64,000 bases of DNA. It comes from an uncultured Clostridia bacterium (GTDB lineage Bacteria; Bacillota; Peptococcia; Peptococcales; Peptococcaceae). Location of the stretch: NCBI GenBank assembly GCA_944391625.1, contig CALXUG010000001.1, positions 62,001-126,000 of the forward strand, given 5' to 3'. Below, piece after piece: positions 1 to 64,000 of this stretch. Numbering within the stretch: position 1 is the first letter of the stretch; the number at the start of each line of letters is the position of its first letter. A program made the translations under genes and the position numbers. The notes beneath the pieces were generated by a model. The model had not been told where the DNA came from. It made no database searches and saw nothing but the letters and a program-made list of their open reading frames with translations.

Positions 1-142
1 GTCCGGCCATGGCTGTAAACCAAAATTGCAGCGTAACAGGTACCAAAGGCGTAGGGATGCGGATAAAGGCTCCAATAGCAACCAAAGCAGTGAATAATGC
101 GCATAATAACAGAGATGTGGTCTTTTGATAATTTCTTTGCAT
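1..142 (-). CDS. bioY: Biotin transporter substrate-binding subunit BioY (N-terminal part, cut by window edge)
   Basis: The reverse strand from 142 encodes 47 residues that run off the window. They begin MQRNYQ and contain the stretch IPTPLVPVTLQFW, typical of the BioY N-terminus, where the first membrane segment is followed by a Pro-rich loop. BioY is the membrane S-component that binds biotin and works alone or with an ECF transporter module. The start is fixed by a GGAGG ribosome binding site 7 bases upstream. A biotin-repressor-type palindrome overlaps the start, which supports the assignment independently. Only the N-terminus is visible, so nothing can be said about the rest. Confidence 0.85.
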   Translation of the reverse strand, partial: MQRNYQKTTSLLLCALFTALVAIGAFIRIPTPLVPVTLQFWFTAMAG

Positions 143-173
143 AGTTAACCTCCGATGTATTAAAAGTTAACTA
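142..173 (-). promoter_or_regulatory. Putative BirA (biotin repressor) operator over the bioY start
   Basis: A perfect inverted repeat TAGTTAAC-N16-GTTAACTA lies between the promoter and the bioY start and covers the ribosome binding site. This spacing and the GTTAAC half-sites match the known biotin protein ligase operator. Seen: the palindrome. Inferred: biotinoyl-AMP-bound BirA represses bioY. Confidence 0.8.
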
Positions 174-202
174 ATTTTACCGCGCTTTTTTATAATTGTC
201 AA
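174..202 (-). promoter_or_regulatory. bioY promoter
   Basis: On the minus strand, TTGACA (202-197), a 17-base spacer and TAAAAT (179-174) form a near-consensus housekeeping promoter. It is immediately followed by the BirA-type operator. Confidence 0.8.
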
Positions 203-367
203 CCAGAAATTACAATAAAGTTTACTAAGTGACTCTCACGCTGTTGTACTATGACACGATTGCCACCGGCTTTAATAATTTGCATCTGCACCACTGGGAT
301 ATATTACTTGTGCAGACCATTGATGCGAACACCATTGTTCCCCTATGTCCTTTTTTCCGCAACTACA

Positions 368-410
368 AACAGCAGGCGGCATCCCATGAGGAAACAAACC
401 GCCTGCTGTT
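368..410 (-). terminator. Hairpin downstream of the methyltransferase gene
   Basis: Two perfect 12-base arms, AACAGCAGGCGG (368-379) and CCGCCTGCTGTT (399-410), enclose a 19-base loop. The T-tract on the minus strand is weak (TTTGTAGTT), so this is a probable but not textbook terminator. Apart from this hairpin and the bioY control region, nothing is seen in 143-444. Confidence 0.5.
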
Positions 411-444
411 CTATTCATCAATATCTGCTTTCGTCCATACTGCA

Positions 445-1596
445 TCAATCCATTATTTTTCGTACAACCAATCCCTGTTTTTGACAGGTGTCGCACAGCT
501 GCTTGATCTGCCGCTGAATTTCCGGCAGCAAGGATGCAGCATAAATGCCTACTGTTGTTTTTTCGGTGGAGCCTTGATAATAAACAATGGCATCCCCGCG
601 ATTTTCAAATTTCCAGACAGCATATTTGCCGCAAATATCACCATCTTTGGTATGAAATTGATAGCCGGACAGCATGGATCCCAGCTGCGGCAGCAGATTC
701 TGCAGTACCGTTTCTCCTTCCCAGCCTGTAAAAAGCCAGCTATCGGCAGCCATTGGGAATAAACTGCACCAAAAAGCATACACATTATCTGCTTCAGCAT
801 CTTTTTTTACAGCAGTAATAGCCTGCAATATAGTCTGTTTGCCCACTGCAGTGCAGCAAAGTTCCGCATACCGCTGCCAGTGCAGCGCCAGCCCGTTTTC
901 ATGGAGATCAAAGAGCCAGCCCAAAAACATGGGATTCTTTTCGCCCCGTTCAATAGATACCAAGGTACCGCCTGCCTTTACCTTACCAGCCAGCAGTTGT
1001 CCATAATCAGCAACGGTGTTCCCATAAAGCTGGGCCTGCTCCAGCAAAGGCGCAAAGGAAGGCTGAATATCCCGATTGGCAATGTTCTCATGCACAGTCC
1101 GCATGGAGAACACCGTATCATAAGTTTGTTCGCCCAAAGCTGCCAAATCAGCGTGCAAAAAAGAAATATTATGCAGCTGTAAGGTTTCTGCCAGCTGCCG
1201 GGCTACCTTGACAGCGTTTTCCGTCCGGTCAATGGCTGTAATGTGGGAATCGGGCAGCAATTTGGCCAAAAAGCAGGACATAATGCCGCAATCGCAGCCT
1301 ACATCTAAAATGGTTTCGCCAAACACATCCTGATTCCGAGCAATCCAGTTACAGGCCTTTCGGTAAATATCGCCGTCATAAGCGCCGGAAAAGGTGATTC
1401 CTTTTTCATAGCTTTCATTTTTTACATCATACAGACGCTGCACATCACTTTCCTGCCAGACCTGCTCCATAAGCCGATCCGCTTCCCGCTGCCCTAATTG
1501 CTTTTTCAGCTGGGTATACATACTTTTTTTATCACGAGCCGGCCGAATACCCAGCTCCATCAAATATCGCAGCCCCATATCCTTTTCTTTTTCCAT
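445..1596 (-). CDS. SAM-dependent class I methyltransferase
   Basis: The protein has 383 residues from the ATG at 1596. A GTG at 1620 would add 8 residues, and neither start has a clear ribosome binding site. The central part carries the class I methyltransferase signature: ILDVGCDCGIMSCFLAKLL (motif I, SAM-binding glycine loop), then AIDRTENAVKVA with the acidic ribose-binding residue, and FLHADLAAL. About 90 N-terminal residues, possibly helical, precede the fold, and the C-terminal third matches nothing I know. No substrate can be deduced. The gene stands alone between a hairpin and a separately oriented membrane protein gene on the same strand. Confidence 0.7.
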   Translation of the reverse strand: MEKEKDMGLRYLMELGIRPARDKKSMYTQLKKQLGQREADRLMEQVWQESDVQRLYDVKNESYEKGITFSGAYDGDIYRKACNWIARNQDVFGETILDVGCDCGIMSCFLAKLLPDSHITAIDRTENAVKVARQLAETLQLHNISFLHADLAALGEQTYDTVFSMRTVHENIANRDIQPSFAPLLEQAQLYGNTVADYGQLLAGKVKAGGTLVSIERGEKNPMFLGWLFDLHENGLALHWQRYAELCCTAVGKQTILQAITAVKKDAEADNVYAFWCSLFPMAADSWLFTGWEGETVLQNLLPQLGSMLSGYQFHTKDGDICGKYAVWKFENRGDAIVYYQGSTEKTTVGIYAASLLPEIQRQIKQLCDTCQKQGLVVRKIMD

Positions 1597-1696
1597 AAGC
1601 CTACACAACACAACGAACACCCAAAATTATTTTTACAAAAGGTTCTTTATAACCGCTGTGCCGCTAACCTTCACATCCTTTTCTATTCATTGCTGT

Positions 1697-2764
1697 TTAT
1701 TCATCGCTATGCCGTTGCTGCTTTTCCTGCTCAATATATTTTTGCACATTGCCCAATGTCCGCGATACTGCATTGGGATTACGCCGCAGAATATGACTTG
1801 GTTTTTGCAGCAGTGCCGCAAGCTGATCCTCACTTTGATTCATCGTGTGGAATATAGAATTTGCCCGGGCTGTTTGCCCCAGCTTACGTTCCTCATAATC
1901 GGCTTTTGCCTGTCTCAGTTTGTCATACAATTCTTCCCGTTCTTGCTCCATTCGCTCCTGCAAGCCGTTGATATCCTTTTCAATACGGGCAGATAACTGC
2001 ATTTTGGCTGCTTCCCGTTCCTTCTTTTCCTTTTCAATCTCCAGCCGAAGCTGGGCGATTTCCTGCGTCAGCTGTTCTTTCTGCTCAGAACGCCGCTGTT
2101 CCAGCTCATCCAAAAGATGTTCCAATTCCGATTTTTTTGCCTTCATGCGCTTTTCCAAAAATTGAATGAATTCTTCGCTGCGATCTTCCAAATCCTGCTG
2201 CAGCTGCTCCAAATCTCCCTTCATTTTTTCCAGCCCAATTACAATATTGCGGACACCCCAGGCATCTCGCACAGAAACAACAGTATCCATACAAAATAAG
2301 ATGCCGATTCCAACCGCCAAAGCAACCGCTATGGATTGAGGGATAGCAAATACCACCAATTCTAAGCGGGATTGCAGCACCTCTGCCGCAATGACTGACA
2401 ACACACCCCAGCAAAGAGAGCTTTCTAAACAAATGTAGCCTTTATACTGAAATGGTTTATGACTGTAGTCCCAATACCGCACTTTAAAGATAGCTTCCAT
2501 CAGCACGCCTACCACATATTCAAATAATGTGGCAGCAACCATCCCCGACAAAAATTCTGCGATATAATTCCCGCGAAAAGGCGTCGTAGCAAACACAATC
2601 ATCATGGCTCCGAAACCATAAATGGGAATCATCGGCCCCCGCAAAAAGCCACGATTGGTCAACTTGCGTTCTACAATAGAAACGTAGACCGATTCAAAAA
2701 TCCAGCCTAAAAAACAATAAAAAAAGAAAAACAATAAAATTTGCGTCCAGGTATAACCTTCCAT
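1697..2764 (-). CDS. CmpB-type (PF06541-like) membrane protein with long coiled-coil tail
   Basis: The protein has 355 residues. The first about 165 residues hold five or so hydrophobic segments and the features of the 'putative ABC-transporter type IV' family: FFYCFLGWIFESVYVS near the N-terminus, then RGFLRGPMIPIYGFGA, and later an ES-L-WG motif. The remaining about 190 residues are charged and heptad-like (QQDLEDRSEEF, KKERE, QEREELYDKL), predicting a long cytoplasmic coiled coil. The family name reflects an old similarity only, and no transport activity is established. The coiled-coil extension is much longer than the usual short tails of this family. The function is unknown, but the membrane anchor plus rod suggests a scaffolding role. 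Confidence 0.65.
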   Translation of the reverse strand: MEGYTWTQILLFFFFYCFLGWIFESVYVSIVERKLTNRGFLRGPMIPIYGFGAMMIVFATTPFRGNYIAEFLSGMVAATLFEYVVGVLMEAIFKVRYWDYSHKPFQYKGYICLESSLCWGVLSVIAAEVLQSRLELVVFAIPQSIAVALAVGIGILFCMDTVVSVRDAWGVRNIVIGLEKMKGDLEQLQQDLEDRSEEFIQFLEKRMKAKKSELEHLLDELEQRRSEQKEQLTQEIAQLRLEIEKEKKEREAAKMQLSARIEKDINGLQERMEQEREELYDKLRQAKADYEERKLGQTARANSIFHTMNQSEDQLAALLQKPSHILRRNPNAVSRTLGNVQKYIEQEKQQRHSDE

Positions 2765-3055
2765 GACTCGCTTCCTCCGAACCTGTTCTATTTTTATTCT
2801 TTCTCTAATACCCCTGGCATTTTATTCCCCCTGCCGTTCTTGTTTACCTGCCTGCAGCAACTCATTATAACATTCCCCTGTTTCGACACATAGAAATAAT
2901 CTGTACTGAAGCAATGATCTTTTTCACCAGCTAATTCAAAGGATAATATGCTTTTTTGTTGTTTCTACTAGTAATAACAAAGTCACATGCAGTATAAAAT
3001 GAATCACATCTGTCCAAGTTCAAACTCTTTACAGTAAAAACAATAAATAAAAAAT
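2765..3055. other. Intergenic region without recognised gene
   Basis: This AT-rich stretch lies upstream of the CmpB-type gene. I see no convincing ORF, RNA or repeat apart from the terminator that follows at 3056. Confidence 0.5.
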
Positions 3056-3082
3056 AACGGCAGACGCTGGTGCGCCGCCGTT
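3056..3082 (-). terminator. Terminator of the thioesterase gene
   Basis: On the minus strand AACGGC and GCCGTT close an 11-bp hairpin (one bulge) with an ACCA loop, followed by ATTTTTTATTTATT. It sits 7 bases after the stop codon. Confidence 0.8.
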
Positions 3083-3088
3083 GTTTCA

Positions 3089-3574
3089 TCACTGATAACC
3101 ATTTTCTCTGAGTTTATCAGCATAATATTGTACAAAATCTTCTATCTGTACCAAAAATGCAGCCTGTCCGGTGGCCAGCAAATCGCCTTTTTGATTATAG
3201 ATTTTACCCTGGCAATAAACCATGGTGCGTCCATTATGAGTAACTGTGGCTTCTGCCCGCAAAACATCGCCTTTTTTTGCGCTTTTCAGATAATTGACAT
3301 TCAGCGATGTGGTAACACCTGCTTTATTTTTTGTCAGCACTGCCATACCCATGGCCGAATCCAGCAGGCCTGCAAATACGCCGCCATGTACAATATTAGC
3401 ACTGTTGTAGTGCATAGGCGCCACCGGAATTTCCATCTCAGCCATGCCATCGCCCAAGGCAGAAAAATAAATATCCAAGCTATCATAAAATCCATTCTGT
3501 TCTTCGGCATCTAAAATATAACCAAACAAATGGCAGGGTAATCCCTTATTTTCAACTTCCCGAAACATTGTCAT
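3089..3574 (-). CDS. PaaI/YdiI-type hotdog-fold thioesterase
   Basis: The protein has 161 residues. The start at 3574 is chosen because GGAGG lies 8 bases upstream. An ATG at 3592 would lack such a site. The sequence shows the hotdog thioesterase signature: ANIVHGGVFAGLLDSAMGMAV (the HGG-x(4)-L-x-D-x-AMG motif of the long helix) followed by TTSLNVNYLKSAKKGDVLRAEATV. Members hydrolyse acyl-CoA or aryl-CoA thioesters in the cytoplasm. The specific substrate cannot be read from sequence. The gene is monocistronic with its own terminator. Confidence 0.8.
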   Translation of the reverse strand: MTMFREVENKGLPCHLFGYILDAEEQNGFYDSLDIYFSALGDGMAEMEIPVAPMHYNSANIVHGGVFAGLLDSAMGMAVLTKNKAGVTTSLNVNYLKSAKKGDVLRAEATVTHNGRTMVYCQGKIYNQKGDLLATGQAAFLVQIEDFVQYYADKLRENGYQ

Positions 3575-3780
3575 CTTGTATACCTCCATCAAAAAAATGA
3601 TCCGGCGCTGCTTTGCTTTTATTTGCTTATTATGATTCGCTTGTTATGCAAAAGCCGCCCACTGTTGTTTATTTATTTTACCATATTTTTTATTTCTTTG
3701 CGTCTTGATTTTTCAGAAAATGCTTCCAGTATAAATTTCATCAATGGAGAGATGATAAAGAGAAGGAGCGTGATATCATC

Positions 3781-3912
3781 ATGGAACAACTAAAAAAAGC
3801 TGACCATCATCTCGGCACCTGGGCATTCTTGCGCCCGGGTTGGTGGATTCTGCACATTGCAGCCATTGCCCTTATTTTCTGGCTGGGTATGTGGATGGCC
3901 GCCAGCTATTAA
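3781..3912 (+). CDS. 43-residue predicted single-span membrane peptide
   Basis: A short ORF encodes 43 residues. A polar, His-containing N-terminus (MEQLKKADHH) is followed by a Trp-rich hydrophobic segment (WWILHIAAIALIFWLGMWMA). AAGGAG lies 12 bases before the ATG, a little far but present. A very strong 16-bp terminator hairpin follows directly after the stop codon. The gene is isolated on the plus strand between two minus-strand genes, which argues that it is a genuine transcription unit. I do not recognise the family. The composition suggests a small inner-membrane peptide that is either a partner of a larger complex or a stress peptide. Confidence 0.6.
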   Translation: MEQLKKADHHLGTWAFLRPGWWILHIAAIALIFWLGMWMAASY

Positions 3913-3914
3913 TC

Positions 3915-3992
3915 AAAAACGGACTGTAAATCCAGACAATTCCCGATGGTAACATAAAAGCGGGAATGGTTGCTGGTTTACAGTCCGTTTTT
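3915..3992 (+). terminator. Large bidirectional terminator / cruciform with inner hairpin
   Basis: Perfect 16-base arms at 3915-3930 and 3977-3992 (AAAAACGGACTGTAAA and complement) continue past a single bulge into CCAG/CTGG. A second hairpin sits inside (ATTCCCG 3939-3945 with CGGGAAT 3961-3967). The outer arms begin with A5 and end with T5, so it can terminate both the small peptide gene and thiI. Confidence 0.85.
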
Positions 3993-4030
3993 ATTGCAGC
4001 AAATTCTCAGCTGCAGCGTTTATCTCTTTT

Positions 4031-5233
4031 TTATTGCGCTGATCGCCGTTCTGGTTTTTCTTTGCCATACATAATGATTCGCTCTGTATTGGCAACCGCG
4101 TCTGCAATCAATGCATCCAGATCCAGTTTGGCTTCTTCTTTTTCGCAGGCTTCCACCTTTGGTTTTGTTTTTGGCTCTTTGGGCACAAAAACGGTACAAC
4201 AATCTTCGTAAGGAAGAATGGATGTTTCATAGGTATCAATCTGCTGCGCTAAACGAATAATTTCTTCTTTTTCCATGGTAATGCAAGGACGCAAAATAGG
4301 CATGGATGCTACGGCGTTGATTGCATAAATGCTTTCCATGGTCTGACTGGCAACCTGCCCCAGGTTATCTCCGGTAAAAATAGCCAGACAATCTCTCTGC
4401 CGCGCAATAGCCTCCGCAATACGCACCATAATGCGGCGCATAATGGGAATCCGCATATTATCATGGCAATAGTGGGCAATTTCTTCCTGAATCTTGGTAA
4501 ACGGAACCATATGCACTACAACACGATTGCTGTACTTGGCCATTCGTTTTGCCAGCTCCAGAACTTTTTCTTTGGCTTTTTCACTGGTATACGGATAGCT
4601 GTGAAAATGCACTGCTTCAATGGTAACGCCCCGCTTCATCGCTAACCACCCGGCTACCGGACTGTCAATGCCGCCGCTCAGCAGCACAACACCGCGGCCG
4701 CTGCTGCCCACCGGCAAACCATGCAGACCCGGATAACTGCGTGTATAAATATATGCGGCATCATAACGAATTTCCAGCAACAAATCAATATCATACTGAT
4801 GTAAATCGGCTTTCAATCCTGAAATATTTTTCAGCATATGAGCAGCAATCAGCTGCTGCATGTCTGGTGATGTGATAGGAAACTGCTTATTAGGCCGTTT
4901 TACGCTGACACGAAACCGGCAGGGACCGTTCATGGCTGCCCGCAGCTCATCCAATGCTGCCGCTTTGATATCTTCTAATTCCAGACCCGTTTTTCGCGCC
5001 GGACTATAAGAAGAAATACCAAACACATGGTTTAAAGAATCAAAAAATAACTCCGGGCTCTGCCCGTCCAGTTTTAAATAAATTCGGCCCATTTCCCGCT
5101 CAATCACCGGTGTGATATCCAAATCGGTTTTGATCTGCTCTTTGATATTATGAATGAGCCGATTTAAAAAATCTTTCTGATTTTTCCCTTTTAACGCAAT
5201 TTCAGCGTATCGGATCACAATATGGTCATACAT
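4031..5233 (-). CDS. thiI: tRNA 4-thiouridine synthetase ThiI
   Basis: The protein has 400 residues, the length of ThiI forms that lack the C-terminal rhodanese domain. The N-terminus (YAEIALKGKNQKDF) is the ferredoxin-like domain, followed by a THUMP RNA-binding domain around residues 60-165. The PP-loop (LLSGGIDSPVAGWLAMKRG) lies near residue 185 and FTGDNLGQVASQT near residue 290. The enzyme adenylates U8 of tRNA and transfers sulfur to it. In some organisms it also supplies sulfur for thiamine synthesis. Without the rhodanese domain the sulfur must come from a cysteine desulfurase that is not in this window. It lies 18 bases downstream of the DEAD-box helicase gene and is probably co-transcribed. 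Confidence 0.95.
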   Translation of the reverse strand: MYDHIVIRYAEIALKGKNQKDFLNRLIHNIKEQIKTDLDITPVIEREMGRIYLKLDGQSPELFFDSLNHVFGISSYSPARKTGLELEDIKAAALDELRAAMNGPCRFRVSVKRPNKQFPITSPDMQQLIAAHMLKNISGLKADLHQYDIDLLLEIRYDAAYIYTRSYPGLHGLPVGSSGRGVVLLSGGIDSPVAGWLAMKRGVTIEAVHFHSYPYTSEKAKEKVLELAKRMAKYSNRVVVHMVPFTKIQEEIAHYCHDNMRIPIMRRIMVRIAEAIARQRDCLAIFTGDNLGQVASQTMESIYAINAVASMPILRPCITMEKEEIIRLAQQIDTYETSILPYEDCCTVFVPKEPKTKPKVEACEKEEAKLDLDALIADAVANTERIIMYGKEKPERRSAQ

Positions 5234-5251
5234 AATGGTTCTCTCCTACTA

Positions 5252-6805
5252 TTATTCTGCTGTCCGTTTGGTATTTTTATAGCCTTTCTTTCCATCGCGG
5301 CTATAGGTTTTATTTTTGCTGACTTTGTTCACATACTCTTTTTTCTTGGCTGCATCTTTCTGATAGCGGCCATCTTTTCCGTTATAATGTTTGCTGTTTC
5401 TGCTGTCATTGCGCCGGTTGCCCTGTCCATAACCGCCGCGGCCTCTGCCGCCTTTGCGGTCGCCGGAATATTTTACATGAATCGGCCGTTCGGCAGTTAA
5501 ATGTACTTCTGCAACTTCTGCTTCGTGACTGCTGTCACCGGCCATCAGCTCCAGTACCGCAGCCAGCGCATCCACACTGCCGTATTCCTGAATCAGGTCG
5601 TTGGCCAGCTCCTGATAGTTTAATACATTACCGGCTTTAATACCGCTTACCACTTTTCCATATAAAATATCCTGTTTTTTCTGTCGGCTGTCCTGTGCAG
5701 ACGGCAGTTTTGTTTTTACCAGCTTGCGCTGAATGGTTTTTTCGATGGTCTTTAAATGTCCGAATTCCCTTGGCTCTACAAAGGTCATAGCCAGACCTTC
5801 TTTACCGGCACGGCCGGTACGGCCGATTCGATGCACATAACTGTCGATTTCCTGCGGCAGGTCAAAGTTAAATACATGGGTAACGCCGCTGATATCCAGG
5901 CCACGGGCTGCCACATCGGTTGCTACCAGGATATGAATCTGTCCGTTGCGGAATTTGTTCATCACAATATCCCGATGCCGCTGGGTTAAATCGCCATGCA
6001 GTCCTTCTGCCTGATAGCCCAGCTTCTGCAGCGCTTCGGTCAGCTCGTCCACCCGACGTTTGGTGCGTCCAAAAATCATGGCCAACTCCGGATTATGAAT
6101 GTCCAACAACCGGCATAACAGTTTGAACTTTTCCGATTCTGGCACTTCAAAATATTGCTGCTCAATGGCCGACACAGTCAGTTCCTGATTTTTTACTTTT
6201 ACCAGCTGGGGATCTTTCATAAATTTGTTGGCAATGGCTTTGATTTCATCCTTCATGGTTGCAGAGAACATCATGGTCTGCCGTTCTTCCGGACAAGCAG
6301 TCAAGATAGTTTCAATATCTTCCAGAAAGCCCATGTTCAACATTTCATCGGCTTCATCCAACACTACCATTTTTAAATGATCCAAACGAATGGTTTTTCT
6401 GTTCATGTGGTCCATCAAACGGCCCGGCGTTGCCACAATCACCTGCGGTTTTCCTTTTAATTCCCGGATTTGTCTGGTGATATCCTGTCCGCCGTAAACA
6501 GCCACTGATTTCAAACGTAAATATTTACTCAGTTTTTTGACTTCTTTTTCTACCTGGATGCATAACTCTCTCGTTGGTGTCAGTATTAAAACCTGTACAA
6601 CAGGATCTTGATCAATCAATTGTAAAAACGGAATGGCAAATGCAGCGGTCTTTCCTGTTCCTGTCTGCGCCTGTCCAATGACATCCTGCCCGGTCAGCGC
6701 AATTGGAATGGCCTGCTCCTGAATGGGGGTTGCTTCTGTAAAACCCATGTCCTGAACAGCCTTTAAAATTTCTTCTTTTAAATTTAATGCTTCAAAATTT
6801 AACAT
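5252..6805 (-). CDS. DEAD-box ATP-dependent RNA helicase (CshA/DeaD type)
   Basis: The protein has 517 residues. All core motifs are present in order: Q-motif (FTEATPIQEQAIP), AQTGTGKT (Walker A, about residue 45), PTRELCIQ, VLDEADEMLNMGF, SAT, and in the second RecA domain TDVAARGLDI and HRIGRTGRAG. A helical region follows (residues about 375-430). An RNA-binding-like stretch ends in a strongly basic RG/KN-rich tail. Such enzymes unwind short RNA duplexes during ribosome assembly, mRNA decay and cold adaptation. The start has AGGAGGTATCTG directly upstream, and the gene is followed by thiI in the same direction. Confidence 0.93.
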   Translation of the reverse strand: MLNFEALNLKEEILKAVQDMGFTEATPIQEQAIPIALTGQDVIGQAQTGTGKTAAFAIPFLQLIDQDPVVQVLILTPTRELCIQVEKEVKKLSKYLRLKSVAVYGGQDITRQIRELKGKPQVIVATPGRLMDHMNRKTIRLDHLKMVVLDEADEMLNMGFLEDIETILTACPEERQTMMFSATMKDEIKAIANKFMKDPQLVKVKNQELTVSAIEQQYFEVPESEKFKLLCRLLDIHNPELAMIFGRTKRRVDELTEALQKLGYQAEGLHGDLTQRHRDIVMNKFRNGQIHILVATDVAARGLDISGVTHVFNFDLPQEIDSYVHRIGRTGRAGKEGLAMTFVEPREFGHLKTIEKTIQRKLVKTKLPSAQDSRQKKQDILYGKVVSGIKAGNVLNYQELANDLIQEYGSVDALAAVLELMAGDSSHEAEVAEVHLTAERPIHVKYSGDRKGGRGRGGYGQGNRRNDSRNSKHYNGKDGRYQKDAAKKKEYVNKVSKNKTYSRDGKKGYKNTKRTAE

Positions 6806-6883
6806 CAGATACCTCCTAGTATCTCTTTCAAACTCAAAAATAAATGCTTTGTAATTTTTCCCATTAAAAAATCACTATCCTTC

Positions 6884-6912
6884 AGTTTATATGACTTTTG
6901 ATAAAAATACAA
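6884..6912 (-). promoter_or_regulatory. Predicted promoter of the helicase-thiI unit
   Basis: Minus strand: TTGTAT (6912-6907), 17-base spacer, TAAACT (6889-6884). It lies about 80 bases before the helicase start, leaving a short 5' leader. Confidence 0.55.
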
Positions 6913-6997
6913 TTTATTTCATGACAATATTTTTTATGTAATCTATTTTTCAAAAATTAATTCTTCTATCTTGTTCATGCAAAGGGATGACAGAAAA

Positions 6998-7048
6998 ACT
7001 CCCCATACCCACAAACGTTCTCTTTTGAGACTTTGCAGTACGGGGAGT
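6998..7048 (-). terminator. Terminator of the lipoprotein gene
   Basis: ACTCCCC and GGGGAGT arms enclose a long loop that contains a small TCTC-AAAA-GAGA hairpin. On the minus strand the second arm runs into TTTTTCTG. Confidence 0.75.
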
Positions 7049-7086
7049 CTGTCAATTCATAATATTCATGTTTTTATTGCTAAAAA

Positions 7087-7407
7087 TTACTGTGCGTCTG
7101 CTTCACCGTTTTCATCGGCTGCATCAGCTGCGTCTGCATTCTGGTCAGCAGCAGCATCCTGATCGGCAGTTGCATCTGTATCAGCGGCAGCGTCCTGATC
7201 GGCAGCAGCATCAGCATTTACATCCTGATCTGCGGCTGCATCTGCATTAGCGTCAGCAGCATTCTGGTCTTCTGGATTCTGCTGTTCAACCTGCTGTTGA
7301 TCCTGATTCTGATCTGCAGTGTCGTCATTTCCGCCACCGCAACCTGTCAGAGCGAATGTTGCTAATCCGAAACATAATACACCAGCTACTAATTTTTTCA
7401 TTTTCAT
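7087..7407 (-). CDS. Small Asp/Ala-rich lipoprotein
   Basis: The protein has 106 residues. The start at 7407 is chosen because GAGGAGGCG stands just upstream. The N-terminus is a lipoprotein signal (KKLVAGVLCFGLATFALTGC) with the lipobox Cys near residue 22. The mature part is low-complexity and acidic: tandem units such as DQDAAAD, DANADAAAD and DATADQ, with no Trp and few hydrophobics. It is therefore probably an unstructured, surface-exposed, highly charged polypeptide anchored in the membrane. The repeats are imperfect at DNA level, consistent with expansion and contraction. No function is known. It has its own promoter and terminator. Confidence 0.75.
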   Translation of the reverse strand: MKMKKLVAGVLCFGLATFALTGCGGGNDDTADQNQDQQQVEQQNPEDQNAADANADAAADQDVNADAAADQDAAADTDATADQDAAADQNADAADAADENGEADAQ

Positions 7408-7451
7408 TTTGAAACGCCTCCTCAAATGTTACAGCTCTTTGCTGTGTCTTT

Positions 7452-7480
7452 ATCATAACAAAAGGAATTCACAAAGTGAC
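7452..7480 (-). promoter_or_regulatory. Predicted lipoprotein gene promoter
   Basis: On the minus strand an extended -10 element TGTTATGAT (hexamer at 7457-7452) is preceded by TTGTCA with a 19-base spacer. It sits about 45 bases before the start codon. Confidence 0.5.
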
Positions 7481-7512
7481 AACATCTTTGTAACAAACTT
7501 GTAAAAGAACCG

Positions 7513-8922
7513 TTAACTTTTTACCTCATCTGTAAAATAAATTTTAGCAATGGTTCCTTTTTGCGGTTGGCTCTCATAGGTCAATCTTCCCTGCAAGGTA
7601 GACGCAATCTGATTACAAATGGCTACACCCAGGCCTACACCGCCATCTTTCCGCGAACGGGCTTTATCCACCCGATAAAAAGGCTCTTTGATTTTTTCCA
7701 GCTCTTTGGCTTCCATCCCGCGACCAAAATCCTGCACATATAAGATTTTTTCCTGTTGTTGTTTCTGCGTGCCAATGATAATGCGGCTTCCATCGGGACT
7801 GGCTTTCATGGCATTGTCCACTAAGTTTAGCAATAAACTCTTCAGCAAATCTTTTTCCAGAGGCAGAACAAGTTCTTCACCGCAAACCTCAATGGAAATA
7901 TCGCGTTCTGCCGCCCGCACGGCAGTCAGCTCCTGCACTTCTCTGCAAATTGGCAAAACAGGCTGCAAACACAGTTCAAAATTTTTCTCCCGATAAAAGG
8001 TCAAGTCCAACAGCATATTGTTCAAATTTAACATCCGCTTGCCTTCGCTGTAAATATAATTCAGCCCTTTTTGGAACAACGCCGGATCATAGTCCACTTT
8101 TTGCAGCAATTCGGCATAACCGATAATGGAAGTTAGCGGTGTACGGGATTCATGGGTCAAATTGTCCACAAACCGCTGCTGCCGCACACTTTCCATCTGC
8201 AGCTGCTGCATACGGCCTTCAATTTCATCAGCCATACGGTTAAACTGCTGGGCCAGACTGCCAATTTCGTCATTGCCATTCACCGATACTCTCTGATCAT
8301 AATTTCCCGCCGCAATATTGCGGGCCGCCTTATCCAGTTCCCGCACCGGACGCAGCAGCCAATAACTGCAGGCAGCCACCAAAAGCCCCGATGCCAGCAA
8401 ACCAAGAAGACCTGCCTGAATAAAAAATTGATATTCTTTTTGGCGTTGTTCTTCAATATAATTGATATCTTTCACCATGCACAGCACCAGTTTTTCCTGC
8501 CGCGCTTCCAGCAGACTGCATATAAACAGATAATAATCGCCCTGCTCGTCATGGCGCAAAATAATACTCACTTCGCCGTCAGCTGCAACCTGCAGTTCTT
8601 CCCGCGCCTGATTCCAGACAGCCGGTGAATTACTGGCAATCAGGTTTAGATCCTGATCAAATACCTCCAGATAACTGTTGGTGCTGCTGAAAAGCTCAAC
8701 AATACTCAAACCATAGCTGCTCAGTGAATCGTTATTCTGATTATCATTTAATAAATAGAGCAAAACATTAGAATAAATGTTTTGCTCTTCTCCTACGCTT
8801 CGTGTAATTTCCTGCTGCCGCAGCAGCTGATAGCTATTTTCCGTGACTGTGATACCTACCACCGTAATGACAATTAAGTAAATGGCAACATACAGACTGA
8901 GCAGCTTTGTGCTGAATTTCAT
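7513..8922 (-). CDS. Membrane sensor histidine kinase
   Basis: The protein has 469 residues. The ATG at 8922 overlaps the response-regulator stop (ATGA) and has GGAGG upstream. A first membrane segment (residues about 8-28) is followed by an extracytoplasmic sensor region to about 165 and a second segment (LLGLLASGLLVAACSYWLL). Then come a HAMP domain and the phosphoacceptor box FVDNLTHESRTPLTSIIGYAELL. Typical kinases have HEL/I-RTP, so the Ser after HE is slightly unusual. ATP-binding boxes follow: LVDNAMKAS (N), DFGRGM (G1) and GGVGLGVAIC (G2). It pairs with the response regulator encoded just upstream. The location at the end of the shape and division operon suggests, but does not prove, a role in envelope homeostasis. 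Confidence 0.9.
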   Translation of the reverse strand: MKFSTKLLSLYVAIYLIVITVVGITVTENSYQLLRQQEITRSVGEEQNIYSNVLLYLLNDNQNNDSLSSYGLSIVELFSSTNSYLEVFDQDLNLIASNSPAVWNQAREELQVAADGEVSIILRHDEQGDYYLFICSLLEARQEKLVLCMVKDINYIEEQRQKEYQFFIQAGLLGLLASGLLVAACSYWLLRPVRELDKAARNIAAGNYDQRVSVNGNDEIGSLAQQFNRMADEIEGRMQQLQMESVRQQRFVDNLTHESRTPLTSIIGYAELLQKVDYDPALFQKGLNYIYSEGKRMLNLNNMLLDLTFYREKNFELCLQPVLPICREVQELTAVRAAERDISIEVCGEELVLPLEKDLLKSLLLNLVDNAMKASPDGSRIIIGTQKQQQEKILYVQDFGRGMEAKELEKIKEPFYRVDKARSRKDGGVGLGVAICNQIASTLQGRLTYESQPQKGTIAKIYFTDEVKS

Positions 8923-9617
8923 GAGCAATCATCCTCCAGCCGATATCCCACTTTATAAACCGTACTGATTTTGTCAGTCTGCAGTTTTGTTCGCAACCGC
9001 TGTATATGCATATCAACAGTTCTGGTATTGCCTTCATAGTCATAATCCCATACTTGCTCTAAAAGTTTTTCCCGCGATAATACTTTTCCTTTCTGCTCTA
9101 CCAACAAACGCAGCAGTTCAAATTCCTTCAAGGTCAGTTCAATTTCCTCCCCCTGATGGAATACACGGTGCTGATCCAAATGCAGAACAATATCGCCGTA
9201 ATGCAGTGTCTGCGCGTCATCGCAGGCCTTTTGCTGCGACGACTGCTGGCTGCGCCGCAATACAGCACGGATACGGGCCAGCAGTTCCATAGACTCAAAG
9301 GGTTTGGTAATATAGTCGTCAGTTCCCAGATGAAAACCTTTTATTTTGTCTTTTAATCCATTCATGGCAGTCAGAACAATCACAGGAATTTTTTGCTCTG
9401 TGATTTTAGGCAAAAGTTCATATCCATCCATTTTGGGCAGCATCAAATCCAACAGCACCAAATCCGGCTTTTCCTGCAAAACCTTATTCCAACCGTCCAA
9501 ACCATCTGCCGCTTCCAATACTTCAAAATCTGCCAGCTGCAAATTTAGTTTTACCAGTTCCCGAATAGAATCTTCATCTTCAATCACCAGAATTTTGTAA
9601 ACATTCGTCTGCTCCAT
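8919..9617 (-). CDS. OmpR/PhoB-family response regulator
   Basis: The protein has 232 residues from ATG 9617, which has AAGGAG 8 bases upstream. A GTG at 9626 overlaps that site and is rejected. The receiver domain covers residues 1-120. Acidic residues are at EDED, the phosphorylated Asp is in LLDLMLPKMDGYELL, and the conserved Thr and Lys are in VLTAM and DDYITKPF. The C-terminal winged helix carries the usual LTLKEFELLRLLVEQKGKV and YEGNTRTVDMHIQRLRTKL. It is translationally coupled to its kinase. It starts only 12 bases after rodA, so it belongs to the shape/division operon. Confidence 0.92.
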   Translation of the reverse strand: MEQTNVYKILVIEDEDSIRELVKLNLQLADFEVLEAADGLDGWNKVLQEKPDLVLLDLMLPKMDGYELLPKITEQKIPVIVLTAMNGLKDKIKGFHLGTDDYITKPFESMELLARIRAVLRRSQQSSQQKACDDAQTLHYGDIVLHLDQHRVFHQGEEIELTLKEFELLRLLVEQKGKVLSREKLLEQVWDYDYEGNTRTVDMHIQRLRTKLQTDKISTVYKVGYRLEDDCS

Positions 9618-9629
9618 ACTACACACTCC

Positions 9630-10751
9630 TTAAAAAATGAGTCGTTGCCGATGTACATAAATATTTTGCAGCAATGCAATCCCAAAAAAGTTTGTCATCA
9701 TCGAGCTGCCTCCATAGCTGACAAAAGGCAGGGGAATTCCTGTTACCGGCATCAGGCCCATAGTCATGCCGGCATTTTCTAAAATATGAAACAGATACAT
9801 GCTTACAATTCCCGCAGCTACCAAGGTGCCAAACATGTCTTTAGAAAGCATGGAAATTCGCAGCCCCCGAAACAGCAAAAAAGCAAACAGCAACAACAAG
9901 GTACTGGCACCGATAAAACCAAGTTCCTCTGCAAATACAGCAAAAATGAAGTCAGTCCATTGCTCCGGCATAAATGCGCCGGTACTCTGGCTGCCCATAT
10001 ACAGCCCTTCGCCCCAGAAGCCACCATTGCCAATGGCAATTTTTGACTGCCATACGTTGTATCCGGCTCCCTGCGGGTCAATACTGGGATCAAATAAAAC
10101 TAAAAACCGATTCAGCTGGTACTTTTGCAGCGGACACCACCAGTCCAGTTTCCAGACACCCAGCAGATAAATAATCAATACGGCAGTGCCGCCACCAAAC
10201 AGGGTCAACAAAATCTTTTTATTAGCCCCGGCGATAAATAACATCCCAACCATGATAAAAATATACACCAAAGCACTGCCAAGGTCAGGCTGCATCATTA
10301 ACAGCAGCACCGGCACCGCCATAAAAACAAAGCAGGGCAGTAAATCACGCAGTGTCTGCAACCGTTCCCGTCGGGACGATAAAAACTGCGCATAACTGAT
10401 AACTAAGAAAATTTTACAGTATTCTGCCGGCTGAACACCAAAACTGCCAATCATAAACCAACCGCGGGCACCGCCCCGTACAGAGCCAAACAGACTAACT
10501 GCCAGAAGAAACAACAAGGAAAATATGTAAAGATGTTTTGCATATTTCTGTAAAATGGCATAGTCAAATTTTAAAGAACCCAGCATCACAACCGCACCAG
10601 CCACAATCCATACCAGCTGTTTTAACACGTAATTGGTTTCCTTGCTGGCAGCTGCGCTGTCCAACACAAACAGACCAGCCGTAATGATGACAGCCAGAGA
10701 CAGCAGCAAACCATAATCAAGTTTTGTCAGTAATTTATAAAAATTTTTCAT
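9630..10751 (-). CDS. rodA: Peptidoglycan glycosyltransferase RodA (SEDS family)
   Basis: The protein has 373 residues from ATG 10751, which has GAGGAG upstream. About ten membrane segments and the SEDS signature regions are visible: GGARGWFMIGSFGVQPAEYCKI, MQPDLGSA, and near the C-terminus GLMPVTGIPLPFVSYGGSS. RodA polymerises lipid II into glycan strands for side-wall growth and works with the class B PBP2 (mrdA, upstream here) and MreBCD. The gene follows minE after a 200-base gap that carries a possible promoter (TATAAT at 10877-10872), and it leads into the two-component genes. Confidence 0.93.
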   Translation of the reverse strand: MKNFYKLLTKLDYGLLLSLAVIITAGLFVLDSAAASKETNYVLKQLVWIVAGAVVMLGSLKFDYAILQKYAKHLYIFSLLFLLAVSLFGSVRGGARGWFMIGSFGVQPAEYCKIFLVISYAQFLSSRRERLQTLRDLLPCFVFMAVPVLLLMMQPDLGSALVYIFIMVGMLFIAGANKKILLTLFGGGTAVLIIYLLGVWKLDWWCPLQKYQLNRFLVLFDPSIDPQGAGYNVWQSKIAIGNGGFWGEGLYMGSQSTGAFMPEQWTDFIFAVFAEELGFIGASTLLLLFAFLLFRGLRISMLSKDMFGTLVAAGIVSMYLFHILENAGMTMGLMPVTGIPLPFVSYGGSSMMTNFFGIALLQNIYVHRQRLIF

Positions 10752-10871
10752 TCGCACCGCTCCTCTGCGCAATGATATGTCTTTCAGCAATTTATAACTT
10801 TTATAGATTTTTTATTTTCAATACTGCTTCAATATAAAACAAAGCTGCCGCAATACGCCAGACGCCTCATA

Positions 10872-10877
10872 ATTATA
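10872..10877 (-). promoter_or_regulatory. Possible -10 element for rodA and the two-component system
   Basis: TATAAT on the minus strand in the minE-rodA gap. The -35 region is weak (TTTATT-like), so this is a tentative internal promoter. Confidence 0.35.
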
Positions 10878-10953
10878 CACAAAGAGAACAAAATAAACCA
10901 TTCTCCCCAGGGTATAAGGATAGAGTAACCTGCTTTATGCAACAGCTCCTTGT

Positions 10954-11229
10954 TTATTTTTCCGCGCCATGATTTCTTTTGACGCCGGCAACAGGAATAT
11001 TCACTTCCAGCATGGTCATGCTTTCCTGTTCTGCCATTTGTACATCTAATGCAGCTTCGTCAAAATCCATATATCTTGAGATCACTTCCACCAAATCCCG
11101 ACGCAAGTTGTCCATCATTGCAGGAGAAAGACTGGCACGGTCATGAATCAGCACCAATTTCAGCCGATCTTTTGCCAGTTCTTTGCTGGCCTTATCATTG
11201 CCAAACAATTTTTGTAAAAAGCTTGCCAT
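10954..11229 (-). CDS. minE: Cell division topological specificity factor MinE
   Basis: The protein has 91 residues, normal for MinE. It begins MASFLQKLFGNDKASKELAK, the amphipathic membrane-targeting and MinD-binding region. RLKLVLIHDRASLSP follows, the conserved anti-MinCD beta-strand switch, and then the dimerising C-terminal domain. MinE stimulates MinD ATPase at the membrane and makes MinCD oscillate. The gene follows minD by 12 bases. A MinE rather than a DivIVA-only system is the arrangement in many Clostridia and Negativicutes. Confidence 0.93.
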   Translation of the reverse strand: MASFLQKLFGNDKASKELAKDRLKLVLIHDRASLSPAMMDNLRRDLVEVISRYMDFDEAALDVQMAEQESMTMLEVNIPVAGVKRNHGAEK

Positions 11230-11240
11230 CTTTGCTCCTC

Positions 11241-12035
11241 CTAGTTTCCTTTAAATAATTTCATTAATTTTGCAAAAAAACCTTCCTCAACATCAAGATT
11301 CATCAGCGGCACATCGTTTCCCAGCAAACGCTGTACAATGTTCCGATACGCCTGACCAGCTTTCGACTGCTGATCCAACACAGTTGGTTCCCCGCGGTTG
11401 GTAGAAATCACAATGCTGTCATCATCAGGAATCACGCCCAATAATTTGATGGCCAGAATTTCCAGAATATCATCTACGCTCATCATATCGCCCTGGCGCA
11501 CCATATTGGGTCTTACCCGGTTAAGCACCAGCTGCGGCTCCCGCAGGCCGTTTGCCTCCAATAAACCGATAATTCTGTCGGCATCTCTTACCGCAGACAC
11601 TTCCGGATTGGTTACGACAATGGCTCGGTCTGCACCGGCAATGGCATTTTTAAAGCCTTGCTCAATCCCTGCCGGACAGTCTACAATGACATAATCCACT
11701 TCCTGTTTCAATTCGTTACAGATAGCGCGGGTCTGTTCTTCTGTCACAGAAGTTTTATCCTTTGTCTGTGCTGCAGGAATTAAATACAACTCCGGAAACC
11801 GTTTGTCTTTAATCATGCCCTGCTTCAATTTACAGTGACCTTGCGCAATATCCACAATATCATAAACAATTCTATTTTCCAAACCCATAACCACATCTAA
11901 ATTGCGCAGACCGATATCGGTATCCAGCAAAACAACCTTTTTCCCCTGCGCAGCAAGTCCTGTCCCAATATTCGCCGCTGTAGTTGTTTTTCCTACACCG
12001 CCTTTACCGGATGTTACAACAATTACTTCTCCCAT
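11241..12035 (-). CDS. minD: Septum site-determining ATPase MinD
   Basis: The protein has 264 residues from ATG 12035, preceded at 8 bases by GGAGG. A TTG at 12050 overlaps this site and is rejected. The deviant Walker A SGKGGVGKTTTAANIG lies at residue 10, with switch regions LLDTDIGLRNLD and VIVDCPAGIEQGF. The C-terminal end FFAKLMKLFKGN is the amphipathic membrane-targeting helix. MinD-ATP dimers bind the membrane, recruit MinC and are released by MinE, so that FtsZ rings form only at mid-cell. It lies between minC and minE. Confidence 0.95.
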   Translation of the reverse strand: MGEVIVVTSGKGGVGKTTTAANIGTGLAAQGKKVVLLDTDIGLRNLDVVMGLENRIVYDIVDIAQGHCKLKQGMIKDKRFPELYLIPAAQTKDKTSVTEEQTRAICNELKQEVDYVIVDCPAGIEQGFKNAIAGADRAIVVTNPEVSAVRDADRIIGLLEANGLREPQLVLNRVRPNMVRQGDMMSVDDILEILAIKLLGVIPDDDSIVISTNRGEPTVLDQQSKAGQAYRNIVQRLLGNDVPLMNLDVEEGFFAKLMKLFKGN

Positions 12036-12058
12036 AGTCAATCCCTCCAAAATCTATA

Positions 12059-12760
12059 TTACAGTTCTTCAATCACAAGATAATTATCAATAATTCGAGC
12101 AATTTCCGGCACACGCCGTTCTGTACTTTCACCGTCAGGCGCCCGCGCAATCATATCCGCAATCCGCAGCTGCAGGGAACAGAGCTGCGTTGCATAAACA
12201 ATGGCATTTTTATCTCCCTGGCATCCGGCATGGGCAACACCCCTTAATGTGCCCAATACCAAAATATGCCCGGTGGCAACCAATTCAGCCCCTGCATTCA
12301 CATCGCCGAACACAATCAAAGTACCGTCATAAGCTACTTTCTGCCCTGAACGAATGTTTTTGCGGACTGCCAGAGCGCCGTTGGCCAGATAATGCTCTAT
12401 GCCCGCCAAGGATTCGGACAGACTGTCATGAACTGGTTCTTCTTCCGGTTCATGAGCAGTTTGTTCCACCGCCTCCGGCTCAGCTGCAGTTGTTTCCTGT
12501 TCCGATACAGACTGCTCAGGCAAAAAATATTTTACCTCATGTCCCAAAGACTGCAAAAGCACCTTCAGCGCCAGACGCTGCCCTTCGTTCAAGCTCATAT
12601 CGCCTGAATTGACAATCAGCGTTGTATGCTCTCCCAAAAAACTTCTGGACTGCCATAATTTTTGCACAATCATCTGGCACAATAATTCAAACTCAATTGT
12701 ACTGTCCAACAACAGCACAATTCCATCCTTGTTTCCTTTAAAACTCACTGGTTCATTCAT
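12059..12760 (-). CDS. minC: Septum formation inhibitor MinC
   Basis: The protein has 233 residues. The N-terminal domain (to about 100) starts FKGNKDGIVLLLD, as in other MinC N-domains that inhibit FtsZ assembly. An acidic, Glu-rich linker (residues about 105-130) follows. The C-terminal beta-helix contains RSGQKVAYDGTLIVFGDVNAGAELVATG and LGTLRGVAHAGCQGD, the MinD-binding and dimerisation domain. It acts with MinD at the membrane. It sits 53 bases after mrdA and 23 before minD. Confidence 0.94.
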   Translation of the reverse strand: MNEPVSFKGNKDGIVLLLDSTIEFELLCQMIVQKLWQSRSFLGEHTTLIVNSGDMSLNEGQRLALKVLLQSLGHEVKYFLPEQSVSEQETTAAEPEAVEQTAHEPEEEPVHDSLSESLAGIEHYLANGALAVRKNIRSGQKVAYDGTLIVFGDVNAGAELVATGHILVLGTLRGVAHAGCQGDKNAIVYATQLCSLQLRIADMIARAPDGESTERRVPEIARIIDNYLVIEEL

Positions 12761-12813
12761 AACACTCGCTCCAACTTTAACCTTCCGCTTCTGTATTGTA
12801 AATTTTACCGTTT

Positions 12814-14811
12814 CTATTGATTCAAACCGAAATATTCCTCTAAAACTGCTTTTGCCACCCGTCCGGCAGAACCGGCCCCACTGTAGCCATATTCCATAAC
12901 GCAGGCAAAAGCCACTTCCGGATCGTCAGCCGGTGCGAAGGCAATAAACACACCGTCATAATATTCTTTCTTCCCTACATGATAACCGCCCTGGCCCGGC
13001 TGCGCAGTACCGGTTTTTGCTGCCACTTCAATATCCGACGGAAAATTAGCAAACAAGGAATAGGCACCGCCGCCGGACTTGGTAACCTGACACATGGCAG
13101 TCCTTACTTTATTCAGCGTAGTTTCGCTGATTCCTGCTTCCTGACGGACAACAGGCTCATTGGTCTGCACAACTTCCCCTGCATGATTCAGCACCTGTTT
13201 TACAACATACGGCTGATATACAGTACCGCCATTGGCAATCGCAGCTGTATAAACAGCTAACTGAATGGGGGTATAGTTCTGACGTCCCTGGCCGATGGAT
13301 ACGTTAAATGTATCGGCCGCATGCCACTCCGAATTCCACTTATGGTTGATAGCTTTTTCACTTTTCAAAACGGCCAGATTATTTTTATGACGCCGTTCTA
13401 CTTTTTTACGCTCTTCGTCTGTAGTGGCTGCCGCTATATCAATTTCATACTGCGCCTCTGCCTCAGCAATTTTTTTATCCCACAATGCGTCAGAACTGGC
13501 AGCAGCCATGTCCTGATACATCTGCCGTTTTTCCGGCGTCGGCAGCCCTTCTGTGGCCCGTTCGCCCTTATTCTCATAAGCCAAATCAATTCCGGTAGCG
13601 CCATCCAAACCCAAGGCTTTCCCATACTTGGCAATATTATCAATACCGGCACGACGGCCTAACTCCTGGAAATAAACGTTATCAGACTTGGCCATACCTC
13701 GATACAAATCATAATAACCAACCGGCGCTGTTGTTTTGATATACGGTGCAATCCAATACCGTCCCGGATTGTAAATACGTTCCGTATCTGTCACTACCCC
13801 AGTCTCCAGAGCCGCGATGGCTGTTACCGGTTTGAAGGTAGAACCTGGAATGTACCGCCCCTGAATAGCCCTGTTCTGTTGTCCTACATTATCATCAGGC
13901 CTGCTGGCCATCGCCAGCACTTCTCCTGTTTTCACATTCAGCAAAACACCGGCACCAGCGCCAGCTTTATCAGAACGACTCTGTTTCTGCAAACTGGCGA
14001 TGGTAGTATCCATCGCTTCTTCCAGCGCGCGCTGCAAATTGGAATCAATAGTTAAAACCAAACTGTTGCCGGCTTCCGGCTCCACAATTTTTACATCAGA
14101 AACAGGACGTCCGCCGGCATTGACTTCTACCTGCCGATACCCATCCTTTCCACGCAGCACCGTATCATAAGATTTTTCCAAGCCCACTTTTCCTACATAA
14201 TCCCCCATTTTGTAGGTATAGTCCTGTTCTTCCTCAGAAGCATTCTGCGCATCCAGCTCACTTTGGCTGATTTCGCCAATGTACCCCAGCACATGACTGG
14301 CCAAGGTTCCCTGCAAATAGGTGCGTTCTGGACTTGACTCTATACTGACACCGGGCAGATCATTTCGGCGCGCTTCAATACGGCTGACAGTAGCAATATC
14401 CAGATTTTTTTTCAAAACAATGGGTTTGTACAAATAACCGCTGTTGGCATCGCATATCTCTTTGATTTTTTCAGCTGTCAGTTCGGCATCAGCCAGCAGC
14501 GTTGTCAACAACTGGATCATATCCTCATTGTAACTGCCGTCATCATTTTTTAGCGAAAGATAATCCACAGTCAGCTGATAGCTGGGCCGGTCCGTCACCA
14601 GCACTACGCCGTCGCTGGAAATAATATCGCCGCGGGTTGCCGGTATGGTCATCAACCGATTGCGCTGGGCATCAGCTCTGGACGTATAAAAATCCTTTTC
14701 CACCAGCTGCAGCCATGCCAGCCTGCCAATTAATACGCCGATAATCACAAATACAACCGCTGTATAAATTTTTGTCAGAGTTTCCACTTGTTTTCGTTCT
14801 TTATTTTGCAA
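12814..14811 (-). CDS. mrdA: Penicillin-binding protein 2 (elongasome transpeptidase)
   Basis: The protein has 665 residues. The start is a TTG at 14811 with AAGGAG 9 bases upstream, and no better ATG exists. A single N-terminal membrane segment (AVVFVIIGVLIGRLAWLQLV) is followed by the PBP dimerisation domain. The transpeptidase catalytic motifs follow: GSTFKP (SxxK), SDN (SxN) and KTGTAQ (KTG). The region between SDN and KTG has an unusually charged insertion (about residues 430-500, many Lys/Glu), larger than in E. coli PBP2. It cross-links peptidoglycan with RodA during elongation. Confidence 0.93.
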   Translation of the reverse strand: MQNKERKQVETLTKIYTAVVFVIIGVLIGRLAWLQLVEKDFYTSRADAQRNRLMTIPATRGDIISSDGVVLVTDRPSYQLTVDYLSLKNDDGSYNEDMIQLLTTLLADAELTAEKIKEICDANSGYLYKPIVLKKNLDIATVSRIEARRNDLPGVSIESSPERTYLQGTLASHVLGYIGEISQSELDAQNASEEEQDYTYKMGDYVGKVGLEKSYDTVLRGKDGYRQVEVNAGGRPVSDVKIVEPEAGNSLVLTIDSNLQRALEEAMDTTIASLQKQSRSDKAGAGAGVLLNVKTGEVLAMASRPDDNVGQQNRAIQGRYIPGSTFKPVTAIAALETGVVTDTERIYNPGRYWIAPYIKTTAPVGYYDLYRGMAKSDNVYFQELGRRAGIDNIAKYGKALGLDGATGIDLAYENKGERATEGLPTPEKRQMYQDMAAASSDALWDKKIAEAEAQYEIDIAAATTDEERKKVERRHKNNLAVLKSEKAINHKWNSEWHAADTFNVSIGQGRQNYTPIQLAVYTAAIANGGTVYQPYVVKQVLNHAGEVVQTNEPVVRQEAGISETTLNKVRTAMCQVTKSGGGAYSLFANFPSDIEVAAKTGTAQPGQGGYHVGKKEYYDGVFIAFAPADDPEVAFACVMEYGYSGAGSAGRVAKAVLEEYFGLNQ

Positions 14812-14849
14812 CGCTGTCGCTCCTTCCGCTGCGTAATCAGCCCTACCAG

Positions 14850-15335
14850 TTAATCATTGGATTTCATCACAAAAAAATTATAAAAGATTGCGTAAAATAC
14901 AGGGGAAAAGCACATATTATAGACTGCATCCGGAATAGAAGACAACATTAGTTTTTCCAGTCCCACATTACTGCCGATCAGAACGCTGAACAAATAATAC
15001 AGCACCGCATTCAGAAAGGTTGCCGCTAAAACCGCCGCAATGGGAACAAAAAAATTATTTTTGTAAAGATTGCGCTCAGAAATACCTGCTGCATATCCCA
15101 GCAATCCTTTGCATAACGCATTGATACCAATAAAACGCCCTGTCATCAAATCTTCCAGCATTCCCAAGGCAGCGCCCATCAAACCGCCCTGCACCGAGCC
15201 GCGGAAAATAGCAAAAAAGACAACCAAAATCAGAACAAAATCCGGCTTGCCTCCTGCTACGGACAATCCGTTAAATACCGTATCACGCAATACAATTCCC
15301 AGAAAGGCAGCGAAAAAAAGAACTACAATTCTCAA
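14850..15335 (-). CDS. mreD: Rod shape-determining protein MreD
   Basis: The protein has 161 residues with five predicted membrane spans and the typical MreD pattern (KPDFVLILVVFFAIFRGS, GLMGAALGMLEDLMTG). It starts with TTG, whose last two bases form the mreC stop (TTGA overlap), so the two are translationally coupled. MreD is an integral membrane component of the elongasome that modulates MreC and PBP2. Confidence 0.9.
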   Translation of the reverse strand: MRIVVLFFAAFLGIVLRDTVFNGLSVAGGKPDFVLILVVFFAIFRGSVQGGLMGAALGMLEDLMTGRFIGINALCKGLLGYAAGISERNLYKNNFFVPIAAVLAATFLNAVLYYLFSVLIGSNVGLEKLMLSSIPDAVYNMCFSPVFYAIFYNFFVMKSND

Positions 15336-16177
15336 TTAGAAGCCCCTCCTCCACTGTTCATCAAAATGAATACTTCTTCCAGACGGGAAAATGTTACATA
15401 GGGTTTTAAATATGCTGTTTTTGTTAAACCATTGGGACTGTATTCAATGGCAGTCACCTCGCCAATATGGATACCGCCCGGAAACACATGATCCAGACCG
15501 GAAGTTACAATATCATCCCCTACATAAATATCGGCATCATGGGGCAAATGCACCATCTGCAAACTGGACGAATCGGTGCCGTCGCCTTCCACCACACCAA
15601 TAACCTCGCGGGTACTCCATACACGGGCGCCCACTGCGCTTTCCCTGTCGGGCAGAAGCATCACCTCGCTGGATTCAGGCATCACTGCCGAAATACGGCC
15701 AATCAGACCGGAATGATTCATCACAGTCATACCGGTTACGACACCGTCATTGCTGCCTTTATTCAATGTAATCGTATGCTGCAGATTATTGTTGTTTTCT
15801 GCAATAATTTCTGCCAATTGCAAATTATACTGTCCCTGCATGGCATCTTTATAATTTAATAATTCTTTCAGACGAATATTTTCCATATTAATTTCGTCCA
15901 TCTGGGTCAGCTGACTGTGCAGCTGATTGACTTCTTTTTTTAACGCATCATTTTCCTGCTGTAAGGCTTCTTTTTCCGTAAAGTAAGAAAAAAAACCGCT
16001 GACACTGTCATTGATGCCTTTAAATCCATATTGAAAGGGGCTGGCAGCGATACGCAGCCCCTTCTCAATCCATGTCAAATTTTCCCGCGGCTGCACTGTA
16101 TTGACCGCCAATCCTAAAAAAATGATTAATAAACATACAGCCACAGCCAGATTTCTTATCCATTTTTTTTTCAACAT
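15332..16177 (-). CDS. mreC: Rod shape-determining protein MreC
   Basis: The protein has 281 residues. One N-terminal membrane segment (LAVAVCLLIIFLGLAV) precedes a periplasmic coiled coil (EALQQENDALKKEVNQLHSQL). The double beta-barrel domain follows, with GSNDGVVTGMTVMNHSGLIGRI and VGDDIVTSGLDHVFPGGIHIG. MreC links MreB filaments to PBP2 and activates the transpeptidase. The gene lies 13 bases after mreB and overlaps mreD by 4 bases. Confidence 0.93.
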   Translation of the reverse strand: MLKKKWIRNLAVAVCLLIIFLGLAVNTVQPRENLTWIEKGLRIAASPFQYGFKGINDSVSGFFSYFTEKEALQQENDALKKEVNQLHSQLTQMDEINMENIRLKELLNYKDAMQGQYNLQLAEIIAENNNNLQHTITLNKGSNDGVVTGMTVMNHSGLIGRISAVMPESSEVMLLPDRESAVGARVWSTREVIGVVEGDGTDSSSLQMVHLPHDADIYVGDDIVTSGLDHVFPGGIHIGEVTAIEYSPNGLTKTAYLKPYVTFSRLEEVFILMNSGGGASN

Positions 16178-16190
16178 ACAGCCTACTCCA

Positions 16191-17213
16191 TTATCGACTT
16201 AGTTTCTGGCCACTTTCTACTTTGCGCAATAAGTCTATGTTTTCCAATGCCTTTCCTGCGCCCAAAACAATACTGGACAATGGATCTTCAGCATGAATCA
16301 CAGGCATGCCGGTTTCCTCGGAAATCAGCACATCCATGCCGCGAATCAGAGAGCCGCCGCCTGCCAGTACAATCCCTCTCTGGATAATGTCGCCGGCCAG
16401 TTCTGGCGGTGTTTTTTCCAGACAGGATTTAATGGCATCCAAAATGCTCTGGATGATATCCTTAAAGGCCAGATGAATTTCATGATCCTGCACCTCTACC
16501 TGCCGCGGCAAACCGGTCATTAAATCTCTGCCGTTTACATTATAAGACAAATGCTCACTTTCCGGCAGAATATGTACTGTGCCGATGGCCATTTTCATTT
16601 CTTCTGCTGTCCGTTCGCCAATTAATAAATTGTAATTTTTCTTGACAAAATTTACAATGGCATCATCCATTTTATCGCCGCCGATGCGAATGGACTGACT
16701 GGTTACAATCCCGCCTAAAGAAATCACTGCTACATCAGTGGTACCGCCGCCGATATCTACGATCATACTTCCGGTAGGCTCTGCCACCGGCAGCCCTGCG
16801 CCGATGGCGGCAGCCATGGGTTCCTCCATAATATGCACTTCTTTTGCGCCGGCCTGCATAGCGGCCTGCCGCACGGCCCGTTCTTCTACAGAGGTTGTGC
16901 CTGCCGGCACGCAAATAATCACTCTGGGCTTTGAAAAAAGACCGGTAGCATTTAACGCTTTGCTGAAAAAATATTTCAGCATACTGGAACATACATCAAA
17001 ATCAGCAATAAAACCATCCTTTAACGGTTTCACTGCCACAATATTGCCTGGTGTGCGGCCAATCATTTTTTTTGCCTCATCGCCGACCGCCAATACTCTT
17101 CCTGTATTTTTTTCAATGGCAACCACAGACGGTTCCCGAATAACAATTCCTTTTCCCTGCACATAAACCAAACTATTGGCTGTTCCCAAATCAATTGCAA
17201 TTTCCTTCGACAT
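16191..17213 (-). CDS. mreB: Actin-like cell shape protein MreB
   Basis: The protein has 340 residues, full length. The actin-fold nucleotide motifs are clear: IDLGTANSLVYVQGKGIV (phosphate 1), MIVDIGGGTTDVAVISLGG (phosphate 2) and GIVLAGGGSLIRGMD (adenosine). MreB filaments on the inner membrane organise lateral wall synthesis. The start follows AAAGGAG with good spacing, and mreC and mreD follow immediately. Confidence 0.96.
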   Translation of the reverse strand: MSKEIAIDLGTANSLVYVQGKGIVIREPSVVAIEKNTGRVLAVGDEAKKMIGRTPGNIVAVKPLKDGFIADFDVCSSMLKYFFSKALNATGLFSKPRVIICVPAGTTSVEERAVRQAAMQAGAKEVHIMEEPMAAAIGAGLPVAEPTGSMIVDIGGGTTDVAVISLGGIVTSQSIRIGGDKMDDAIVNFVKKNYNLLIGERTAEEMKMAIGTVHILPESEHLSYNVNGRDLMTGLPRQVEVQDHEIHLAFKDIIQSILDAIKSCLEKTPPELAGDIIQRGIVLAGGGSLIRGMDVLISEETGMPVIHAEDPLSSIVLGAGKALENIDLLRKVESGQKLSR

Positions 17214-17244
17214 GATATTGGACTCCTTTCTTTCCTGTTACCAA

Positions 17245-17937
17245 TTAAAATATACTATTCTCAAGAAAGCTATAATACTTATCTTCTCCAATTATGATAT
17301 GATCTATCACTTCAATTCCTACAATTTCACCCACTGCTTTTAGACGGTGCGTTACCTGAATATCATACTCACTGGGCACACAATCGCCGCTGGGATGATT
17401 ATGAGCCAGTATCATCGTGGAAGCGCTGCGCTTGATGGCCGGTTTAAATACTTCCCGCGGATGTACCAGCGAACTGCTCAGCGTTCCGATGGATATGGTT
17501 TCGATGCTTAGCACCGCCTTTTTCTGGTTTAACAGCATGACCTGAAAATGTTCCCTGTCCAGATAACGCATCTGTCCCTGCAGCAGCTCGGCTGCGCCGG
17601 ACGGACTGTCAATCACAGGTCTGTAATCACAGCTGCTGTAGCAAATCCGCCTGCCCAATTCAATGGCGGCAGCAATGGTGGTGGCTTTGGCGGCCCCAAT
17701 CCCTTTTTGCTCCATCAGCTCGTCCAAACTGAGCTCCCGCAACCCAGGCAACCCTTTGTGGCTCTGCAATAACCGCTCTGCCAAATCCAAGGCGCTATAT
17801 TCCCTACTTCCTGTTGCCAGCAAAATTGCCAGCAGCTCCTGGTCGCTCAACTGCTCAGCGCCCAGCATTTCCATCCGCTCCCGCGGACGGGCATACTCCG
17901 GATACTCTTTCATTCGGTAAACAGTGTTTGTACTCAT
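17245..17937 (-). CDS. radC: RadC-family JAB/MPN domain protein
   Basis: The protein has 230 residues. A helix-hairpin-helix region (LMEQKGIGAAKATTIAAAIELG, about residue 70) is followed by a JAB1/MPN metalloprotease-like domain. That domain carries the full metal-binding motif MILAHNHPSGDCVPSEYD (HxHPSGD) after SSLVHPREVF. The historic DNA repair label is not well supported biochemically. The start (ATG after GGGGGA) lies 83 bases inside the 3' end of maf in another frame. This family is a regular neighbour of mreB in Bacillota. Confidence 0.9.
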   Translation of the reverse strand: MSTNTVYRMKEYPEYARPRERMEMLGAEQLSDQELLAILLATGSREYSALDLAERLLQSHKGLPGLRELSLDELMEQKGIGAAKATTIAAAIELGRRICYSSCDYRPVIDSPSGAAELLQGQMRYLDREHFQVMLLNQKKAVLSIETISIGTLSSSLVHPREVFKPAIKRSASTMILAHNHPSGDCVPSEYDIQVTHRLKAVGEIVGIEVIDHIIIGEDKYYSFLENSIF

Positions 17938-18508
17938 AAAGATTAATCCCCCAATTTCGCAGCCCTGCTGCTACTTTTTGCAAAGGCAATCCAACCACAT
18001 TAAAATAGCATCCTTCTATTTTTTCTACCAATAGTGCTCCATATCCTTGTATTCCATATGCGCCAGCTTTATCCATGGATTCCCCTGTTTCCACATAAGC
18101 AATGATTTCCGCCATCGTTAAACTGCGGAACTTCACTTTTGTTGTTTCCACCGATACCCAGGGCTCTTTTTGCCCGGATGCATCCACAATCGCCACCGCA
18201 GTCATAACCTGATGCCAGTTGCCTGATAAACGCTGTAAAATATCGACTGCGACCTCCCGATTTTCCGGTTTTCCCAGCAGAATATTCTGATGTACAACAA
18301 CGGTATCTGCTCCCAAAACCAGTCCCGAATCATGTCGCTCAGCTACAGCAGTTGCTTTTTCTAACGCAAACTGCCGCACCATAGCCTCCGGTGTCAATGA
18401 TGGATTTATTTGTTCTGCCACATGACTGTTTTCTGCCACAAAAGGTACTCCAATTTGCTGCAGCAACGCGCTGCGTCTTGGAGAAGTAGAAGCTAATCGT
18501 AATTGCAT
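17855..18508 (-). CDS. maf: Maf/YhdE nucleotide pyrophosphatase with C-terminal extension
   Basis: The protein has 217 residues from ATG 18508, with GGAG upstream. It begins LASTSPRRSALLQQIG, the Maf signature, and has LVLGADTVV and DKAGAYGIQGYGALLVEKIEGCYFNVVGLP, the conserved C-terminal motifs. The family hydrolyses non-canonical or modified nucleoside triphosphates and is linked to septum control. Typical proteins end soon after VGLPL. Here about 25 further residues (LPNERVSGVCPSAGADGNAGR) are encoded within the radC start region, probably because an ancestral stop was lost. The gene opens the shape/division operon. Confidence 0.9.
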   Translation of the reverse strand: MQLRLASTSPRRSALLQQIGVPFVAENSHVAEQINPSLTPEAMVRQFALEKATAVAERHDSGLVLGADTVVVHQNILLGKPENREVAVDILQRLSGNWHQVMTAVAIVDASGQKEPWVSVETTKVKFRSLTMAEIIAYVETGESMDKAGAYGIQGYGALLVEKIEGCYFNVVGLPLQKVAAGLRNWGINLYEYKHCLPNERVSGVCPSAGADGNAGR

Positions 18509-18830
18509 CACATAGCTCCGCCTTTCTATTATTTAATTCTACATTAGTTTATAATAACATTACAAAAGAGCGGAAACAAGCAATATTCTATATTCTTATG
18601 CGAAAAAACAATAAAAAAAATTATCATAAAAAAATTTCTTTACTATCATATCATATCTTTACATAAATTGTAAATATCTAGTATGTTTTATGGGCATATA
18701 ATCCATTCCATCCATAGCTGCCTGCCACCCTATTTTTATATTCTCAAGTTTAGTATAACAGTTACCCCAGGTTTCTCAAATATTCTGAGTCCTTTTCATA
18801 AAAATCAATATTTCGTTTTGTTGTTAGACA
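18509..18830. other. AT-rich intergenic region upstream of maf
   Basis: No gene is recognised. This region should hold the main promoter of the maf-to-kinase operon on the minus strand, but no hexamer pair stands out among the A/T tracts. Confidence 0.4.
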
Positions 18831-18869
18831 AAAAGCAGGAAATCCTTTTTGAGAATTCCTGCTTCACAG
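18831..18869 (-). terminator. Terminator of the small-ORF/hydrolase unit
   Basis: AGCAGGAA and TTCCTGCT arms surround an AT-rich loop, followed on the minus strand by TTTTTG. It lies 19 bases after the stop of the 95-residue ORF. Confidence 0.7.
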
Positions 18870-18887
18870 TATAAAAATACATATTTT

Positions 18888-19175
18888 TTATTGTAAGTCA
18901 TCTTTTGTAATTGCGATGGAGGGATAATGGGTAAGCGTTGTCAAATCCACATCCAAAGGAACGCTGTATACCATATAATAGTTTTGAGGATTTTGAGAAA
19001 GTAATTCTTGTATTTTTTTCGCCGCCGCTTCTTTATCAAGGGTGGCATACACCACGGATACCACGCCCGCTTTCTCTTGTTCTACAGTTTGAATACTCCC
19101 GCACAAAATAATCTTCAATGGTGCTTCGCCGTTCAACCCTTGTTCCAGGTAGTCTTTGTCAGACAAATTTCTCAC
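18888..19175 (-). CDS. Conserved-looking hypothetical protein, 95 residues
   Basis: I do not recognise this protein. It is soluble, with an alternating beta/alpha pattern (LKIILCGSIQTVEQE, VVSVVYATLDKEAAAKKIQELLSQ, NYYMVYSVPLDVDL), which resembles a small ferredoxin-like fold. It follows the alpha/beta hydrolase gene by 11 bases with a terminator right after, so the two form a unit. An NAG-like ribosome binding site is present before the start. Confidence 0.55.
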   Translation of the reverse strand: MRNLSDKDYLEQGLNGEAPLKIILCGSIQTVEQEKAGVVSVVYATLDKEAAAKKIQELLSQNPQNYYMVYSVPLDVDLTTLTHYPSIAITKDDLQ

Positions 19176-19186
19176 TCCTTATTTTT

Positions 19187-19936
19187 TCAATCAAGAAATG
19201 CTTTTATCAGCTGCGCAAGGTCCTCTGCTCTTGAGGCAATCAACGGATGAGCGCCTGTTTCGTAGATTTGATAATGAATATTTGGATTGCAGCGATGCAA
19301 CAATCTGCACTGACTGTCCATATCATTGGCAAGCATCTCATCTTCTTTGCTGACCGTAATTAATAACGGAACCTGAATGGTTTCTATCGGATTATGGAAA
19401 AGACGAATGTGGTTTCGTTCATAATTAACAAGAGCCTCCGTATCCAAATCCACTACAAATTCCCAATCATCACCCTGACACCATTCATAAAAGCCTCTCG
19501 CCTGCTCATTCTTTTTAGCCATCAGCCGTTCTTGAATGACCGTTTCCGCAAAACCTTCGGGCAGTGTGTTGCCGTCAAAACTATCTGCTACAACTTTATG
19601 GAAAAGCTCCGGCATTTCCAACGCAGCATTGATGGCAGCATAAGCGCCGCCGCTGGTTCCAATCAGATTCACCTTACCGCAGTCCAGTTTTTTACAAAGC
19701 TCCACAATCTGATGTCCCTGGTCGATCCACAATTCATCGGGAAATCTGGCGACCCGTTCAGACTTGCCATTGCCTAAAAAGTCAAGCAAAATCACCCGAA
19801 ATTCATTGGAATACAGCGGTAAAATAAATTCAAACATTTTTGAAGAAGCCGTATTGCCATGCAGAAAGATACATGGTTTTCCACTGCCAGTTTCAGAATA
19901 AAACATTCGTTTTCCATTGTAATAAAAATATGACAT
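19187..19936 (-). CDS. Alpha/beta-fold hydrolase
   Basis: The protein has 249 residues from ATG 19936, chosen for the AGGAGG 9 bases upstream. The fold markers are present: CIFLHGNTASSKMFEF (oxyanion HG), the nucleophile elbow NLIGTSGGAYAAINAALEMP (GxSxG as GTSGG), an acidic residue in TVSKEDEM, and the catalytic His in YETGAHPLI. The substrate (ester, lactone or epoxide) is unknown. The upstream leader contains two tiny ORFs (5 codons at 20009-20026 and 6 codons at 19970-19990), each behind a G-rich site, and a small CAGGG/CCCTG hairpin. Confidence 0.8.
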   Translation of the reverse strand: MSYFYYNGKRMFYSETGSGKPCIFLHGNTASSKMFEFILPLYSNEFRVILLDFLGNGKSERVARFPDELWIDQGHQIVELCKKLDCGKVNLIGTSGGAYAAINAALEMPELFHKVVADSFDGNTLPEGFAETVIQERLMAKKNEQARGFYEWCQGDDWEFVVDLDTEALVNYERNHIRLFHNPIETIQVPLLITVSKEDEMLANDMDSQCRLLHRCNPNIHYQIYETGAHPLIASRAEDLAQLIKAFLD

Positions 19937-20123
19937 AAAAATGCCCTCCTTTTTTGTCGTCATTACAAATTACTTTGTTGTACAGGGCATTGATTACCCC
20001 CTGTGTGATTAGTTTTTCGTACCCATCTGCCCAACCTCCTTGTCCTTTTATGTTGTCAAATTTTTACGATTTATTTCATTTTAGCATAAGCCGCTTACCT
20101 TGCCCACCTTTTTATTTATAAAC

Positions 20124-20170
20124 AAGAAAAAGCGTTCTTTGACTGCCACATCAAAAAACGCTTCTTGTTT
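20124..20170 (-). terminator. Terminator of the DUF3796/XRE unit
   Basis: Long imperfect arms (ACAAGAAAAAGCGTT on the left, AACGCTTCTTGT on the right) close around CTGCCACA. The minus-strand transcript ends in TTTTTCTTGTTT just after the regulator stop. Confidence 0.7.
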
Positions 20171-20171
20171 G

Positions 20172-20366
20172 TTATTCCACTGTAAAAATTTCTTCAATTG
20201 TAACATGAAACACCTTGGCAATATTCCATGCTAAAACCAGAGAAGGATTGTACCTCCCTTTTTCAAGATTTCCGATGGTTTCCCTTCGTACACCGACCAG
20301 CTTTGCCAAATCCTCCTGTTTCATGTCATATCTGGCCCGATATTCCTTAATTCTATTTGTTATCAT
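20172..20366 (-). CDS. Small XRE-family helix-turn-helix regulator
   Basis: The protein has 64 residues from ATG 20366 and is almost entirely one Cro/C1-type HTH domain. The visible helices are [21 protein letters not shown], then [17 protein letters not shown], then a stabilising helix [18 protein letters not shown]. Such mini-regulators are usually dimeric and autoregulated. It overlaps the upstream DUF3796 gene by 14 bases, and that membrane protein/HTH pairing is common in Bacillota. A likely target is the palindrome at 20747-20762 at the unit's own promoter. Confidence 0.85.
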
Positions 20367-20724
20367 ATGCAAGTCCCCAGTTTTCCTTAAATGTATAATA
20401 GGCAATCAAAAGCCCATGAACAGCAACCGAAACACCCCAACCAGCAGCAACCCCATATAACAGTGACATGTTTCCGGTATTGCTGTTTACAAAGAAACAA
20501 AACAGCGCCACAGCAGCGGTGGTAATCATGCCGCAGTAAAAAGCACTTGCCGCTGAACGATTCATATATGTTTCGGACATCTCGTCGGTTTTGATAAAAA
20601 AATATTCAAAATCAACAGCAAAAGCAAAAAAAGCCAAAAAAATCCGTTCGTCAGTAAATACGCCGATGAACCCTAACAATGATAAAAACCCCATAGATCC
20701 ATACAAATAGTTTTTTGATTTCAT
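20353..20724 (-). CDS. DUF3796-like small integral membrane protein
   Basis: The protein has 123 residues from ATG 20724, with AAGGAGG 8 bases upstream. Four hydrophobic segments are visible ([71 protein letters not shown]). The arrangement and the downstream mini-HTH regulator match the DUF3796 family. No biochemical role is known. The overlap with the regulator gene implies coupled translation. Confidence 0.65.
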
Positions 20725-20746
20725 AACAAATTCCTCCTTGGTTTTA

Positions 20747-20803
20747 TGCGATATATTTCGCACTTCATGATATAAATATACCACATAAAATCAGGAAATA
20801 CAA
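20747..20803 (-). promoter_or_regulatory. Promoter with palindromic operator for the DUF3796/XRE unit
   Basis: Minus strand: TTGTAT (20803-20798), 17-base spacer, TATATT (20780-20775). About 12 bases further on is TGCGA-N6-TCGCA (20762-20747), at the expected transcription start. It would be a natural autoregulatory site for the XRE protein. That is inference. Confidence 0.6.
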
Positions 20804-20830
20804 GCCCTAAATTTTCCGTACATGCAAAAA

Positions 20831-20864
20831 ACCCCCTTCACTGGTTTTTGTCCAGTAAAGGGGG
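20831..20864 (-). terminator. Terminator of the PFOR gene
   Basis: CCCCCTT-ACTGG arms pair with CCAGT-AAGGGGG around a TTTTTGT loop. The minus-strand transcript ends in TTTTTTG. Confidence 0.9.
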
Positions 20865-20908
20865 TACCTATCAAAACTGTGCGGGCCTTCGTAAGCCGAA
20901 AAACAAAC

Positions 20909-23900
20909 TTACTGTTTATTGGCCATCTCTACATAGGTTTGGTATCTTGCAACGCTGTCCTGTTTTGCCTGTTCAAACAATTCTTCTGCTTTTTCAGGGA
21001 ACAGTTTTGCCAAAGAGGTATACCGTGTTTCTGTATTAATAAAGTCGCGGAACAGATCGGAATTTGGTTCTTTAGAATCTAAAGTGAATGGATTTTTCCC
21101 TTCTGCTTTCAATTCCGGATTGTATCTCCACAAATGCCAGTAACCGCATTCTACCGCTTTCTTCATTTGGTTCATTGGGCTGTTCAGGCCGCCTTTGATA
21201 CCATGGTTGATACAGGTTGCATAAGCAATGATCAAGGATGGGCCGTCATAAGCTTCTGCTTCTGTAATTGCTTTGATGGTCTGGTTCATATTAGCGCCCA
21301 TCGCAATCTGCGCAACATAAACATTACCATATGCAGTATTCATCATACCCAGGTCTTTTTTCTTGGAGCGTTTCCCGCCGGCAGCAAATTTAGCAATGGC
21401 TGCAGTCGGAGTCGCTTTGGAAGCCTGACCGCCAGTATTGGAGTATACTTCTGTATCAAATACTAATACATTTACATTTTCTCCGGAAGCCAGTACATGG
21501 TCTAAACCGCCATAACCGATATCATATGCCCAGCCGTCGCCGCCAAAGATCCACTGAGACCGTTTGATCAAATGATCTTCATATACTGCGATAGCCTGCA
21601 GAGCAGGAGCAGCAGCATCTTTCAGCATTGGCAGCAGCAAATCGGTTGCCTGTTTACTGCCTTCGTAATCATCTTTATGATCTAACCACATCTGGATTGC
21701 TTCTTTTGCTTCCGCAGCAATGTCCGCTTCCAATGCTTCTGTCATCAGTTCTGCCAGTTTTTCGCGGCACTGCTGATGGGCTTTTAACATACCCAGACCA
21801 AACTCTGCATTGTTTTCAAACAGAGAGTTTGCCCAAGCCGGACCTCTGCCCTGCGCATTGGTGCAGTATGGCATACATGGTGCCGATGCGCCCCAGATGG
21901 AGGAACAACCGGTAGCATTGGCAATTACCATACGATCGCCGAACAACTGGGTAACCAGTTTGGCATATGGTGTTTCACCACAGCCGGCACAAGCGCCGGA
22001 GAATTCCAATAATGGCTGACGGAACTGAGAACCTTTCAGGGTTTTCACATTAACCAGATCCGCTTTATTGGAAATTTTATGGGTTGCATAAGTCCAATTT
22101 GCCCGCTGTTCAGCCACAGCTTCTTCCACATTCTGCATTACCAGCGCTTTGTTCTTAGCCGGGCAAACATTGGCGCAGCTGCCGCAGCCGGTACAATCCA
22201 TTGGACTAACCTGAATACGGAATGTCATACCTTCAAATTCCTTGCCGTTTGCTTTGATAGTAACCATACCTTCTGGTTTGTTTGCTTCTTCTTCTGCGTT
22301 TAACACAAATGGACGGATACATGCATGCGGACATACATAGGAACACTGGTTGCACTGAATGCAGTTTTCCGGCTGCCATTGCGGTACGTCAGTAGCAATC
22401 ATACGTTTTTCATAACAGGATGTACCCAATGGGAAAGAACCATCTTCGCGGCCGCTGAAGCTGCTGACTGGTAACTTATCCCCCTGCTGTGCATTCATTG
22501 GATTTACAACTTCTTTAATGAATGCCGGTGTTGCAGGACAGCCGCCTTTTGCAGCTTCTTCTGCACCTGCATTGGCCCAGGCAGCAGGCACTTCCACTTT
22601 ATGCAGTGTTTCTACCGCTTTATCTACAGCAGCATAGTTCATGTTGACAACATCGTCACCTTTTTTGCCATAGGTTTTCTTAATAGCCGCTTTCAACAAT
22701 TCAGTTGCTTTTTCAAATGGAATTACATTGGTCAATTTAAAGAACGCTGTCTGGGTTACCATGTTGATTCTATTTTTCAAACCAACTTCTCTGGCAACTT
22801 TGATGGCATCAATGGTATAGAACTGAATGTTATTTTCAGCAATATATTTTTTCATTTTTGCCGGCAGTTCTTTTTCCAGTTCTTCGGCATCCCATGGGCA
22901 GTTCAGCAGGAATGTACCGCCAGGTTTCAAGCCTTCCAGAATTTCATACTGGTTCACATAGCTTGTCTTATGGCAGGCAATATAGTCAGCCTGGTCGATC
23001 AAGTAGGTAGAACGGATTTTGGAATGACCAAACCGCAGGTGGGACATGGTCACACCGCCGGATTTTTTGGAGTCATATGCAAAATAACCCTGCGCATACA
23101 TATCCGTGTTATCACCGATAATCTTGATTGCGTCTTTATTGGCGCCAACAGTACCGTCAGAACCATAACCCCAGAACTTGCAGCTGATGGTGCCTTCTGC
23201 TGCTGTTACAACAGGAGCGCCAACCGGCAGGCTCATATTGGTTACATCATCTACAATACCAACGGTAAAGCCGTTCATTGGTTTTTCTGCTGCCAGATTT
23301 TCATAAACAGCGATCAACTGAGCAGGAGTTACATCTTTAGAGCCCAAACCATAACGGCCGCCGATAATCAGTGGGCGTTCTGCCATATCATAATAGATAT
23401 TGCGAACATCTTCATACAAAGGTTCACCCAATGCGCCCGGTTCTTTGGTACGATCCAGAACGGAAATCCGTTTTACACTGGCCGGCATTGCGCTCAGGAA
23501 ATGTTTTGCAGAAAATGGACGATACAATCTTACTTTCAGCAACCCTACTTTCTGCCCTTTTGCATTCAGATAATCTACTACTTCTTCTAATGCTTCACAA
23601 ACAGAACCCATAGCAATCACTACATTTTCTGCATCTTCTGCACCATAATAATTAAATGGTTTATAATCTCTTCCGGTTAATTTGGAGATTTCACCCATAT
23701 ATTCTTCAACAACGTCAACCACATCGGTGTAATATACGTTGCCTGCTTCTCTTGCCTGGAAGAAGATATCCGGATTCTGCGCAGTCCCTTTTACTTTTGG
23801 GAACATTGGGTTTAAGCCGCGTTTGCGGAAATCTTTTACAGCATCCATATCTACCAGATTAGCCAGATCATCATAATCCAGCACTTCTATTTTCTGAATT

Positions 23901-24439
23901 TCATGCGAGGTACGGAAACCATCAAAGAAATGAATAAACGGAATCCGGGATTTTAATGTTGCCAGATGGGCAACGGCACCCAAATCCATCGCTTCCTGTA
24001 CACTACTGGAGGCCAGCAGAGCAAACCCTGTCTGACGGCAAGCCATAACATCAGACTGATCACCGAAAATAGACAGCGCATGTGTAGCAACTGTTCTTGC
24101 GGTTACATGGAATACACATGGTAAAAATTCACCGGCAATTTTATACATTGTCGGCAGCATCAGCAGCAAGCCCTGTGATGCTGTGTAAGTAGAAGTCAAA
24201 GCCCCAGCTGACAGAGAACCGTGAATGGTACCTGCGGCACCACCTTCGGACTGCATTTCTACAACTTTTACCTGTTGTCCAAAAATATTCTTTCTTCCCT
24301 GTGCGCTCCATTCATCAACCAACTCTGCCATTGGAGAGGACGGAGTGATTGGATAGATTGCCGCAACATCCGTAAAAGCATAAGATACATGTGCTGCTGC
24401 TGCATTCCCATCCATTGTTTTCATTGTTTTGCTCGCCAT
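20909..24439 (-). CDS. nifJ: Pyruvate:ferredoxin (flavodoxin) oxidoreductase
   Basis: The protein has 1176 residues, the full single-chain form. The start at 24439 has AGGAGGAATATTC directly before it. The order is: N-terminal pyrimidine-binding domain I (MDGNAAAAHVSYAFTDVAAIYPITPSSPMAE), transketolase C-like domain II, and the gamma domain. The 8Fe ferredoxin insert has CIQCNQCSYVCPHAC and CTGCGSCANVC. The TPP-binding domain VI has CAGCGETPYAKL and GDGWAYDIGYGG. It decarboxylates pyruvate to acetyl-CoA and reduces ferredoxin, the key step of fermentative anaerobes. It has its own promoter and terminator and faces the sulfite-reductase-like gene. Confidence 0.97.
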   Translation of the reverse strand: MASKTMKTMDGNAAAAHVSYAFTDVAAIYPITPSSPMAELVDEWSAQGRKNIFGQQVKVVEMQSEGGAAGTIHGSLSAGALTSTYTASQGLLLMLPTMYKIAGEFLPCVFHVTARTVATHALSIFGDQSDVMACRQTGFALLASSSVQEAMDLGAVAHLATLKSRIPFIHFFDGFRTSHEIQKIEVLDYDDLANLVDMDAVKDFRKRGLNPMFPKVKGTAQNPDIFFQAREAGNVYYTDVVDVVEEYMGEISKLTGRDYKPFNYYGAEDAENVVIAMGSVCEALEEVVDYLNAKGQKVGLLKVRLYRPFSAKHFLSAMPASVKRISVLDRTKEPGALGEPLYEDVRNIYYDMAERPLIIGGRYGLGSKDVTPAQLIAVYENLAAEKPMNGFTVGIVDDVTNMSLPVGAPVVTAAEGTISCKFWGYGSDGTVGANKDAIKIIGDNTDMYAQGYFAYDSKKSGGVTMSHLRFGHSKIRSTYLIDQADYIACHKTSYVNQYEILEGLKPGGTFLLNCPWDAEELEKELPAKMKKYIAENNIQFYTIDAIKVAREVGLKNRINMVTQTAFFKLTNVIPFEKATELLKAAIKKTYGKKGDDVVNMNYAAVDKAVETLHKVEVPAAWANAGAEEAAKGGCPATPAFIKEVVNPMNAQQGDKLPVSSFSGREDGSFPLGTSCYEKRMIATDVPQWQPENCIQCNQCSYVCPHACIRPFVLNAEEEANKPEGMVTIKANGKEFEGMTFRIQVSPMDCTGCGSCANVCPAKNKALVMQNVEEAVAEQRANWTYATHKISNKADLVNVKTLKGSQFRQPLLEFSGACAGCGETPYAKLVTQLFGDRMVIANATGCSSIWGASAPCMPYCTNAQGRGPAWANSLFENNAEFGLGMLKAHQQCREKLAELMTEALEADIAAEAKEAIQMWLDHKDDYEGSKQATDLLLPMLKDAAAPALQAIAVYEDHLIKRSQWIFGGDGWAYDIGYGGLDHVLASGENVNVLVFDTEVYSNTGGQASKATPTAAIAKFAAGGKRSKKKDLGMMNTAYGNVYVAQIAMGANMNQTIKAITEAEAYDGPSLIIAYATCINHGIKGGLNSPMNQMKKAVECGYWHLWRYNPELKAEGKNPFTLDSKEPNSDLFRDFINTETRYTSLAKLFPEKAEELFEQAKQDSVARYQTYVEMANKQ

Positions 24440-24515
24440 GAATATTCCTCCTAATTCCTGAAACAAATTTAATTTTAATAAACAATCCCAAAAAATGTTT
24501 ATCAAAATTAAATAT

Positions 24516-24544
24516 ATTTTACCATATAGGATACACTATCACAA
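24516..24544 (-). promoter_or_regulatory. PFOR promoter
   Basis: Minus strand: TTGTGA (24544-24539), 17-base spacer, TAAAAT (24521-24516), leaving a leader of about 70 bases. Confidence 0.7.
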
Positions 24545-24710
24545 CCATTTTTTGATAATTACACCTTGCAGAAAAAAATTTATTTTAGTATTATTAATAA
24601 TGAAGTTTGCAGTATATTTCACAATTTGATAAAATTATTGTACTGCAATTTTTTCATTTTATGTATGCGTTTCTTTTATATTTTATTTATTAGACGAAGG
24701 AGTGTTCTTT

Positions 24711-25379
24711 ATGCTGCAAGAAACCGCACGCACTGGTATTTTACAAAAAGACAAAGAAACTGTTGCACTGATCCCTGAAATCAAATTTGGCCTGATTTCG
24801 TTGGACGATTTAGTTAATATTGCCGCTGTTTCCCGTAAATATCAAATTCCTGTGATCAAAATCACCTCTGCACAGCGCATCGCTTTGGTAGGTGTCAAAC
24901 AGCAGGATGTGGAAAATATCTGGAACGAACTGGGCATGGAACCCGGCCATGGCCTGGGCACCGGATTAAATTACATCAAAAGCTGTCCGGGAGAAACAGT
25001 CTGCCGTCTTGGACAACGGGATTCCCTGGGCATGTCCGAACGGATTTATGATGCAGTGAAACCGCTGGGCATCGAATCCAAAATTAAATTTGGTATCTCC
25101 GGCTGTCCATTGGCCTGCGGCGAAGGCATTATCCGCGATATCGGTATTTTTGGCAGAAAAGCGACCGGCTGGACCATTCAAATCGGCGGCAATTCCGGCC
25201 TGAATGCCCGCCTGGGCGAAGTACTGGCCAAAGATTTGGATGATGACCAATTGGTAGAATTGGTAGTCAAATTAATGACCTACTACAAAGAAAATATGAA
25301 ACCAAAAGAAAGAATGTATCGTTTTGTACCGCGCATGGGCGGTATCGATGCCATCAAACAGGCGCTGGGATTGGAATAA
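24711..25379 (+). CDS. Small siroheme/[4Fe-4S] nitrite/sulfite reductase-like protein
   Basis: The protein has 222 residues from ATG 24711, with AAGGAG 8 bases upstream. A GTG at 24702 is rejected. An N-terminal ferrodoxin-like half-domain (FGLISLDDLVNIAAVSRKY) is followed by the cluster-binding motif CX5C...CX3C: SCPGETVCRLGQRD and GISGCPLACGEG. This is the siroheme-[4Fe-4S] ligand set of sulfite and nitrite reductases, here in a single-repeat protein. Full-size enzymes have two repeats and about 500 residues. Low-molecular-weight assimilatory-type sulfite reductases of anaerobes have this size. Whether this one reduces sulfite, nitrite or something else is open. It is divergent from PFOR, a possible source of reduced ferredoxin. 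Confidence 0.8.
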   Translation: MLQETARTGILQKDKETVALIPEIKFGLISLDDLVNIAAVSRKYQIPVIKITSAQRIALVGVKQQDVENIWNELGMEPGHGLGTGLNYIKSCPGETVCRLGQRDSLGMSERIYDAVKPLGIESKIKFGISGCPLACGEGIIRDIGIFGRKATGWTIQIGGNSGLNARLGEVLAKDLDDDQLVELVVKLMTYYKENMKPKERMYRFVPRMGGIDAIKQALGLE

Positions 25380-25430
25380 TAATTCAGCCCAAACAGAACA
25401 GAGCAGACCAAACGTACAATAAAAACTAAA

Positions 25431-25475
25431 AAACAGCCAGCAAGGTCGGTTTCCATTCCACCTGCCGGCTGTTTT
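25431..25475 (+). terminator. Terminator, copy 1 of a 45-bp dispersed repeat
   Basis: Arms AAACAGCCAGCA and TGCCGGCTGTTTT (one A-C mismatch) close about 50 bases after the siroheme gene. The same 45 bases recur at 27196-27240 with 5 differences. Confidence 0.7.
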
Positions 25476-25605
25476 CATGATATCGTTCAACCATATATTA
25501 TAAAATTTTCATTCTATTTTCCTTACATACTTTTCGCTGCCAAATAGTTTTAACCTGCACAGATATCTATCCATACCACTTCACAAATTGTCACAACCAA
25601 AATTA

Positions 25606-26442
25606 TCACCATACAAAAAGTTTGTCCAACTGCTGATGACCAATCCCTATTTCAATACGCGCAGCAATGTTTCCGGCCTCCTGACATAAATATTCCTGCA
25701 GAGGCAACTGCTCCGGGTATCCTTGAGCAAGCAAATCTATAATCAGATTTTTTATAATCTGCTCCAAGGCATCCAGTGAATATGGCTTTAATACCGTTGT
25801 AATCTGCTCATACTCCTCCGGCACAAACCCTTGCTTCTCAAGTCTTTTACCAACAATTGCATGTCCGATTGTATTCGTCAGTACAACACTGCAAATATTC
25901 TCTGCCATATACTTGTAATCGGTTTGATACTGCTTCAAAACTGACTGTATATACAACGTATCAAATTTTTGTAGAAACTGCTGTTCCAGCTGAATGCCGC
26001 AGATATATTGATAAACAGCATCTACACCGCACAGCCCATGATTGTCGGTTAAAATCGGATAAGTTAAGGTTACAATGGTATCCTGGGGACAATATCGCAC
26101 ATCATACCACTGCAAAAATTTCGGAATTTCCTTTTGCACAGTATCATATAAGCACCATACTCCATAATCGGTAAAAGTTGCAGAAAGATTCTGAAAAATA
26201 TGGCGCACATCCTCTGCTTTTTTCTGCACCAGTTCCATGCCAATTTGATATTGCTGCTTTACAGAAATCCTTTGATCAACCAGCTGCACCGAACCGCATT
26301 GCGCATATTCGTCCAAACAATATAGCACAGCGCCCATGAAAGACTGTGCCTTTTCATAAGAAATTGACGTACTGTCACACCCAGTATAGCGCTGTGCTAA
26401 ATCAGCTACAATAGGAATGAGCTCTTCCAGTTGATAATTCAT
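25606..26442 (-). CDS. DUF6179-like protein of unknown function
   Basis: The protein has 278 residues, soluble and mostly helical, rich in Gln, Tyr and Cys (for example GYPEQLPLQEYLCQEAGNIAARIE near the end). It starts 3 bases after the DUF6323-like gene, with GGAGGTAACAG before the ATG, so the two are one operon. I place it in the DUF6179 family from memory of this adjacent pair in gut Firmicutes. No catalytic motif is evident. Neither partner has membrane segments or a signal peptide, suggesting a cytoplasmic complex. Confidence 0.55.
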   Translation of the reverse strand: MNYQLEELIPIVADLAQRYTGCDSTSISYEKAQSFMGAVLYCLDEYAQCGSVQLVDQRISVKQQYQIGMELVQKKAEDVRHIFQNLSATFTDYGVWCLYDTVQKEIPKFLQWYDVRYCPQDTIVTLTYPILTDNHGLCGVDAVYQYICGIQLEQQFLQKFDTLYIQSVLKQYQTDYKYMAENICSVVLTNTIGHAIVGKRLEKQGFVPEEYEQITTVLKPYSLDALEQIIKNLIIDLLAQGYPEQLPLQEYLCQEAGNIAARIEIGIGHQQLDKLFVW

Positions 26443-26445
26443 CTG

Positions 26446-26985
26446 TTACCTCCAGCCGCAAAGTGTCCTTAATGTATCCAAATATAATTCTTTATCCCAT
26501 CGCTGTACCAGATCAAATTTGTCAAATTGGTTCTGTCCCCGCATTTGCGCATAGTCATGATAGCCGGCCCGTATCGCCTGCGCAAAAATTTCCAAACAAG
26601 TACTTCCCAAATATTCCAAATCTCCGCAGCAAACCGTGTCAAACTGTTCCCGCATAAAATTCAATAATTCTTCATCCGTAATTTCATCCTGCATTTCATT
26701 TTTATACAGAAAAAAGAGTTCCTGCAGTCCAATCAATGTATCTACATAAGTGTGCTGCGCCATAAAAGGCGAGTCGCAAAAAGCACGGATCATCTGCGGC
26801 AATACACTTGTACCAAATTCTACACGCTGTTGCTGTTTCAGAATATGATTTTTTTCTGTTAACAGCATCTGCGCATCACGTTTGGACAGCACAAGACCAA
26901 ACTGCTCTGTGTATTGGTTGGTGTCTTCCACCTGTTTCAGCTGTAATTGCTCCTGCATCATCGTTAACCAGTTCTGTTCGTCCAT
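26446..26985 (-). CDS. DUF6323-like protein of unknown function
   Basis: The protein has 179 residues from ATG 26985, with GGGAGG 7 bases upstream. It is helical and acidic, with LSKRDAQMLLTEKNHILKQQQRVEFG and a segment DTLIGLQELFFLYKNEMQDEITDEELLNFMREQFD. It matches the DUF6323 family, which is found beside DUF6179. It is the first gene of a two-gene unit bounded by the two copies of the 45-bp terminator repeat. No function can be assigned. Confidence 0.55.
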   Translation of the reverse strand: MDEQNWLTMMQEQLQLKQVEDTNQYTEQFGLVLSKRDAQMLLTEKNHILKQQQRVEFGTSVLPQMIRAFCDSPFMAQHTYVDTLIGLQELFFLYKNEMQDEITDEELLNFMREQFDTVCCGDLEYLGSTCLEIFAQAIRAGYHDYAQMRGQNQFDKFDLVQRWDKELYLDTLRTLCGWR

Positions 26986-27195
26986 CAGCATACCTCCCAT
27001 CGTGATAGACAGTATACAGCCAAACACCCCAAACTACCAGTCTTGAATAATTTTCTAATATATAGTACTATAATTATGGAAGGATAGATAGATTGTTTCA
27101 AGCAATTTTTCATTTACAGAATACCCAGCCAATTGACAAGTACCTTTCACTTTATTCAGCGTTGACGAATATTCTCGTTTAAACACCGAATACAA

Positions 27196-27240
27196 AAACA
27201 GCCAGCACGATCGGTTTCAATTCCGCCTGCTGGCTGTTTT
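27196..27240 (-). terminator. Terminator of the permease gene, copy 2 of the 45-bp dispersed repeat
   Basis: AAAACAGCCAGCA pairs perfectly with TGCTGGCTGTTTT, and the minus-strand transcript ends in TTTTTG. It is 22 bases beyond the permease stop and 89% identical to 25431-25475. Confidence 0.8.
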
Positions 27241-27261
27241 TACTATAACTTTAATAATCAT

Positions 27262-28707
27262 TTATACAACAAACAACATATTTAATAATGGAATCATACA
27301 AACCGTTACAATTAGCGTCACTACCAAGAATAATAAACCAAACAGATAAGCATCTTTTCTTACCATAGTTTCATGCCCAAATACCAGACCAGCCATCATA
27401 CTGCCAGCCGGTGTCACATAAGCACACATCAAAGCAATATACATCAGGAAGAAACAGGTGTATGGATTACCACCCATATCCATTACAATTGGTGGAATCA
27501 TCGGCAGGAAAATGGCACCCATGACGATATTATGCATAAACTGCGTAATCACCGCTAAGAAAATCATAGACGCAATGATCAGCACAGTTACATCCAGATT
27601 CATTAAAATCGGCGTAATAGTTGCTGCAATGGTAGCTGTAATACCCACGTCTGCCGACTCCATCGCATCGGCTAACGGATACGTAACAGCCAGCAGCATC
27701 AGCATTGCCCATGGCAATTTGTTAAAACAATCTGCCAAGTTAATAATTGCCTTTCCATTCTCATCCTTCCACATAACAAATACTATCATATAAAGGATAC
27801 TCCAGCCAATTACACCCAAACTATTACAAAACGCAGCACCCGGTAAAGTAGGTACGATTTGCGGCAACATTAATACCAGAAAATAAACAACAATTAACAA
27901 CAACCCTGCTTTCTGATATCGATTCATCTTATATTTTGCATATTCTTCACAGAGTTCCTCTGTTGTTGTATAATGCTCAGCATCAATCTTCAATATAAAC
28001 CGACCTGCCAAAAGCATAAGCACAGTGGTCACAGTAATATAAATCATCCCTGCCAACAGCATAGGGCCAGCTGGAACGGTTAAACCAATACCTTTGGTGA
28101 AAAATCCGCTGTATAAAATGACGCCGCCGTAAAATGGCACCATATTCGGCACTGTAAACGCAATATACACAATAAAAGCAATTACCATATTCAACACTTT
28201 TGAACCCGGTTTATAACCGCTGATTTCACCAATCTTCAATGCAATTGTCCATAACAGGAATACACAAGCAATCCCACCATTTCCCAGACTCATCAAAAAA
28301 GCACAGGCACACAGTGCAGAAATCAGCAACCAAGGCTTGCCAATAAAGACTTTTTTACTTAACAGCCAATAAGCGATTCCTTCCGTGACACCAATTTGAT
28401 TTAAACATTCTGCAAAGGCAGCCCCCAACAATACCATCAAAAATGTTGGATTACCAAATCCGCTGGCCAAAACTGTAGTAGCAGGTGCATAACCAGTCAT
28501 GGTTAATACGGCAAAACCAAAAAAGCTTACCCATAATAAATCAATAAAAATCCAGCCGTAAATAATGCCTAAAAAGCAACCCAGCACTTTCATACCAATT
28601 TCTGTAATCTGACCAAAGGGTGGTAGAAACCCTACACCGAACATTAAAATTAACATAATCGCAATATGCAAATATTGTATCGCATTCTTTTTTATTGTGT
28701 CGCTCAT
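27262..28707 (-). CDS. DASS/SLC13-type anion permease
   Basis: The protein has 481 residues with about a dozen membrane spans. The overall pattern matches the divalent anion:Na+ symporter/arsenical pump superfamily. There is a re-entrant, glycine-rich loop (GFGNPTFLMVLLGAAF), a central charged cytoplasmic loop around residues 250-275 (HYTTTEELCEEYAKYKMNRYQK), and a second half with ITQFMHNIVMGAIFLPMIPPI and YVTPAGSMMAG. The TPAG stretch resembles the Ser/Asn-Thr-Pro substrate sites of DASS carriers. Likely substrates are dicarboxylates, sulfate or phosphate-like anions. It lies downstream of the AlkP-type hydrolase on the same strand, which suggests that it imports or exports that enzyme's substrate or product. 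Confidence 0.75.
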   Translation of the reverse strand: MSDTIKKNAIQYLHIAIMLILMFGVGFLPPFGQITEIGMKVLGCFLGIIYGWIFIDLLWVSFFGFAVLTMTGYAPATTVLASGFGNPTFLMVLLGAAFAECLNQIGVTEGIAYWLLSKKVFIGKPWLLISALCACAFLMSLGNGGIACVFLLWTIALKIGEISGYKPGSKVLNMVIAFIVYIAFTVPNMVPFYGGVILYSGFFTKGIGLTVPAGPMLLAGMIYITVTTVLMLLAGRFILKIDAEHYTTTEELCEEYAKYKMNRYQKAGLLLIVVYFLVLMLPQIVPTLPGAAFCNSLGVIGWSILYMIVFVMWKDENGKAIINLADCFNKLPWAMLMLLAVTYPLADAMESADVGITATIAATITPILMNLDVTVLIIASMIFLAVITQFMHNIVMGAIFLPMIPPIVMDMGGNPYTCFFLMYIALMCAYVTPAGSMMAGLVFGHETMVRKDAYLFGLLFLVVTLIVTVCMIPLLNMLFVV

Positions 28708-28852
28708 AATACATCCTCCTTTTGTTCATTTTTTGGCAATAATCATCAATTTTATAAATAGTATCCCGTATGAAATCAAATTCAAAATAATAACAAGGGT
28801 TATCGCAAACATAATCATATACAAATTTTTTTACTTTTTTATGATGCTTGCG

Positions 28853-28886
28853 AGAAGCATTACAAAACCATGTTTGTTATGCTTCT
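28853..28886 (-). other. Hairpin between hydrolase and permease genes
   Basis: AGAAGCAT and ATGCTTCT arms, extended by an inner ACAAA/TTTGT stem, form a strong hairpin with no U-run after it. It may be an mRNA processing or stability element separating expression of the two genes, or a weak terminator. The rest of 28708-28957 shows nothing. Confidence 0.45.
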
Positions 28887-28957
28887 GCCCGCAAGATCCA
28901 AAAACAGTATTAGTTAAACTGTCATCAATGAATTGTGGAACGCCATTACATACAAAC

Positions 28958-30964
28958 TTATTCCAAAATCTGATATACAGGAGCGCCTTCACACTGTTCC
29001 GGCATACGAACTCCAAGCAAAGTAGCAATGGTAGGTGTTACGTCAATGGTACGAATCACGCGCTCTGTTTCAAAATCTTCTTTGATTCCTTTTCCGGCAG
29101 CAACAAAAATTGGAGAAACGGTACTGCCATGCAGCCCATGTAAAGTAGGCAGCGAATCACCGTGTAGACGATTGAAACCTTCTTCGATCCAATATATAAT
29201 ATCGCCGCATTCATCACCGCTCATACCCACAATTTCTGCTTCTTTATTCCGCATTGCTACAGAAACAACCCGTTTACCTTCTGCATTGCGGTAGTTATAC
29301 AAATCACTGATAATCTGTGTTTCCAATTCATATTTATCTGCCGGATCTACAATACCGTGCTCATTGCGGCCTTTCAAATTAATATGAATATGATTGCCGC
29401 GGTTGGCTACTGCTCTTGTTTTGCTGTAATCAATTTCCCGCATTTCATTTCCATTTTCATCCCGTTTCAATACAGTATAGCCTAATTCTTCCATAACGCG
29501 GATATTACAGCCAAAGCCGTCGCCCAGCAGAGGAATTTCATCTTCCGGCGGAACCAACAAACCATGGTCAGAAATCAACAAAATTGTCCAACCTTCATCC
29601 AGATAGTGCAGGAAAGAACCTACATAGTTATCTGTGCAGCGATACGCCCATTCAATGGCATCTTCATACAACGCACCATGATTGCCAATAGCAGGTCTGT
29701 CTTTACTCAAATACCAGAACAGATGACCACAAGCATCCACATTGTGCAGATGAGAGAATACTACATCATACTGTTCTTCTGCAATCAAATGCTGCATTGC
29801 ATCTGCCTGCCACTGACTATAAATATCCCAGCAAGGCAGCAATACCGATTTTACCAAACTCTCGTTACGTGCTTCACTCATAGAAGTTCCTGGTACTGGG
29901 CCAACCGCTTCAATCACACTTTTCTTCAGAGATTTTGGATGCCACAGCAAATCTTTCGCAATATCTTTCGCAGCACCAATCCACAAACGAACCTGACTGC
30001 CATCTTCTGCAATTTCCAACAACCGCATATGACGATTTACCTTTATCATGCCATCATCGTTACTCAACTCATCCAATACGTTTGGCACAAATTCATCGGC
30101 TAAAACAGCCATTGGTTCTTCTGCTTTTTTATTTTTATAAACAGCCACACGATCATATTGTCCTGCTTCATTACACAAAATCAGCGCCGGACGTTTGGTC
30201 ATACCGTTATTCACCAAAATGGTAAATTCTTTTGCACCGGCTGGTACAGGATATTCCCAATGTGCTGGCTCCGTAATCGGAGAATTTACAATATCCACCG
30301 GCAGCATATCAGCAGAGGTATCGCCTTCCGCCTCACTGAAGATTAAGTTCACCATTTCTTCCGCATTGCCATAATCAGATTCACTGCCACTGTCATAGGT
30401 TTCTTCTGTTGGCACATCGTTGATAACGCAACCGGCACCGGAAGTGTTTGGCACTTTTGCTTTAAACAGTACTTTTTCAACATCGGTAGAAGCAAACACC
30501 AATTTGTCATCATCTACAACACAATCTCCATTGCCGATTGCATTTGGCTGAGTGCCATCTACTACATGCAGATTGGGATTGTCGGAGCTTGGCGGCCAAG
30601 AACTGCCCGGCCAGTGCCATACCAATGTTTTTAAGCCCGCTTCCACTGTTACATTCCAGAGCTGCTCTGCTTTACATTTGTGAGAATTCAAATTATACAC
30701 AAATGTAGCCATATCTTTTTTGGACTGTCCCCAGAAACAAGTAATTCCATGGGTAGCCGGTGTGGCACCTGTTGCCAACGATGTCCACATTGGCGGTGTA
30801 ATGGTTGGCACACCACCCAGCATGCGCAAATCTTTACGAGCACTTCCCCGTTTAATCAGCTTGTCAAAATTAGGCATAATACCTTCTGCTCGAAACCGAT
30901 TGGTCAAGCCCGGATCCAAACCATCCACGCCTAAAACCAAAATTTTGTTGCTTTTTGCTGTCAT
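28958..30964 (-). CDS. Alkaline-phosphatase-superfamily phosphohydrolase (COG3379-like)
   Basis: The protein has 668 residues from ATG 30964, with GGAGGAGG upstream. The N-terminus ILVLGVDGLDPGL carries the first metal-binding Asp. TITPPMWTSLATGATPATHGITCFWG holds the Thr nucleophile region and the typical ATG-x(3)-HGI motif. Further metal ligands are in HNVDACGHLFW and LLISDHGLLVP, and GLHGSTVSPIFVAAGKGI closes the fold. This family cleaves phosphate or phosphonate mono- or diesters. Despite the superfamily there is no signal peptide, so it is cytoplasmic. It is transcribed divergently from a LysR regulator and is followed by an anion permease, which together suggest an inducible utilisation locus. 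Confidence 0.85.
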   Translation of the reverse strand: MTAKSNKILVLGVDGLDPGLTNRFRAEGIMPNFDKLIKRGSARKDLRMLGGVPTITPPMWTSLATGATPATHGITCFWGQSKKDMATFVYNLNSHKCKAEQLWNVTVEAGLKTLVWHWPGSSWPPSSDNPNLHVVDGTQPNAIGNGDCVVDDDKLVFASTDVEKVLFKAKVPNTSGAGCVINDVPTEETYDSGSESDYGNAEEMVNLIFSEAEGDTSADMLPVDIVNSPITEPAHWEYPVPAGAKEFTILVNNGMTKRPALILCNEAGQYDRVAVYKNKKAEEPMAVLADEFVPNVLDELSNDDGMIKVNRHMRLLEIAEDGSQVRLWIGAAKDIAKDLLWHPKSLKKSVIEAVGPVPGTSMSEARNESLVKSVLLPCWDIYSQWQADAMQHLIAEEQYDVVFSHLHNVDACGHLFWYLSKDRPAIGNHGALYEDAIEWAYRCTDNYVGSFLHYLDEGWTILLISDHGLLVPPEDEIPLLGDGFGCNIRVMEELGYTVLKRDENGNEMREIDYSKTRAVANRGNHIHINLKGRNEHGIVDPADKYELETQIISDLYNYRNAEGKRVVSVAMRNKEAEIVGMSGDECGDIIYWIEEGFNRLHGDSLPTLHGLHGSTVSPIFVAAGKGIKEDFETERVIRTIDVTPTIATLLGVRMPEQCEGAPVYQILE

Positions 30965-31179
30965 AAAAAATCCTCCTCCATAAAAAACAATGACAATCAA
31001 TTAATTTTCCTTATGTATTTAATTTACGTCAGCTAGTGCCTTTTGTCTAACAGATGAAATCTGGCGCATCTTTTTCGTACCAAACTTTTTTTGTTGCAAC
31101 ATGTTCCGTTTTATGGTACTGTTAGAAGCATTATGAGTTATATTGTTTTTATTTTGTTTTTCTAGAAAGGTAATCCATC
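30965..31179. promoter_or_regulatory. Divergent control region between hydrolase and LysR genes
   Basis: The 215-base region holds a possible LysR-gene promoter (plus strand TTGCAA at 31094-31099, 17-base spacer, TACTGT). It also has palindromic pieces: GTACCA (31077-31082) facing TGGTAC (31114-31119), and GTTGCAAC. LysR proteins usually bind such divergent regions. The exact site is inferred. Confidence 0.45.
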
Positions 31180-32121
31180 ATGAAAACAGAACAGATCATT
31201 TATTTGAATGACATCGCTAAAACACACTCTATTACACAAACAGCGCAGCGATTTTTTATCAGCCAGCAGGCACTTAGTTTTTCCCTAAAAAAATTAGAAG
31301 AAGAATTTGATACCATTTTCCTGAACCGCACCAACCAAGGAGTTACTTTAACGCAAGAAGGAAGTAATTTTTTGCACAAAGCACAACCCATTTTGGACAT
31401 TTACAATGAACTCAAAGATGATTTTCAATTTCATGCTATTCCTGAATACAAAGAAGAGTTACCCTCTGGTACATTGCAGGTATTAGGCCACACCAGAGTG
31501 TTGGAACCTTTACTGATGGACATTTTTGAATCCTACTGCCGCAAATATCCTCAAATTCAAATAAGTTTGCAGGAAGATGAAAACATTGCAATCATTGATG
31601 CTATCTCGCAAGGAAACGCTGATTTTGGTGTTATTTTTGCTCCAGAACCATTATTAAGCGAACAAACTGTCTCTCTCCAATACCAACTTCCAGAAAATGT
31701 ACAGATTGAAAATTTATTTTCCGATGAATTTATCGTCTGCTGCAACTGCAACCATCCACTTGCCCAAGAAAAAAATATTGAACTGGAAACTCTAGTTGAC
31801 ACCGTGGTTGTGCAATTTGATACCAATGTCATTATGCAAAATATCGGCATCAAATTCCCGGAGCAATCTAAAACACATCGTTTCTTTTCCAACAATGTAT
31901 CGTTTCATAAGGCTATGATTCGGCGCGGGTTGGCAATCTCTGTTATCACAGCATTTGAATTCCGCAAACTGTATTTCAAACACAAAGATTTAACCGCTCT
32001 TCCCATCAGCAACGGCTGTAAGTCTGTGATCTCTATTGTCACAAATCAAGATCGCCCACTTTCCGCTGCTGCACAATTATTTATTCGAATGCTGAGAAAA
32101 TATGACTTCTATAGTTTGTAA
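31180..32121 (+). CDS. LysR-family transcriptional regulator
   Basis: The protein has 313 residues, slightly above the usual 300. The N-terminal winged HTH is clear: ITQTAQRFFISQQALSFSLKKLEEEFDTIFLNRTNQGVTLTQEG. The effector-binding domain begins near residue 95 (GTLQVLGHTRVLEPLLMDIF), with a periplasmic-binding-protein-like fold to the end. It probably controls the divergent hydrolase/permease genes in response to their substrate. That link rests on position only. A terminator hairpin lies 90 bases downstream. Confidence 0.92.
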   Translation: MKTEQIIYLNDIAKTHSITQTAQRFFISQQALSFSLKKLEEEFDTIFLNRTNQGVTLTQEGSNFLHKAQPILDIYNELKDDFQFHAIPEYKEELPSGTLQVLGHTRVLEPLLMDIFESYCRKYPQIQISLQEDENIAIIDAISQGNADFGVIFAPEPLLSEQTVSLQYQLPENVQIENLFSDEFIVCCNCNHPLAQEKNIELETLVDTVVVQFDTNVIMQNIGIKFPEQSKTHRFFSNNVSFHKAMIRRGLAISVITAFEFRKLYFKHKDLTALPISNGCKSVISIVTNQDRPLSAAAQLFIRMLRKYDFYSL

Positions 32122-32209
32122 AAACCATTCCGGCAAATACTTAGTAAATATTTTTAATATAGCAAAACAGGTATAAAAAGCGTAATCACCAACTTTCTGA
32201 AATGATTCA

Positions 32210-32253
32210 AGTTATCCCGTTCATATTGCATGGCAAAACGGGGTAACTTTCTA
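32210..32253 (+). terminator. Terminator of the LysR gene
   Basis: AAGTTATCCCGTT and AACGGGGTAACTT arms (one A-G mismatch) are followed by TTCTATTT. Confidence 0.7.
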
Positions 32254-32351
32254 TTTAGTAAATAATTGACTCATACAATAAATAATTGATAAAAATTTTA
32301 CAAAAACCACATTTTAACAAGAATCGGTTTCAATCCCAATCATTCATCCTC

Positions 32352-33488
32352 CTACCGTCTTTTCTTGGCCTGGTCATGGCGCACCAGTTTTTCATAATAC
32401 AAATCCATGGTCAACGGTGCATTGTACAAGATTGTCAGCAAATAGCCGTACACATTTTGTACCTTGCTGGTGTTGTACTGCAAATATTCCAATACATATT
32501 CAATATGGCCGCTGTCCAGTTGTAACAACTGCTCCTTCACATCGTCCATGCGGCGCTCTCTGCCGCCTACTTTGACCACTGTATTATCGTCACTGTTCAT
32601 GGCATCAGCAATGATAGTGACCATCGTCTTGATGGCAGACTGGTTGTGTGGATAACTTTCTAACAGCCAGTCATATTCCAATTGCTCCTGCACCATGGTT
32701 TTCCAACTGCGGGGCGCAGCCTCCCCCTCCTCTTTTTTATTTCGCTCAGTATAACTTCTCTCAGTCTTATTACCTCGTACTTTTTCCGTATCCAGAGTCG
32801 TAAAAGTTCCGTGTCTGCAATCGGAATTTTTACGATTCACTGGGCATAGCTGTACCTGCAAATCGTTCTGTTCATATTCTGTAGCAAAAGCAGTACCATC
32901 ATTTTGATTTGCTGCATGATTGTTATCGGCCCAATTATTTGTTTGATTATTGATTCGCTTTTCTATTTGATAATCGTTATTTTTCTGCATCTGGTCATTG
33001 TTAGATGCTTTTGCATCATCAGCAATTCTTTCTGTTGGATTGTTTGTGCAGCTGTATGCCCGATACATGGTTCCGCTCTGCCGTTGCTGCTGCTTTCTGA
33101 GCCGACGCTTGGATATTACCGGTTCACTCTGCTGAATGTGTTTCACATAAATCAGACTGGGCTTGCCCAATCCCTGCCGCCGACGCACAATCAAATCGCT
33201 CTGTTCCAGTTCCCGCAACAATTTGGTGGCAGTTTTGTCGGAACAGCTAAAGTCTTCCATCAGTTCTTCTAAAGTGTAAATGATAAAAACTTTACCGCTG
33301 GCATCGCACCAGTCATTTTTGCTGGACAGGCTCATGCGGTCCAACAAAATGCCGTACAATAATTTGGCTTCCATGCTAACATGCTGATAGTGCACACCTT
33401 TGATTAATGCTTTGGGAATGCGGTAGAAGGTGTATTGATCCTGCTGGTTTTGGTAGAAATATTGGTTGGATGTAGTTGTGGTTGTCAT
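32352..33488 (-). CDS. RepA_N-type replication initiator protein (plasmid-like)
   Basis: The protein has 378 residues from ATG 33488, with AGGAGGAG upstream. The N-terminal about 120 residues match the RepA_N domain of low-GC Gram-positive theta plasmids and integrative elements: FYRIPKALIKGVHYQHVSMEAKLLYGILLDRMSLSSKN, then a winged helix EELMEDFSCSDKTATKLLRELEQSDLIVRRRQGLGKPSLIYV. A low-complexity Asn/Gln-rich linker follows (residues about 170-260). A C-terminal domain (LLESYPHNQSAIKTMVTIIADAMN ... YVLEYLQYNTSKVQNVYGYLLTILYNAP) resembles the domain at the end of such initiators. No ParA, relaxase or integrase is nearby, so it looks like an orphan from an integrated plasmid or element. Confidence 0.85.
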   Translation of the reverse strand: MTTTTTSNQYFYQNQQDQYTFYRIPKALIKGVHYQHVSMEAKLLYGILLDRMSLSSKNDWCDASGKVFIIYTLEELMEDFSCSDKTATKLLRELEQSDLIVRRRQGLGKPSLIYVKHIQQSEPVISKRRLRKQQQRQSGTMYRAYSCTNNPTERIADDAKASNNDQMQKNNDYQIEKRINNQTNNWADNNHAANQNDGTAFATEYEQNDLQVQLCPVNRKNSDCRHGTFTTLDTEKVRGNKTERSYTERNKKEEGEAAPRSWKTMVQEQLEYDWLLESYPHNQSAIKTMVTIIADAMNSDDNTVVKVGGRERRMDDVKEQLLQLDSGHIEYVLEYLQYNTSKVQNVYGYLLTILYNAPLTMDLYYEKLVRHDQAKKRR

Positions 33489-33642
33489 AGTAATCTCCTC
33501 CTGAATATGAATGAAAAAAGTTGCTTTCACTACTCAGGAGAAAAACAGGCAAAAACCGGCTACCTAAAATGAAAAAAATTTTGCAAAAGTCCATAAATAC
33601 AATTTATAGTTCCGGCAACATGCCATTTAGAGGGAAAAAAGA

Positions 33643-33693
33643 AAGACAGAAAAAGATGACAACTTTTTAAAAATCATCATCTTTTTCTGTCTT
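33643..33693. terminator. Perfect 17-bp inverted repeat upstream of repA
   Basis: AAGACAGAAAAAGATGA (33643-33659) and its complement (33677-33693) surround a 17-base A/T loop. It could be a bidirectional terminator separating repA from the surface-protein cassette, or an origin-associated structure. There is no U-run beyond the arms. Confidence 0.5.
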
Positions 33694-33782
33694 AAATTAA
33701 TTTTGATTGCTTTGGTCAGCGGTTCATCGGACGGAATATTCTTTGTTTTGCTAAATATTTGATTAATAATTTAGAGGCAACG

Positions 33783-33938
33783 GCTCATCCGGGCGGAACG
33801 CCATTTGCCTTTTCTTCCGTAGTCTGGACAGCGGCTGGTCTGTTCCTCTCGGCCGGACAAGGCTGTCCGCCTCGATGGGAACAGCCTGCGCCCCGATCCA
33901 TCCTAAGTCGGAAGGCGTGCAAAGGCATTTCTGCCCTG
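33783..33938 (+). ncRNA. Structured inverted-repeat element, copy A (unknown family)
   Basis: This copy is homologous to the reverse complement of 38041-38190, and a 97-base core (33816-33912) has only 8 differences and no gap. Read on the plus strand it folds as nested stems: 33791-33798 with 33929-33936, 33804-33808 with 33919-33923, 33815-33819 with 33909-33913, 33825-33828 with 33897-33900, 33840-33846 with 33878-33884, and an apical GGACA-AGGC-TGTCC hairpin at 33855-33868. Several differences from copy B keep pairing. A possible promoter is TTGTTT-N17-ATAATT upstream. It may be a non-coding RNA or a foldable end of a mobile element, and the orientation of function is not proven. Confidence 0.6.
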
Positions 33939-34023
33939 ATACACTGTGTGGCAAATGATTGTTTGTGTATTCTTCAATTTGAGCAAACTATCTTCTGCTT
34001 GCCGCCGGTATGTTAAGCGCACA

Positions 34024-34056
34024 AAAGGGCTGAGCGAAATTTCGCCCAACCCTTTG
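34024..34056 (-). terminator. Terminator of the surface-protein gene
   Basis: On the minus strand AAAGGG-TTG-GGCGAAATTTCGC-TCAG-CCCTTTT forms a long G-U tolerant hairpin ending in TTTT. A second perfect hairpin (CGACAATCA, 34068-34094) precedes it directly after the stop codon and has no U-run. Confidence 0.75.
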
Positions 34057-34113
34057 CTGTTCTCTGTTCGACAATCATCATTGCTGATTGTCGGTAAACA
34101 AATACTTAATTGC

Positions 34114-37100
34114 TTAATTCAATTTTCTGCGTGTGATTGCCAAACCAATTACAGCAGCTGCCATCAGTCCAACCAGACCAACTACCGGAGCAGCATCACC
34201 GGTTTTTGGAGCATCGCCCAGCGGAACTTCCGGTTCATCTATTTCCACTTCTTCCCCAGGCACGTCAGTCAGAGGAACTTCCGGTTCATCAATATCAATA
34301 GTCGGTTCCTCCGGCAAGTCCGGTTCGGTCAGCGGTACATCCGGATCGGGAATATCCACTGTTGGTTTATCCGGATCTGGATCAGGATTCGGTCCTGGGC
34401 CTGGACCATCTTCATCAACCTTATAACTTACGGTTGGTTTCTGGAATTCTTCTGGCTCACTCTCACCTCCATTAGAATCCACTGGATATAAAATGGCACG
34501 ACTGTTGGTATATAAACCAAAATCTAAACTACCATCATTTTTGCTACCATCGTTATCATAATTACCGTAAGTACCTTCTTCACTCTTTGGATTCATTAAC
34601 TGAACAGTATAAGTCAGCTGAACCGGAGTAAATTTACTTACTGGAACATTGATAGTCCAAACAAAATGTTCTGTTATAGTTTTATCACCAGCAATGTACT
34701 CTACAACATAATCATATTCGCCAACATTTGGAGCAAAACCATATTTGTTTTCATCAATTTTTTCTGCTTTGTATTCAGTATCGCCAACTTTTAATGTCAT
34801 TGCAGATGCATCATTAATGAAATCAAAGTTGTAGTCATCTGCTACATAGCCAATGTAGTCATCTACAGTAGAATCAGCGTCTAACAGATAATAAATATCG
34901 TTCTGAATTGTGGTAAAGTCAACCATTTCTCCACCAGCCAGATAGTCCATGAAGGATGGACCCCATTTATTTGCTGTTCCTGTCGTATCAGTTGCATTCA
35001 TAGCATAACAATGATATCCTTCCGCTACAGCAGCTTGATATTCCATATAAGTCAAGTATAATGCTTTATCAACAGAGTTTGCATACATGGATTTTTTTTC
35101 TACGGGTGTCGCATTTACACTGGTACCACCATACGGATATTCGTACTGCGTTCCCTGCTGATTTACTTGCGCTTTTACGGTCTTTAACCACGACATCCAA
35201 TCTGCTGGTGGCTCATTAGTAGCATATTTGGAATTCCAATTCTCTGGGCCTGCAAATTTTTGTACGCTGTCTCCCTGCCAACTCCACGCAGTTGCGGTTG
35301 GTTCGGCATTATACATGTAGGTAATCCCGTCGCTGACAAAAATCAAATATTTACGGTCCGCCTGTACGGTTACGTCTTTATCTAACATTGCTTTCCCGGC
35401 TAATAAACCGGCATGGGTATTAGTACCACTACTAATATCTTGTTTTATAGCAGCTTCAATATCAACATACTGTGTTGCTAAATCTAAAAATTCTGTTGCA
35501 TGCGCTTCTTTATTAAAAATAACCACGCCAACTTTTACTTTTGCATTGGTATCTTTAATCTGTTCTTTCAGCTTGGTTAACATATTTAATGCCTGTTCTT
35601 CCAAGTCAGCGCTTGTGGATTTATCCAATACAAATACCACATCTGTGACAAGTTCTTCTTCCGCTGCTGGTAACGATAATGTTACTTTCGACTGGAAGTT
35701 TTTATCCAAATTCGTAGCGGTTTTCGATTTAGAAATTTCCCAATCCATAGGCGGAATTACTGGCACTTCTTCTGGTGCTAACCCATGTGCCGCTTTCAGT
35801 GCTTTCTTAGTTTCCAATACAGCGCTTACATCTTTGGCTACAGGATATAACACTACATAATTCTCTTCATAATTTTCTGCATCTGCTTCCCAGCGATTAT
35901 TTTCGTTATCATCATACCAACCGTCAATGGCATGAGCTTCGTTATTACAGTCTAAACCATCTTTATTGCCATCTAATGCCCAATCATCACCAGTCGCACC
36001 GAAAATGATTGTAGCATTATCGGCATTATAGATATCGTCGCCAGCTACAGCAGCGTGATTATTATATACTTTAGCATTTTTATTCAAACAAACATTGCCA
36101 ATGTTACTTATCCCGCCGCCTTTACCAGTATTATATTTCCCCGTTATTGTTAATTCATTTTGAATTACACTAACATTACTGGTTTCATCTTGACTTAACA
36201 AACCAGAAACATAAATTCCACCTTGTTTATTATTTTCAACAATTAAATTCGAGTTATTTTGAATTTTAAATAACACAGAACTAGGATCTGTACTTAGTTT
36301 TACCACTAACGCAGATCTTCCTGACGTTTCAATTCCTCCACAATTTTGAATTTTCAAAGTAGAATTATCAATAAGAGAATCTCCATCTAAATTCACACCA
36401 ATATTCCCACATTCATTTAATTCCATTGTAGAATCATACATATGCAATGTGCCATTTGTAAATCCATGGTTATTAACTTTGTCCATTTTCAAAACCGACT
36501 TTTTCATAACCGTGTCTGATTCATTCATTCCAATAGCACGCAAATTTTTTACACTTATCGTTGAATTATCAATATTTGATTTACTATTTACAATAAATCT
36601 ACTTGTATTGTCTATTTCGATATTGGCATTAGTAATATTAATTTCAGTTGTCTTATAATCACTATAAAAAGCATCACCAGTTCCTGAAGTATTCAATACT
36701 TTAAAATTCCCACCATTTATATTAACAATACCTTCATTGTAGATAGCTGTATAAGTTTCATTTCCGCCAATCAAAACATTACAATTTTCAAAATTAAGTG
36801 TTCCTGTTGCTTTAATTGTAAATGTCTCTCCAGAAGCTATTTGTTCTTCTGACACAATGTTCCCATTTTTAAATGTAAGTTTACCACCTACACCAAACCC
36901 TTCGCTATACCATTCATCTTTTGTATAAGTTCTACCGATTGACAGTGTATTACCATTTAAATCTAATGTAATATCACTATTTTCATTATTCATAAATAGA
37001 AAATCGGAAGTAACATTATCTAATAATTTTATCTCAACAGGTTGAGCACTATTTTTCGCCACTTCATAAGCAGTATTTAATGCTTCATACTGTTCATCAT

Positions 37101-37554
37101 CAATCATTGCCACAGTTGTCTCTGCTATCTCTGTTTCTTTTGCTACAGTACCGATAGCAGTCACAGATTCAGTTCCATCATCAGGTGTCAATGTGGCAGT
37201 AATTGTCTGTCCTGCTACTAATGTAACACCAGGTAATGTTGTTGTATAAACTACTGTTTCATCTTCTAAAGTGATTTCTACAGTTGCAACTGCTTCACCC
37301 TGAGTAACATCACCAATAGTCCATTGAACCATTCCAGCGGTTGTAAATTGCGCTGTTACGTCAAATAAGCCTGCTTTTTCAATTATTGTCTCTGTCCCAC
37401 CAATTAATGTAATTGGCGTAGCAACTTCTGGTGTTGGCTCACTGCCTCCATCCCCTTCTGCAAATACACTCATTGGCATGATGGTCAGCAGCATGGCTAA
37501 CACCAGCAGAATGGCAATATGCTTTTTTGTTTTGCCCTGTTTTTCAAATCTCAT
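34114..37554 (-). CDS. Large VWA-domain surface protein with sortase-type anchor
   Basis: The protein has 1146 residues. A signal peptide with a basic N-region (KKHIAILLVLAMLLTIMPMSVFA) is followed by an Ig-like/beta region. Residues about 170-560 form an Asn-rich stretch of short beta repeats (ITLDLNGNTLSIG, GTLNFENCNVLIGG, IVNINGGNF) that looks like a parallel beta-helix. A von Willebrand A domain starts near residue 635 with a complete MIDAS: VFVLDKSTS, the Thr in SGTNT, and FVSDG. After a Pro/Asp/Glu-rich stalk with DEPEVPL repeats comes a sorting signal DAPKTGD, a hydrophobic span and RRKLN. It is probably a wall-anchored adhesin or pilus-tip-like protein. No sortase gene is in the window. 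AT-rich base use in the beta-helix part suggests transfer. Confidence 0.85.
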   Translation of the reverse strand: MRFEKQGKTKKHIAILLVLAMLLTIMPMSVFAEGDGGSEPTPEVATPITLIGGTETIIEKAGLFDVTAQFTTAGMVQWTIGDVTQGEAVATVEITLEDETVVYTTTLPGVTLVAGQTITATLTPDDGTESVTAIGTVAKETEIAETTVAMIDDEQYEALNTAYEVAKNSAQPVEIKLLDNVTSDFLFMNNENSDITLDLNGNTLSIGRTYTKDEWYSEGFGVGGKLTFKNGNIVSEEQIASGETFTIKATGTLNFENCNVLIGGNETYTAIYNEGIVNINGGNFKVLNTSGTGDAFYSDYKTTEINITNANIEIDNTSRFIVNSKSNIDNSTISVKNLRAIGMNESDTVMKKSVLKMDKVNNHGFTNGTLHMYDSTMELNECGNIGVNLDGDSLIDNSTLKIQNCGGIETSGRSALVVKLSTDPSSVLFKIQNNSNLIVENNKQGGIYVSGLLSQDETSNVSVIQNELTITGKYNTGKGGGISNIGNVCLNKNAKVYNNHAAVAGDDIYNADNATIIFGATGDDWALDGNKDGLDCNNEAHAIDGWYDDNENNRWEADAENYEENYVVLYPVAKDVSAVLETKKALKAAHGLAPEEVPVIPPMDWEISKSKTATNLDKNFQSKVTLSLPAAEEELVTDVVFVLDKSTSADLEEQALNMLTKLKEQIKDTNAKVKVGVVIFNKEAHATEFLDLATQYVDIEAAIKQDISSGTNTHAGLLAGKAMLDKDVTVQADRKYLIFVSDGITYMYNAEPTATAWSWQGDSVQKFAGPENWNSKYATNEPPADWMSWLKTVKAQVNQQGTQYEYPYGGTSVNATPVEKKSMYANSVDKALYLTYMEYQAAVAEGYHCYAMNATDTTGTANKWGPSFMDYLAGGEMVDFTTIQNDIYYLLDADSTVDDYIGYVADDYNFDFINDASAMTLKVGDTEYKAEKIDENKYGFAPNVGEYDYVVEYIAGDKTITEHFVWTINVPVSKFTPVQLTYTVQLMNPKSEEGTYGNYDNDGSKNDGSLDFGLYTNSRAILYPVDSNGGESEPEEFQKPTVSYKVDEDGPGPGPNPDPDPDKPTVDIPDPDVPLTEPDLPEEPTIDIDEPEVPLTDVPGEEVEIDEPEVPLGDAPKTGDAAPVVGLVGLMAAAVIGLAITRRKLN

Positions 37555-37661
37555 ACTTCTTTCCCCCTTGTGATTCTGTGCGGCCTTTCAAACCTAATTG
37601 TTCCGGCCGACAGCATTGTATTTCTATCCAAATTTCTATTATCGTTTATACAAACTGTCAT
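37551..37661 (-). CDS. 36-residue upstream ORF overlapping the surface-protein start
   Basis: An ATG with an excellent site (GCAGGAGGTGACGG) opens 36 codons (MTVCIND at the start, RGKEV at the end). The TGA stop overlaps the surface-protein ATG as ATGA. The peptide is basic and matches nothing I know. The arrangement looks like a leader peptide or coupling ORF that delivers ribosomes to the large gene. The latter has its own GGGGGA site within the uORF. Confidence 0.45.
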   Translation of the reverse strand: MTVCINDNRNLDRNTMLSAGTIRFERPHRITRGKEV

Positions 37662-37715
37662 CCGTCACCTCCTGCTTTTTGCCTCGTTCAGAAATCTATA
37701 CATTTCTAAACACAC

Positions 37716-37757
37716 AAAAAAAGCCGCTATGTAGTACTACATGTACTACACAACGAC
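37716..37757 (-). terminator. Attenuator-like terminator in the surface-protein leader
   Basis: On the minus strand GTCGTTGTGTAGTAC and GTACTACATAGCGGC pair along all 15 positions (with G-U pairs) around ATGTA, followed by seven T. It lies between the predicted promoter (37861) and the upstream ORF, so the transcript must read through it or start after it. Confidence 0.75.
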
Positions 37758-37860
37758 TAAATATGTACAAAAAAATGCAATTCAAAAATGTATAGTTTTT
37801 AAACTTTCAGGCATAAACATTTTAAAAAACTGACTACCAGTTCAGTTCTATATAGTTATC

Positions 37861-37869
37861 ATTATAACA
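37861..37869 (-). promoter_or_regulatory. Extended -10 promoter of the surface-protein cassette
   Basis: Minus strand TGTTATAAT is an extended -10 element. The -35 region is weak. Transcription would begin near 37854, giving a leader of about 300 bases that contains the terminator and the upstream ORF. Confidence 0.55.
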
Positions 37870-38040
37870 AAGAATGGTTACACTTTTGTTACATTTCACC
37901 AATTTTCTTATTAAAATAGTTTTTATAAAAATTTATTATATATTTTGTATAGCACTCCAATGAAAGCCTTCTATGACAAAAACTGCTTGTTGTTTTCGTG
38001 AAGGTTTCGCAGACAAATTTTTTCTTTATCAACATCTCAC

Positions 38041-38190
38041 CAGGCAGACTATCATTGCACGCGTTCCGACTTAGGATGGACTGGGGCGCAGACTGTTCTC
38101 ATCGAGGCGGACAGACTTGTCCGGCCAAGAAGAACAGACCAGCCACTGTCCAGACTACGGAGGGGGCGGCAATGGTAGTTCTGCCTGAGC
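38041..38190 (-). ncRNA. Structured inverted-repeat element, copy B (unknown family)
   Basis: The minus-strand reading matches copy A at 33783-33938. The same stems form: AGGCAGA/TCTGCCT (38186-38180 with 38048-38042), CATTGC/GCAATG, TCCG/CGGA, TGGAC/GTCCA, CTGTTCT/AGAACAG and GGACA-AGTC-TGTCC. Relative to copy A, one base pair changes from G-C to A-U in the outermost stem, one from U-A to A-U in the second stem, and one from C-G to U-A in the central stem. Such covariation supports selection on structure. Both copies point inward toward the surface-protein gene. Confidence 0.6.
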
Positions 38191-38276
38191 ATCACATAAC
38201 AACCGCCATTCACCAATTGATCTTCTTAACATATTCCCTTGTCTTTCCTAAATCAGAACAATTTCAAAGCACAGCA

Positions 38277-38312
38277 AAAAGCGGCACAGTCCTGATACAG
38301 ACCATGCCGCTT
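38277..38312. terminator. Hairpin between the cassette and trmD
   Basis: AAGCGGCA and TGCCGCTT arms with an inner AGTC/GAC stem. It may end transcription of the trmD operon, which is 87 bases away, although the U-run is poor. Confidence 0.4.
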
Positions 38313-38398
38313 AACTGATACGATTAACTACCACAATCACACTTCTTATATCCAAACAATGTGACAAACTTCTCTGTCATCATCTACCAAAATACAGA

Positions 38399-39157
38399 TT
38401 ATTCCCCATCTGCATTTTGTTCCAGAGTCAATTCTGCCTTGATTTCCTCCAACAGACCTTCTTCTTCCTGATTGAGCTCATATTGCTCCAGTAAATCAGG
38501 CCGCCGCAATAAGGTTCTCCGCAAAGATTGTTTTTTGCGCCATTTACGAATATTCTCGTGATGACCGGACAACAAAATTTCAGGCACTTCCATACCTTCA
38601 AAATTTTGCGGCCGTGTATAGTGGGGATATTCTAACAGACCATGATAAAAAGAATCATCCTCATAAGATTCCTGCTCCTTAATAACGCCGGGAATCAGCC
38701 GACTGATGGCATCAATCATTACCATCGCCGGTAATTCGCCGCCGGTCAATACATAATCGCCAATAGAGTATTCCCGGGTGACAAAAGAGCGAATGCGTTC
38801 ATCAAATCCTTCGTAATGGCCGCAGATGAAGGCCAGCTGTTTTTTTTGCGACAGCTGCCGGGCAGCTTCCTGGTCAAATACTGCTCCTTGTGGAGAAAGC
38901 AAAATAATCTCCGTTTCCGGATCATGCAAATTGAGGTTGCTGCGCAAAGCAGAAATGATAGGCTCCGGCTGCAACACCATGCCCGCACCACCGCCAAAGG
39001 GATAATCATCGACGGCATGGTGCTTGTTGGTAGAATAGGCGCGGAAATTAATTATATCAATTTGCAAAATGCCTTTGCTTCTGGCCTTTCCCAATAAGCT
39101 GCTGCCCAATGGACCATCAAACATTTCAGGAAAAAGCGAAAAAATTTTAATCTCCAT
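38399..39157 (-). CDS. trmD: tRNA (guanine37-N1)-methyltransferase TrmD
   Basis: The protein has 252 residues. The ATG at 39157 is preferred over a GTG at 39163 because GAGG lies between them. SPOUT-fold hallmarks are visible: IKIFSLFPEMFDGPLGSSLLGKA at the start, the trefoil-knot region IICGHYEGFDERI-like (FICGHYEGFDERIRSFVTREYSIGDYVLTGGELPAMVMID), and GLLEYPHYTRP. It methylates G37 of tRNAs reading CNN codons to prevent frameshifting. It is the last gene of the ylxM-ffh operon, 7 bases after rimM. Confidence 0.96.
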   Translation of the reverse strand: MEIKIFSLFPEMFDGPLGSSLLGKARSKGILQIDIINFRAYSTNKHHAVDDYPFGGGAGMVLQPEPIISALRSNLNLHDPETEIILLSPQGAVFDQEAARQLSQKKQLAFICGHYEGFDERIRSFVTREYSIGDYVLTGGELPAMVMIDAISRLIPGVIKEQESYEDDSFYHGLLEYPHYTRPQNFEGMEVPEILLSGHHENIRKWRKKQSLRRTLLRRPDLLEQYELNQEEEGLLEEIKAELTLEQNADGE

Positions 39158-39164
39158 AGGCACC

Positions 39165-39671
39165 TCAGTCTAATAAACCTGCCGGAATTTCTACATCCAT
39201 ACGGCCCTGTTCCAGATCAATATTTTTTACCACTGATTTTAAAGCGGGAAGATAAAATACGCTCTCATCGCCTGTTACCTCATACAAATCGGTGCTGCTG
39301 TTCTGCAGCACAGCAGTTACTTTTCCGTAACAGGTATCGCCCTCGTAAACCTGCAGTCCGACAATTTCATAAATGAAGTAGGCACCTTTGGGTTTTACAG
39401 CATCTTCCGGACGAACACACAAATAAATATTTTTCAGCCGTTCTGCCTGGTTGCGGTCAGTGATTCCTGCCAAAGTAAGCAGAATATTTTCTTTGTGTTC
39501 CCGAACAGACACCACCGTGACATCTTCATAACGACCGCTCGGCAATTCCAGCAGGGCCTGTTTCAGTTTTTTAAACCGCCGATTATTATCGGTCAATGGC
39601 TGCAGCACCAATTCACCTTTGACACCATGGCAGTTGGTAATTTTTCCGATACGAATCATTTTTTCACTCAT
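39165..39671 (-). CDS. rimM: Ribosome maturation factor RimM
   Basis: The protein has 168 residues. The N-terminal RimM domain shows IRIGKITNCHGVKGELVLQPLTDNNRRF. The C-terminal PRC-barrel domain has AYFIYEIVGLQVYEGDTCYGKVTAVLQNSSTDLYEV and ends YLPALKSVVKNIDLEQGRMDVEIPAGLLD. It assists 16S rRNA processing and 30S head assembly by binding protein S19. The gene lies between ylqD and trmD, as in many Bacillota. Confidence 0.95.
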   Translation of the reverse strand: MSEKMIRIGKITNCHGVKGELVLQPLTDNNRRFKKLKQALLELPSGRYEDVTVVSVREHKENILLTLAGITDRNQAERLKNIYLCVRPEDAVKPKGAYFIYEIVGLQVYEGDTCYGKVTAVLQNSSTDLYEVTGDESVFYLPALKSVVKNIDLEQGRMDVEIPAGLLD

Positions 39672-39674
39672 GGC

Positions 39675-40088
39675 TTATTCCTGCGGATTGATAGCCATAA
39701 CGATATCATCTTTCAAGATAATTTCGCAGCTGACATTGGCTGTAAATGGCTCTCCTACTTTTACTTCCTGCAAAAAGTTACCTTCACCGGTTTCTACAAT
39801 CTCACCATCCGGCAGATCCATTACTGCCTGCAGGCTCAGTTTCAGCTGTTCTTTGTAGGCAGCCAGTTTTTCTTTTTCGGCCATAAACTGACGGCGATAC
39901 ATTTCTACATTTGGGTCCCCTTTTAAGGTCAGTTTTGTAATGGCTTTCTGCATATTTTCATCATAAATGGCAATATCGCTATCCACTTTATCTATTTCAG
40001 TTTGAAACTGCTGACCGGCTTTTTGTTTGTATCCTTCGGTCACAACCTGTTTGATTACCAGTTTCCCCATCATTTGAATCTTATCCAT
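39675..40088 (-). CDS. ylqD: YlqD family protein
   Basis: The protein has 137 residues from ATG 40088, with AAAGGAGG upstream. An upstream in-frame extension to 40187 is not used. It begins with a short strand (KLVIKQVVTEGYKQKAG), continues with a helical, charged middle (QFMAEKEKLAAYKEQLKLSL) and ends with a beta-rich part (VGEPFTANVSCEIILKDDIVMAINP). This is the YlqD pattern, and the position between khpA and rimM is diagnostic. The function is unknown. The location suggests a link to RNA metabolism or ribosome assembly. Confidence 0.85.
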   Translation of the reverse strand: MDKIQMMGKLVIKQVVTEGYKQKAGQQFQTEIDKVDSDIAIYDENMQKAITKLTLKGDPNVEMYRRQFMAEKEKLAAYKEQLKLSLQAVMDLPDGEIVETGEGNFLQEVKVGEPFTANVSCEIILKDDIVMAINPQE

Positions 40089-40209
40089 GCGGAGTGCCTC
40101 CTTTTTTGTATGTAGTTCCAAAAATAGTGTATGCAATTTTGAGATAATATAAAACCGACTGGAGACAATTATCATTGCAATTTGCATTGTCGCAGTCGGC
40201 TTCGTATCA

Positions 40210-40437
40210 TTACATAATTTCTACTGTAACTTTTTTATTTGCTTTTACAGCAGCTGCTTTGACCACTGTGCGGATGGCTTTGGCAATTCGGCCCTGTTTG
40301 CCGATTACCTTACCCATATCTTCCGGCGCTACGGTCAAATGAATGGTAATTTCTTTTCCATTCTCAACCTGAGTTACCTTTACAGCTTCAGGCTGATCAA
40401 CTAAGGATTTTGCTAAGTGTTCCACCAAAGCTAACAC
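40210..40437 (-). CDS. khpA: KH-domain RNA-binding protein KhpA (YlqC)
   Basis: The protein has 75 residues, starting with GTG after AGGAGGG. It is essentially a single KH domain: ITIHLTVAPEDMGKVIGKQGRIAKAIRTVVKAAA contains the GKxGR-type RNA-binding loop (GKQGR). KhpA with KhpB binds many small RNAs and mRNAs in Gram-positive bacteria and influences cell elongation. It follows rpsP by 12 bases. Confidence 0.93.
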   Translation of the reverse strand: MLALVEHLAKSLVDQPEAVKVTQVENGKEITIHLTVAPEDMGKVIGKQGRIAKAIRTVVKAAAVKANKKVTVEIM

Positions 40438-40449
40438 AAAAATCCCTCC

Positions 40450-40695
40450 TTATTTCCACAGGCCAGCCTGTTTTAACAGAGATCTTACTGTATCGGAAGG
40501 CTGTGCGCCGCTACCAATCCATTTCTGTGCTTTTTCAGCATTGATTTCAACTGCAGCAGGTTTACAATTTGGATTGTAAGTACCGATTTCATCAATGAAA
40601 CGGCCGTCTCTTGGAGAACGGGAGTCTGCTACAACTATACGATAAAATGGAGCTTTTTTTGCACCCATTCTTTTTAATCTGATTTTTGTTGCCAT
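40450..40695 (-). CDS. rpsP: 30S ribosomal protein S16
   Basis: The protein has 81 residues from ATG 40695 behind GAGGAGGTG. The family signature is at the N-terminus: [39 protein letters not shown] and the C-terminal [16 protein letters not shown] follow. S16 binds 16S rRNA and stabilises the 5' domain and platform. It is in operon with ffh upstream and khpA downstream. Confidence 0.97.
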
Positions 40696-40740
40696 GTTTT
40701 TCACCTCCTCTAACTACTTCAATTTTTGTTACATGCTTGT

Positions 40741-42087
40741 TTATTGCATAAACGGCAGTTTTAACTTGCCTTTTTTCCCTTTTTTACCGGAAGCCATACC
40801 GGCAAACTGCTTCATCAGCATTTGTGACTGTTCGTACTGTTTCAGCAGACGATTTACTTCCTGCACCTTGGTGCCGGAACCAGCTGCAATCCGTTTACGG
40901 CGGCTGCCGTTGATAATTTTGGGATTGCGCCGTTCAGCCTGTGTCATAGAAAGAATGATTGCTTTTGTCTGACCAAGATCTTTGTCACTGATCTGCAAAT
41001 CTTTCAGTTTATTTTTACTCATACCAGGAATCATTTCCATCATGGTATTGATATTGCCCATATTTTTTAACTGGTCCATCTGGTCCAGATAATCTTCCAG
41101 CGTAAACTCGGCTTTCAGCATTTTCTTCTGCATTTCTTCCGCTTTTTGCTGGTCCATGGTTTCCTGCGCTTTTTCGATCAGGGTTAATACATCGCCCATG
41201 CCCAAAATACGGGAAGCCATACGATCCGGATGAAATGGTTCCAACGCATCCAGCTTTTCACCCATACCGGCAAACTTAATAGGTTTTCCGGTAATAGATT
41301 TGATAGATAACGCCGCGCCGCCTCTGGTATCACCGTCCAGTTTGGTCAACACAACGCCGGTAATATCCAGCAGTTCGTTAAAGCTATCTGCCACATTAAC
41401 AGCATCCTGACCCACCATGGAGTCGACAACCAGTAAAATTTCTGTTGGTTCCGCAACTGCCTTTACCTGCCGCAGCTCTTCCATCAGCACTTCGTCAATA
41501 TGCAAACGACCGGCAGTATCCAGAATCACCACATCATTACCGTGGGATTTGGCATGCTCTATAGCACCTTTGGCAATGTCTACCGGATTGGCTTTGTCAC
41601 CCAGCGAATAAACCGGAATGTCCAATTGCTCACCCAATACTTGCAGCTGTTTGATAGCCGCAGGCCGATATACGTCACAAGCTGCCAGTACAGGCCGTTT
41701 TCCCTGTTTTTTTAATAAGCGGCCCAATTTCCCGGTGGTAGTTGTTTTCCCGGAGCCCTGCAGCCCCACCATCATAATTACAGTAGGCGGTTTTGGCGAA
41801 ATGATCAGCTTACTTTGAGTACCGCCCAGCAGCTGTGTCAGTTCGTCATGTACAATCTTGACCACCTGCTGCCCCGGCGTTAAGCTTTCCATTACTTCTT
41901 CGCCAACAGCCCGATTGTTGATATTATCAATAAATTGTTTGACTACTTTATAGTTTACGTCCGCTTCCAGCAAAGCAACTTTTACTTCCCGCATGACGGC
42001 TTTCAAATCTTTTTCGGAGATTTTCCCCTGCCCTTTCATACGTTTAAAGATGTCCTGCAGTTTATCGCCCAATCCATCAAAGGCCAT
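40741..42087 (-). CDS. ffh: Signal recognition particle GTPase Ffh
   Basis: The protein has 448 residues. The N domain helical bundle is followed by the G domain with MVGLQGSGKTTTTGKLGRLLKKQG (G1), DVYRPAAIKQL, VILDTAGRLHIDEVLMEEL (G3) and VLTKLDGDTRGGAALS (G4). The methionine-rich M domain (MDQLKNMGNINTMMEMIPGMSKNKLKDL ... RIAAGSGTKVQEVNRLLKQYEQSQMLMKQFAGM) binds 4.5S RNA and signal sequences. With FtsY it delivers nascent membrane proteins to the translocon. It is preceded by ylxM and followed by rpsP. Confidence 0.97.
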   Translation of the reverse strand: MAFDGLGDKLQDIFKRMKGQGKISEKDLKAVMREVKVALLEADVNYKVVKQFIDNINNRAVGEEVMESLTPGQQVVKIVHDELTQLLGGTQSKLIISPKPPTVIMMVGLQGSGKTTTTGKLGRLLKKQGKRPVLAACDVYRPAAIKQLQVLGEQLDIPVYSLGDKANPVDIAKGAIEHAKSHGNDVVILDTAGRLHIDEVLMEELRQVKAVAEPTEILLVVDSMVGQDAVNVADSFNELLDITGVVLTKLDGDTRGGAALSIKSITGKPIKFAGMGEKLDALEPFHPDRMASRILGMGDVLTLIEKAQETMDQQKAEEMQKKMLKAEFTLEDYLDQMDQLKNMGNINTMMEMIPGMSKNKLKDLQISDKDLGQTKAIILSMTQAERRNPKIINGSRRKRIAAGSGTKVQEVNRLLKQYEQSQMLMKQFAGMASGKKGKKGKLKLPFMQ

Positions 42088-42126
42088 GATTGAACATCCT
42101 CCCTTCTGTTTACTCTATATTGCTGT

Positions 42127-42465
42127 TTACTCGCCGCGCTCGCTCTGTTCCCAGCCAAGCTGCTGCAACAATAACAGCATATCAGCGTTGCCGGCTGCCA
42201 GCCTGCCCAGCTGTTCTAAAATCTGTTTCTGTTCTGACGCACGCTGCGCCAGATGTAATTTTTCTTCATATTTTTCTAATAAATGCTCTGTTCGTTTAAT
42301 TAAATCATGCACTGCCGTCCGTGAAATATTTTGCTCGGCGGCAATTTCACCCAGTGAAAGGTCACATTGATAATATAAATCAAAGACATCCTGCTGTTTC
42401 TCAGTTAACAGGCCACCATATAAATCATACAAGACCGTCAGTTTCGCCCGTTGCTCCAGGGTCAT
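42127..42465 (-). CDS. ylxM: YlxM/p13-like HTH protein (SRP-associated)
   Basis: The protein has 112 residues. The ATG at 42465 is chosen (GAGGTGAAAGTA upstream) over an in-frame GTG at 42474. The sigma-70 region 4-like helix-turn-helix is clear: LTEKQQDVFDLYYQCDLSLGEIAAEQNISRTAVHDLIKRTEHLLEKYEEKL. It sits directly before ffh, as in Bacillus and Streptococcus, where YlxM modulates the SRP pathway. It heads the ffh-rpsP-trmD operon. Confidence 0.92.
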   Translation of the reverse strand: MTLEQRAKLTVLYDLYGGLLTEKQQDVFDLYYQCDLSLGEIAAEQNISRTAVHDLIKRTEHLLEKYEEKLHLAQRASEQKQILEQLGRLAAGNADMLLLLQQLGWEQSERGE

Positions 42466-42510
42466 TACTTTCACCTCATCTGTTAACCTTCACTACTTAA
42501 CACCTTTGAT

Positions 42511-42539
42511 AGTTTAACCAAAATAAAACAGAATGTCAA
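42511..42539 (-). promoter_or_regulatory. Promoter of the ylxM-ffh-trmD operon
   Basis: Minus strand: TTGACA (42539-42534), 17-base spacer, TAAACT (42516-42511), about 45 bases before ylxM. Confidence 0.75.
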
Positions 42540-42603
42540 GTATTTTTACTAAACATCCTGCGAAAATATGATAAATCCATTTTATAGGTTATCCGTTTTA
42601 TAT

Positions 42604-42849
42604 TTATTTGTCTGTTTTCTGCTCGGTTTCCTCTACCAAAGCAAACCGAGGCACAACCTGTCCATCTGCCAAGGTGACAGATTCCAAAAACATATCCAAC
42701 GGTCTGGCCCAAATACCATGTTCGCCATACAATGCCTGATAAATCACAAGTTCTTCTTCTGTTTCACTGTGTCGGGCCACCGTCAGCACCTGATATAACT
42801 TATCTTTATAGTGGCGGTAAATTCCGCCGCTTACAAGTTTTTGCTCCAT
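42604..42849 (-). CDS. DUF1653 protein
   Basis: The protein has 81 residues. It starts [51 protein letters not shown], the defining pattern of the small DUF1653 family: an SH3-like barrel with a conserved YRHFKG-type start and WVRPLxMF end. The function is unknown. It is usually encoded as a free-standing small cytoplasmic protein. The gene stands alone between azlD and the ylxM operon and has AGGAAGG before its ATG. Confidence 0.85.
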
Positions 42850-42910
42850 AATCTTTCCTTCCTGTTCTCAGTGTTTCAGATTGTAAGTATTTCCCAGTCA
42901 ATAGTAAGCT

Positions 42911-43240
42911 CTACAAAAAAAGCATACACTGTTCTGTAATAAACACCACCGCCACTGCACCCAGTGCCACTAACAGCAAACCTTTATTTTTATAGGCTAA
43001 AAAGACTGCCGCAATCAATCCCAATATAGCAGAAACCATATTAGATGTCGAATATAAAATACCGGGAACGGTCATCGCCGCCAACACAGCATAGGGTACA
43101 TAATACAAAAAAGAACGAATAAATTTATTTTGAATTTTACGACGCATCAACGTCAACGGCAGCATGCGGGGAATATAGGTGACAATGGCCATTACCGCCA
43201 CCGCAGACAACACATACAGATAGGGATATCCTGTTTCCAT
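42911..43240 (-). CDS. azlD: AzlD-type branched-chain amino acid transport subunit
   Basis: The protein has 109 residues with three or four membrane spans. The typical AzlD stretch TYIPRMLPLTLMRRKIQNKFIRSFLYYVPYAVLAAMTVPGIL is present. AzlD forms an exporter with AzlC for branched-chain amino acids or analogues. The gene follows azlC by 6 bases. Confidence 0.92.
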   Translation of the reverse strand: METGYPYLYVLSAVAVMAIVTYIPRMLPLTLMRRKIQNKFIRSFLYYVPYAVLAAMTVPGILYSTSNMVSAILGLIAAVFLAYKNKGLLLVALGAVAVVFITEQCMLFL

Positions 43241-43246
43241 GATTTA

Positions 43247-43960
43247 TTACTCTTCCTCCTCTTTAATCGGCCATTTTATCGCAGCAAAGCTGCTGGCCAA
43301 TACCGCACAGATAATAATTACCCAACCGCTGGAAAGCTGTTGTAAAACCGGCAGATAGTAAAAAATACAACTAATCATTGCCGCAATCACAATCACCCAA
43401 ACCAAGGCCCGCTCTGTACGTGCCGGTGGGATAATCACTGCCAAAAACATACCATAAATAGCAATTCCCAAGGCGCTGCGCACCATAGCCGGCAGCAGAG
43501 AAACAGCTGTGGCGCCAATCAGCGTACCCAACGCCCAGCCCCAGAAAGGCGCTGTCATCAAACCAAAAAAATATGCCGCTGAAATCTGCCCGCGGGACTG
43601 CATACTGACACCGAAAATTTCATCGGTGACACCAAAAGACATCAGCAATCGTTTTGGAATGGACAATGCCGGATCAATCCGTTGGGATAACGACAGCGAC
43701 ATCAGCAAATATCGGATGTTAATCACAAAGGTGGTAATACCGATTTCTAACAAACTGCCACCGCCTATAATCAACGCTGTACCGGCAAACTGACCGGCTG
43801 AAGTCAGATTGGTCATAGAAATCAGCACAGCAATCCAAAAAGGCATACTGTTTTCTGTACACATCATCCCAAAAGTAAAGGCCACCGACACATACCCCAA
43901 GCAAATGGGCACGCCATTGTGCAACCCTCTCAAAAAATCTGCTTTTACATCTGCGGACAA
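43247..43960 (-). CDS. azlC: AzlC-type branched-chain amino acid permease
   Basis: The protein has 237 residues. The start is a TTG at 43960 behind AGGGGGAA, since no suitable ATG is present. The AzlC pattern is visible: GLHNGVPICLGYVSVAFTFGMM, LTSAGQFAGTALI, TTFVINIRYLLMSLSLSQRI and FGVTDEIFGV. Six or more membrane spans are predicted. It is the large subunit of the AzlCD exporter and forms an operon with azlD. Confidence 0.93.
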   Translation of the reverse strand: MSADVKADFLRGLHNGVPICLGYVSVAFTFGMMCTENSMPFWIAVLISMTNLTSAGQFAGTALIIGGGSLLEIGITTFVINIRYLLMSLSLSQRIDPALSIPKRLLMSFGVTDEIFGVSMQSRGQISAAYFFGLMTAPFWGWALGTLIGATAVSLLPAMVRSALGIAIYGMFLAVIIPPARTERALVWVIVIAAMISCIFYYLPVLQQLSSGWVIIICAVLASSFAAIKWPIKEEEE

Positions 43961-44089
43961 GATAATTCCCCCTCATATACTATTTTCAGATATCAAACGA
44001 TGTCCGATTTACTTTTACTGACTGGCAATAAAACAAGCTCACTGCTTATTATCAGCAGCGAGCCATCATTTTGTTACACATGATATAAA

Positions 44090-44118
44090 ATTTTAAATCG
44101 TTCTAAAAAAAATGTCAA
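44090..44118 (-). promoter_or_regulatory. azlCD promoter
   Basis: Minus strand: TTGACA (44118-44113), 17-base spacer, TAAAAT (44095-44090). On the plus strand of the same gap a TATAAT (44186-44191) could serve the next gene, but its -35 is weak. Nothing else is seen in 43961-44283. Confidence 0.75.
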
Positions 44119-44283
44119 CTGGTATCCCTAAAAAACGGCTGTTTTTTATTGGTGCTTTTTTCGGTTTCTGTTTTATCATCACTTTTTATAATGAAATGGT
44201 GCAATCCCGCTTCTTTCTTGCATGTTTCCTACATATACTGCTAGAAGATGTGATTCTATTTTCATAAAGAAAGGGAGCCTGCC

Positions 44284-44913
44284 ATGCCTTCGATTCTATT
44301 ACTCCAAACAGCAGCACTGTTGCTGTTCTGGTATTATTGCTTCCGTCACAAAGCCTGGCAGCAGGGCTGGTTTTACAAAATCCTTCTGTTCCTGCTGCCT
44401 TTTGCCTTTGGGTGTCTGCTGCTATGGTGGGATATCCACTATCTTTCTCTGGAAACACTGCGCAGCTGGCATAATGCTTTCTGCTGTTTCAGCACACTCA
44501 CTGCCCTTTTATTGCTGCCGCAATGGTACAAACTGATGTGGCTGGCATTGCTTGCTTTACCGGTGCAGAAAATTTCTGAAAGTACTAAGCTGATGTTTAC
44601 CATTTTATTTTCCATTATTATGGTTCTAACCATCATCTTTTTCTTCACCTTGTACTTTCTTTGGCTGGATAGCTTATCCGGTTATACACAGGGACTGCGC
44701 AGCGCTTTTTTGAACTTTCAGCCTGTACTGTTAGACTTTCCCACTGCTTTCTATTTTAGCTTTTCCTGTTATTTTGCTCTAGGGTTCGGAGATTTTTTTC
44801 CCTACGGACAATGGTTTCACTTGCTGGTATTCTTAGAATGTCTGATTGCACTGCTGAACAACGGAATCATTATTATCTATGCCTTTAACTTTTTGTTTAA
44901 AAAGGATTCATAG
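44284..44913 (+). CDS. Predicted membrane protein with K+-channel-like pore loop
   Basis: The protein has 209 residues, very hydrophobic, with five or six spans (LLLQTAALLLFWYYCF, ILLFLLPFAFGCLLLWW, LMWLALLALPV, FTILFSIIMVLTIIFFFTLYFLW). Near residue 165 a re-entrant segment reads FYFSFSCYFALGFGDFFPYG, and the GFGD matches the selectivity filter (GYGD/GFGD) of two-span potassium channels. It is followed by a last helix (LLVFLECLIALLNNGIIIIYAFNFLF). The N-terminal spans match nothing I know, and there is no RCK domain. It stands alone on the plus strand with a strong terminator after it. Confidence 0.6.
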   Translation: MPSILLLQTAALLLFWYYCFRHKAWQQGWFYKILLFLLPFAFGCLLLWWDIHYLSLETLRSWHNAFCCFSTLTALLLLPQWYKLMWLALLALPVQKISESTKLMFTILFSIIMVLTIIFFFTLYFLWLDSLSGYTQGLRSAFLNFQPVLLDFPTAFYFSFSCYFALGFGDFFPYGQWFHLLVFLECLIALLNNGIIIIYAFNFLFKKDS

Positions 44914-44975
44914 AGTATCGTGACCGTTTTATCGTAGATACCGCATCGGTGCAAGCAATAACATACGACGATACT
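44914..44975 (+). other. Potential structured 3' region after the channel-like gene
   Basis: AGTATCGT (44914-44921) and ACGATACT (44968-44975) pair perfectly around a 46-base interior holding a small ACCG-CAT-CGGT hairpin. It could be part of the 3' UTR fold. No known family is recognised. Confidence 0.35.
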
Positions 44976-44995
44976 ATCACCCATAGTCTACGTCA

Positions 44996-45054
44996 AAATT
45001 AGAACCGGCTTTCTTGAGGAATGGCATCTTCAAGAAGGCCGGTTCCAATTTTTA
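44996..45054 (+). terminator. Terminator of the channel-like gene
   Basis: AAAATT-GAACCGGC-TTCTTGA pairs with TTCAAGAA-GCCGGTTC-AATTTTT, a long stem with single bulges and a terminal T5. Confidence 0.85.
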
Positions 45055-45076
45055 GAGAGAAAACGAAAGACGAAAA

Positions 45077-45116
45077 AAAAGCCCCACCAGCAACCCAATA
45101 CTGATGAGGCTTATAC
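45077..45116 (-). terminator. Terminator of dapB-asd-dapA
   Basis: Minus strand AGCCTCATCAG and CTGGTGGGGCT pair with G-U pairs, followed by eight T, just after the dapA stop. Confidence 0.85.
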
Positions 45117-45122
45117 ATACAA

Positions 45123-46001
45123 TTATACTAAGTTCAAATCTTTCATGGTTTTCAGCACAGCTTCTCTTTCCTGGGCGTTGGCTTCCACCAAAGGCAGCCG
45201 TACCTTGCCATTGCCAAATCCAACCTGATTTAACGCATATTTTACCGGAACAGGATTGGAGGTAATAAACAACGATTTAAAAATCGGATACAACGCTTTA
45301 TGCTGTGCTGCTGCCCCTGCTACATCGCCAGCCACATAAGCATCTACCATAGCACGAATCTGATTGCCTACAACATGAGCAGCCACGCTGATAATACCAT
45401 AACCGCCCACAGCCATCATTGGCAGGGTCAGAGAATCATCCCCACTGTAGATCACAAAATCATCAGGAACTAATGTTTTAATTTTGCTAACCTGTTCAAT
45501 ACTGCCGGCAGCTTCTTTCACTGCAACAATATTTGGAATCTGCGCCAGACGAGCAATTAATTCAGGAGCCATATTGATGCCGCAGCGTCCCGGAATATTA
45601 TACAGAATCACCGGCAAAGTTGTAGCCTCCGCTACAGCTTTAAAATGCTGATACAAACCTTCCTGAGATGGTTTGTTATAATAAGGCGCCACTACCAGCA
45701 CACCATCCACACCCAAAGCTTCCATTTCTTTGGTGGCTTCAATGGTGGTTCTGGTGCAGTTGGTACCAGTACCTACCACAATGGCAGCTTTTCCGCCAAT
45801 TACTTCTTTTACCGCTTTCACAATGTTAATTTTTTCGTCATGGGTTAATGTTGGTGTTTCTGCGGTGGTACCGCATACAACCAAACCATCGTTGCCATTT
45901 TCAATCAGATGCACAGCTAACCGTTTTACTTCATCATAATCTACTTCACCATTGTCTAAAAACGGGGTTACCATAGCTGTTAATACTCTACCAAAATCCA
46001 T
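45123..46001 (-). CDS. dapA: 4-hydroxy-tetrahydrodipicolinate synthase
   Basis: The protein has 292 residues, standard length. (beta/alpha)8 barrel motifs are visible: VVCGTTAETPTLTHDEK (pyruvate-binding GTT-E), YYNKPSQEGLYQHF, ILYNIPGRCGINM (catalytic Tyr in YNIPGR) and IVAVKEAAGS with the Schiff-base Lys. It condenses pyruvate and aspartate semialdehyde, the committed step to lysine and diaminopimelate. It is third in the lysine-riboswitch operon, about 100 bases after asd. Confidence 0.97.
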   Translation of the reverse strand: MDFGRVLTAMVTPFLDNGEVDYDEVKRLAVHLIENGNDGLVVCGTTAETPTLTHDEKINIVKAVKEVIGGKAAIVVGTGTNCTRTTIEATKEMEALGVDGVLVVAPYYNKPSQEGLYQHFKAVAEATTLPVILYNIPGRCGINMAPELIARLAQIPNIVAVKEAAGSIEQVSKIKTLVPDDFVIYSGDDSLTLPMMAVGGYGIISVAAHVVGNQIRAMVDAYVAGDVAGAAAQHKALYPIFKSLFITSNPVPVKYALNQVGFGNGKVRLPLVEANAQEREAVLKTMKDLNLV

Positions 46002-46105
46002 TGAAACAACCTCCTTAAATCAAAACCTGTTTTCCAAATTTTTACGCAAACAACATCGTATGGTTCTTTTTAGTATATGCAATATTATATCGCCTGCGAT
46101 TATTT

Positions 46106-47116
46106 TTAAATTAAATCCTGACGCAATAACTCTTCTGCAATCTGTACCGCATTGGTAGCAGCGCCTTTGCGCAGTTGGTCAAAAGCGATCCATAAATTCA
46201 GCGCCTTGTCACAGCCCAAATCCCGACGAATACGGCCTACATACACTTCATCAGTATCAGATGTGAACAATGGCATTGGATATACATTATTTTGCGGATC
46301 ATCCTGCACGATAATTCCTTTTTCCGCCTCCATCAAAGCTCTGGCTTCATCAGGAGTGATGGTTTCTTCGGTTTCTACATATACCGATTCGGAATGGCTG
46401 CGATACACCGGTACCCGAACTGCAGTCGGAGAAATGGAGATGCTGTCATCACTTAAAATTTTCTGTGTTTCGTATACCAGCTTCATTTCTTCCTTGGTAT
46501 AATCATCCTCTACCCACACATCAATATGAGGAATCAGGTTAAAGGCAATCTGATGCTGGAAGATATGCGGCTCGATGGCTTCTCCGTTTAAGGTCTGTTT
46601 TACCTGCAGGCTCAACTCGTCAATGGCTTCTTTGCCAGCGCCGGATACTGCCTGATAGGTGGACACAATAACCCGTTTTACTTTGCTCTTTTTGTGCAGC
46701 GGATACAGTGCAGATACCAACAAAATGGTAGAACAGTTTGGATTGGCAATCAGCCCTTTATGGTCTTTTAATGCTTCCGGATTCACTTCTGGCACAACCA
46801 GTGGAACATCCGGTTCCAAACGGAATGTACTGCTGTTGTCAATGACTACACAGCCTTTGGACTGTGCCAGACGGCCAAAAGCTCTGCTGGCAGGACCGCC
46901 GGCAAACAAAGCCAAATCCACATCATCAAAAGAGTTTTCGGTGGTTTCCTGTACAGTATAGGTTTTACCCTGATATTGAATTTCGGTGCCGGCACTTCTG
47001 GCGCTGGCCAACAGACGCAGCTCTTTGTATGGAATCTTCCGTTCTTCCATTACCTTTAAAATTTCCTGACCAACTGCGCCGGTGGCGCCTACTACAGCAA
47101 TTGTTAATTCTTTCAT
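46106..47116 (-). CDS. asd: Aspartate-semialdehyde dehydrogenase
   Basis: The protein has 336 residues. The N-terminal NADP-binding loop reads AVVGATGAVGQEIL. The active-site Cys lies in IANPNCSTI, and further conserved parts are STYQAVSGAGKEAIDEL and VPVYRSHSESVYVE with the catalytic His. It reduces aspartyl phosphate to aspartate semialdehyde, feeding lysine, threonine and methionine synthesis. It is located between dapB and dapA in the same operon. Confidence 0.97.
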   Translation of the reverse strand: MKELTIAVVGATGAVGQEILKVMEERKIPYKELRLLASARSAGTEIQYQGKTYTVQETTENSFDDVDLALFAGGPASRAFGRLAQSKGCVVIDNSSTFRLEPDVPLVVPEVNPEALKDHKGLIANPNCSTILLVSALYPLHKKSKVKRVIVSTYQAVSGAGKEAIDELSLQVKQTLNGEAIEPHIFQHQIAFNLIPHIDVWVEDDYTKEEMKLVYETQKILSDDSISISPTAVRVPVYRSHSESVYVETEETITPDEARALMEAEKGIIVQDDPQNNVYPMPLFTSDTDEVYVGRIRRDLGCDKALNLWIAFDQLRKGAATNAVQIAEELLRQDLI

Positions 47117-47153
47117 CGTTCTTTGCCCCCATAAATTTTTTATATTGATTAAC

Positions 47154-47948
47154 TTAATCTAAAATATTTTCTAAATCTTCCACCAAACCGGTCCATCCCT
47201 GCACTTTTTTGGCTGCTAATGCAATGCCCGGCATAAAAGATTCTCTGGAAATGGAATCATGACGAATGGTTAATGTTTGCCCCAAACCGCCAAAAATCAC
47301 TTCCTGACTGGCCACAAACCCCGGCAGCCGTACACTATGCACACGCATACCTTCATATTCACCGCCGCGGGCACCAGGAATTTTTTCATATTCATCTTCC
47401 ATTCCCTGCTTCATTGGCTGACGGTTCTGCGCAATTTTACTCAAGGTGGTCACCGCTGTACCCGATGGTGCATCCAGTTTTTTGTCATGATGCAATTCAA
47501 TCACTTCAGCATATGGCATATATTTGGCTGCTTCTGCAGCAAATTTCATCATCAGTACAGCGCCAATAGCAAAGTTGGCTGCATGGAACATACCAGTATG
47601 ATGCTCCTTGGCCAATTTTCCCATTTCAGCCCGTTCTTCCGGACTTAACCCGGTGGTACCGGTTACAACAGCAATGCCTTTTTCCAGTACCTGCGGCACA
47701 TTAACCCGCATAGCATCTGCTACAGTAAAGTCGATCATAACATCGATTTCGGTTTCATCCAGCAGCTTCTTTAAATCGGTTTCTACCAGCACCCCTTCCA
47801 CCGGTCGACCAATCAATGCTCCAATTTCCATGTCCTGATATTCTCGATCAAAAGCCGCTACCAATTCCAAATCAGGATCATCCACCACTGTACGGCAAAT
47901 TTCACGGCCCATCCGGCCGCATGCCCCCATAACACCAACTCGAACCAT
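47154..47948 (-). CDS. dapB: 4-hydroxy-tetrahydrodipicolinate reductase
   Basis: The protein has 264 residues. The nucleotide-binding loop is VGVMGACGRMGREI. VTGTTGLSPEE follows, and the catalytic region is EVIELHHDKKLDAPSGTAV with His and Lys. It reduces the DapA product with NAD(P)H. It is the first gene of the operon, immediately after the lysine riboswitch, and its ribosome binding site GGGAGG is 9 bases before the ATG. Confidence 0.97.
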   Translation of the reverse strand: MVRVGVMGACGRMGREICRTVVDDPDLELVAAFDREYQDMEIGALIGRPVEGVLVETDLKKLLDETEIDVMIDFTVADAMRVNVPQVLEKGIAVVTGTTGLSPEERAEMGKLAKEHHTGMFHAANFAIGAVLMMKFAAEAAKYMPYAEVIELHHDKKLDAPSGTAVTTLSKIAQNRQPMKQGMEDEYEKIPGARGGEYEGMRVHSVRLPGFVASQEVIFGGLGQTLTIRHDSISRESFMPGIALAAKKVQGWTGLVEDLENILD

Positions 47949-47989
47949 ATCTATATCCTCCCTTATAATAAATCATCAAAATCATTTTA

Positions 47990-48240
47990 TAAAAAAAGCT
48001 AAAGGAAAAAACATCCTTTAGCTATAGTTATAGAGTGGCCCCTTATCCCCCCAATACGATAGCTCAACAACAGCTGCCTGGGTGCAACTGTTGACAGTCC
48101 TGTACCTATTTGATACAGCCCCAGCCTGTTATTGCAGGACAATGACAGACTTCGGCGAAAATTCCTTTTATACTGTTTCTTTGATTTCCTGGAACCTCCT
48201 CAGTACTACTAATAATTTCCGCGCCTCTACCCTATCTTAA
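47990..48240 (-). promoter_or_regulatory. Lysine riboswitch (L-box) with terminator, upstream of dapB
   Basis: The minus-strand leader contains the L-box landmarks in order: TAGAGGCGCGG, TTAGTAGTACTGAGGAGG, CGCCGAAG and GGCTGGGGCTG. A terminator hairpin (AGCTAAAGGA/TCCTTTAGCT at 48023-47997) with a run of seven or more T follows. When lysine binds, the terminator should form and shut off dapB-asd-dapA. Confidence 0.93.
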
Positions 48241-48279
48241 AAGACAAGGCATATTTACTATTCAGTTTTAATAATTTTT

Positions 48280-48308
48280 ATAATAGCATCGCTCCTGTTC
48301 TCTGTCAA
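48280..48308 (-). promoter_or_regulatory. Promoter of the lysine riboswitch operon
   Basis: Minus strand: TTGACA (48308-48303), 17-base spacer, TATTAT (48285-48280), about 40 bases before the aptamer. Confidence 0.85.
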
Positions 48309-48429
48309 CCATTCAATCTGTCATTTGACAAAAAATGCAGAAAAAATACAATGTACAGCTGTAAGAAAAAAATTATAGAATCTATCGTTCTATGATTTTC
48401 TCCGCTATATATTTCTATGATGAATTTGC

Positions 48430-48714
48430 TCAATATAGTCCTGCTGTTTTCCCAACAAAAGCGGACAGTAAGATCATCTGCAATAAAAAGATAAGCGGAA
48501 TGCCTACAACAAAGGCTTTGTGCTTTGTTTTATGACGAAATTGCTGCATACCCAGCCAGCAACCCACACTGCCGCCCAACAACGCCACCAGAAAGAAACG
48601 CTGCTCCGGTACTCTCCATCTATCCTTTTTGGCTTTATATTTGTCCCAGCCCATCAGCACAAAACCGCCCAGATTCATGGCCAATAGATATATAACCAAC
48701 AATTTTCCCAGCAT
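48430..48714 (-). CDS. DUF1294 small membrane protein
   Basis: The protein has 94 residues. It shows the family pattern MGWDKYKAKKDRWRVPEQRFFLVALLGGSVGCWLGMQQFRHKTKHKAFVVGIPL, with an N-terminal span, a basic loop (DKxxA...RWR-PE), a second span and a third near the end. The function is unknown. It is a single gene between rplT and the lysine operon, with AGGAAGG before the ATG. Confidence 0.88.
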   Translation of the reverse strand: MLGKLLVIYLLAMNLGGFVLMGWDKYKAKKDRWRVPEQRFFLVALLGGSVGCWLGMQQFRHKTKHKAFVVGIPLIFLLQMILLSAFVGKTAGLY

Positions 48715-48760
48715 ATCCTTCCTCCTACTGTAAAAACATTCTGATATTTTTTATAAAAAT

Positions 48761-48803
48761 AGAGGATATTTCAAAAACCATAATGATTTCTGAAATATCC
48801 TCT
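48761..48803 (-). terminator. Terminator of infC-rpmI-rplT
   Basis: Perfect 13-base arms AGAGGATATTTCA and TGAAATATCCTCT are followed on the minus strand by ATTTTTATAAAAAA. Confidence 0.85.
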
Positions 48804-48820
48804 AACATCAATTTCATGTA

Positions 48821-49177
48821 TTAAGCAAGTGCTTTTTTAGCAACTTCAACCAAATCACTGAATGCTTTCGCATCTGTAATAGCCAAATCAGCCAACACTT
48901 TACGGTTGATTTCAACACCAGCTTTGTTCAAGCCGTTGATGAATCTGCTGTAAGACATATCGTTCATTCTGCAAGCTGCATTGATACGAGCGATCCATAA
49001 TTTACGGAAGTCACGTTTACGCAGTCTTCTGTGCGCATAAGCATAACGCAAAGAACGCATTACAGCCTGGTTTGCTACACGATAAATTTTAGAACGGTTA
49101 CCATAGTAACCTTTTGCCTGTCTTAAGATTTTTTTATGTCTACGGTGTGTATTGACACCACGTTTCACTCTTGCCAT
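48821..49177 (-). CDS. rplT: 50S ribosomal protein L20
   Basis: The protein has 118 residues. It starts [46 protein letters not shown], the L20 signature, and continues [22 protein letters not shown]20 is an early 50S assembly protein that binds 23S rRNA. In many bacteria it represses its own operon by binding the infC-rpmI leader. It follows rpmI by 32 bases. Confidence 0.98.
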
Positions 49178-49209
49178 GGGTTGTCCAACCTCCTTCTATA
49201 GCTTACCTA

Positions 49210-49407
49210 TTATTTGTAAGGAATTAATTTTGTAACTCTTTTTGCATCGCCTTCAAACATAATTGCGGATTTACGCAGATTACGTTTTCTCTTAGGGGAT
49301 TTCTTTTCTAAAATATGGCTTGTAAAAGCATGGTTTCTTTTGATTTTACCAGAACCTGTTTTACTGAATCTTTTTGCTGCACCTCTATGAGTTTTCATTT
49401 TTGGCAT
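49210..49407 (-). CDS. rpmI: 50S ribosomal protein L35
   Basis: The protein has 65 residues, the usual size. [23 protein letters not shown] is the L35 signature, and [12 protein letters not shown] and VTKLIPYK follow. It is a component of the large ribosomal subunit. It is located between infC and rplT with good AGGAGG spacing. Confidence 0.98.
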
Positions 49408-49451
49408 AATAAGTTCCTCCTCTCACTTACTGATTCATTCATGCTTCAGAA

Positions 49452-49964
49452 TTATTCTTTGGCCGGAGCCAAGATCATTATCATATTTCTACCTTCTACC
49501 TTAGCCGCTTTTTCAATTTTAGCAACACTGGCTAATTCTTCAGCAAAACGCTGACAAAGCTCTTGCCCTAATTCCGGATGGGTAATTTCACGACCACGGA
49601 ACATAATGGTTACTTTTACTTTGTCACCGCCGCTTAAAAATTTAGCAGCATTTTTTGCTTTGGTTTGAAAGTCATGATCCTCAATATTTGGTCTAAGCTT
49701 TACTTCTTTTACGGTAATGGTTCTTTGATTCTTTTTGGCTTCCCGTTCTTTCTTACTCTGCTCATATTTATATTTACCATAGTCCATGATACGGCATACC
49801 GGCGGATTGGCTGTGGGAGCCACTTCAACCAAATCCAGACCTTTTTCAGCGGCAATTTTCATCGCATCTCTCGGCGACATAACGCCCAACTGCTGTCCTG
49901 CATCATCAACCAGACGAACTTCTTTACAACGAACTTCTTCGTTAATTCTTAACTCTTTACTAAT
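49452..49964 (-). CDS. infC: Translation initiation factor IF-3 (AUU start)
   Basis: The protein has 170 residues. The start is set at an ATT (49964), because GAGGAGGG lies 8-9 bases upstream and the next residues SKELRINEEVRCKEVRLVDDAGQQLGVM match the usual IF3 N-terminus. No ATG or GTG fits. The linker (YKYEQSKKEREAKKNQR) and C-domain (VKEVKLRPNIEDHDFQTKAKNAAKFL) are typical. IF3 prevents subunit joining and rejects non-canonical starts, so an AUU codon makes its own synthesis self-limiting, as known in E. coli and Bacillus relatives. It is first in infC-rpmI-rplT. Confidence 0.95.
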   Translation of the reverse strand: MSKELRINEEVRCKEVRLVDDAGQQLGVMSPRDAMKIAAEKGLDLVEVAPTANPPVCRIMDYGKYKYEQSKKEREAKKNQRTITVKEVKLRPNIEDHDFQTKAKNAAKFLSGGDKVKVTIMFRGREITHPELGQELCQRFAEELASVAKIEKAAKVEGRNMIMILAPAKE

Positions 49965-49990
49965 AACTATTCCCTCCTCGAGACCAAACA

Positions 49991-50018
49991 AAAAAAGCGG
50001 ATGGAGAATTCCATCCGC
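49991..50018 (-). terminator. Leader terminator (attenuator) before infC
   Basis: GCGGATGG-AGAATT-CCATCCGC followed by seven T on the minus strand lies only about 25 bases before the infC start. A terminator between promoter and first gene implies attenuation, possibly with an L20-type leader. Confidence 0.8.
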
Positions 50019-50152
50019 CTGAACTCATATCAAAACACACTGATACTGTCAGAATAGTAAATGCTCTGTAACCAACTCAGCAACCGGCTGGAAGGTGAGA
50101 AACGGATGGTTTCTACTTTTGCAATAAGCAACTTAATTCAATCAACTTTGAT

Positions 50153-50181
50153 AGAATACTATATTTCTACTTGTTTGTCAA
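50153..50181 (-). promoter_or_regulatory. Promoter of infC-rpmI-rplT
   Basis: Minus strand: TTGACA (50181-50176), 17-base spacer, TATTCT (50158-50153). The leader to infC is about 180 bases and contains the attenuator. Confidence 0.8.
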
Positions 50182-50215
50182 CTGTTTTTTTGCAATTTTA
50201 TTTTCTAAATATTTA

Positions 50216-52126
50216 TTATGCGCGGCGTTCTTTAATTTCCGCTGTAATGTCAGCTACAAACTGCTCTACCGCTACAGCACCCAGATCTCCTTGACCCCGT
50301 TTGCGCAGTCCCACTGTTTGGCTTGCAACTTCTTTTTCCCCTACAACCAGCATATATGGAACTTTTTGCATCTGTGCTTCTCTGATTTTATAGCCAATTT
50401 TCTCATTACGACTATCTACTTCTACACGCACACCGACAGCCAATAACTGTTCTGCTACCTGTTGGGCATAATCGTTGAATTTATCGGTGATAGGCAGCAC
50501 AACAGCCTGCACTGGCGCCAACCAGGTTGGAAAAGCACCGGCAAAATGTTCGGTTAGAATGCCGATAAACCGTTCAATACTGCCGAATACGGTTCTGTGT
50601 ACCATAACCGGACGATGTTTTTCATTGTCCTCGCCGATATAACTCATATCAAATTTTTCCGGCATCTGGAAGTCCAGCTGAATGGTACCGCACTGCCAGG
50701 TACGATCCAGGCAGTCCTGCAGATGGAAATCAATTTTAGGACCGTAGAAAGCGCCGTCCCCTTCATTTACAATATAATCCATACCCATTTCTGTCAGAGA
50801 ATCTCGCAGGGCATTGGTTGCTTTTTCCCACAATTCATCAGAACCCATAGAATCCTCCGGACGGGTAGATAATTCTACATGATACTGGAAGCCAAAGGTT
50901 TTATATACGCTGTCAATCAGACGGATAACGCCTTTTACTTCTTCGGTAATCTGTTCCGGCAGCATGAAAATATGGGCATCATCCTGAGTAAAAGCACGCA
51001 CACGCATCAAACCGTGCAATGCGCCGGATAATTCATGGCGATGCACCAACCCCAGCTCGCTCCAACGCAATGGCAGTTCACGGTAACTGTGCAGCTGGCT
51101 GTTATACAGCAAAATGCCACCTGGACAGTTCATTGGCTTGATTGCATATGGTTCTTCGTCAATCTCGGTGAAATACATATTTTCTTTATAATGAGCCCAG
51201 TGTCCGGAGCGTTCCCACAGACTGCGATTCATAATCAGCGGTGTGCGGATTTCATCATAACCGGCTTTTGTATGGATTTCACGCCAGAAGGTTTCCAGGT
51301 TATTGCGCAAAACAATCCCTTTTGGATAGAACAAAGGAAAACCCGGAGCTTCTTCCACGAAAGTAAACAACTGCAATTCCTGACCCAGTTTTCTGTGATC
51401 ACGGCGTTTTGCTTCTTCCAGTTTGAATAAATGTTCTTCCAGCTCAGCTTTTTTAGGGAAGGATGTGCCGTAAATACGCTGCAGCATTTTATTTTTTTCG
51501 CTGCCCCGCCAGTAAGCGCCAGCCAGGCTTAATAATTTAGGCGCTTTTACGATTCCGGTGCTTGGAATATGAGGTCCGGCGCATAAATCTGTAAAGCTGC
51601 CCTGGGTATAGGTGCTGATTACGGCATCTTCCGGCAGATCCTGAATCAGTTCTACTTTGTAAGGCTCTCCTTTTTCGGTGAACATGGCGATGGCATCTTC
51701 TCTGGATAATTCCCGCCGTTCATAGGTTGCATCAGCTTGTACAATTTTCATCATTTCTGCTTCAATCAGTTCCAAATCCGATGGTGTAAATTTATGTTCA
51801 GAGTCAAAGTCATAATAAAAACCATCTTTGATAGCAGGCCCGATACCCAGCTTGGTGCCCGGGAACAGGGTTTGTACTGCCTGCGCTAAAATGTGGGAAG
51901 TACTGTGATGGAACGTATCCCGTCCTTCCGGGTCATCAAAGGTATAAATGCTGACAGCAGCATCCTGTGTAATAGTCTGGTGCAGGCTGCACAACTGATC
52001 ATCCACTTTAGCCACAATGGCTTTTTTCGCCAAGCCATTGCTGATATTTTTGGCAACCTCCAACGGGGTTATCTGATCCTGTTCAAAAGTTCTCACCGAA
52101 CCATCCGGTAATGTAATATGAATCAT
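50216..52126 (-). CDS. thrS: Threonyl-tRNA synthetase
   Basis: The protein has 636 residues. The TGS domain (IHITLPDGSVRTFEQDQITPLEVA) is followed by the editing domain with the HxxxH metal site in HHSTSHILAQA. The class II catalytic core has IRTPLIMNRSLWERSGHWAHYKENMYF (motif 1/2 region), NCPGGILLYNSQLHSYRELPLRWSELG and MVHRTVFGSIERFIGIL (motif 3). The anticodon-binding domain follows (LAPVQAVVLPITDKFNDYA). It charges tRNA-Thr. Expression is controlled by the upstream T-box. Confidence 0.98.
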   Translation of the reverse strand: MIHITLPDGSVRTFEQDQITPLEVAKNISNGLAKKAIVAKVDDQLCSLHQTITQDAAVSIYTFDDPEGRDTFHHSTSHILAQAVQTLFPGTKLGIGPAIKDGFYYDFDSEHKFTPSDLELIEAEMMKIVQADATYERRELSREDAIAMFTEKGEPYKVELIQDLPEDAVISTYTQGSFTDLCAGPHIPSTGIVKAPKLLSLAGAYWRGSEKNKMLQRIYGTSFPKKAELEEHLFKLEEAKRRDHRKLGQELQLFTFVEEAPGFPLFYPKGIVLRNNLETFWREIHTKAGYDEIRTPLIMNRSLWERSGHWAHYKENMYFTEIDEEPYAIKPMNCPGGILLYNSQLHSYRELPLRWSELGLVHRHELSGALHGLMRVRAFTQDDAHIFMLPEQITEEVKGVIRLIDSVYKTFGFQYHVELSTRPEDSMGSDELWEKATNALRDSLTEMGMDYIVNEGDGAFYGPKIDFHLQDCLDRTWQCGTIQLDFQMPEKFDMSYIGEDNEKHRPVMVHRTVFGSIERFIGILTEHFAGAFPTWLAPVQAVVLPITDKFNDYAQQVAEQLLAVGVRVEVDSRNEKIGYKIREAQMQKVPYMLVVGEKEVASQTVGLRKRGQGDLGAVAVEQFVADITAEIKERRA

Positions 52127-52152
52127 AACTGTTTATTCTCCTCCTTAAAAAT

Positions 52153-52385
52153 AAAAAAAGCACCCGTCCCATTGGGACGAATGCTGATAATCCGTGGTTC
52201 CACCCAAGTTAATCCTGCCAAAGGATTCCCTTATTGATTTGCTAACGAAATCACCCGTCCGCTGTTCACAGCGGAAGCTCGGAGATGGTATCTGCATGCA
52301 ACGCCGTAAAACACTTCCAGCCCAGGTGTTTCTCTCTGTCACTAATCGCACACAGCATGTTCTCTTCTACGCTTTGTCTGTCTAA
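52153..52385 (-). promoter_or_regulatory. T-box riboswitch (threonine) upstream of thrS
   Basis: The minus-strand leader shows the AGAGA bulge and GGGCTGGAAGTG of stem I. A candidate Thr specifier codon ACC follows in GATACCATC. Next is the T-box sequence TGGGTGGAACCACGG (about 52206-52192), and then a terminator GCATTCGTCCC/GGGACGGGTGC with seven T. Uncharged tRNA-Thr should stabilise the antiterminator and switch thrS on. Confidence 0.95.
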
Positions 52386-52392
52386 TATAAAT

Positions 52393-52420
52393 ATTATAGA
52401 ACTTATTTACTTGATGTCAA
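52393..52420 (-). promoter_or_regulatory. Promoter of the thrS T-box leader
   Basis: Minus strand: TTGACA (52420-52415), 16-base spacer, TATAAT (52398-52393). Confidence 0.85.
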
Positions 52421-52551
52421 GCCTTTTCTACAAGATTTTCAGCCATTCTTACTACGAAAAACCATAACCTGTAGAATATCCGGCACCTTTCTGCAAACAA
52501 AGGAATACACTGTAGCACAAGAAGTCTGTTATCAAAAAGGAGCTGTTTGTC

Positions 52552-54612
52552 ATGTGCAACGAAATACTTTCTCAACTGCAGCCAGGCGAAACCGCTACGA
52601 TCGCAGCGATTAAAACAGAGCAGGAAAATCGTAAACGACTGCAAGATTTAGGTTTTATCTCTGGTGTTCCCATCCAATGTCTGCAAAAAAACTTCTCCGG
52701 CAGCAGTTCCACCTACCTGATTCATGATACAGTCATTGCACTGCGGCAGCAAGATGCCGATGCAATTATGGTTACACGCTGCACAGAAGCGGCTGGCTCA
52801 GCAAAGACCATTGCTCTGGCGGGAAATCCCAATGTAGGAAAAAGTACCTTATTCAACGCATTGACCGGACTTCATCAGCACACAGGGAACTGGTCCGGCA
52901 AAACAGTGGCGCTTGCCAAAGGCACTTGTCAATATAAGAACCACAACTTTACCATTGTGGATTTACCCGGCTGTTATTCGCTGTCTCCCGTTTCCCGCGA
53001 TGAACAAATCAGCTATGATTATATCATGCAGGAACCTGTTGATGCTATCATTGTAGTTTGCGATTTAACTTGTTTGGAACGCAATTTATTGCTGGCATTG
53101 CAGCTGAAAGCTATGTTTTCACCGGTTATCCTGGCCATCAACTGTATGGATGAAGCACCCCGCAAAAAAATAGAACTGGACTTTGAGTCCCTGCAGCAAT
53201 TGACCGGACTGCCTACTGTCGGTATTACTGCCAGTAAAAAGCAAGGATTCTCCCAACTGCTGGAAACGACATTACAGGCCATGCAGCAACCCGCCCAACG
53301 ATTGCAAAGCCAATTGCCGGAGCAAACTTCGCTGGTGACACAGGTACAAAAAATCAAAGAACAGTGCGTCATCCACCACAAAAACCATCTACAGACAGAC
53401 CGTCGTCTGGATCAATTTTTGGTTGGCAAATGGACCGGTATCCCTATTATGCTTTTGCTGCTGGCTTTTATCTTTTGGCTGACAATCACTGGTGCCAACT
53501 ATCCGTCCCAATGGTTGAGCAGCCTGTTTGCCAGAGGCAGCACACTGCTGACCGTTCTGCTGGAATCCTGCCATACGCCGCATTGGCTGCAAAGCTGTCT
53601 GGTGGATGGAATTTATCAGACACTAAGCTGGGTTATCGCCGTTATGCTTCCCCCTATGGCAATTTTCTTTCCCTTATTCACAATCTTAGAGAATTGCGGT
53701 TATTTGCCTCGAGTGGCGTTTAATCTGGATCATCAGTTTCAAAAGGCCGGTGCCTGCGGAAAACAATGTTTGACAACATGCATGGCATTTGGCTGCAACG
53801 CAGCTGGCGTCACCGGGTGCCGCATTATTGATTCACCGCGGGAACGGTTGATTGCCATCTTAACCAATAGTTTTACGCCTTGTAATGGACGGCTGCCTAT
53901 TTTAATTGCTTTGGTAACCATGTTTTTTGCCGCCGATCAAGCCTTTTTGGCTCCTATATTGTTAATTGCCTTAATCTTATTCAGTTTCCTTGTCACACTG
54001 GCCATTTCTAAATTATTATCTGTCACCGTTTTACGCGGCATGCCATCTTCCTTTATTTTAGAGCTGCCACCCTATCGTCGCCCCCAGTTCGGGCAAATCA
54101 TTTTGCGTTCTCTACTTGACCGTACTATGTTTATTTTGGCCCGTGCAGTGATGGTAGCCGCACCTGCAGGCCTTTTCATCTGGATCTTGGCCAATATTCA
54201 GATAGAAAACCAATCACTGATTCAGCTTTTTGCTCAGCAGTTACAGCCTTTTGCTGCACAATTTGGCATGGATGGCGTAATTCTGCTGGCCTTTCTGTTG
54301 GGCTGGCCTGCTAATGAAATTGTCATTCCCTTAATGCTGATGATGTATCTTTCCACAGGAACCATGGTGGATTTGGATAATTATACCGCCTTGCACACAA
54401 TTTTAGTAGACAATGGATGGACCTGGCAAACAGCAGCAGCAGTGTTATTGTTCAGCTTATTTCACTGGCCCTGCTCCACCACCTGTTTAACCATCAAGAA
54501 AGAAACCGGCAGCATCGGTTGGACCGCATTGGCTGTCCTGCTGCCTACTGCTACCGGTCTGTTGCTTTGTTTTATCCTGCGGCAGCTGTTACTGCTTCTT
54601 GGCATCGCATAA
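52552..54612 (+). CDS. feoB: FeoA-FeoB fusion, ferrous iron transporter
   Basis: The protein has 686 residues. Residues 1-75 form a FeoA-type SH3 domain (LQPGETATIAAIKTEQENRKRLQDLGFISGVPIQCL) fused to FeoB. The G domain has GNPNVGKSTLFNALTG (G1), VDLPGCYSLSP (G3) and NCMDEA (G4). The membrane part carries two Gate regions, with the CNAAGVTGCRI stretch in the first and further spans to the C-terminus. It imports Fe2+ under anaerobic conditions. The start has AAAGGAG 9 bases upstream. No FeoC or separate FeoA is visible. A Fur box could not be identified with confidence. Confidence 0.95.
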   Translation: MCNEILSQLQPGETATIAAIKTEQENRKRLQDLGFISGVPIQCLQKNFSGSSSTYLIHDTVIALRQQDADAIMVTRCTEAAGSAKTIALAGNPNVGKSTLFNALTGLHQHTGNWSGKTVALAKGTCQYKNHNFTIVDLPGCYSLSPVSRDEQISYDYIMQEPVDAIIVVCDLTCLERNLLLALQLKAMFSPVILAINCMDEAPRKKIELDFESLQQLTGLPTVGITASKKQGFSQLLETTLQAMQQPAQRLQSQLPEQTSLVTQVQKIKEQCVIHHKNHLQTDRRLDQFLVGKWTGIPIMLLLLAFIFWLTITGANYPSQWLSSLFARGSTLLTVLLESCHTPHWLQSCLVDGIYQTLSWVIAVMLPPMAIFFPLFTILENCGYLPRVAFNLDHQFQKAGACGKQCLTTCMAFGCNAAGVTGCRIIDSPRERLIAILTNSFTPCNGRLPILIALVTMFFAADQAFLAPILLIALILFSFLVTLAISKLLSVTVLRGMPSSFILELPPYRRPQFGQIILRSLLDRTMFILARAVMVAAPAGLFIWILANIQIENQSLIQLFAQQLQPFAAQFGMDGVILLAFLLGWPANEIVIPLMLMMYLSTGTMVDLDNYTALHTILVDNGWTWQTAAAVLLFSLFHWPCSTTCLTIKKETGSIGWTALAVLLPTATGLLLCFILRQLLLLLGIA

Positions 54613-54710
54613 CAACGGCCTCACTAAATCATCGCATGGTCACAACTTATCTCTGAACCTCCTTTACAAAAGATATCTTACAGAAACATGCTTACTTATC
54701 CAAAGCAGCA

Positions 54711-54754
54711 AACAGGGCTATGAAAACAAAAATCCTTCGTTTCATAGCCCTGTT
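54711..54754. terminator. Bidirectional terminator between feoB and the U32 peptidase gene
   Basis: Perfect 15-base arms AACAGGGCTATGAAA and TTTCATAGCCCTGTT surround a 14-base loop. The region 54613-54848 is otherwise empty. Confidence 0.75.
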
Positions 54755-54848
54755 ATATTAATTGTGTGAATTTATTATTGTGAAAATTTGTTTCTACTTT
54801 GTTTTTACTGTTGTCATGTCTGCCACAAATCATTCAGAACAACAATAT

Positions 54849-56075
54849 TTATTTGCCAGCCACCTGTTTTCTGATCAGATCCATAGCATACACAGGCTGG
54901 GCCACTGCCAGCCGCACAATCTGCTGGGCGTGAGGCGCTACAGTGATGGACGCTCCATGCTTATCCCACATCTCTGTGATGGTCTGTTCAAACCAGCCAT
55001 ATTGGGGACTGAAAAATTCCACCACATCACCCACTGCAAAATGGTTGCGCTGCTCAATGGTAGCCATACCGGTTTCAGCATCATACTCCTGCACAACGCC
55101 GATAAAATCGTAAGGACGGATATATTGGGAATCTTCCAGAGTTAATGCCCCTTTTTCCGGTTTACCGAAATAAAACCCTGTAGTATAGGGCCGGTGACTT
55201 ACTTTCTGCAGTTCCTCCATCCAAAAATGAATATCATTGCTGACAGCAGCGCCTTCATAGCAGGCATCAATCATATTGCGGTAAGCCCGCACAATGGTCG
55301 CCACATAATAGGCGCTTTTCATGCGGCCCTCTATTTTTAAACTGCTGATGCCTGTTTCTATCAATTGCGGCAAATGGCTGAGCAGACATAAATCCTGCGA
55401 GTTAAATACATAAGTACCCCGTTCATCCTCCTGAATCGGGTAAAACTCGTTGGGTCGTTTTTCCTCTACCAGATTATAATTCCAGCGGCAGGCCTGCGCG
55501 CATTGTCCCTGATTAGAATCCCGCTCTGTCATATAATTGCTGAGCAAACAGCGGCCCGAATAAGAGATGCACATAGCACCATGTACAAAAGTTTCCAGTT
55601 CGATATCCACCCGTTTTTTAATCTCCTGTATTTCTGGCAGTGTCAGTTCCCGCGCCAACACAACCCGCTCAGCTCCTAAATCCTTCCATAGTTGAACAGC
55701 GGACCAATTGGTAGTATTTGCCTGTGTACTGATATGCACCGGCAAATCAGGCACTTTTTCGCGGGCAATCCGAATAATACCGGGATCGGATACGATAATC
55801 GCATCCACACCTAATTCCAACAACTCCTGTAAATATTCCTCCATACCCTGTAAATCTTCATTATGGGAAAAAATATTCACTGTAACATAAACCTTTACCT
55901 GTCTGCTATGGGCATAAGCAATGCCCTCTGCCATCTGCTGGCTGTCAAAGTTGCCGGCAAAAGCCCGCAATCCATATTGTTTTCCTGCAATATATACTGC
56001 ATCGGCGCCATAATGCACCGCAAATTTCAATTTTTCCAATGTACCGGCAGGGGCCAGCAATTCTGGTTTTTGCAT
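54849..56075 (-). CDS. U32-family peptidase / tRNA hydroxylation-type protein
   Basis: The protein has 408 residues from ATG 56075. The N-terminal barrel begins PELLAPAGTLEKLKFAVHYGADAVYIAGKQYGLRA. The U32 signature is complete: ELETFVHGAMCISYSGRCLLSNYMTERDSNQGQCAQACRW, including the clustered cysteines. The family was named collagenase-like peptidase. Characterised members (RlhA, TrhP) hydroxylate 23S rRNA or tRNA wobble uridine, so an RNA-modification role is more likely than proteolysis. It is followed by nothing on its strand before the terminator and is coupled to the upstream O-methyltransferase and mltG. Confidence 0.9.
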   Translation of the reverse strand: MQKPELLAPAGTLEKLKFAVHYGADAVYIAGKQYGLRAFAGNFDSQQMAEGIAYAHSRQVKVYVTVNIFSHNEDLQGMEEYLQELLELGVDAIIVSDPGIIRIAREKVPDLPVHISTQANTTNWSAVQLWKDLGAERVVLARELTLPEIQEIKKRVDIELETFVHGAMCISYSGRCLLSNYMTERDSNQGQCAQACRWNYNLVEEKRPNEFYPIQEDERGTYVFNSQDLCLLSHLPQLIETGISSLKIEGRMKSAYYVATIVRAYRNMIDACYEGAAVSNDIHFWMEELQKVSHRPYTTGFYFGKPEKGALTLEDSQYIRPYDFIGVVQEYDAETGMATIEQRNHFAVGDVVEFFSPQYGWFEQTITEMWDKHGASITVAPHAQQIVRLAVAQPVYAMDLIRKQVAGK

Positions 56076-56079
56076 AATA

Positions 56080-56724
56080 CTACGCCTCACTTTTTCTGAT
56101 AATGGCAACGCCGTCTCCCAATGGCACGACGCTACACTGATATTGCTTGTTGGTTTTGAACTGCTCTAAAAATTCCTTCATTCGGTAAACCATAGTTTTC
56201 TGCCGATGGCGGGGATAATTTAAACGAACCACCCAGCCGTTGATTAACACATTATCGGCAACCAACAGTCCGCCCGGTTTTAAAATACGATCTGCCACAG
56301 TAAGAAATTCCATATATTGTCCTTTCGCCGCATCCATAAAAATCATATCATACTGCTGCTCCAAGGCAGGCACCAACTCTCTGGCATCGCCCAATATTGC
56401 ATGAATACGGGAATCCAGCCCTGCTCGTTTAAAATAATCCAATGCCAATAAATGCCGTTCCTCCTGCAGCTCTATGGTAGTGATGGTACCTTGCATAGCC
56501 CGAGCCATATAAATGGTAGAACAGCCAATGGCAGTGCCGATTTCCAAAATCTGCTGCGGACGGTGCAGTGCTGTCAAAAGCTGCAGCAAATGCCCCACTT
56601 CCGGATCTACCACAGAAATATGATGGACGTCAGCATAACTGCGCAGCTCCTGTAAGATGCTGTCTTCCTCCGGCAAAAGACCGCGCAGAAACAATTGCAA
56701 ATCTAAATCCAATACATCCTTCAT
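56080..56724 (-). CDS. Class I SAM O-methyltransferase (TrmR/YrrM-like)
   Basis: The protein has 214 residues from ATG 56724, with AAGGAG 6 bases upstream. SAM-binding motifs are ILEIGTAIGCSTIYMARAM, TTIELQEERHLLALDYF and YDMIFMDAAKGQYMEFL, with the metal/active-site Asp. This matches methyltransferase family 3 (catechol O-methyltransferase-like). In Bacillus the yrrM product (TrmR) next to mltG (yrrL) and U32 genes (yrrN/O) methylates 5-hydroxyuridine at the tRNA wobble position. The identical neighbourhood supports the same role here, by inference. Confidence 0.85.
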   Translation of the reverse strand: MKDVLDLDLQLFLRGLLPEEDSILQELRSYADVHHISVVDPEVGHLLQLLTALHRPQQILEIGTAIGCSTIYMARAMQGTITTIELQEERHLLALDYFKRAGLDSRIHAILGDARELVPALEQQYDMIFMDAAKGQYMEFLTVADRILKPGGLLVADNVLINGWVVRLNYPRHRQKTMVYRMKEFLEQFKTNKQYQCSVVPLGDGVAIIRKSEA

Positions 56725-56734
56725 TGTACACTCC

Positions 56735-57787
56735 TTACCCATTGTACCCATATTTTTCCCGATTTTGCAGATGCCCTTCATAGGTTTCGGCAAACACATG
56801 ACCATCATTATCTATTTTATCCCATAAATAATACAGATAATCGGTTTGTTCCGGCTGTCTGGCTGCTTCCAGAGATTTTTGCCCCGGATTGGAAATGGGT
56901 GTTGGCGGCAAGCCTTCATGCAGATAAGTGTTATAATCCGACTTGTATTCATAATCAGAATACCGCAGCTGGGTTTTCCGTTCCGGCATATCATACAAAA
57001 TCGTGGCATCGCACTGCATTCGCATGTTTTGCGCCAATCGGTTTACGTAAACAGATGCGATAGTAGCCCGTTCTTCATCAAAACGAGCCTCTGATTCCAC
57101 CATAGAGGCCAGAATCACCGTTTCATAGGCGGATAATCCGTTTTCATTGGCCGGCAGCTGCTCCCAAACCTGGGCGAACCGATCCAGCATCATTTTAATC
57201 ACAGTTTCCGGCGCAGTTCCCTGAGCGATAAAATAGGTGTCAGGAAATAAGAAGCCTTCCAGGCGATGGTCATTATCCGGACAGCCCTCTAAAAAGGCAT
57301 AACTACTAACATCATAGGTCCGCACCAGATTCCAGAATGTTTCTTCCGTCATAATAGACTCTTTTGCCAGAGTTTCCGCGATATCCCGCAGGGTATATCC
57401 CTCCGGAATGGTAAAACGCACCATATCCCCAACGCCGTTCAGCAGCTCGTCCACAATTTCTTCTGTAGTCATAGACGGGCTAAGTTGATAACTACCGGCT
57501 CTCAATTTATTGCCCAGCTGATTAGATTTTAAATAAAATTTAAATGCAGCTTCATTATTGATAATGCCTGCTTCTTTTAATTTGGCCGTAATCTGATTGG
57601 CGTTCTCCCCTTGGGCAATCTGTATCAAAACCTGTTCCTCGCTACCGGCATCCACCGGTGCCGTATTATGCAGCATACCAAACGCTGCCGCCAAACCTGC
57701 TGCAGCAACCAACACTGCCACAATCAAAAAAGTTCTGGGGCCCGGCTTTTTATTTTTAAACGTACTGCTTGTTCGTTTCTCCGTCAT
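56735..57787 (-). CDS. mltG: Endolytic murein transglycosylase MltG
   Basis: The protein has 350 residues. A short basic cytoplasmic tail and one span (TFLIVAVLVAAAGLAAAFG) are followed by a LysM-like region and the YceG domain. That domain has FTIPEGYTLRDIAETLA, LEGFLFPDTYFIAQG and ILASMVESEARFDEERATIASVYVNRL, with the catalytic Glu in VESEA. MRMQCDATILYD and GLPPTPISNPG complete the signature. It cleaves nascent glycan strands at the membrane and so sets their length. It is the first gene of the mltG-methyltransferase-U32 run. Confidence 0.95.
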   Translation of the reverse strand: MTEKRTSSTFKNKKPGPRTFLIVAVLVAAAGLAAAFGMLHNTAPVDAGSEEQVLIQIAQGENANQITAKLKEAGIINNEAAFKFYLKSNQLGNKLRAGSYQLSPSMTTEEIVDELLNGVGDMVRFTIPEGYTLRDIAETLAKESIMTEETFWNLVRTYDVSSYAFLEGCPDNDHRLEGFLFPDTYFIAQGTAPETVIKMMLDRFAQVWEQLPANENGLSAYETVILASMVESEARFDEERATIASVYVNRLAQNMRMQCDATILYDMPERKTQLRYSDYEYKSDYNTYLHEGLPPTPISNPGQKSLEAARQPEQTDYLYYLWDKIDNDGHVFAETYEGHLQNREKYGYNG

Positions 57788-57905
57788 AGCTTCCTCCTGT
57801 AACTGTTAATGGTTTCATTATACTATACTTTATATAATTTTCCAGCTTTTTTCTGCTTTTTCCTGCTGCAAAGCGACAACGGCCATCATCAATCCAATTC
57901 ATAAA

Positions 57906-57931
57906 AAATACGCAGTCAAAAGACCGCGTAG
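57906..57931 (-). terminator. Terminator after the 72-residue ORF
   Basis: Minus strand ACGCGGTC-TTTT-GACTGCGT (one mismatch) is followed by ATTTTTTATG. Confidence 0.7.
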
Positions 57932-57949
57932 CTTGATTTTTTCTCTCAA

Positions 57950-58168
57950 CTATTGCCAGCGATGATTGGCTTCCTGCTGAGATAACGTCCGCATAGTTTC
58001 TGTATCCAACAAATCGGCATCCCCAAAATGAAATTCATCGCTCAATGCATAAATTTCGTTAGAAAACGACATGCCCAATTTCATTTTTTGCTCAATGGTA
58101 TCCAGCAACTCACAAAACCGTTTCAATTCATTGTCCGTCATTGCTGTAAACACTTCCTGCATAGCCAT
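57950..58168 (-). CDS. Small hypothetical protein, 72 residues
   Basis: I do not recognise it. The ATG at 58168 is preferred because AAGGGGCGG lies upstream. An in-frame start at 58204 lacks such a site. It is helical and acidic (EVFTAMTDNELKRFCELLDTIEQKMKLGMSF), without a signal peptide or membrane span. It is encoded between yraN and mltG with its own terminator. Confidence 0.5.
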   Translation of the reverse strand: MAMQEVFTAMTDNELKRFCELLDTIEQKMKLGMSFSNEIYALSDEFHFGDADLLDTETMRTLSQQEANHRWQ

Positions 58169-58257
58169 GATATACCGCCCCTTCCCCAATTGTATTCTTA
58201 TCATCTATCAATTCATTATGAGCCGCTTATTAACGGATTTCCTATCCGTCACCCAAT

Positions 58258-58617
58258 TTACTGAAACGCATCCGCAATCCATTGTACACTGGCATTTTCT
58301 CCCTGCCACACAACAGACACAACATCAAACCGACAATACAGCGCTGCCAGCTCTGGGTGAAGATGCAAATAATATTCTGCCGTTTTCCGCAACTTTTCCT
58401 GTTTTTTATAAGTAACGGTCTCCAGCGGCAATCCGTATTTTTGATTGGTTTTGCTGCGCACCTCTACAAATAACAACAACTTATCCCGGCGCATAATCAA
58501 ATCCAGCTCGCCCTGCTTGCAGGAAAAATTGGCCTGCAAGAGAAGAAACCCCTGTTTTTCCAAATAAGCCTGCGCCAATGCTTCACTTGTATTACCCAAC
58601 TGTTTTCGCTGCTCCAT
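58258..58617 (-). CDS. yraN: YraN/UPF0102 family nuclease-like protein
   Basis: The protein has 119 residues from ATG 58617 behind AGGAGG. A longer in-frame reading to 58827 overlaps the FAD enzyme gene and is rejected. The restriction-endonuclease-like fold is visible: GNTSEALAQAYLEKQGFLLLQANFSCKQGELDLIMRRDKLLLFVEVRSK contains the E-x-D...E-V-R catalytic pattern. The family is widespread and often near rnhB. Its role is unknown but may be in DNA processing. Confidence 0.92.
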   Translation of the reverse strand: MEQRKQLGNTSEALAQAYLEKQGFLLLQANFSCKQGELDLIMRRDKLLLFVEVRSKTNQKYGLPLETVTYKKQEKLRKTAEYYLHLHPELAALYCRFDVVSVVWQGENASVQWIADAFQ

Positions 58618-58684
58618 GGTATCGTCCTCCTGACTGTATCTGACAAGAGTACTTTCGACTACGGCAGCCCAATTCCTGCACAAG

Positions 58685-60286
58685 CTATACCGATGGCTGA
58701 TATTGTTGAATAATCTGCTCTGCAATACGGATGCCGTCCACCGCCGCCGACATAATACCGCCGGCATAACCGGCACCTTCCCCACAGGGATACAAGCCCT
58801 GCGCCGATGGCGACTGATAGGCTTCATTGCGGACGATACGCACCGGGGACGATGTTCGGGATTCTATCCCGGTCAGTATGGCGTCAGCCTGGTCAAATCC
58901 TTTGATTTTTTTGCCAAAAGCCGGAATGGCTTCCTGCAATGCCGCTGTCACATAGTCAGGCAAGCAATGCTTCAACTGGCAAAATACCGTTCCCGGACGA
59001 TAAGTAGGCCGAACCGTACCAAAAGCTGTGCTTTCCCTATCTTGCAAAAAATCTCCTACCAACTGTACCGGAGCCCGATAACCACCGCTCAATTCATAAG
59101 CCAGTTGCTCCCAATGACGCTGAAAGGCCACTCCTGCCAGTACATCCTGTCCAGAAAAATCTTCCGGTGTAATGTTGACCACCAAAGCGCTGTTGGCGTT
59201 TTCCCCATCCCGGGCCAATAAACTCATACCGTTTACTGCCAGCCGCCCATCTTCTGACGCAGCGGCCACTACAGAACCACCAGGACACATACAGAAACTG
59301 TAGACGGCACGGCCATTATCAGCCTGATAAGTCAGCTTATAATCGGCAGCGCCCAAATGCGCATAAGGCTGTTCCATACCATATTGCGCCAGATTAATCA
59401 TGGTCTGTTTATGTTCAATGCGCAGTCCAATGGCAAAGGCCTTTTGCTCCATGGCAATCTGTTGCTGGTGCAGCGCAGCAAAGGTATCTCTGGCGCTGTG
59501 TCCGATAGCTAGTACGGCAACATTAGCAGCCATCTCCCGTTCTCCGTTGATTTCAATGGCTTGCAGATGCCCGTCTTCTACAATCAGCTTGGTAACCTGC
59601 TGTTCAAACTGCACTTCTCCGCCAGCCTGCTCAATGGCCTGCCGCATAGATTTTACTACCTGTTTCAGACGATCGGTTCCAATATGGGGTTTGGCCTGAT
59701 AGAGAATGTCTTCCGGCGCGCCAAAACGAACAAAAGTTTCCAGCACCTTACGGCAGCGAATATCTTTGATAACACTGTTTAATTTTCCATCAGAAAAGGT
59801 ACCTGCCCCACCCTCTCCAAACTGCACATTGGAATTGGGGTCTAACATGCCTGTCTGCCAAAATTTCTCCACATCGGCAGTACGCCGATCCACATCTCTT
59901 CCCCGCTCCAGAAGCACCGGCCGATAACCCTGTTCTGCCAGCGTTAAGGCAGCAAATAACCCTGCCGGACCGGCTCCAATTACCACTGGTCGGCCATAAA
60001 ACGGTTGTGTACCCGCTTGAAATACCGGATACTGCTCCTGACCAACAACGGTAATGGTATCCTTTTTGCAGCGTTGCACCACCTTAGCCTCTTCTGCAAT
60101 ACCGGCAATTTCTACGGTATAGATACAAAATATGGATGGTTTTTTTCTGGCATCAATTGATTTTTTGACAATCTTATATTGTAATGGCTGCTGCGGGTCC
60201 AAACGCAGCTGTCGGCGGATCTCCCGCTCCAATGCTGGCCGCTGTTCTTTTTCCGCAGCAATCTTAATCTGACTGATTCGAAGCAT
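58685..60286 (-). CDS. FAD-dependent dehydrogenase (COG2509-like)
   Basis: The protein has 533 residues. An N-terminal about 85-residue domain (IRRQLRLDPQQPLQYKIVKKSIDARKK) precedes the dinucleotide-binding fold VIGAGPAGLFAALTLAEQGYRPVLLERG. NVQFGEGGAGTFSDGKLN and the C-terminal GLYPCGEGAGYAGGIMSAAVDGIRIAE follow. This is the pattern of the uncharacterised COG2509 FAD enzymes. The substrate is unknown. It is the last chromosomal-type gene before the phage-like DNA, about 225 bases from the first phage-like ORF. Confidence 0.85.
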   Translation of the reverse strand: MLRISQIKIAAEKEQRPALEREIRRQLRLDPQQPLQYKIVKKSIDARKKPSIFCIYTVEIAGIAEEAKVVQRCKKDTITVVGQEQYPVFQAGTQPFYGRPVVIGAGPAGLFAALTLAEQGYRPVLLERGRDVDRRTADVEKFWQTGMLDPNSNVQFGEGGAGTFSDGKLNSVIKDIRCRKVLETFVRFGAPEDILYQAKPHIGTDRLKQVVKSMRQAIEQAGGEVQFEQQVTKLIVEDGHLQAIEINGEREMAANVAVLAIGHSARDTFAALHQQQIAMEQKAFAIGLRIEHKQTMINLAQYGMEQPYAHLGAADYKLTYQADNGRAVYSFCMCPGGSVVAAASEDGRLAVNGMSLLARDGENANSALVVNITPEDFSGQDVLAGVAFQRHWEQLAYELSGGYRAPVQLVGDFLQDRESTAFGTVRPTYRPGTVFCQLKHCLPDYVTAALQEAIPAFGKKIKGFDQADAILTGIESRTSSPVRIVRNEAYQSPSAQGLYPCGEGAGYAGGIMSAAVDGIRIAEQIIQQYQPSV

Positions 60287-60513
60287 AGACTCAAATCCTT
60301 TCGCTAAAATAACACATTGGCAGCATCACACTGCAACGCATTTCATTTTATCATGAATTGTTCAGTTTTTCACTGAATTTTTGAGCGTTATTCAGCGCCG
60401 CTAACGCTTGCAGTTCAAGGAAGTTCAGTATTTTAGCGTTTGTGGGAACCGCCCCGTTTTAGGGGGTATTAGTAACACAAAAGCAACACGGTTTTTCCCT
60501 TGAAAATTAACTT
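60287..60513. other. Junction between chromosome-like and phage-like DNA
   Basis: No gene is called. The composition shifts here from the chromosomal AT-leaning style to GC-richer sequence. On the minus strand a short open frame ends NAQKFSEKLNNS at TGA (about 60348), with a stop about 40 codons upstream. It may be a remnant. An attachment site probably lies here, but its partner is outside the window. Confidence 0.4.
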
Positions 60514-60903
60514 TCAATCCCAAAGGCTAACGGCTACAATATCCGTTTTCTTCAGGGGTTCCCGGCAAGCTGGGCAAACCATATCTTTCCCGCTCCTGAT
60601 CCGGTGCATGGTGGCCCCACAATCACACCGCTGAAGGATTGGAACCCGGACAGGGGCCTTCACCATGACCGCCAAGCGGCTTTCCAGCTTGCCACAGGCC
60701 CCACATTGGTACATGGCCCGTTCCACGCTCACAGGGGCTTCAGGATGGGCTACAAGGGCCGCTTGCGCCTTGGGGCCATAGATACCCGTCAGAATACTTT
60801 CCCGCTCCATATCGGCTTCCACAGGGGACATGAAGCCCACACCGGAAAGAAGTTCTTCTTCATGGCCGCATTTTGGGCATCTATACACATACCCTTTACC
60901 CAT
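60514..60903 (-). CDS. Multi-zinc-ribbon protein of the phage-like region
   Basis: The protein has 129 residues with four CxxC/CxC-type pairs: YRCPKCGHEE, MYQCGACGKLE, LQRCDCGATM and MVCPACREPL. These would form two or more zinc ribbons. A helical middle part (SPVEADMERESILTGIYGPKAQAAL) separates the first and second. The start follows GGGGGTGAA. It is the last gene on this side of the element. Similar small ribbon proteins occur in clostridial prophages, and their function is unknown. Confidence 0.7.
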   Translation of the reverse strand: MGKGYVYRCPKCGHEEELLSGVGFMSPVEADMERESILTGIYGPKAQAALVAHPEAPVSVERAMYQCGACGKLESRLAVMVKAPVRVPILQRCDCGATMHRIRSGKDMVCPACREPLKKTDIVAVSLWD

Positions 60904-60956
60904 ACCGGTTCACCCCCTTTGAATTTCAGTATAGCATACTTGCCCCAAAGAGAAAA

Positions 60957-60980
60957 CCCCGGATCACGAATGTTCCGGGG
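60957..60980 (-). terminator. Terminator overlapping the stop of the ArpU/DUF1492-like gene
   Basis: Minus strand CCCCGGA-ACATTCGTGA-TCCGGGG followed by TTTTC. The hairpin contains the stop codon. Confidence 0.75.
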
Positions 60981-61377
60981 CGTTCTGCTCCAATAGGGCG
61001 TTTAAGTGGTCAATGCCTAATCTGTGCCGCCTGTATATGGTTTCCATTTCATAATTCATCATGGCCGGTATATCAAGCCACGGTGTTTTCTTTGTAGCAT
61101 TATCCAAAAGGCCATAGCGCAACTGTAAGACAAGCTGGACTTCTCCATCCGGTATCTGTTTTACAAGAGACACAACCTTTTCATTCTGGGCGGTTAAGCG
61201 GTCAATATAGTTCTGAACCCCGTCTTGATAGGCTTTTATGGAAACCTTGGTAGAAGGCCGCAAGTCCAAGCGGAGCGGGGGAATAGGATGTTCCTTACAA
61301 AACCGCAAATAATTTATAAGCCGGTTGGATTTTGTCACGCTATCCAGCATGATTTCAGCCTTTGTGGGTTCTGTCAT
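60964..61377 (-). CDS. ArpU/RinA/DUF1492-like phage transcription regulator
   Basis: The protein has 137 residues from ATG 61377. Further upstream in-frame codons overlap the preceding gene. A helical N-part (DGVQNYIDRLTAQNEKVVSLVKQIPDGEVQLVLQLRYGLL) leads to a sigma-70 region 4-like helix-turn-helix (WLDIPAMMNYEMETIYRRHRLGIDHLNALL). This organisation matches the DUF1492/ArpU/RinA proteins that switch on late (packaging) genes of Gram-positive phages. Its position downstream of capsid genes rather than before terminase is unusual. Confidence 0.65.
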   Translation of the reverse strand: MTEPTKAEIMLDSVTKSNRLINYLRFCKEHPIPPLRLDLRPSTKVSIKAYQDGVQNYIDRLTAQNEKVVSLVKQIPDGEVQLVLQLRYGLLDNATKKTPWLDIPAMMNYEMETIYRRHRLGIDHLNALLEQNAPEHS

Positions 61378-61381
61378 ATCA

Positions 61382-61600
61382 TTACCGCCCTTCCATAGTG
61401 GATAACAGCCCTTCCAGCTCCACCAGCTTCTTTTCATATTCGTCTGTTTTAATGGCCGCAAGAGCGGCATTACAGGCATAAAGAAGGGTGTTGGCTCTCT
61501 TGGGATCAATTTCATTGTTCAGGGCCATATTTGCAACCCTTGAAATGGCCCGGCGTATATCTGCCGGGGTAGATAGCTTTAGCGTTTTGCGCCGGGGCAT
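61382..61600 (-). CDS. Small phage-like protein, 72 residues
   Basis: It starts PRRKTLKLSTPADIRRAISRVANMALNNEIDPKRANTLLYACNAALAAIKTDEYEKK, a pattern I have seen as a short ORF in clostridial prophages, usually near packaging or replication genes. The function is unknown. It ends 5 bases before the regulator start, so translation is coupled. Confidence 0.6.
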   Translation of the reverse strand: MPRRKTLKLSTPADIRRAISRVANMALNNEIDPKRANTLLYACNAALAAIKTDEYEKKLVELEGLLSTMEGR

Positions 61601-61617
61601 GGTGTTTCACTCCCTTC

Positions 61618-61893
61618 TTATTGGTCAATCACATTGAAGAAGATCACGGCATCTTCAACGGGGTTAGGGTATTGGTCATAAAGGCCAATCAGGGCATTGG
61701 TGGCGGCTTCTGTGCTGTCATGCCATGTAACCACATACCGGCATCCAGAAGCCTTCCTGCCGCCCCACAGGTGGCCGCAAGCCTTATATTGTCCCTTATT
61801 CGGTTCATAGGTCACAAAGCCCACTGTAAACCGCTCTGCTTTGGCTTGTGCGGCTTTTTTGGCTCTGATGATAAGTCGATCTATCTTTTCCAT
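61618..61893 (-). CDS. Hypothetical phage-region protein, 91 residues
   Basis: The start at 61893 is chosen for GGGAGG 5 bases upstream. The N-terminal basic helix (DRLIIRAKKAAQAKAERFTVGFV) is followed by a compact part with KACGHLWGGRKASGCRYVVTWHDSTEAATNALIGLYDQYP. I do not recognise a family. It lies just downstream of the capsid gene. Confidence 0.55.
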   Translation of the reverse strand: MEKIDRLIIRAKKAAQAKAERFTVGFVTYEPNKGQYKACGHLWGGRKASGCRYVVTWHDSTEAATNALIGLYDQYPNPVEDAVIFFNVIDQ

Positions 61894-61955
61894 AAAACCT
61901 CCCACAAATCAAATACGGGGCGCATAGGCCACGCCCACACGCCCCGCATCAGATA

Positions 61956-62807
61956 TTAGCCCTCAGTCACGGCCTGATAATAGATAGCCGCCTTCTTGTT
62001 ATCCAGCACAAAGGCATCGTAACAGATACGGCCTTCCACCAGATCACCAGAAATGCCGGGCGGGTCTTGGTGTACCCGGTAATCCTCCAACTTGGTAGGG
62101 GCTACGGTTGCCACGGGATGGGCAATCATAAAGCCAAAGTCAGAGGGAAGGCGGTTGGCGGGAACCTTGATGATCTGCGCCCCGTCAAGCTGGGCAATCA
62201 CGCCCCGAAGCCGCATATTTTCCGCCACATCAGTTTCCAAGAAAATATCCTTGGACTGCTTCATCAGAAGGTAAGTATCAGGCGTTACCACGATGATACG
62301 CCCGGTTTCGGGAACCTCGGCATTATCAAGGGCGGTGTTTGCCTTGAAAATCTCACCACAGATGTTTTCAGCGGTAAGGGCAATAGCGGCGGGTTTGGTG
62401 CCAGCACCGGCACACATCACGCCATAGGTGTAGGTGTCCACCTCCGGGATCACCACTTCCCGAAGCTGACGGGCCAAAGCACCAGCGGCCTGAAGCTGAC
62501 CGGCTGTTTCGTCCGTGTCCAGCTTGTCAATGGCGAAGGTGAAGGAACGATCCTTCTTCAGGGTCATTTCCTCTGTGGTGGCATCCAGACCGGCCACGGG
62601 GCCAAATCTGCTCCAATTAGTGGCGGTGTTTGCGCCGGGGCGGTCATAGTCGTTCATGGCCGAAGTGGACACCTTGTAAACCTTGATGGAGTGCGCCCCC
62701 GTCCAATCAAAGTCATTGTTGGTCAACAGGGATTTGCGGGATTCCGTGGTAAACTTTTCATCCACCAGCGGAAGGAATGTAGTAACGAGATTAACAGTAT
62801 TAGCCAT
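61956..62807 (-). CDS. Phage major capsid protein
   Basis: The protein has 283 residues. It begins NTVNLVTTFLPLVDEKFTTESRKSLLTNND and has SIKVYKVSTSAMNDYDR, DRSFTFAIDKLDTDETAGQ and GRIIVVTPDTYLLMKQS, then IIKVPANRLPSDFGFMIAHPVAT. This order (extended N-arm, E-loop-like strands, A-domain) is the common small HK97-fold capsid protein of clostridial and enterococcal siphophages. It follows the scaffold gene by 17 bases and has AGGAAGTGCC before the start. No portal or head protease is present on the visible side. Confidence 0.82.
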   Translation of the reverse strand: MANTVNLVTTFLPLVDEKFTTESRKSLLTNNDFDWTGAHSIKVYKVSTSAMNDYDRPGANTATNWSRFGPVAGLDATTEEMTLKKDRSFTFAIDKLDTDETAGQLQAAGALARQLREVVIPEVDTYTYGVMCAGAGTKPAAIALTAENICGEIFKANTALDNAEVPETGRIIVVTPDTYLLMKQSKDIFLETDVAENMRLRGVIAQLDGAQIIKVPANRLPSDFGFMIAHPVATVAPTKLEDYRVHQDPPGISGDLVEGRICYDAFVLDNKKAAIYYQAVTEG

Positions 62808-62824
62808 TTATGGCACTTCCTTTC

Positions 62825-63235
62825 TTATTCGGGAAGCCCCATAGCCTTTCTAAGCGAACTGTCACCAGTATTCTTTGCGTGGGACAGGCTTTCAGCCGGT
62901 TTAGCCCCGCTGATCTTGATAGGTCGGGCTTCCGCTTTGTGTTTGTCCATAACCGTTTTCACGATGGACAGGGCCTTTTCCAGTGCTTCAGGGCTGGACA
63001 CATTCAGAGCGTCCACCAGCTCCACCGGAAGGCCGTTTTCGGTCAACTTCTCTTTTGCGGTCAACAGCAATTCACGCTGGGCCAACTGCTGTTCCCTCTC
63101 AGCAAGGGCGGCTTCCCCCTTGGCCTTCTCTTTGGCAAGGCGTTCACCAACAATGCGGTTCACATCGTCCTGACTGAAGGTTTTTGCCCCGGCTCCATCC
63201 GGGTTCTGATTGTTCATGGCCTTGGTTTCATCCAT
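62825..63235 (-). CDS. Phage capsid scaffolding protein (DUF4355-like)
   Basis: The protein has 136 residues, highly charged and helical: TFSQDDVNRIVGERLAKEKAKGEAALAEREQQLAQRELLLTAKEKL, then LPVELVDALNVSSPEALEKALSIV and a short Pro/Lys C-terminus (SLRKAMGLPE). The QDDVNRIV-x-ERLAKEK pattern is typical of DUF4355 scaffold proteins, which are encoded directly upstream of the capsid gene, as here. It guides capsid assembly and is then lost. Confidence 0.85.
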   Translation of the reverse strand: MDETKAMNNQNPDGAGAKTFSQDDVNRIVGERLAKEKAKGEAALAEREQQLAQRELLLTAKEKLTENGLPVELVDALNVSSPEALEKALSIVKTVMDKHKAEARPIKISGAKPAESLSHAKNTGDSSLRKAMGLPE

Positions 63236-63282
63236 CTTTCATACCTCCGTTTAACGCCCGAAGTAGGCTAAATATAGAAAAA

Positions 63283-63318
63283 GCGTGGGAACCGTCCCAA
63301 AAAGAACGATTCCCACGC
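63283..63318 (-). terminator. Terminator upstream of the scaffold-capsid unit
   Basis: GCGTGGGAA and TTCCCACGC arms with an inner CGT/ACG stem. The minus-strand transcript ends in TTTTTC. It separates the three small ORFs at 63406-64000 from the capsid unit. Confidence 0.85.
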
Positions 63319-63405
63319 CGTTTTCTCACAGCTTCCACCCGGTAGGGGGTGGGGTACTATATTAGAATTATACCATATATAGGGGTGTAGGTCAAGGAAA
63401 ACCGC

Positions 63406-63579
63406 CTATTTCGTGTGTTTTTCGCTTTTCGTAGGTGTGAAATACAGGTGGTTATAGGGGGGTGTACCTGTGCTTTTCTTGACCTTATGACGGGGCAAAA
63501 GCGACTTCAGAAGGGCTTCAAGCCGGGTTATTTTCGCTTCCTCGTCCGGGGTATAGCTGATCTTGACTTTTACCGGCAT
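63406..63579 (-). CDS. Small phage-region protein, 57 residues
   Basis: The ATG at 63579 overlaps the stop of the next upstream ORF (ATGA-type junction). The product is basic (MPVKVKISYTPDEEAKITRLEALLKSLLPRHKVKK), with a short helix and a polar tail. The family is unknown. The coupling to its neighbour and coding-like composition support it. Confidence 0.55.
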   Translation of the reverse strand: MPVKVKISYTPDEEAKITRLEALLKSLLPRHKVKKSTGTPPYNHLYFTPTKSEKHTK

Positions 63580-63749
63580 CAGCGATCACCCGCCTTCTGC
63601 CCCTGGTGGAAGCCAATCTTGAACGCCCAAGAAATCATCCTGAACACATCCCCATGGGCTTCACGGTACAGGGTGTCCAGATCACTTGCCCGAAGTTCGT
63701 ACTTCTCAGGAACCTTGGTGGCCTTGGCGGTTTCAATCAAATTTTTCAT
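63579..63749 (-). CDS. Small phage-region protein, 56 residues
   Basis: The ATG (63749-63747) overlaps the stop of the upstream zinc-ribbon ORF as TAATG, and its own TGA overlaps the next ATG. It reads MKNLIETAKATKVPEKYELRASD, then a helix LYREAHGDVFRMISWAFKIGFHQGQKAGDR. The C-terminal part resembles short ORFs seen beside phage replication/regulatory genes. No function can be given. Confidence 0.55.
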   Translation of the reverse strand: MKNLIETAKATKVPEKYELRASDLDTLYREAHGDVFRMISWAFKIGFHQGQKAGDR

Positions 63750-64000
63750 TATGTATTCCGTCCTTTCTTTGAAATATTCACAATTTTATAGTTTTTGGCC
63801 TGTGTGAAGCAATGGGGGCATCTGGGGCCTTCATAATGGCCTTTGTCGTTTCCGTGAATATGGATTTGCTGACAATAAGGGCAAACGATATAAACATGAA
63901 ATGAATCAATCGCTATTGGATATATATTCCAATATCCGTCTGAATCTATAAAAGAACGATGATCCACGGCATGGGTTTTGCGCTTTCTATCTGCCGGTAG
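63749..64000 (-). CDS. Zinc-ribbon protein of the phage-like region (N-terminus beyond window)
   Basis: The open frame continues through the window edge, so the true start may lie outside. A GTG at 63967 is the only start seen inside. The visible part has 83 residues and contains a zinc ribbon (VCPYCQQIHIHG and RCPHCFTQAKN). The C-terminus is basic (ISKKGRNT). It is the first of three overlapping small ORFs. Confidence 0.6.
   Translation of the reverse strand, partial: LPADRKRKTHAVDHRSFIDSDGYWNIYPIAIDSFHVYIVCPYCQQIHIHGNDKGHYEGPRCPHCFTQAKNYKIVNISKKGRNT

What the first reader, a model, noticed from the sequence alone, without database searches (positions are those of the whole stretch)
33783..38190. 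Inverted pair of about 150-base structured elements with compensatory changes flanking a surface-protein cassette
Seen in the sequence: 33783-33938 and the reverse complement of 38041-38190 are homologous, with a gap-free 97-base core (33816-33912 versus 38161-38065) at 89/97 identity. Both copies fold into the same nested stem set. Three pairs differ in a compensatory way. The outermost stem goes from G33791-C33936 to A-U. The second stem goes from U33804-A33923 to A-U in the opposite sense. The central stem goes from C33846-G33878 to U-A. Independent drift would break pairs, so selection on the fold is likely. Candidates are a new non-coding RNA family present in two copies, or foldable ends of a non-autonomous mobile element that carries the surface-protein gene. 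I do not recognise the family.
Basis: partly seen in the sequence, partly recalled or inferred. Interest (0 to 1): 0.85.

Follow-up and report, generated by a model that had tools for sequence, protein, structure and literature searches.

The report
Genus-wide mobile hairpin repeat family
The two mirror-image hairpins are members of a previously uncatalogued family of about 145-base repeats, present in roughly a hundred copies in this gut bacterium and in every sampled relative of its genus, whose folded shape is strongly preserved while the sequence changes; in the relatives the copies often sit inside the hairpins that end genes.

Summary
In detail: 33791-33936 and 38042-38186 are inverted homologues (89/97 in the core), fold alike and show compensatory changes. 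The pair is not special to the surface-protein gene. A covariance model finds 91 distinct copies in fetched parts of this genome and copies in all 8 sampled species of the genus, but none in 38 genomes of 29 other genera of the class. Across copies 56 of 57 pairs carry two-sided changes; the internal loops are the conserved part. One strand is the folding strand (G-U exceeds A-C). No Rfam family matches. In relatives the copies avoid promoters and often lie at the apex of locus-specific, terminator-like palindromes; at one orthologous terminator one species has the plain hairpin and two others carry the element inside it. This supports a small non-autonomous mobile element, selected for its fold, that inserts at gene ends. 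The mobilising enzyme is unknown: no IS200/REP transposase is present here, and reverse transcriptase and IS110 are not genus-wide. The reading 'ends of a transposon carrying the surface gene' is not supported. Whether the fold acts as RNA or single-stranded DNA is open.

The parts
33791..33936 (-). Copy A of the hairpin element (subfamily T4); the model (folding) strand is the minus strand
   Evidence: CM match 142.3 bits, full length 1-145; 93% identical to the copy on contig C30
38042..38186 (+). Copy B of the hairpin element (subfamily T4), inverted relative to copy A
   Evidence: CM match 160.7 bits, full length; 93% over 156-161 nt to the copies on C20 and C45, flanks included
34114..37554 (-). 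Surface-protein gene between the two copies: von Willebrand A domain and an LPXTG-type anchor
   Evidence: PF13519/PF00092 over cut-off; NF033073 LPXTG_double below cut-off; only its anchor region has DNA relatives in the genus
32352..33530 (-). RepA_N + DUF6017 gene; a 1.3-kb module repeated in this genome that carries a T4 element upstream
   Evidence: PF06970 and PF19481 over cut-off; 6 long copies and 5 remnants in the genome; all T4 copies lie near such a gene or remnant
33645..33691 (.). Palindrome upstream of RepA_N, part of the repeated RepA_N module
   Evidence: Conserved in 5 of 6 module copies

Best explanation
The two sequences are copies of a genus-specific small interspersed repeat: a ~145-nt imperfect hairpin that is a non-autonomous mobile element. 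Shown: about a hundred dispersed intergenic copies; subfamilies that amplified separately in each species; presence/absence at orthologous sites; stems that covary while internal loops (UUCCGA / GAGGGA, CGCAG / CAAGG, CGUGG / CAAAG) stay conserved; one strand as the folding strand; and, in relatives, a position at the apex of terminator-like palindromes at gene ends. Inferred: the folded single strand is recognised through its conserved internal loops by an unidentified trans-acting enzyme, which copies it preferentially into existing hairpins, where the host terminator stem is kept and the damage is small. Also inferred: once inserted, the element becomes part of the 3' hairpin of the neighbouring mRNA. 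In this genome four subfamilies (T1-T4) have spread; T4, the window type, has spread together with a repeated RepA_N module.
For: 91 copies in this genome and 9-70 scored hits in every genus member. Covariation 0.535 and 0.579 against at most 0.10 when slid. Presence/absence: G003 has the plain terminator AAAAAGCAGAACAAATTATTTGTTCTGCTTTTT where G004 and G005 carry an element between GCAGAAC and GTTCTGC, and the G005 element at L236:12558 is absent from the syntenic G004 leader. Flanking palindrome extension in relatives has mean score 5.63 against 2.86 +/- 0.19 with flanks re-paired at random; 35 of 79 copies are strong against 9.5 expected. A-rich sequence precedes and T-rich sequence follows. 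Gene context in relatives is (+,-) 32, (+,+) 23, (-,-) 10, (-,+) 1. G-U against A-C in well-paired columns is 102:29 in relatives and 101:45 in this genome. Changes private to one copy among near neighbours include 24 two-sided Watson-Crick swaps, 25 to G-U and 30 broken.
Against: No mobilising enzyme is found: Y1 transposase is absent here, and RT and IS110 are not genus-wide. No target-site duplication or shared terminal repeat was seen. In this genome the extended palindrome is absent (1.28 against 1.21). Relatives are mostly incomplete draft assemblies. Block exchange between subfamilies can mimic two-sided changes. A5 and A6 were aligned with the model and lean towards it.
Confidence: 0.7

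Rival explanations
1. A functional RNA family kept in place: 3'-UTR hairpins (or small RNAs) whose fold is selected because a cellular protein or nuclease acts on the RNA, with copying a side effect.
For: Sense orientation is favoured between co-directional genes in relatives (23 against 10) and promoter regions are avoided. The strand bias is as for RNA. The orthologous pair L273/L224 differs by compensatory changes.
Against: In this genome orientation shows no such bias (17 against 29). Orthologous sites are often empty or hold a different subfamily. G-T wobble also favours one strand of folded DNA.
Confidence: 0.3
2. The two copies are the ends of a composite or non-autonomous transposon that carries the surface-protein gene.
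For: Inverted orientation around one gene; the segment is absent downstream of trmD in relatives; a gene flanked by inverted copies also occurs in G005.
Against: The copies are from two sub-branches (A with C30, B with C20/C45). No second copy of the cassette exists. The relatives' locus differs in more than this segment. Element density alone makes such pairs common.
Confidence: 0.05
3. T4 is an origin or regulatory hairpin of a RepA_N replicon integrated several times, and the other subfamilies derive from it.
For: All six T4 copies in this genome lie within about 5 kb of a RepA_N gene or remnant, usually upstream.
Against: RepA_N has no tblastn match in any of the relatives' element loci, and the great majority of copies here are not near RepA_N.
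Confidence: 0.08
4. Ordinary palindromic repeats (REP/BIME type) or chance long hairpins.
For: Intergenic, palindromic, high copy number.
Against: Length 145 nt with conserved internal loops; no Y1 transposase in this genome; no matches in 38 genomes of other genera; covariation.
Confidence: 0.02

Closest known systems
SPRITE, BOX and RUP repeats of Streptococcus pneumoniae (PMC3049150, read)
   Same: Species- or genus-restricted interspersed repeats, intergenic, hairpin-forming when transcribed; SPRITE is terminator-like with AAAA...TTTT ends and enriched at 3' ends; BOX is modular.
   Different: No sequence or Rfam relation found; here the ends differ between subfamilies while internal loops are conserved, stems covary throughout, and copies in relatives lie inside locus-specific terminator-like palindromes.
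Correia/NEMIS and ERIC elements and other prokaryotic MITEs (PMC10969869, read)
   Same: Small non-autonomous repeats that fold in transcripts and affect neighbouring mRNAs.
   Different: MITEs are defined by terminal inverted repeats and direct repeats of the target; neither is found here.
attC sites of integrons, including VCR (PMC3053210, read)
   Same: Folded single strand, structure conserved over sequence, imperfect palindrome of up to 141 bp.
   Different: No RYYYAAC/GTTRRRY cores (only AAC...GTT at 13 of 78 ends), no cassette arrays; the conserved part is internal.
Group IIC introns, which insert next to terminator or attC hairpins (PMC7923331, read)
   Same: Target preference for terminator hairpins.
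   Different: 145 nt with no intron domain recognised by Rfam; reverse transcriptase absent from most genus members.
REP/REPIN with TnpA-REP (PMC8266576, PMC2817692, PMC3116915; abstracts only)
   Same: Abundant intergenic palindromes.
   Different: REPs are 20-40 bp (PMC3733652 abstract); the Y1 transposase is absent from this genome.

Membership tests
Any Rfam 15 family | Score at or above the family's gathering cut-off | tested here: not met
   only a lysine riboswitch elsewhere in the window; no hit on the elements
MITE | Terminal inverted repeats shared between copies | tested here: not met
   Outer stems differ between subfamilies; conserved parts are internal
MITE | Target-site duplication | tested here: inconclusive
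   None evident at the one filled/empty terminator compared
MITE | Non-autonomous, dispersed, presence/absence polymorphic | tested here: met
REP/REPIN | Y1 (TnpA-REP) transposase in the genome | tested here: not met
   PF01797 absent in G000 and in 7 of 8 genus genomes
Integron attC | RYYYAAC and GTTRRRY core sites at the ends | tested here: not met
Integron attC | Cassette arrays with an IntI integrase | not tested
   Copies are dispersed, not in arrays of cassettes; integrase not searched
SPRITE-like terminator element | Hairpin with A-tract and T-tract at 3' ends of genes | tested here: inconclusive
   Met for many copies in relatives, not for copies of this genome
Group IIC intron | Intron-encoded reverse transcriptase available in the genus | tested here: not met
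   PF00078 absent in 5 of 8 genus genomes (those five are less complete)
IS110 with bridge RNA | IS110 transposase accompanying the structured RNA | tested here: not met
   4 copies in G000, none over cut-off in 5 of 8 genus genomes; one IS110 lies near the C45 copy

The most novel reading that the evidence does not exclude
A new kind of mobile element that is recognised and targeted by structure: a folded ~145-nt hairpin, maintained by compensatory evolution, that moves into the apex of intrinsic terminator hairpins by an unknown enzyme, leaving the terminator stem intact.
Probability: 0.3. Interest if true: 0.8.

Novelty: new variant of a known kind. Interest (0 to 1): 0.6.

Why it matters
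Most bacterial interspersed repeats are recognised by sequence at their ends. Here the ends and stems drift while the fold and internal loops are kept, so the fold itself appears to be what the mobilising or host machinery reads. The family supplies about a hundred natural variants per genome with which to find the protein that reads it, and the terminator insertion sites make it testable whether elements can use terminator hairpins as targets. It also adds an abundant, unannotated structured family to a gut-bacterial genus.

Tried and rejected
RepA_N as general mobiliser: linked to T4 in this genome only; no match in relatives' element loci. An apparent RepA_N start downstream of the G001 elements (L268, L270) was a different small protein. 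IS200/REP transposase, IS110 and reverse transcriptase as the shared mobiliser: not genus-wide. attC identity from AAC...GTT at the ends: 13 of 78 only. Rfam at relaxed thresholds: only matches far below gathering scores, mostly to microRNA families in AT-rich hairpins outside the elements. T4 on plasmids and phages by DNA similarity: none; exact T4 and T2 motifs in viral contigs: none. Elements near trmD in named relatives: none in 106 kb. One weak match outside the class (G347, 46 bits) was not followed and may be chance.

Full report
Observation. The inverted pair is real. Core identity is 89/97 and the arms 33792-33922 and 38055-38185 are the only inverted repeat of at least 40 nt in the window. 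Both fold into one long nested hairpin.

Copies in this genome. A DNA search found close copies on contigs C30, C20 and C45 and a copy with an internal deletion on C2. A covariance model built from five copies (R1) found 89 matches at E<=0.01 in this genome, with 150 of 363 candidates scored, nearly all full length. After fetching loci, 91 distinct copies of this genome entered the analysis. They fall into subfamilies that share the internal loops but have different outer stems: T1 (AAGGCTGGCC...), T2 (GAGGGCAATATC...), T3 (CAGGGAGATG...) and T4 (window type). Outer and inner modules are shuffled between copies. T1 and T3 usually sit head to head with a ~15-nt linker.

Distribution. With the second model (R2) all 8 genus genomes are positive, with 9-70 hits each (70 candidates scored per genome), and 38 genomes of 29 other genera in the class are negative, five of them in the same family. 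A thinner phylum sample gave one weak match outside the genus. The host is a Peptococcaceae-related gut bacterium; the nearest named record by TrmD is Peptococcaceae bacterium RGIG6463 from sheep rectum, 84%.

Fold. On the model-based alignment of the first set 56 of 57 pairs have two-sided changes, 87% of cells pair, and covariation is 0.535 against 0.06-0.09 with partners slid. For relatives it is 0.579 against at most 0.10 (that alignment also holds opposite-strand matches). These alignments lean towards the structure, so single sequences were folded without it: median z is about -8, with a median of 70-75% of the consensus pairs in the unconstrained MFE fold. G-U exceeds A-C 102:29 and 101:45 in well-paired columns, and the model strand is the more stable in 86/91 and 71/80 copies, though strand assignment by the model is partly circular. 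Among near neighbours, pairs with private changes were 24 two-sided Watson-Crick, 25 to G-U and 30 broken; block exchange between subfamilies can produce some of the first class.

Sites. In relatives the elements avoid divergent intergenic regions: (+,-) 32, (+,+) 23, (-,-) 10, (-,+) 1. Their hairpins continue outward into locus-specific complementary flanks: mean score 5.63 against 2.86 +/- 0.19 for re-paired flanks, 35 of 79 strong against 9.5. A-rich sequence lies before and T-rich sequence after, as in intrinsic terminators used in both directions, e.g. aaaaaaGCAGAAC[element]GTTCTGCttttttt (L236:7316). At one syntenic site G003 has the plain terminator AAAAAGCAGAACAAATTATTTGTTCTGCTTTTT, while G004 and G005 carry an element between GCAGAAC and GTTCTGC; a second G005 element, in a gene leader, is absent from G004. 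The copies in this genome show no such extension.

The window. All six T4 copies lie near a RepA_N + DUF6017 gene or its remnant; this gene is itself repeated. Copy B shares flanks with C20 and C45; copy A groups with C30. In G003, G004, G005 and G007 trmD is followed by another gene, not by this segment. The surface gene is not found elsewhere apart from its anchor region. With about 90-100 copies in 2.97 Mb, pairs a few kilobases apart are expected, so the 'cassette' needs no special explanation. G005 does show another gene between inverted copies, which is worth watching.

Mechanism. Presence/absence, amplification of separate subfamilies and dispersal show mobility. Compensatory change with conserved loops shows that the fold is selected. 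Insertion into existing hairpins suggests structure-aware targeting (inferred). No enzyme was identified: Y1 transposase is missing here, IS110 and RT are not genus-wide, and RepA_N is not near the relatives' copies.

Known relatives. The nearest analogues in behaviour are pneumococcal SPRITE/BOX (PMC3049150), Correia/ERIC-type MITEs (PMC10969869), attC sites (PMC3053210) and group IIC introns that target terminator stem-loops (PMC7923331). None is matched by sequence where tested, and tested defining features of MITEs, attC, REP and group IIC introns are not met. I therefore file it as a new variant of bacterial small interspersed repeats.

Noticed in passing
Own genome, e.g. G000:C1:46934, C4:57133, C16:19109; flanks: The T1/T3 composite repeats carry a parS-like palindrome TGTTTCACGTGAAACA at the T3 end; 72 sites (<=1 mismatch) occur genome-wide, about 20 of the 50 listed within ~350 bp of an element, plus a cluster of 11 on contig C27. 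Dispersed parS-like sites on a repeat could matter for ParB loading.
   Followed up: partly
Window 32352-33530 and G000 contigs C28, C20, C45, C2, C67: A RepA_N + DUF6017 gene with a conserved upstream palindrome is repeated six times, with five remnants, in the draft chromosome.
   Followed up: partly
L015:3372-4610: An IS110-family transposase gene lies between RepA_N and the T4 element on contig C45.
   Followed up: partly
L236:7316-9250 (G005): A gene missing from the syntenic place in G004 and G003 is bracketed by two inverted element copies, each in its own terminator-like palindrome.
   Followed up: partly
window 48052-48237 (-): Lysine riboswitch, 113 bits.
   Followed up: no
window 27262-32121 and L014:2413-7613: A transporter, type I phosphodiesterase and LysR gene block next to RepA_N recurs as a diverged paralogue beside the C20 RepA_N copy.
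   Followed up: no
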